Below, piece after piece: positions 1-17,417 of a stretch of DNA of 17,417 nt (positions are counted from its first letter, which is position 1; each line of letters begins with the position of its first letter). The notes below the pieces were generated by a model, which saw only the letters and a list, made by a program, of their open reading frames with translations, was not told the origin of the DNA and ran no database searches. Both the position numbers and the translations under genes were made by a program. Source of the stretch: Spongospora subterranea (lineage: Eukaryota; Endomyxa; Phytomyxea; Plasmodiophorida; Plasmodiophoridae); the NCBI GenBank assembly GCA_900404475.1, contig OUQQ01000443.1, positions 1-17,417 of the forward strand, in the 5' to 3' direction.

Positions 1-1305
1 ACAAGTTGGTCAACAGTAGACAAAGTGAAACCGGTAGTTGGGAATTGTTAGTTTCATGGAAAGATTGAGATCAGCTGCATGATTCATGGGAACCTCTTAT
101 GTAAACCCTACTTCGAGAGGAAAATTCACTCCACGATGACGGTTGACTGATCCCATTGGGCGATTTACGGTTGTTGTTTCAGGACGGAAAACTGACGCGG
201 TTTACAGTTCCGTGGGACGGATTTTCCGTCCACTGTATTTTCCATTTCAGTCGTGCGGTGGGGTATATCAGGTATAGTGAATTTACGGTATATATCAATA
301 TCGACCCCCTACAATAGTGCGAATACGGTAAATATCAAAAATTGACACCCCCCACTATAGTGCAAATAAATACTCCTACAGTACTCCATACGGTGGTGAA
401 TATCAAAATTGACCCCCCATTATAGCGCAAATACGGTAAATGTTTCAATTGATTCCCCTAAAATAGTGCAAAATACGATATACTCCTACATATTATAATT
501 GAGTACTTGACAATCGGATAACGACCTAACCAGATGATCATTGAACAGTGAAAAGATGGATCGGTTCAATGTTTTCGTGGATGGTAGACTCATACAAGAA
601 ATTCCCATCGACTGGATGAGATGTTGAACTTCAGAGTCGTGCTTGTCCTACTATCTGAACATTCGATAGTATGAAAATATTTGAGGGAAAACTTTCTCAG
701 CAATACCAAAGCTGATAATCATGTGAGGCATCTTAAACTCCGGCTTTGTTTGTGTTTGTTGAACGATGACCAATTTTTGCCACCATGATCGCAATATGTT
801 CAAAGGGGACACGTCAATGGTACATACATTATTTGATCACTGTTGAACACAACGCAATTGCTTCTCAACGATTACCCAGAATATAGCAGTTCGACAGACG
901 CCTGAAGGAAGAAGGTGTGTCACCTTATACCCAATTCTCAAACAACCATGTCGTGCACCGCCTGATCATACACACTTCGTGGCATATCCGGAAACGGACA
1001 TGACAAAGCAATGCACAACCCGCCTAAACCTCAAATCAAGGTGCTGGAAAACAAGAGAGACCCAAACTCCAGAACACAGAAGGGCCGAATTGCACACCAA
1101 CCATCAACATTCACCAACATTCGACTAGCAGGCCTAGCACCACATATTTGACGAATCGGGTCATCGTAGGACGGCACTCTTACATCGTAAACAACAAATG
1201 ATCATGGCCATCCGAAATCAGAGCGAGCACCAACGGGTAGGCAACCACAATACACTTTGACGGAAGCGGTGCGGGAGTGATGGCCGATTGGCGCCAACTG
1301 ATGAT
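1..1305. other. Non-coding 5' region, AT-rich
   Basis: I find no convincing coding region or RNA gene here. The only clear structure is the degenerate tandem repeat at 284-473, described separately. The rest is mixed sequence with stops in all frames and no long open frame. Confidence 0.5.
284..473 (+). repeat. Degenerate tandem repeat, four ~40-43-nt units
   Basis: Units start with TACGGT at about 284, 324, 389 and 432. Each then has an ATATCAA-type core, an ATTGACCCCCC-type C-tract and a TATAGTGCAAA-type end. A 22-nt spacer containing TACTCCTACA separates units 2 and 3. The same TACTCCTACA recurs at 481-490, just after unit 4, so the true unit may be the core plus this spacer. The units differ by several substitutions, so this is an old minisatellite rather than a fresh expansion. 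Confidence 0.75.
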
Positions 1306-1548
1306 TTAGTTCCCAATAATGACGCCGACATAGTGGTGGGGAATCATCGCCCACACCAACAGACTCACTGGATATCTGTTCGACATCAGAGGGCGTATTG
1401 TTTTGGCCGGTCGACCTGCCGTCATGGAGCTCGATCCGGGCGCGTTAATCGTGTTCATGGCGCTCTCCAGGGGCCACATCACTGGCCGACGATATTTACC
1501 TGGATAATTGAGGTCGGATATCCGGTTAAGGTGAAGTTGGGACGACAT
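1306..1548 (-). CDS. Possible small hypothetical protein, head to head with tyrosinase
   Basis: An 80-codon frame starts at an ATG at 1548 (MSSQLHLNRISDLNYPG) and runs to a stop at 1306. It resembles no family I know. A GTAAAT donor-like site follows codon 16, so the real gene, if any, could be spliced there. The start lies about 140 nt from the tyrosinase ATG on the opposite strand and next to the E-box/AP-1-like cluster, so the two could share a promoter. The overlapping plus-strand frame is equally open, so this could easily be chance. Confidence 0.2.
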   Translation of the reverse strand: MSSQLHLNRISDLNYPGKYRRPVMWPLESAMNTINAPGSSSMTAGRPAKTIRPLMSNRYPVSLLVWAMIPHHYVGVIIGN

Positions 1549-1550
1549 GG

Positions 1551-1585
1551 CACATGTGAGTCATGTGAATGAGTCAACTGACTCA
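1551..1585 (+). promoter_or_regulatory. E-box and TGA(G/C)TCA site cluster upstream of tyrosinase
   Basis: Within 35 nt there are a palindromic CACATGTG (1551-1558), a second CATGTG E-box (1562-1567), and three TGA(G/C)TCA sites (1557-1563, 1570-1576, 1579-1585). CATGTG is bound by bHLH-ZIP factors and TGA(G/C)TCA by AP-1-type bZIP factors. The stretch AGTCATGTG (1559-1567) equals the first nine bases of the vertebrate M-box AGTCATGTGCT. The cluster ends about 55 nt before a TATA-like box. The site matches are visible; their function is inferred. Confidence 0.5.
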
Positions 1586-1640
1586 ACGGGAAACTGTTCG
1601 TCGTTGCCGCCACGAGAAGAAACTCGCCAATCTCAGTTTG

Positions 1641-1648
1641 TATTTATA
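1641..1648 (+). promoter_or_regulatory. TATA-like box for the tyrosinase gene
   Basis: TATTTATA lies 44 nt before the ATG chosen at 1692. Transcription would start about 25-30 nt after the box, leaving a 5' leader of only some 20 nt. This fits the ATG at 1692 better than the in-frame ATG at 1569, which is upstream of the box. Confidence 0.4.
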
Positions 1649-1691
1649 TCAAATCTTTATAGAGCATTATACGACCAAGATCCAATCCAGA

Positions 1692-3518
1692 ATGCGTCCG
1701 CTGGTCCTATTATCAATATCGACGATCGTCGCGATCGTATTCGCGGTGACGAACGCCCAGCTCGTCCAAACCTGGGACTGCCGCAGCATGAACGGCGTCA
1801 AAACCACAGAGAGCGTCGTGGCCCGATCGGGTCTGATCTCGGACGGCCCTGGCGGTGTCCGCTCCAATACCTGGTGCGAATGGATCATTCAACCGCCGCC
1901 ATTGGCCAACGGCAAACCGCGTCGCGTCAAGTTCACATTCCGCTCGTTCAACATGATGTCGGGCGAGGATTTCGTCTGGGTCTTCGACGACGCCGTCAGT
2001 CGGAGCGTTCCCGTCCAACGCCTGACCGGCACCTACATGCCGGAGCCGTTCTACTCGTCGAGCGACGCCGGTTTGCGCGTCGAGTACCGATCCAGCGAGT
2101 TCGGGGTCGGGAACGCGGTCGCCGAAGAACAGGGGTTCGAAGCGCTGTTCGAGATCGTGGAGGTGAAGGGCGTCTGCAACCCGAACCCGTGCAGCGACGA
2201 GAGCGTCTGCATCGAGGACGAGCGCGGCGGCCATCGGTGCACGCGCTGCCCGATCGGCTACACGGGCGACAGCTCGCTGAAGGGCGGCTGCGTCAAGGTC
2301 GTCCCGTGCCCGACGCCCATCGTTCGCAAGAACCTGCTGCACCTGACCAAGGACGAGAAGGACCTGTACTTCTTCGCCCTGCAGAGCCTGCGCCGATCGG
2401 GCCTGTACGACGAGATCATGTGGATCCACGCCGACAAGGTCAACTTCAACTTCGCCCATTTCACGGACGGGTTCCTGCCCTGGCACCGCCAATACCTGCT
2501 CATGTTCGAGCGGGCGCTGCAGTCGGTGTCGCCCCAGTGCAACTGCCTGGGCATCCCGTTCTTCGACTGGACGATGGACGCGGCCGACCCGGAGCGATCG
2601 TACATCTTCACGGACGAGTATTTCGGGGGGAACGGGGTCGACCTGGGCGATGGGAAGAAGTGTGTTCGCAGCGGGCAGTTCCAGTGGACGGTGTTGGGCA
2701 ATAGCTGTCTGCAACGGGATCTGAACGGTGCCGGGTTCTTCGCCACGCGCGAAGAGGTCCTGAATGCGATCGCCAGCAACGAGCGGTTCCGCGACTTCTC
2801 TAGGGCGATCGAGCTGTTCCACGACACGGTCCATCGGTTCTTCTCGGGGACGATGGTGCTGGACAACTCGGCGGACGAGCCCGTGTTCCTGAGCCACCAT
2901 TCGTTCATCGATATGCTGTGGTCGGTCTGGCAAGATTGTCACGACTACGACCAGATCCCGGCGGCCAGTGTTCGATCGAACAGCAACGCGTTCACGGGCG
3001 GGATCGAAATCGGATCGCTAAGCACTCAGGTCAACACCGACTACAACGCGCCGATGCCGTTCAGGTTGGCGCACGTGGACGTTCCCGTCGTCCCCATGGA
3101 ACTACACGATATCCGCTCGCTCAGCTACTCGTACGACAATATGCACTTCCTGTCCGATCCGGCGACGGTCGAGTGGTTCGACCCGCGATGGACGACCTGC
3201 ACGATCGAGTCCATGGAGCTGTTCAAGAGCAATCCCGAGGAGTTCACGAAGGCGGTGGGCGCGTCGTCATCGGCCCAGACGGGATTCCAGGCGCTGCAGG
3301 TGTTCGTGACGGCGCCGGCACTGTATTCGGGCCCGACCATGAACCCGGAACAGATCTGCCAAGGAACGTATTTAAACTTCACCGGGAAGTGCAACTGCTT
3401 CATGCGATGGAGCAACTACGAGCTGCGCTACGTCGCCAAGCTAATGCCATCGTGCCAGCGCCAGGAGATCCTCGCCTGTCTGCACGAACGCAGTGGCACC
3501 AAGCGAATGGTGTTTTGA
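1692..3518 (+). CDS. Secreted CUB-EGF-tyrosinase (type 3 copper oxidase)
   Basis: A 608-residue intronless protein. The start at 1692 gives a classical signal peptide (residues 1-23, MRPLVLLSISTIVAIVFAVT...); the in-frame ATG at 1569 would bury it. A CUB-like domain follows at about 30-157 (C30, C62-EWII). An EGF-like module spans 162-200 with six cysteines. The tyrosinase domain runs from about 210. CuA ligands are H246, H256 and H265 (FLPWHR). CuB ligands are H377 and H381 (HDTVH) plus the HH at 402-403 (SHHSFID). All six copper ligands are therefore present and an active enzyme is expected. The family oxidises phenols to o-quinones for pigment or crosslinking. There is no C-terminal membrane segment, so the product is probably secreted. 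The physiological substrate is unknown. Confidence 0.93.
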   Translation: MRPLVLLSISTIVAIVFAVTNAQLVQTWDCRSMNGVKTTESVVARSGLISDGPGGVRSNTWCEWIIQPPPLANGKPRRVKFTFRSFNMMSGEDFVWVFDDAVSRSVPVQRLTGTYMPEPFYSSSDAGLRVEYRSSEFGVGNAVAEEQGFEALFEIVEVKGVCNPNPCSDESVCIEDERGGHRCTRCPIGYTGDSSLKGGCVKVVPCPTPIVRKNLLHLTKDEKDLYFFALQSLRRSGLYDEIMWIHADKVNFNFAHFTDGFLPWHRQYLLMFERALQSVSPQCNCLGIPFFDWTMDAADPERSYIFTDEYFGGNGVDLGDGKKCVRSGQFQWTVLGNSCLQRDLNGAGFFATREEVLNAIASNERFRDFSRAIELFHDTVHRFFSGTMVLDNSADEPVFLSHHSFIDMLWSVWQDCHDYDQIPAASVRSNSNAFTGGIEIGSLSTQVNTDYNAPMPFRLAHVDVPVVPMELHDIRSLSYSYDNMHFLSDPATVEWFDPRWTTCTIESMELFKSNPEEFTKAVGASSSAQTGFQALQVFVTAPALYSGPTMNPEQICQGTYLNFTGKCNCFMRWSNYELRYVAKLMPSCQRQEILACLHERSGTKRMVF

Positions 3519-3529
3519 CCCCGAAAAAC

Positions 3530-3535
3530 AATAAA
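3530..3535 (+). terminator. Poly(A) signal of the tyrosinase gene
   Basis: AATAAA lies 12 nt after the tyrosinase stop codon. The convergent RPL9 gene ends at 3653, so the two genes share 134 nt of 3' space. Confidence 0.6.
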
Positions 3536-3652
3536 TTAACATCGGAGGAGCAAAATCTTACCGACATATTTCCTCTTTTAAAATTGACCAAAACGGGCGA
3601 TCGTTTGTGCGATAGAACTCGGCTGTTTCGGGCGGCTAGAATAGGTCTGTAT

Positions 3653-4296
3653 TTACTCAACATCAGCAAGACCGGTGTGGGAGACGTAAATGCCATCCAA
3701 GAACTTGCGGATATCCTTGTTCTTGACCAGACAGGATTGGTGAATGCTGGCGGCGCTCTGGCCAACGTTGTCGACGTTGTTGCCGGTCAGGACGAGCTGG
3801 TCTTTGACGTCGGAGCTGCGGACGACGGAAACTCCTTCGGCCAGCTTGACGTTCCGGACGATTTTCTCGCCGAGGAAATTGCGGATCATGAGCACCTTTC
3901 CGTCGTTCTCGATCGAGACGTTGATGGGAAAGTGGGCGTAGACAAGGCGCATCTTGTACTGGAATCCCTTGGTGACGCCGGTGATCATGTTCTCGATGTG
4001 GGACGTGACCGAGCGGATCGTGGCGATCGCTTTCCGGTTGCCGAACCAGAGCTCGGCCTGCAGCTTCTTGCCGCCCGGCAGCAGGCGCAGGTCGACCTTA
4101 ACGTGGTTGAACGACCGTTCCAGCCGGCCCCGCGGTCCGACCACGACGACATTACGCGCCTTGATCGAGACCTTAACTGCATCATCGACAACGATTAGAT
4201 TGTTTTGATATTCTCAAACGACAAAACAGTTCCAGTTGTAATCTTCTCACCTGATTCGGGGATCTCAACGACCCGCTTGGTCTGTAGCGTCTTCAT
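3653..4296 (-). CDS. RPL9: 60S ribosomal protein L9 (uL6), two exons
   Basis: The product is 189 residues, close to the usual ~190. Exon 1 (4296-4251) encodes MKTLQTKRVVEIPES plus one base. A 74-nt GTGAGA...GATGCAG intron (4250-4177) follows, and exon 2 (4176-3653) completes the protein in phase, giving IPESVKVSIKARNVVVVGPRG across the join. Diagnostic L9 segments are GNRKAIATIRSV, GFQYKMRLVYAHFPINV, IRNFLGEKIVR and VKNKDIRKFLDGIYVS. L9 is a large-subunit protein near the factor-binding site. The gene is divergent from RPS21 and convergent with tyrosinase. Confidence 0.96.
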
Positions 4297-4526
4297 TGGG
4301 CCGAACGCTGTCGAGGAAAACGACGACGAATATGGAGGGTGTGGGTTGATACTATCAATCCGCGACGGTGTCCGTCACGGACCACAGCGCCATATGGGTC
4401 ACCCCTAATAACACCCCACCGGCACAAGGCCATGGCCGCAATTATTGGCGCATTTCCATCGCCCAACACACGCTCGCCCGCCGTCGTCGCCGAGACCCCC
4501 TGTCCGTCCATCCATCTCTTATCGCC
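4297..4526. promoter_or_regulatory. Shared bidirectional promoter of RPL9 and RPS21
   Basis: Only 230 nt separate the two divergent start codons, so both 5' leaders and both promoters must lie here. No clear TATA box is seen. A palindrome with 6-nt arms, GTCCGT-C-ACGGAC, sits at 4370-4382, roughly a third of the way across, and is a candidate shared factor site. GGCCATGGCC at 4428-4437 is another short palindrome. Co-regulation is inferred from layout alone. Confidence 0.6.
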
Positions 4527-4961
4527 ATGGGTATCGATGTCGCCAAATACGCTCCCCGTAAATGGTATTCGCTGCCCAATTTTGGATTTGACCTGTTTCC
4601 GCCATGACGATGGAGTTTTATTTACACTGTCGTTCTAGTGTTGGCCATTGGAATTTCCTATTCACCAGCTTGGTCCAGACCGGATTTTTCATCGTCGTTC
4701 GCGTTTTTTACGATCATTGAGTGTTTATTGGATTTTCGTATTATTGACGGTATGTTCTCTAGTTCCGCCACAATGCGAATGATCACCGCCAAAGATCACG
4801 CGTCGGTCCAGATCAACGTCGGTGAGGTCGACGAGAGCGGTGTCTACACTGGTCAATACCAGACCTTCGCCTTCTCAGGCTACATCCGGTCCAAGGCCGA
4901 ATCCGACGCCTGGCTCAACAAGCTCGCCGCTGAAAAGGGCCTCGTCGCCGATATCTTCTAA
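4527..4961 (+). CDS. RPS21: 40S ribosomal protein S21 (eS21), two exons
   Basis: The product is 78 residues. Exon 1 (4527-4564) encodes MGIDVAKYAPRK plus TG. A 198-nt intron (4565-4762, GTATTC...TCTCTAG) splits the Cys codon of the PRKCSAT motif. Exon 2 (4763-4961) continues with SATMRMITAKDHASVQINV, then the VYTGQYQTFAFSGYIRSKAE segment. PRKCSAT, AKDHASVQINV and the ESD...L..L...GL end are hallmarks of S21, a eukaryote-specific small-subunit protein. The N-terminus is shorter and more divergent than usual: VAKYAPRKC where most species have V-D/E-L-Y-V/I-PRKC. A CATAAA at 4970-4975 may be the poly(A) signal. Confidence 0.95.
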
Positions 4962-5285
4962 TTTCCTCTCATAAAACTACAATTCAGAACCCTAAATCTG
5001 TCGTCGTTTTCCCTCTCCAACACCTTTTCCCTCATTCCAATGTTTAATCATTTATTCGCTCCGACACCGATCCCGTTCCAGAATCGCGGTTAATCACCAC
5101 CAGAACACTTATAGATCGACGAACCAGTCAGAAACCATTGGTTCTCCTTTGTGGTTGAGACCGTTTGGTTGAAGGCACACGTCCCTTCAGGGGCACACGC
5201 CCTTTGAGTGATGGGGGGCGTCATGACAGGGAGAAATAGGGGTGAATCCGATGGCCAAGCACGACCTTAAACTGCAGTTGCCATC
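4962..5285. other. Intergenic region between RPS21 and the acidic protein
   Basis: This holds the RPS21 3' end and the 5' flank of the next gene. No additional gene is seen. The one visible structure is an imperfect 15-nt direct repeat, AGGCACACGTCCCTT (5173-5187) and GGGCACACGCCCTTT (5191-5205), matching at 12 of 15 positions, about 85-110 nt before the next ATG. Confidence 0.45.
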
Positions 5286-6557
5286 ATGACTTGTACAGTG
5301 GAGCGATTGCCCTTCAGACCCAATCGCCCGGTCGACGCCGCCAACGGATCCGGGGTCGACGACAGCCGGGTCGAGCGCGGCGCTTCCCAGGCGGCGGCGA
5401 TGGCGGCCACGTGCACCATGGCGGTACAGACCGATCAGGCCGAGCTGGGCGAGGTGCCCAGCCACGACGACGACGACGATCTCGACCAAGGCCGGGGAAT
5501 CCAGGTTGACACGTCGACCCGCCCCGACCCGTTATCATTATCGAATATCGCTCAACAACCCGTCTACGACTATCGCCATCCGCCGCAATCGCCATGGTCG
5601 TCGCACTGGTCCAACACGACCCAGGACCTGCTGATCTGTCGCCGATCCGCTGATTCCGATGGGTCGAGTCCCGTTCAGGGCGCTGGCCGAACCCTGATGG
5701 ACCCGTCGAGCTCATATCATAGCCGACTGGACCTGATCCCGGCCGGTCGATATGGCGCTAGTCACGACCACAGCCAGAGCAGCGGCCTGGACGAGGAGGA
5801 GGAGGATGACGAGGAGCTGGCCGACGATATCTATCACGACCTGAACGGGATCGATATCGACGCGAATAGCGTGGCGAGCAACGACGACGATGGGAACGGG
5901 TATCACGATTGTGCCGATAACGACGACGACGACGACGACGACGGGAATCTATCGTGCGCGTCGAGCCACGATCAATCCTCCTCGCTGTTGGAGGACGACG
6001 AGTGCCCGGCGCTGGAGGAAGGTGAACCGGATGTGAATCGCGTCGTCTCCCGATCGTCGGCCGTGATTCCCTACAGCTCGTCGACGGTCTCGATCTCCCC
6101 GTACACGTCGTCCCCTTTCCCGCCGATCGCCTCCTCCACCTTGTCGTCTGACCTGGCCACCAGTTCCGGCGCCTTCTTCGACTGGTCTTCCGGCGCGTTA
6201 TCGGCGCTGAATGGCAATCTGTCCACGAGGACCTACGGTCAGCTATCGTCCCCTCAATCGTCGTCGCCATCGCGATTCACCATGAACGAGTCGATCTGCG
6301 ATATAATCAGTCCAATATCTCGTTATCGATCGATCACGACGCCGTCGATCCAATCGCAGATCTCGGCGGCGATCGGGACCATGTCCCCCGTGTTCCCCCA
6401 TATTCAGCAGGGCGAGGCCGACCCGGTTCGCGCCCTCCCCAGTGCCAGCGTCGAGGGCATGAGGCGAACGTTCTCGGCCTTGGTCGACAACATGCAGTCG
6501 TTCCGCTATGGGGATGGGCAACGCAATCGCCCGATCGATGTTGGCGAAGGACGTTAA
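5286..6557 (+). CDS. Acidic, Ser-rich disordered protein with two LC8-like motifs
   Basis: A 423-residue intronless frame that I cannot assign to a family. Almost all of it is low in hydrophobic residues. There are runs of Asp and Glu at about 61-65, 175-183 and 213-220, and Ser/Pro-rich stretches after about 250, so it is probably intrinsically disordered. No signal peptide or membrane segment is seen. Two segments match the binding motif of dynein light chain LC8 (DYNLL): AVQTD at 46-50 and GIQVD at 71-75. The latter is the core also found in neuronal nitric oxide synthase. A role as a dynein or LC8 hub partner is therefore possible, by inference. The coding nature is supported by length, poly(A) signal and composition. 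It converges on the coiled-coil gene. Confidence 0.7.
   Translation: MTCTVERLPFRPNRPVDAANGSGVDDSRVERGASQAAAMAATCTMAVQTDQAELGEVPSHDDDDDLDQGRGIQVDTSTRPDPLSLSNIAQQPVYDYRHPPQSPWSSHWSNTTQDLLICRRSADSDGSSPVQGAGRTLMDPSSSYHSRLDLIPAGRYGASHDHSQSSGLDEEEEDDEELADDIYHDLNGIDIDANSVASNDDDGNGYHDCADNDDDDDDDGNLSCASSHDQSSSLLEDDECPALEEGEPDVNRVVSRSSAVIPYSSSTVSISPYTSSPFPPIASSTLSSDLATSSGAFFDWSSGALSALNGNLSTRTYGQLSSPQSSSPSRFTMNESICDIISPISRYRSITTPSIQSQISAAIGTMSPVFPHIQQGEADPVRALPSASVEGMRRTFSALVDNMQSFRYGDGQRNRPIDVGEGR
5921..5942 (+). repeat. GAC trinucleotide microsatellite inside the CDS
   Basis: Seven consecutive GAC units, read in the CDS frame as Asp codons, encode most of an eight-residue Asp run in the acidic protein. 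Such tracts often vary in length between alleles. Confidence 0.8.
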
Positions 6558-6639
6558 CGCCGTTTAACGACAACAAATTCACTAGGGAATGATCATCACC
6601 AGCTCCGATTCTCATCAATTGATCCATTACAGTTCTTCA

Positions 6640-6645
6640 AATAAA
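6640..6645 (+). terminator. Poly(A) signal of the acidic-protein gene
   Basis: AATAAA lies 83 nt past the stop codon at 6557. A genomic run of A residues starts 25 nt further on. Confidence 0.6.
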
Positions 6646-6669
6646 CGATTCTTTGTTCATTGTTTGTTC

Positions 6670-6686
6670 AAAAAAAAAAAAAAAAA
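6670..6686 (+). repeat. Poly(A) tract of 17 A residues
   Basis: The uninterrupted A run lies at the distance after AATAAA where cleavage and tailing normally occur. On the opposite strand it is a T run in the 3' flank of the coiled-coil gene. It may be a plain homopolymer or the trace of a reverse-transcribed transcript (see findings). Confidence 0.85.
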
Positions 6687-6741
6687 TCAGGGTGCTCTTC
6701 GACCCGGGCGATATTGCCGATTTCACAGAACCACACACACT

Positions 6742-9700
6742 TTATCTATTGGTTCCGGGCTGTAATCGGTCGAGCTGTTGACGAACCGATGCCAGATCCA
6801 TTGTTAGCGCCACGATCGCGTCGTTGGCCGACCGCAGTCCGTCCTCGATCACCTTCCTGGCCGCGCTCTGCATTCGCAGCTTGTTGTCGACCGACAGCTC
6901 GAGCGCGTCGCGGGCCGCCGCGATCGCCCCGTTCACCTTCGAGTCGAGGTCGACCTCCTTCAGCGACCGCACCGATTTCTCGACGGCCGCGATCGCCGAC
7001 GTCGCCGACAAGATATTCAATTGACATTCCTCGACGAAGCTCTGTAAAGCCCCTTCCTGATCCGTTCGCGCGTTCTTCAGGTCGGTCGTCAGCCGGATCA
7101 GATCGGCTTTGGCCAGGTCGATCTGCGTCGCCATCGCGGCCCCGCTCTTCTCGATCGTATCGACGCGATCGCCCACTTCCGTCGACGATCGGTCCAATCG
7201 CGATATTCGTCGATCGTGAGCCGATTGACCTTCATTGACCGATTCCCGAATCGCCATCAAATGGCGATCAATCTCATTCCGATGTTCTTGTTCATCGTCT
7301 CTGATGCGCTTCGCCGATTCGATGGAAAATTCGCGTTCACCGTTGATTTTAGTATCGAAATTGGAACTCAACGCCGCGTTGGAACTTGTCAATTCCTTCA
7401 GCTGATCCTGATCCACCGCGATCGCGTCGTCGTGTTTCTCCAACCGACTTTGAATCGATATCACGTCGTCCTTCAGCCGATCCACGTCGCGATCGCGTTG
7501 GAGTCGGGACGATCGCCACTGATCGATTTCGGGCAGAAGATCGCCCAACTTCTCCAGAAGTTGAACCCGATCCTGGTTCATCAGATTCCCGATATCCGTT
7601 TGGGTCTTGGCCAGTTCCCGACGCCCTTCGTCCCTGAATTGGTCCACGACCGCCGTTAATTCCCCTTTTACATCATCGAATCGCGATTCGACAAATTGTC
7701 GCGTCGACGATATATCCAACGCCATCGCCTTCACCGTATTCTCCAGGATCTTTACGCCATCTGAGATTTCTTCTCCGGATTTCGCCACCGAAATCTCCGC
7801 CTGGTTGGCGATTTCGGAAATGTTCGCGTTGAGCACACGATCGGCCGCTTCGCGATTGGCGATCTCGTTCGATATTTCCAGCGCCAACTGAGTGATTCTG
7901 CTGTTGAGAGCGTGATCAGCGTCCAGATCAGCGTTGGCTTTGGTGTTGATGGCGTCGACCTTGGATTGAACCAGATCCAGCCGAGCGTCGTGTCCGGCCC
8001 GCGATTTGTCGAACGTTGTGCTGAGATCGTTGAATTGGTCGATGAGATTGCGAACACCCTCATTCCGTTCGCTGATTTCGGCCGATAATTGCCCCTGAAA
8101 GGTGTTCACGATCTCCTCATGACGATGGGCAAGTTCCATCGCCTTCTGGGCGTTCTCACCAATATCCTCCTTGAGCCTTTGATCGCCCATCTTCCGACAG
8201 GAAACCTCGTTCGCCAATTGTTCCGCTAGTTGATCGATCCGGTCGTTGAACATTTCCCGATGGTCTTTCCCCATCTGATCGAACTCCTCCACCTTGCTCT
8301 GAACCGCGTCCAATCGCGATTCCGATGTCGCCGACGATTGTCTGCAGATGGTGTTCAGATCCTGTATCTGCCGCGTTAGAACCAGTTCCATGGATTGCCG
8401 ATCACCAGAGCACCGCTCCATCATTCCATTCAACCTCTCCTGCACATCCTCATTCCAGTGCGACAGCTGATCAGCCCATCGTCGTTTGAGCTCGTCGATT
8501 TCACCTGCCATCTTCGCCCGTTCCATCGTCGTCTGATCTTCCATCGACTTCAGACGCTGATCGTGTCGTTCCCGATCGGCTGCCAGCTTCCCGATCGACT
8601 CTAGGGCCGCGATCTGCTGTTCCCGTTGACCTGACAATTGTTGTTGAACCCCATCGATGCTTTCCCTCAAACGACGAGCGTCGTCAGATAAGACGCCCTT
8701 CAGTTCCGCCGACTCCATCGCCATCGTCTGGTATTGCCCATCTCGCGTTTGTCGCTCCAGATTTAGGTCCTCCTTTATTGTCTGTATCCGCTCCCCCAAT
8801 AACTCCACGTGATTATCGACCGATTTCCCAATGGAACTGAATTGCGTTTCCGCCAGTGCCCTCATTTCCCCTAAACTGGCCGAGATCGTCTGGTGTTCGC
8901 TGATCCGGATCGATTTTTCCTCCAAAATCGAATCCGTTATCGACGACACTTTTGCCTCCAACTCATTAGCGCTCGTTGACAGTTCCTGATCAAATTTCGC
9001 CAACAAACTCGCCATCGTGGACTCCGTCTGTTCCGATAATCGCTGAACATCGGCGAGTTTTGCTGTGAACGAATCCGTTGTCGTCGCGAAATTCGATTTG
9101 GTTTCGAGTGTGAACTGGCCAATGCTCGTGATGGTGTTGGAGAGATTGGTCGTTAACGATGATATCTCTTGCGACAATCCCGTCGAGACCGAGGACCATC
9201 GACCGATATCGGCCTGTAGTTGGCCCTCGCGTTGCGCCATGTCGCTGGTGAGTCTGTCGAGCACGGCCGACCTGTCGCTGGTCTCGGTGGCGATCCTCTG
9301 CGACATCCCAGCCATGTTGGCGGCGATCAGATTCCTGAGCTCGCTCACCACGACCTGATTGCCCTGTTCGGTCAGTTCCCTGGCCAGTTTATCGCCGGCC
9401 GACCGCTGTTCGCTCTCTCCCTGCAATAGATCGTGAAGGTGTTGTAGATCCCCGGCCATCCCTTCATGGTTGCCCTTCACCGTATGCAATTGCCCTTCGA
9501 ATCGCTCATTCGCCTGAGCTATCGCCTCAGCCATCGTAATCTCACATCGCCCAACCCGCTCGCCGATATCACGATCGATCCTCGATTCCGCCTGTTCAAT
9601 TGCCAACGCGCGCGCACCTGATTCCGTTTGAATCCTGTCGGCTAGATCATCAAGCTCTATCCGATTGCGCCTCATTCGATCCTCATGCTGTTCAACATGA

Positions 9701-11211
9701 TCCGACCGAGCACGTCGCTCATCCTCCAGATCGTTTCGCAAATCTTTCTGCGATTGTTGAAGGTTTTCCATCCCGTGATCCAGATTCGTCTTCACCTCCT
9801 CGATGGACCCGTTCACCACCCGAAACATCTCCTGCCGATCGCGGCGTTCGTTGTCGAACCTGATCGACCCTTCGGTCAGCTCCCGTCTGATCTCACAATC
9901 CCTTTGGCTCTGCCTTTCCGTCTGGTCGCTGATCGTTCCCAGCAACTGGTTGAACCTCCCTTCGACCAGCGACTCCATCCCCGTTTGCACCGACCCGATG
10001 TCTCTCCTTACATCTGATATCGTATTTCGACACTCGTCCATGGCGCTACCGGCAGAATCACTGTCGCGTTGCCTGTCTTCGATCTCCCGTTTCAAGCAAT
10101 CTTTCTGCACAGACATCTGTCGCTGAATTTCACCATCGAAACTTCTCATCGTACTTTCGAAAACAATCTGCAAAGAATCCATCCTGGCGGATAATTTGGC
10201 CCCAACTTCTATCAATTTCGTGTTGAAATCCGCTTGATTTTGTCGATTATCATGATCAACTCGTCGCTCCAGAGCAACGACGTCCTCGTTGACCTGGGCG
10301 ACGGACGATTTACGAGTCCTAATCTCGGCCCGTAAAACGGCGTCCAACCTTCCGATGCCCTTGCTCGACGTCTCCTGCACCGCTTCCAAGCGATGCGTCA
10401 GAGCGCCATATTCGGCGTCAAACTGTGCCCGAATCAGCTCCTGATTCTTCAGGCTCTTGCTCCAGTCCGATTTGGATTGCGCCCGTTCGTCAATCGACAG
10501 TTTCATCATATCCTGTAGCATCTCGGTCATGTCGTGTCTGACCCGTTTCAGCTCGTCGTCGACGAGCTTCTCCAGGTATTGACATTCCAGATGGCCTCTG
10601 GCCGATATCTCGTGACTGGATCTGTCCATTTTGTGGTCCAAATCCTCGACTTTTCGATTGAGTTCAACGAATTCTGCGTTGTTCGGGCGGTTGGGCCGAT
10701 TCAGTTCCTGATTCAATGGCAGAAATCCTTGATCTCGGGCCCTATAATGCCTTAACAAATCGCAGTCGTTTTTAACCACTTCCAATTCTTTGGTCAGTTT
10801 TTCAACATTGACATCAGGTTTTGAAATCGTGCTGAATACGTGGGAGTTCTGTGAAAGTTTCTGCTTGATGGAAGATAGGTCAAGGCGAGTTGAAAACATT
10901 TCCTCTTTAAGCCGTGATAGTTCAATCATGGCACTTGAAAATTCGCTTTTTTTCGATAATTCCTCAGGATGTCGTATGTGGTGCATGAAAGGAAAAGGTT
11001 GACCCAGTTTGCTGATAGTATTACCGGTATTAGTTTCACTGACCTTTTCCTCATGGTAATCTAGCTGAGCTACAATGGAGTTAACGCGCATTTCAAGCTC
11101 CCTTCGCTGAAGCATTTCATGGTGAAGAGCAATCTTGACTTTCCCCAAGATGTTGGCTAGATCAATCAGGGAAACAGTTCGCTGCTGCGGCGATCGATAG
11201 ACATGGTCCAT
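6742..11211 (-). CDS. Large coiled-coil protein (1489 aa)
   Basis: A single open frame of 4.47 kb without introns. Nearly the whole sequence is rich in Glu, Gln, Arg, Asp and Leu with heptad-like spacing and almost no Pro after about residue 175, which is typical of a long rod-like coiled coil. No globular domain, signal peptide or membrane segment is evident. Related segments recur: RLDAVQSKV (966-974) with the following ~55 residues resembles RLDLVQSKV (1077-1085) with its following residues, and RLEAVQE occurs at 274-280. The first ~175 residues look less regular and may be a separate head. A structural or scaffold role, such as cytoskeleton, basal body or centrosome, fits the class, but I do not recognise the gene. 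The ATG at 11211 is the first in frame; a TTTAG before it leaves room for an upstream exon. Confidence 0.88.
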   Translation of the reverse strand: MDHVYRSPQQRTVSLIDLANILGKVKIALHHEMLQRRELEMRVNSIVAQLDYHEEKVSETNTGNTISKLGQPFPFMHHIRHPEELSKKSEFSSAMIELSRLKEEMFSTRLDLSSIKQKLSQNSHVFSTISKPDVNVEKLTKELEVVKNDCDLLRHYRARDQGFLPLNQELNRPNRPNNAEFVELNRKVEDLDHKMDRSSHEISARGHLECQYLEKLVDDELKRVRHDMTEMLQDMMKLSIDERAQSKSDWSKSLKNQELIRAQFDAEYGALTHRLEAVQETSSKGIGRLDAVLRAEIRTRKSSVAQVNEDVVALERRVDHDNRQNQADFNTKLIEVGAKLSARMDSLQIVFESTMRSFDGEIQRQMSVQKDCLKREIEDRQRDSDSAGSAMDECRNTISDVRRDIGSVQTGMESLVEGRFNQLLGTISDQTERQSQRDCEIRRELTEGSIRFDNERRDRQEMFRVVNGSIEEVKTNLDHGMENLQQSQKDLRNDLEDERRARSDHVEQHEDRMRRNRIELDDLADRIQTESGARALAIEQAESRIDRDIGERVGRCEITMAEAIAQANERFEGQLHTVKGNHEGMAGDLQHLHDLLQGESEQRSAGDKLARELTEQGNQVVVSELRNLIAANMAGMSQRIATETSDRSAVLDRLTSDMAQREGQLQADIGRWSSVSTGLSQEISSLTTNLSNTITSIGQFTLETKSNFATTTDSFTAKLADVQRLSEQTESTMASLLAKFDQELSTSANELEAKVSSITDSILEEKSIRISEHQTISASLGEMRALAETQFSSIGKSVDNHVELLGERIQTIKEDLNLERQTRDGQYQTMAMESAELKGVLSDDARRLRESIDGVQQQLSGQREQQIAALESIGKLAADRERHDQRLKSMEDQTTMERAKMAGEIDELKRRWADQLSHWNEDVQERLNGMMERCSGDRQSMELVLTRQIQDLNTICRQSSATSESRLDAVQSKVEEFDQMGKDHREMFNDRIDQLAEQLANEVSCRKMGDQRLKEDIGENAQKAMELAHRHEEIVNTFQGQLSAEISERNEGVRNLIDQFNDLSTTFDKSRAGHDARLDLVQSKVDAINTKANADLDADHALNSRITQLALEISNEIANREAADRVLNANISEIANQAEISVAKSGEEISDGVKILENTVKAMALDISSTRQFVESRFDDVKGELTAVVDQFRDEGRRELAKTQTDIGNLMNQDRVQLLEKLGDLLPEIDQWRSSRLQRDRDVDRLKDDVISIQSRLEKHDDAIAVDQDQLKELTSSNAALSSNFDTKINGEREFSIESAKRIRDDEQEHRNEIDRHLMAIRESVNEGQSAHDRRISRLDRSSTEVGDRVDTIEKSGAAMATQIDLAKADLIRLTTDLKNARTDQEGALQSFVEECQLNILSATSAIAAVEKSVRSLKEVDLDSKVNGAIAAARDALELSVDNKLRMQSAARKVIEDGLRSANDAIVALTMDLASVRQQLDRLQPGTNR

Positions 11212-11455
11212 CCTAAATTTGAAGGCAAAAAAAATTCGGCTTGTTCGATTGCCTCAGAGGATCCTCATGCTCGTTCTGGACGGCGGCTGCATTAAGGCAC
11301 GCGACTAGAGAAGATTCGATCTAAATAAATATGATAAATATTTATTCTGCAGAACTGCTGTGTAGAGTTTCTTTAAGATCCACCTTGTCCAACTTTGCAA
11401 GAAGCATCCTGTGGCATTCTGTTAATCACAGCTTATTTGAAATAACAGCAGGGAT
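11212..11455. other. Intergenic spacer between two minus-strand genes
   Basis: It contains the 3' flank of the small gene, with AATAAA on the minus strand at 11346-11341 about 110 nt after that gene's stop, and the promoter region of the coiled-coil gene. No further gene is seen. Confidence 0.45.
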
Positions 11456-11723
11456 TTACTGTTGATGGGTATACGAAGCCTGTACTAGTGTCTGAACGCG
11501 TTTCAATTGCGTGATCAATTCGTCCCTAGTCTGACAAACGACAACATCAGTGATGTAGTTCACACATCAACATGACATTGAAACTCACAAATCGTAACTG
11601 GGCGCATTCCAGTTGAAGTTGTTGCAGCGACAGCGCCGGTTCCTGCGGCAGTGACGTATCGACAGGTTCTACAAAAGCGTGATCTCCCTCGAAATAATCC
11701 TCACCGCATTGGTCCAACTCCAT
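11456..11723 (-). CDS. Small two-exon protein, 69 aa, unknown
   Basis: Exon 1 (11723-11589) encodes 45 residues starting MELDQCGEDYFEGDH and ends in a perfect GTGAGT donor. The 58-nt intron (11588-11531) ends in TTTGTCAG. Exon 2 (11530-11456) continues in phase with TRDELITQLKRVQTLVQASY and stops. The joined C-terminal half (LSLQQLQLECAQLRF|TRDELITQLKRVQ) forms a continuous amphipathic helix across the splice, probably a coiled coil. That continuity and the standard intron size are the main support. The family is not recognised. AATAAA follows on the minus strand. The start is uncertain because an open region in the same frame lies just upstream, separated by one TGA. Confidence 0.5.
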
Positions 11724-11732
11724 GGCCGTAAA

Positions 11733-12080
11733 TCAGCCAAAGGGGGCAGCAGACGCCGCCAGCGGAACTAGATGAGACTGACACATTTCAATCATCTTAT
11801 CGGCAGTGACACGCCAGTTGAGCCATGGATACAGACTCAGTCCTGCCAATCCACCCACGAGTAACGCACACCAGTCGTATGCGCAACTGGGAGCGTGATG
11901 CACTGGCGCGGACTGATGCGTGATGACAGGTTCCGGCACCTTGGCCAGAAAAGGTGCCGAGGTACAGGCCGCTCTTGTTTCGTTCAGTGGATCGTCCCGG
12001 GATTCTGTCACGCTCCAAGAATTCCAATGAAATTGACACAAGGAAATCTTTGACCCGGAATAAACTGTTTCATTTTCCTT
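11733..12080 (-). other. Open region with a predicted membrane segment, possible upstream exon
   Basis: In the same frame as the 69-aa gene, codons are open from just after a TAA (12083-12081) to a TGA ending at 11733. No ATG opens it; the first Met comes late (ADKMIEM). It contains a hydrophobic stretch CALLVGGLAGLSLYPWL that could span a membrane. Codon choice looks protein-like. It could be a 5' exon of the 69-aa gene joined by a splice I cannot place, a separate exon, or chance. Confidence 0.3.
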
Positions 12081-12171
12081 TTAAATTTCTGAACGGATGC
12101 GTTCCTTCGTGTCAAGCAGTAATTTACCATTCGAGGTGGACCTATGAACACCCGATGAAGGCAAAGAGAAG

Positions 12172-12300
12172 ATGATTCGTATTTTTATTCGTGGGGCAAG
12201 ACCGCCAGAACTACAGGAGATGCTGGAGGCGAAATTAGAAAATGACGCCTCACTTGGGAAGCCGTTGCCAAAGTTCAATGAGGTGACACGAAACGATTAG
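12172..12300 (+). CDS. Possible small ORF or last exon, 42 aa
   Basis: This short frame starts MIRIFIRGARPPELQEMLEA and ends VTRND at a TAG. Its codons show a purine-first bias typical of real coding sequence, and it reads as a charged helix after a short hydrophobic start. The frame is open back to a TGA 33 nt upstream of the ATG. It could be the last exon of a plus-strand gene or a short protein. The opposite strand is also open here. I recognise no family. Confidence 0.22.
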   Translation: MIRIFIRGARPPELQEMLEAKLENDASLGKPLPKFNEVTRND

Positions 12301-12976
12301 GCAACTCGGAATATAGTTGGTAGTTTTGAGTCGGGCCCTCATGGCCAGAAACGCACGCGGTATCAGTTGTTTCCATTTTTAAAAGAGTGGGCACATGAGA
12401 CGAGCGTGTCCTGGTCAGAGAAAGGAATTTGGTCATAAATTTTTTTTGGAAATGTCACTGGTTTTATCTTCTGATGTTGAAGTTGTAGTTTTGATTGCTG
12501 AATGAATGTATTATATAGGTCACACTTCATTTCATGCTGCATCCGGTCACGACTATTGATTCATGGACCAGATATCCGCCGGTAATAGTTTTCATGTTTC
12601 TTTGTTGCAGCTCAACGAACCGAAATGAGAACAAGAAACCGACCCTGAAGGTCACGTGTCAGTTATTGTGTTATTGTTTATAACACGCCCTGGTCCAGAT
12701 ATTCAACATTGTACCCACGTCATGCATGATCAATTACGTTAGAATACGATACAAACTCCCCATTCGACATCACATAACAGCACCGTGTAACATATGATGA
12801 GTATCTGTTTATACAAATGAAAGTCCTCATTGTATGACCCGCCCTCCTCCAGACATGAGCAATTACGTTAAAACACGATACAAATTCCCCGTTCGACATC
12901 ATATAAAGGCACCGTCAGTGCCTATTGTAACATATTACGATTATCTGTTTATACAAATAAAGGATCTTCATTTGTC
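12301..12976. other. Non-coding region with a tandem duplication
   Basis: No convincing gene. The right part is the 3' flank and probable 3' UTR of the minus-strand PTEN fusion gene and contains two related ~110-120-nt copies, described separately. No minus-strand AATAAA is seen; TATAAA on the minus strand near 12950 is a possible variant signal. Confidence 0.45.
12725..12974 (+). repeat. Imperfect tandem duplication, two ~110-120-nt copies
   Basis: Copy 1 (12725-12832) and copy 2 (12853-12974) share CAATTACGTTA, CGATACAAA, TTCGACATCA, TGTAACATAT and TATCTGTTTATACAAAT blocks in the same order. The lead-ins CGCCCTGGTCCAGA and CGCCCTCCTCCAGA are also related. Copy 2 has a small insertion that forms a hairpin, GGCAC-CGTCA-GTGCC. 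Copy 2 sits immediately after the stop codon of the PTEN fusion gene. Confidence 0.75.
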
Positions 12977-15900
12977 TTATCTCCTCAACCTTCTTCCTGT
13001 AGGATCGGAGAAGGATCCCATACTTTTCAACACAACGTCGTCAAGGTTCTCGGTGTTTGGATCGGACCCACGGCGGCTATCCTCTTCCAGCTGATAATCT
13101 GGGATATTCTGTGCTCCTTTGGAGCCGAGCTGAGACAAGTCCTCTAGATCGCCTGAATTTACATCAACTGCTTCGTCTTCCTGCACCTGAGGCAGCGCTA
13201 ATCCTAGATTGCCTTTTGAGATCCTTTCTCGGAGGTCGTCTTTAGTCCCTTCACTTATGCTTCTGTGGTGTGCTGAGGGGGCATTCGGAACACCGACCGA
13301 ACTGATCGATACGTCGTCTTCACTGATGTCATCAATGGTACTCTCAGGAGCAGGAAGGTTGACCATATCTTTATTGGTTATCCCGTCAGCTGTTTTGAAG
13401 AACATCTCCACCCTAAAACTGGAATCAAACTTCGCGTTTTTCTCTGTTCATAAGGTTTCGGGTCAGTTAGGCGAAGAAGAATAAAAGAGCTTACCAACCT
13501 GCTTTATCAAGGCCAGCTTTTTCAATCATAATATGGTTATTGTCAACTAAATCGATATTTACCCACCAGGAAAACATAAGTTTCTGTAAAACCATCAGCA
13601 AAGTCAAACAGCAGCGTCAATTTCCATCAGTACCTTTCTTGAAGTTATTTTATTGAAAACCATCAACTTCACGTCTCCGTACAATATTATTTCTATTGGT
13701 ATATCGATGATGTTTTTTCCTGGGCGTGTTAGCGGAGCTTTACTGATAAGCGAATCGAAAATAGGTTTCCCATCTCGGTAAACTTTGCAAAATGGATCTA
13801 AAGACACGAATACATCAGACGATGTAACGGTAATTTCAAAGCAACCGCACCGCATCCTCCTAAAGGGCTTAGATCTGGTTCAGGCGATAACCTAATCAAG
13901 GTCAACGATTGAAAGACGTTATCGAACGTGAAGGGGCGATGGAAAGAATTTGTCATCTGCGACAGTTTTTCGAATGAACGTCTAATATTTTACAGATTTC
14001 AGCAACCCAATGCAACTGGTGACCAAGCACAAGTAACTTACACAGCTCTTATTTGGCTCGGAATGGTGACCCCCTTACCGTCTGCTGTGCGTTGCTCGGC
14101 AAAGAAATCTAAAGCTTCAGATGACGTCGCCTTTTCTCCCGAATACAACAGATACGCTGCCGCCATAACCCCGGTTCGGCCCTTCCCTGCTTTACAATGT
14201 ACGGCGACGACGTTTTGTGAATCCACACTGAGATAAGCCTCCACCTCGCGACAGAATGCCAACATCATCTTTAATGGTGGAGGATTATGGTCATCAAAAG
14301 GGAACGCTGCTACATTATTGTTGAAGCAACTTGGATCGTACGAGCGTTCCGAGCAAAGATTTATAACCATGCAATGATCTTCGTGATAAGTTTTGATGAA
14401 CCGTTGAACCTCCTCCATTGGGTTTCTGTAGACCCCTTCCAAATTCGACGAGGGAAACCCCATTACAATCAACTGATTTTCATCTGTCATTATATGGTAC
14501 AAAAGAACATTTTCAAAAACCTACTCGTGACGTCAAATACGTCAAATCGAGATCGAACCCATCTACTTGAAATCGTAGCTTATTCTTACTAACCAGACTT
14601 CGAATCTTGCCTGACAATTTGACTGAAACATTTTCAAGAATGGTCCCTCTTCTACTTGATTTCGACCCGATGGACAGGATGGATACTCGACGAGCACCTT
14701 TCGTTGATGCAGAAGTAGTTGATCGTTGAAGTACCCTTCTAGGTGTTCCAACCGTCTCGACAAATTCCTTGCCAAAAGTGTCTTTGACTTTGATTGCTAG
14801 TTCCACTAACGCTACCAAGACGTTGTCCTTACTGCTGAGCCGAATCTGATGCTTCTGAAGTCCTCGAATCGTTAAGTCGATAAACACGGTCGAGACGGCC
14901 AAAGCATTAACTCCAGAGCAGAGCTCAACGATTAGGGCACCGTTGTACGCGGCTGACAGTGAATCGTGCTGGAATTCGAACTTGGCATCCCAGGCTGGCG
15001 ACGTGCTTTGACTCTGATCAGGCAATGTTGACCATGATTGAGATCCGAACGTCAGGCGAACTGCGGCTTCGATTGACCCGCTGACAAACAGATTTCCCTC
15101 TTTGACGCAGACTTTAACGCGAACCGGTGGATCACCACAGTTCTTGCCCTTGTGCAATCCTTGCCAATGCACCAACGGCCAGTTCGTTTTCGAGAAGAAC
15201 TCGTGGCCAAGCAGGTCGGTGAGATCCGATCCCAGCCTGTGGTTCGGGTCGTGGGTGAGGCATTTGCAGATCAGGTCGCGCGCCACCTCCGAGCAAAACG
15301 GGGGAAACCTGGGCAGACCCGACAGTATCCTCGACACTAGCTCCTCCTTGGTCTTGGCGCGATACGGCGGAAATCCCACAATCAGCTCGTACAAAAACGA
15401 TCCTGCGCGCCACCAGTCCGACAGGACGGTTTCCCCTTTTCCGGAAATCATCTCCGGCGTCCAGAACTCATCGAGTTCCTCCTCGTTGCTCGACAAACGC
15501 TCTTCCCGCGCCAGTTCTAGCGAACTATTCGCGATCGTCTCGAAATCGATCACGACCAGCTGATCGTATTGATCGAACCCGACGTACTCGGGTTTCATGT
15601 TGCGGAATACCCGCCCATTGATGTGCAGGAACGAGGTGAACATGACAACCTGGGCCAGGTATTTACAGGCGTCGTCTTCGGCGAATCGCTTGCACGAGCG
15701 CAGACGGTCGAGTAGACTCTGATTGGGCGCCATGAACGTGTAGGCGGCCCACGATCGGTCCGGCGTCAGACCATGGAACATCTGCTGGACGAAGAACGGG
15801 TGGTGGAGGCGGCAATCTGACATGTTGCCGATGACCGCGATTCCCTTGTCGTAGGAGGCGTCGCGCTTCATCACGACCTGCAATAGATAGGGGTCGCCCG

Positions 15901-16828
15901 TGTGCTTCAGCCGCACCCGATACAATCCTCCCATGCTCCCGTCCACGATCTTCTCCTCGCGCTCGAAATCGGCATAACCGATGGCGGCCGTTGTCGAATC
16001 CTCGGCGACAACATGTGTCGACGATATCGCGTCCGTCACGAACAGATTCAGCGTCTTATTAATGGAGACGGACCTGTTCATCATCGCTTTTTTCAAAAAC
16101 GTCATCTTCGGTTGAGATTCTGTTGACGACATCAATTGGCGGGAATTGGACGTTGTCGTCACCCCGTCTTTGGCCATGTCTTTGACCAAGTCCACGTTCG
16201 ACCCGATCGAGGAAGTGGGCGCATCATCATCGACAATCGTGTCGCTGGACGATTGCCGGTTATGGCCCGAAGTCCGGCTGGTCTTCGAGATCGTGTCGAA
16301 CGCACCGCTGTGCTGCATTATGCTCGACATATTGATCGGCGTGAAGGCGCGCGATTGTGTGGCGACGGCCGACATTGGCGGGGCCGATAAACTATCGAGC
16401 GCGATCGACGAGAATGCTCCGGCCATATTCGGTTTCCAGAATTTGCTGCCGCCGCCCGATGGCGACGACGACAATTTGGTCGATGGTTCTGTTGGTTTAC
16501 AGGCCAGCCAGCATTTCGTCAGCGTGGCGATCCAGTTCTCAGCCTCTTCCTGAGTGGCCGCCTCCAGATCGAACCGTCGCGTGGCGACCTCGATCCGGAT
16601 TCGCGTGGGCTTCCCCGCAATCGTCTCGATCGATGTGATCTCCGTTAGCGGGATCGCGCCCTGTGTGTGTCGCAGGTCGTCCGTCTTCCCATAGGCCAAC
16701 GCCGCCTCGAACAGATAAAAATACCGTTTCTGCCACGCCCGCAATCCGGCGATGCCTTTAGGGCTTTTCTTCTTCAACACGCCCTTGAGAACGATGCGAT
16801 TATCCCCCTCCCCCGCTATGTCGTTCAT
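12977..16828 (-). CDS. PH - AGC pseudokinase - C2 - PTEN phosphatase fusion, frameshifted
   Basis: Exon 1 (16828-14525, 768 codons): PH at about 14-110 (W32-QKRYFYL core); Ser-rich linker; AGC-type kinase at about 284-550; C2-like domain at about 567-690; basic linker; PTEN N-terminus at 743-768 (DGFDLDLTY). Exon 2 (14472-14042): phosphatase core with FPFDDHNPPP (general acid near D829) and HCKAGKGRTG (C861, R867); C808 matches the PTEN redox cysteine. Exon 3 (13981-13634), exon 4 (13583-13495; FSWWVN) and exon 5 (13412-12977): PTEN C2 domain and acidic tail. The 52-, 60-, 50- and 82-nt introns are GT-AG and in phase. The kinase is dead by sequence: Q317 for Lys, FRN for HRD, Y415 for Asn, DFE for DFG. 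PTEN removes the 3-phosphate of PIP3. The modelled length is ~1200 aa once the frame break at 13845-13854 is discounted. The true start may lie further upstream. Confidence 0.85.
13845..13854 (-). other. 5-bp tandem duplication breaking the PTEN C2 frame
   Basis: On the minus strand the sequence reads TGCGG twice in a row. Before it the PTEN frame gives LTLIRLSPEPDLSPLGGCG; after it, the matching C2 sequence (CFEITVTSSDVFVSLDPF) is in another frame. Removing one 5-nt copy restores one continuous frame and also makes the exon end in the phase required by the next exon. As it stands, translation would stop at a TAG at 13800-13798. This may be an assembly error, an allele or a true mutation. Confidence 0.75.
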
Positions 16829-16883
16829 AGCTTCGCTGGTAAATTCAGCCGGCGAATAGGATATGGCGTATGCCTCTAACTGA

Positions 16884-17417
16884 TCATCCAGATATTTTTC
16901 TATGGTGGGCCAACCACCTCATGCGATCATGATGGGCGCTTCCGAAGCCTGTTATGGCAGCGGCCAACTCACTCTCAACGAACCCATCTGGGTTCACTGT
17001 AAAATGTTGTACTGTATTTGGAATTGTATTAGACGGGTCCGATAATTGATTGACAATATTGGAAGCCTTAGCTCAGTTTCATCTGTAGAAACCCCATGAC
17101 ATCCTGATGACATGTCAGGAGTACCCAGCAGTTGTAGACAATGACCAGATCACTCAGATACATTGCAGAATTGTATTGTGGCTAAGTTTCTCCGGATATG
17201 ACAAGTCGCGAGGCTCAATGACCCGGTTATCAATGTTATGAACAGCAATGTTCCATTCCGAATGTCGTGTTGACAATAACTGACGCAATGATTGCGGCAA
17301 ATGACGATCACCAGGACGTTCGGACATGAGAAAACACGTCGCGCCTTGCAGCAATGCCAGTAGATCCCCCAAATCACTATCATATTCAGACATGTTGCTG
17401 TACACGTCCTCGATTTG
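16884..17417 (-). CDS. Partial gene at window edge, possibly the 5' part of the PTEN fusion gene
   Basis: The frame is open from the window edge (QIEDVYSNMSEYDSD...) to a donor after 17162. A 165-nt GTATCT...TTTTACAG intron (17161-16997) leads in phase to a second exon (16996-16884): NPDGFVESELAAAITGFGS...RKISG, then TGA. Phrases such as RHSEWNIAVHNIDNRVIEP look like genuine protein, but I recognise no family. The stop is only 55 nt from the fusion gene's ATG, on the same strand. The fusion frame is open upstream of that ATG back to 16919-16921, overlapping this exon. Loss of one base in the A5 run (T5 on the plus strand, 16895-16899), or a GTGAGT donor at 16972 joined to an ATAG acceptor at 16900, would link the two in frame. 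Confidence 0.6.

Follow-up and report, generated by a model that had tools for sequence, protein, structure and literature searches.

Akt and PTEN are textbook antagonists of PI3K signalling, and in animals they are separate proteins. Does a single gene of the plasmodiophorid Spongospora subterranea join an Akt-like module to PTEN and, if so, which of its two enzyme folds is likely to be active? We analyzed a 17,417-nucleotide stretch of DNA from this organism (the window; contig OUQQ01000443.1 of assembly GCA_900404475.1). An earlier reading of its letters (the original prediction) had proposed one gene encoding a PH domain, a dead AGC-type kinase, a C2-like domain and a PTEN phosphatase, and had suggested profile searches of the joined protein and a search for the same domain order elsewhere.

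One predicted gene runs from a PH domain into PTEN

We found that one open frame on the minus strand (as are all features below) extends from the PH domain into PTEN. Exon 1 (14525..16828; 768 codons) encodes the PH domain, the pseudokinase, the C2-like stretch and the PTEN N-terminus. It lies inside an 801-codon frame that is open from 16918 to 14513, with an ATG at 16828. For comparison, the longest frame in mononucleotide shuffles of 16918-12977 (n=200) was 230 codons. The end of exon 1 is the PTEN N-terminal segment KIRSLVSKNKLRFQVDGFDLDLTYLTSR (14525..14608), and the same segment is found in the relatives described below. Intron 1 (14473..14524) is a 52-nt, phase 0 GT-AG intron with donor GTAGGT at 14524 and acceptor ATCAG at 14473. 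It leads into exon 2 (14042..14472), which encodes the PTEN phosphatase domain with HCKAGKGRTG (14199-14170) and GVTIPSQ. Both the uninterrupted exon shared by PH, kinase and PTEN N-terminus and the 52-nt phase 0 junction to an intact active-site exon are therefore as originally predicted.

Downstream, the path runs through the end of the phosphatase domain and the start of PTEN_C2 (exon 3, 13634..13981), the middle part of PTEN_C2 (exon 4, 13499..13583), and the end of PTEN_C2 with a tail that by eye is acidic and Ser-rich (exon 5, 12977..13443), to a stop at 12977. Introns 2-4 are 60, 50 and 55 nt long, and all four introns are GT-AG. Exon 3 cannot be read in a single frame: the frame breaks within PTEN_C2 at ~13,850, and no clean open reading frame therefore reaches the end of the gene as assembled. 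The original prediction had overlooked this break. The product of the assembled allele may be truncated in PTEN_C2, or the break may be an assembly error. We disfavour a short GT-AG interval within exon 3 as the explanation, because it would remove residues that align with the relatives.

In the suggested profile searches of the proposed parts, Pfam identified PH, Pkinase and PTEN_C2, and a PDB search identified PTEN. As read from the DNA, this one gene is a predicted PH - AGC pseudokinase - C2-like - PTEN fusion. The frame break, and a second PTEN gene with PH matches in the same genome (C504), might instead indicate a decaying copy or pseudogene, or a misassembly that joined kinase and PTEN by error. 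We regard this as very improbable, given a frame of 801 codons where shuffles reached no more than 230, GT-AG at all four introns, and the same order in the predicted protein P0001 and seven others.

Eight relatives share the domain order

We found the same succession of PH, kinase and PTEN in eight relatives from other organisms (P0001, P0027, P0054, P0124, P0125, P0126, P0127 and P0131), as the search proposed with the original prediction had anticipated. P0001 is 41% identical to exon 1 over 99% and is a single predicted protein from the PH domain through the PTEN active site, so that the fusion does not depend on the intron 1 splice alone. P0001 stops at the position of the second intron of the window gene, which is what frame calling on unspliced DNA would produce. 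P0130, which contains only the end of the kinase, below Pfam's reach, was counted beside the eight. Across the eight relatives, 84 to 503 residues separate kinase and PTEN. Searches of GTDB genomes gave pattern matches in 11 stretches and no relative (with P0124 as the sole query, which reaches close relatives only); IMG/VR gave pattern matches in 95 stretches and no relative (query A3).

A PH domain also accompanies PTEN in the protist proteins P0052, P0100 and P0112 (precomputed Pfam) and in C504. These four have PH and an intact PTEN like the window gene, but no pseudokinase.

Trees of the PTEN domain did not group the fusions. They were scattered in a FastTree tree of 208 PTEN domains. In a quickly built 72-row tree (the nine fusions, that is the window gene and its eight relatives, and 63 others chosen from the 208), the fusions need five label changes, of which the starred branches force at least three. 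Their clustering in this tree was equalled in only 1 of 500 shuffles, and a single fusion clade was not rejected (p-AU 0.426). Several fusion events are possible.

The kinase has lost its catalytic residues

The AGC-type kinase domain (residues 288-545; 15194..15967; Pfam Pkinase, E 4.6e-22) has LLQ at the beta-3 Lys, FRN for HRD, DFE for DFG, and FWTPE in the APE region. It thus carries Q, N and E at the beta-3 Lys, the HRD Asp and the DFG Gly of an active AGC kinase. We aligned ten pseudokinases (the nine fusions and a PTEN-less paralog from the window's genome) with five active references. The beta-3 Lys, alphaC Glu, HRD Asp and DFG Gly were lost in 10/10 pseudokinases and kept in 5/5 references. 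The DFG Asp, the PE of APE, the DxW Asp and the alphaI Arg were kept in all ten pseudokinases. In an unrooted tree of these 15 kinases, a branch with 100% support separated the five active ones from all the others. The earlier view that the kinase looks dead is borne out by the window gene and by all eight relatives.

The window gene has the layout of Akt/PKB (9c1w, 8uw7, 4ejn), an N-terminal PH domain followed by an AGC kinase fold. It differs in having lost the catalytic residues and the T-loop and hydrophobic-motif patterns, and in gaining a lipid phosphatase downstream. A pattern search found neither the activation-loop Thr nor the C-terminal hydrophobic motif of Akt in any of the nine fusions. 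The best match of the window kinase was PKA by sequence, and RSK2, PKA and PDK1 about equally by structure (kinase part only); on its own this domain is only generically AGC. The Foldseek alignments of a predicted P0124 structure with full-length AKT2 (9c1w) and AKT1 (8uw7) covered ~470 columns at 24-25% identity, with an rmsd of 16-18 A, which supports a match of the domains but not of their arrangement. The proposed Akt-like PH plus AGC arrangement is therefore sound in kind, as PH then AGC fold and in the AKT1 and AKT2 matches; it does not extend to the kinase itself, which is generically AGC and devoid of the Akt motifs.

In Akt, the PH domain clamps the kinase. By analogy, the PH domain and pseudokinase might form an autoinhibitory lid that clamps PTEN until the PH domain meets lipid, or until the pseudokinase is bound or phosphorylated. 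The order PH - kinase fold - catalytic domain would suit such a lid, as would a pseudokinase that keeps its fold residues and has lost catalysis, and an acidic, Ser-rich C-terminal tail that is PTEN-like by eye. However, the models (pTM 0.45 and 0.39) are not trustworthy for interdomain arrangements and give no information on contacts between domains, and a kinase-PTEN stretch of such variable length fits a tether equally well. We consider a lid rather unlikely.

The phosphatase signature is intact

In contrast to the kinase, the PTEN part looks alive, as originally proposed. Exon 2 matched PTEN crystal chains with E 1.6e-50 in the PDB search, in which auxilin (3n0a) was also matched. The window PTEN has the CX5R signature of a PTEN lipid phosphatase with both Lys, and the PTEN order of a phosphatase domain followed by PTEN_C2. 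The frame break falls inside PTEN_C2, and the part after it is recognized by Pfam (E 1.6e-18). HCKAGKGR[TS]G is intact in the window gene and in all eight relatives, with Ser for Thr in P0126, and the D and H of the DH motif are invariant in the relatives. The P0124 model matched PTEN 7jul with a TMt of 0.86 (Foldseek), in a different part from its alignments with AKT1 and AKT2.

With human PTEN (5bug, 1d5r, 7jul) the window protein shares HCKAGKGRTG, PTEN_C2, a basic N-terminal segment and, by eye, the acidic Ser-rich tail. Human PTEN lacks a PH or kinase part, whereas the window protein has ~740 residues ahead of PTEN. The genome also contains PI3K candidates (C570 and C131) with Ras-binding and helical-domain matches, making a source of PIP3 plausible. 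This genome (20.6 Mb, 679 contigs) encodes an elongation factor that we read as EFL type, the best of three matches to an eEF1A fragment, with 47% identity; its RPL9 is nearest in the PDB to chains from plant ribosomes, closely followed by animal ones.

The PH domain and the C2-like stretch

The PH domain (residues 13-105; 16514..16792) is supported by Pfam PF00169 (E 1.7e-11), by AF2-predicted strands and by PDB matches to PH domains. The 17 PDB matches include the PH domains of myosin X, TAPP1, centaurin delta 1, cytohesin 2 and PLEKHA3. PLEKHA3 (FAPP1) is PI4P-type, and there are also PIP3 or PI(3,4)P2 binders among the PDB neighbours. Compared with AKT1, three of four basic positions are kept and Q stands at the position of R23; judged by this comparison, the predicted basic motif is not the full PIP3 motif.

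The shortfall from the full motif, and PLEKHA3 beside the PIP3 or PI(3,4)P2 binders among the neighbours, would fit a different role, in which the PH domain recognizes some other phosphoinositide and directs PTEN to an endomembrane, with the pseudokinase as a passive spacer or a trafficking adaptor like GAK/auxilin or SCYL. SCYL2, which associates with clathrin and contains a kinase-like domain, has been linked to PTEN (PMC13109056), and this also favours such a role. Against it are the three basic positions that are kept and, by Pfam, the absence of a J or other trafficking domain from exon 1 and from the eight relatives. We think this role quite unlikely.

The C2-like stretch (residues 569-683; 14780..15124) is a weakly supported feature with eight strands predicted by AF2. 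It had no Pfam C2 match and no PDB match by sequence. Among the eight relatives only P0124, which has all five domains, contains a clear Pfam C2 between kinase and PTEN; Pfam finds none there in the other seven. The window stretch sits at the same place as the C2 of P0124. Homology to C2 was not supported by hhalign, with a probability of 3.7 for the window/P0001 stretch versus the C2 of P0124 and of 1.0 versus P0027/P0125/P0131. We kept the label 'C2-like' on the basis of the predicted strands and the position; the domain that had been proposed has these two features and no sequence match of its own.

Comparison with other kinase-phosphatase proteins

In GAK, a live kinase of the NAK family is joined to a dead PTEN-like domain, and a J domain is also present. 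Like the window gene it has kinase and PTEN-like domains in one polypeptide, with the live and dead roles apparently reversed. The window gene differs from GAK/auxilin further in its intact PTEN signature, and no J domain was found in the pieces scanned by Pfam.

GAK had been named as the nearest parallel, but the kinatases of trypanosomatids are conceptually nearer. These combine pseudokinases and an active dual-specificity phosphatase in one chain, and kinase plus phosphatase architectures are also reported from Giardia, Tetrahymena and Dictyostelium (PMC2175518). As described there, kinatases have LRRs, a protein-type dual-specificity phosphatase and two pseudokinases whose closest kin are the CaMKKs; the description names no PH or PTEN_C2. 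The window gene has one kinase domain and no LRR by Pfam. The oomycete STKc-PPM proteins, described in PMC10925823 as capable of both kinase and phosphatase activities in one protein, have PPM-type protein phosphatases, some also with PH, as opposed to the PTEN lipid-type here. We found no description of a PH-pseudokinase-PTEN fusion among the open-licence PMC papers that our literature searches returned.

Discussion

Because the domain order, the loss of kinase catalytic residues and the intact PTEN signature recur together in the relatives, this looks like real, overlooked wiring of PTEN, as far as sequences can tell. Our results are most consistent with a family of PH - AGC pseudokinase - C2-like - PTEN proteins in which a lipid phosphatase carries a built-in pseudo-Akt targeting or regulatory arm, a role much like the one that the original prediction had suggested for the PH and pseudokinase; to this reading we give a probability of about 0.6. 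In such a protein, the PH domain (with C2 domains) would bring the enzyme to a phosphoinositide-marked membrane. The dead Akt-shaped kinase fold would serve as a docking or gating module that might bind the partners normally seen by Akt-type kinases or keep the phosphatase shut before it reaches the membrane. The PTEN domain would then remove the 3-phosphate of PIP3, the probable substrate, ending PI3K signalling at the sites that would recruit Akt-type kinases.

More tentatively, these proteins might be an ancient eukaryotic pseudo-Akt - PTEN family, in which a PI3K-pathway kinase lost its activity and was fused to the enzyme that terminates the pathway, giving a one-chain negative feedback device in competition with Akt-type kinases for lipid and partners. 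We hold this broader proposal to be possible and less probable than not. If it is true, an arm built to find PIP3 and the partners of Akt has come to carry the very enzyme that breaks PIP3 down. A conserved protist family with a dead Akt-shaped module and a live-looking PTEN in one protein would demonstrate that a pseudokinase is able to steer PTEN in cis, and would provide a natural construct for asking about PTEN targeting and gating. It would also broaden the kinatase idea of a pseudokinase joined to a phosphatase, taking it beyond protein phosphatases to those that act on lipids.

A single gene joins PH, kinase and PTEN domains

We found that the PTEN N-terminal segment lies in the same uninterrupted exon as the PH and kinase domains, as claimed in the original prediction. 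A single open frame of 801 codons extends from 16918 to 14513 on the minus strand. This length is far beyond chance: the longest frame in 200 mononucleotide shuffles of 16918-12977 was 230 codons. The ATG at 16828 is, by eye, at most four residues from the start of P0001, a related database protein. In the product of exon 1 (16828-14525), residues 13-105 match a PH domain (E 1.7e-11) and residues 288-545 match a protein kinase domain (E 4.6e-22); the PTEN N-terminal segment forms its last part. The proposed 52-nt, phase 0 intron 1 was borne out: it has GT-AG ends (14524-14473, minus strand) and joins exon 1 to exon 2. PTEN chains from crystal structures matched exon 2 (E 1.6e-50), and HCKAGKGRTG is intact there (14199-14170). 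Introns 2, 3 and 4 (60, 50 and 55 nt, minus strand) follow downstream of exon 2, through PTEN_C2, and the stop codon is at 12977.

The domains are joined, but the frame is not clean, a point overlooked in the original prediction. Exon 3 (13981-13634) comprises two reading frames, the first ending near GGC and the second beginning near CFEITV, and both sides of the break align with the PTEN_C2 of relatives. We left the exon unmended and searched the two sides separately; the piece after the break matched PTEN_C2 (E 1.6e-18). The break may come from misassembly or mark an allele, or the protein may really be truncated inside PTEN_C2.

Elsewhere in the window, one open frame (1569-3518, plus strand) combines a Tyrosinase match (PF00264) with a CUB match; an EGF-like match in this frame falls slightly short of its cut-off. 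To our knowledge the combination is unusual. An intronless frame of 1503 codons (6742-11253, minus strand) is coiled-coil-like by eye and had no Pfam family above the cut-off.

The fusion is found in other proteins

Exon 1 was searched against about 5.8 billion proteins; 7995 candidates were scored and four proteins were returned. The best match, P0001 (926 aa), aligned with 99% of the query at 41% identity (E 1.2e-172). P0001 runs on past the PTEN active site as far as VTIPSQIRYV and ends at the position of the window's second intron, which suggests a frame predicted on unspliced DNA.

Two further searches yielded, among the matches listed, at least eight relatives with PH, kinase and PTEN domains. 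The PTEN part of P0001 found 2131 proteins; three of the best 120 listed (P0001, P0027 and P0054) had all three domain types in precomputed assignments. A domain-permuted alignment found 2200, and kinase and PTEN-type domains occurred together in eight of the best 120 listed. Seven of these (P0001, P0054, P0124, P0125, P0126, P0127 and P0131) also had a PH domain; P0027 was absent among the matches listed from this search. The eighth, P0135 (737 aa, eukprot), has a kinase N-terminal to PTEN with Lys, HRD and DFG intact, which we read as Ste20-type; P0135 is unrelated, and either fuses an apparently active kinase to PTEN or represents a chimeric transcript.

The complete series of PH, kinase, C2 (PF00168, E 9.2e-22), PTEN and PTEN_C2 occurs in P0124. 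In the other seven relatives, Pfam recognised no C2 in the stretch that separates the kinase from PTEN, and P0001 and P0127, whose sequences end early, had no PTEN_C2 match. We take the sources of the eight relatives ('jgi', 'lgn') to be metagenomic; the longest contigs were 19 kb (P0001), 36 kb (P0027) and 53 kb (P0127).

A paralog in the same genome (C122:18057-19578; locus L023 3986-5560) has PH and pseudokinase domains and a stop soon after the kinase, with no PTEN seen within about 700 bases downstream. A profile from the ten pseudokinases (window, eight relatives and this paralog) was run over 189 fetched proteins. The relatives scored 286-361 bits (by construction), compared to 174 and 162 for the active AGC kinases P0002 and P0003. 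The profile added P0130, which has the kinase end only (E 8.1e-23) and no Pfam kinase match.

In a 15-row unrooted kinase tree, a branch supported at 100% set the five active kinases apart, consistent with the ten pseudokinases being one family as far as a tree without a root can show. In the PTEN tree the fusions were not grouped: the window and P0001 paired (97, starred) and the rest lay elsewhere. The fusion label required five changes on the quick PTEN tree, at least three of them forced by starred branches (shuffled mean 8.6). Holding the fusions together was not rejected (p-AU 0.426). The fusions may go back to one old event or to several.

Pseudokinase, phosphatase and PH domain

Judged by motif, the window kinase is neither active nor an Akt. 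The gene does have the Akt-like PH-kinase layout that had been proposed, but the Akt motifs are missing.

In contrast to the kinase, which was proposed to be dead, the phosphatase appears functional. All 9/9 fusions carry HCKAGKGR[TS]G, upholding the proposed intact signature, and the window shares the D and H that are invariant in the DH motif of the eight relatives. The residues of these two motifs are among those on which the preference of human PTEN for PIP3 depends. Both the signature and the domain order place the product in PTEN.

The window PH keeps three (K14, R25 and R86) of the four AKT1 basic positions, with Q in place of R23. Eight of the nine other family PHs aligned have this pattern; P0127 has S at R23 and H for R86. 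Solved neighbours of the window PH (17 matches, E <= 0.1) included myosin X, TAPP1, centaurin delta 1, cytohesin 2 and PLEKHA3.

AlphaFold2 models of exon 1 (mean pLDDT 63.6, pTM 0.45) and P0124 (mean pLDDT 65.7, pTM 0.39) are unreliable for interdomain arrangement. In the exon 1 model, a PH fold and a kinase fold are accompanied by a domain of eight strands (residues 569-683). The proposed C2-like domain is retained as predicted strands, but not as a sequence match: profile comparison, Pfam and PDB gave no support for a C2 in the window. The P0124 model matched PTEN 7jul (TMt 0.86); a different part of it aligned with AKT2 and AKT1 in full length (about 470 columns, rmsd 16-18 A).

Lipid pathway genes in the genome

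The window spans all of contig C323, one of 679 contigs that make up a 20.6 Mb genome. PI3K Ras-binding-domain matches occurred on C570 and C131, both also with a helical domain; on C569 a helical domain was matched, but no Ras-binding domain. PTEN_C2 matches occurred on C19, C404, C504 and C323. C504 (locus L024, about 4600-7020) carries a multi-exon PTEN gene with HCKAGKGRTG intact and two upstream PH matches (E 6.8e-6 and 9.1e-9). C404 (locus L069) has a PTEN-like gene in which, by eye, a junction seems to separate HCQTGR from the GRT that follows. C19 has a Myosin head sequence (locus L068 from about 2271, Pfam E 1.9e-22), downstream of it, by eye, a PTEN-like domain with the active-site Cys changed to Ser (LIHSKAGKGRC), and PTEN_C2 at 6449-6997: a possible myosin-pseudo-PTEN gene. 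An eEF1A fragment had three matches, the best of which, on C349 (locus L055), is an elongation factor that we read as EFL type.

Relation to known systems

GAK had been named as the nearest parallel. Nearer in concept is the trypanosomatid kinatase, which combines pseudokinases with an active DSP (PMC2175518); kinase and phosphatase architectures are also described there for Giardia, Tetrahymena and Dictyostelium. Another parallel is offered by fusions of kinase and PPM domains in oomycetes (PMC10925823). PTEN paralogs and PH kinases are presented as separate proteins in a survey of ciliates (PMC3823935). In searches of open-licence papers, we found no description of a PH-pseudokinase-PTEN protein. 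The fusion is a real, conserved domain architecture, in which a pseudo-Akt arm may steer or gate PTEN.
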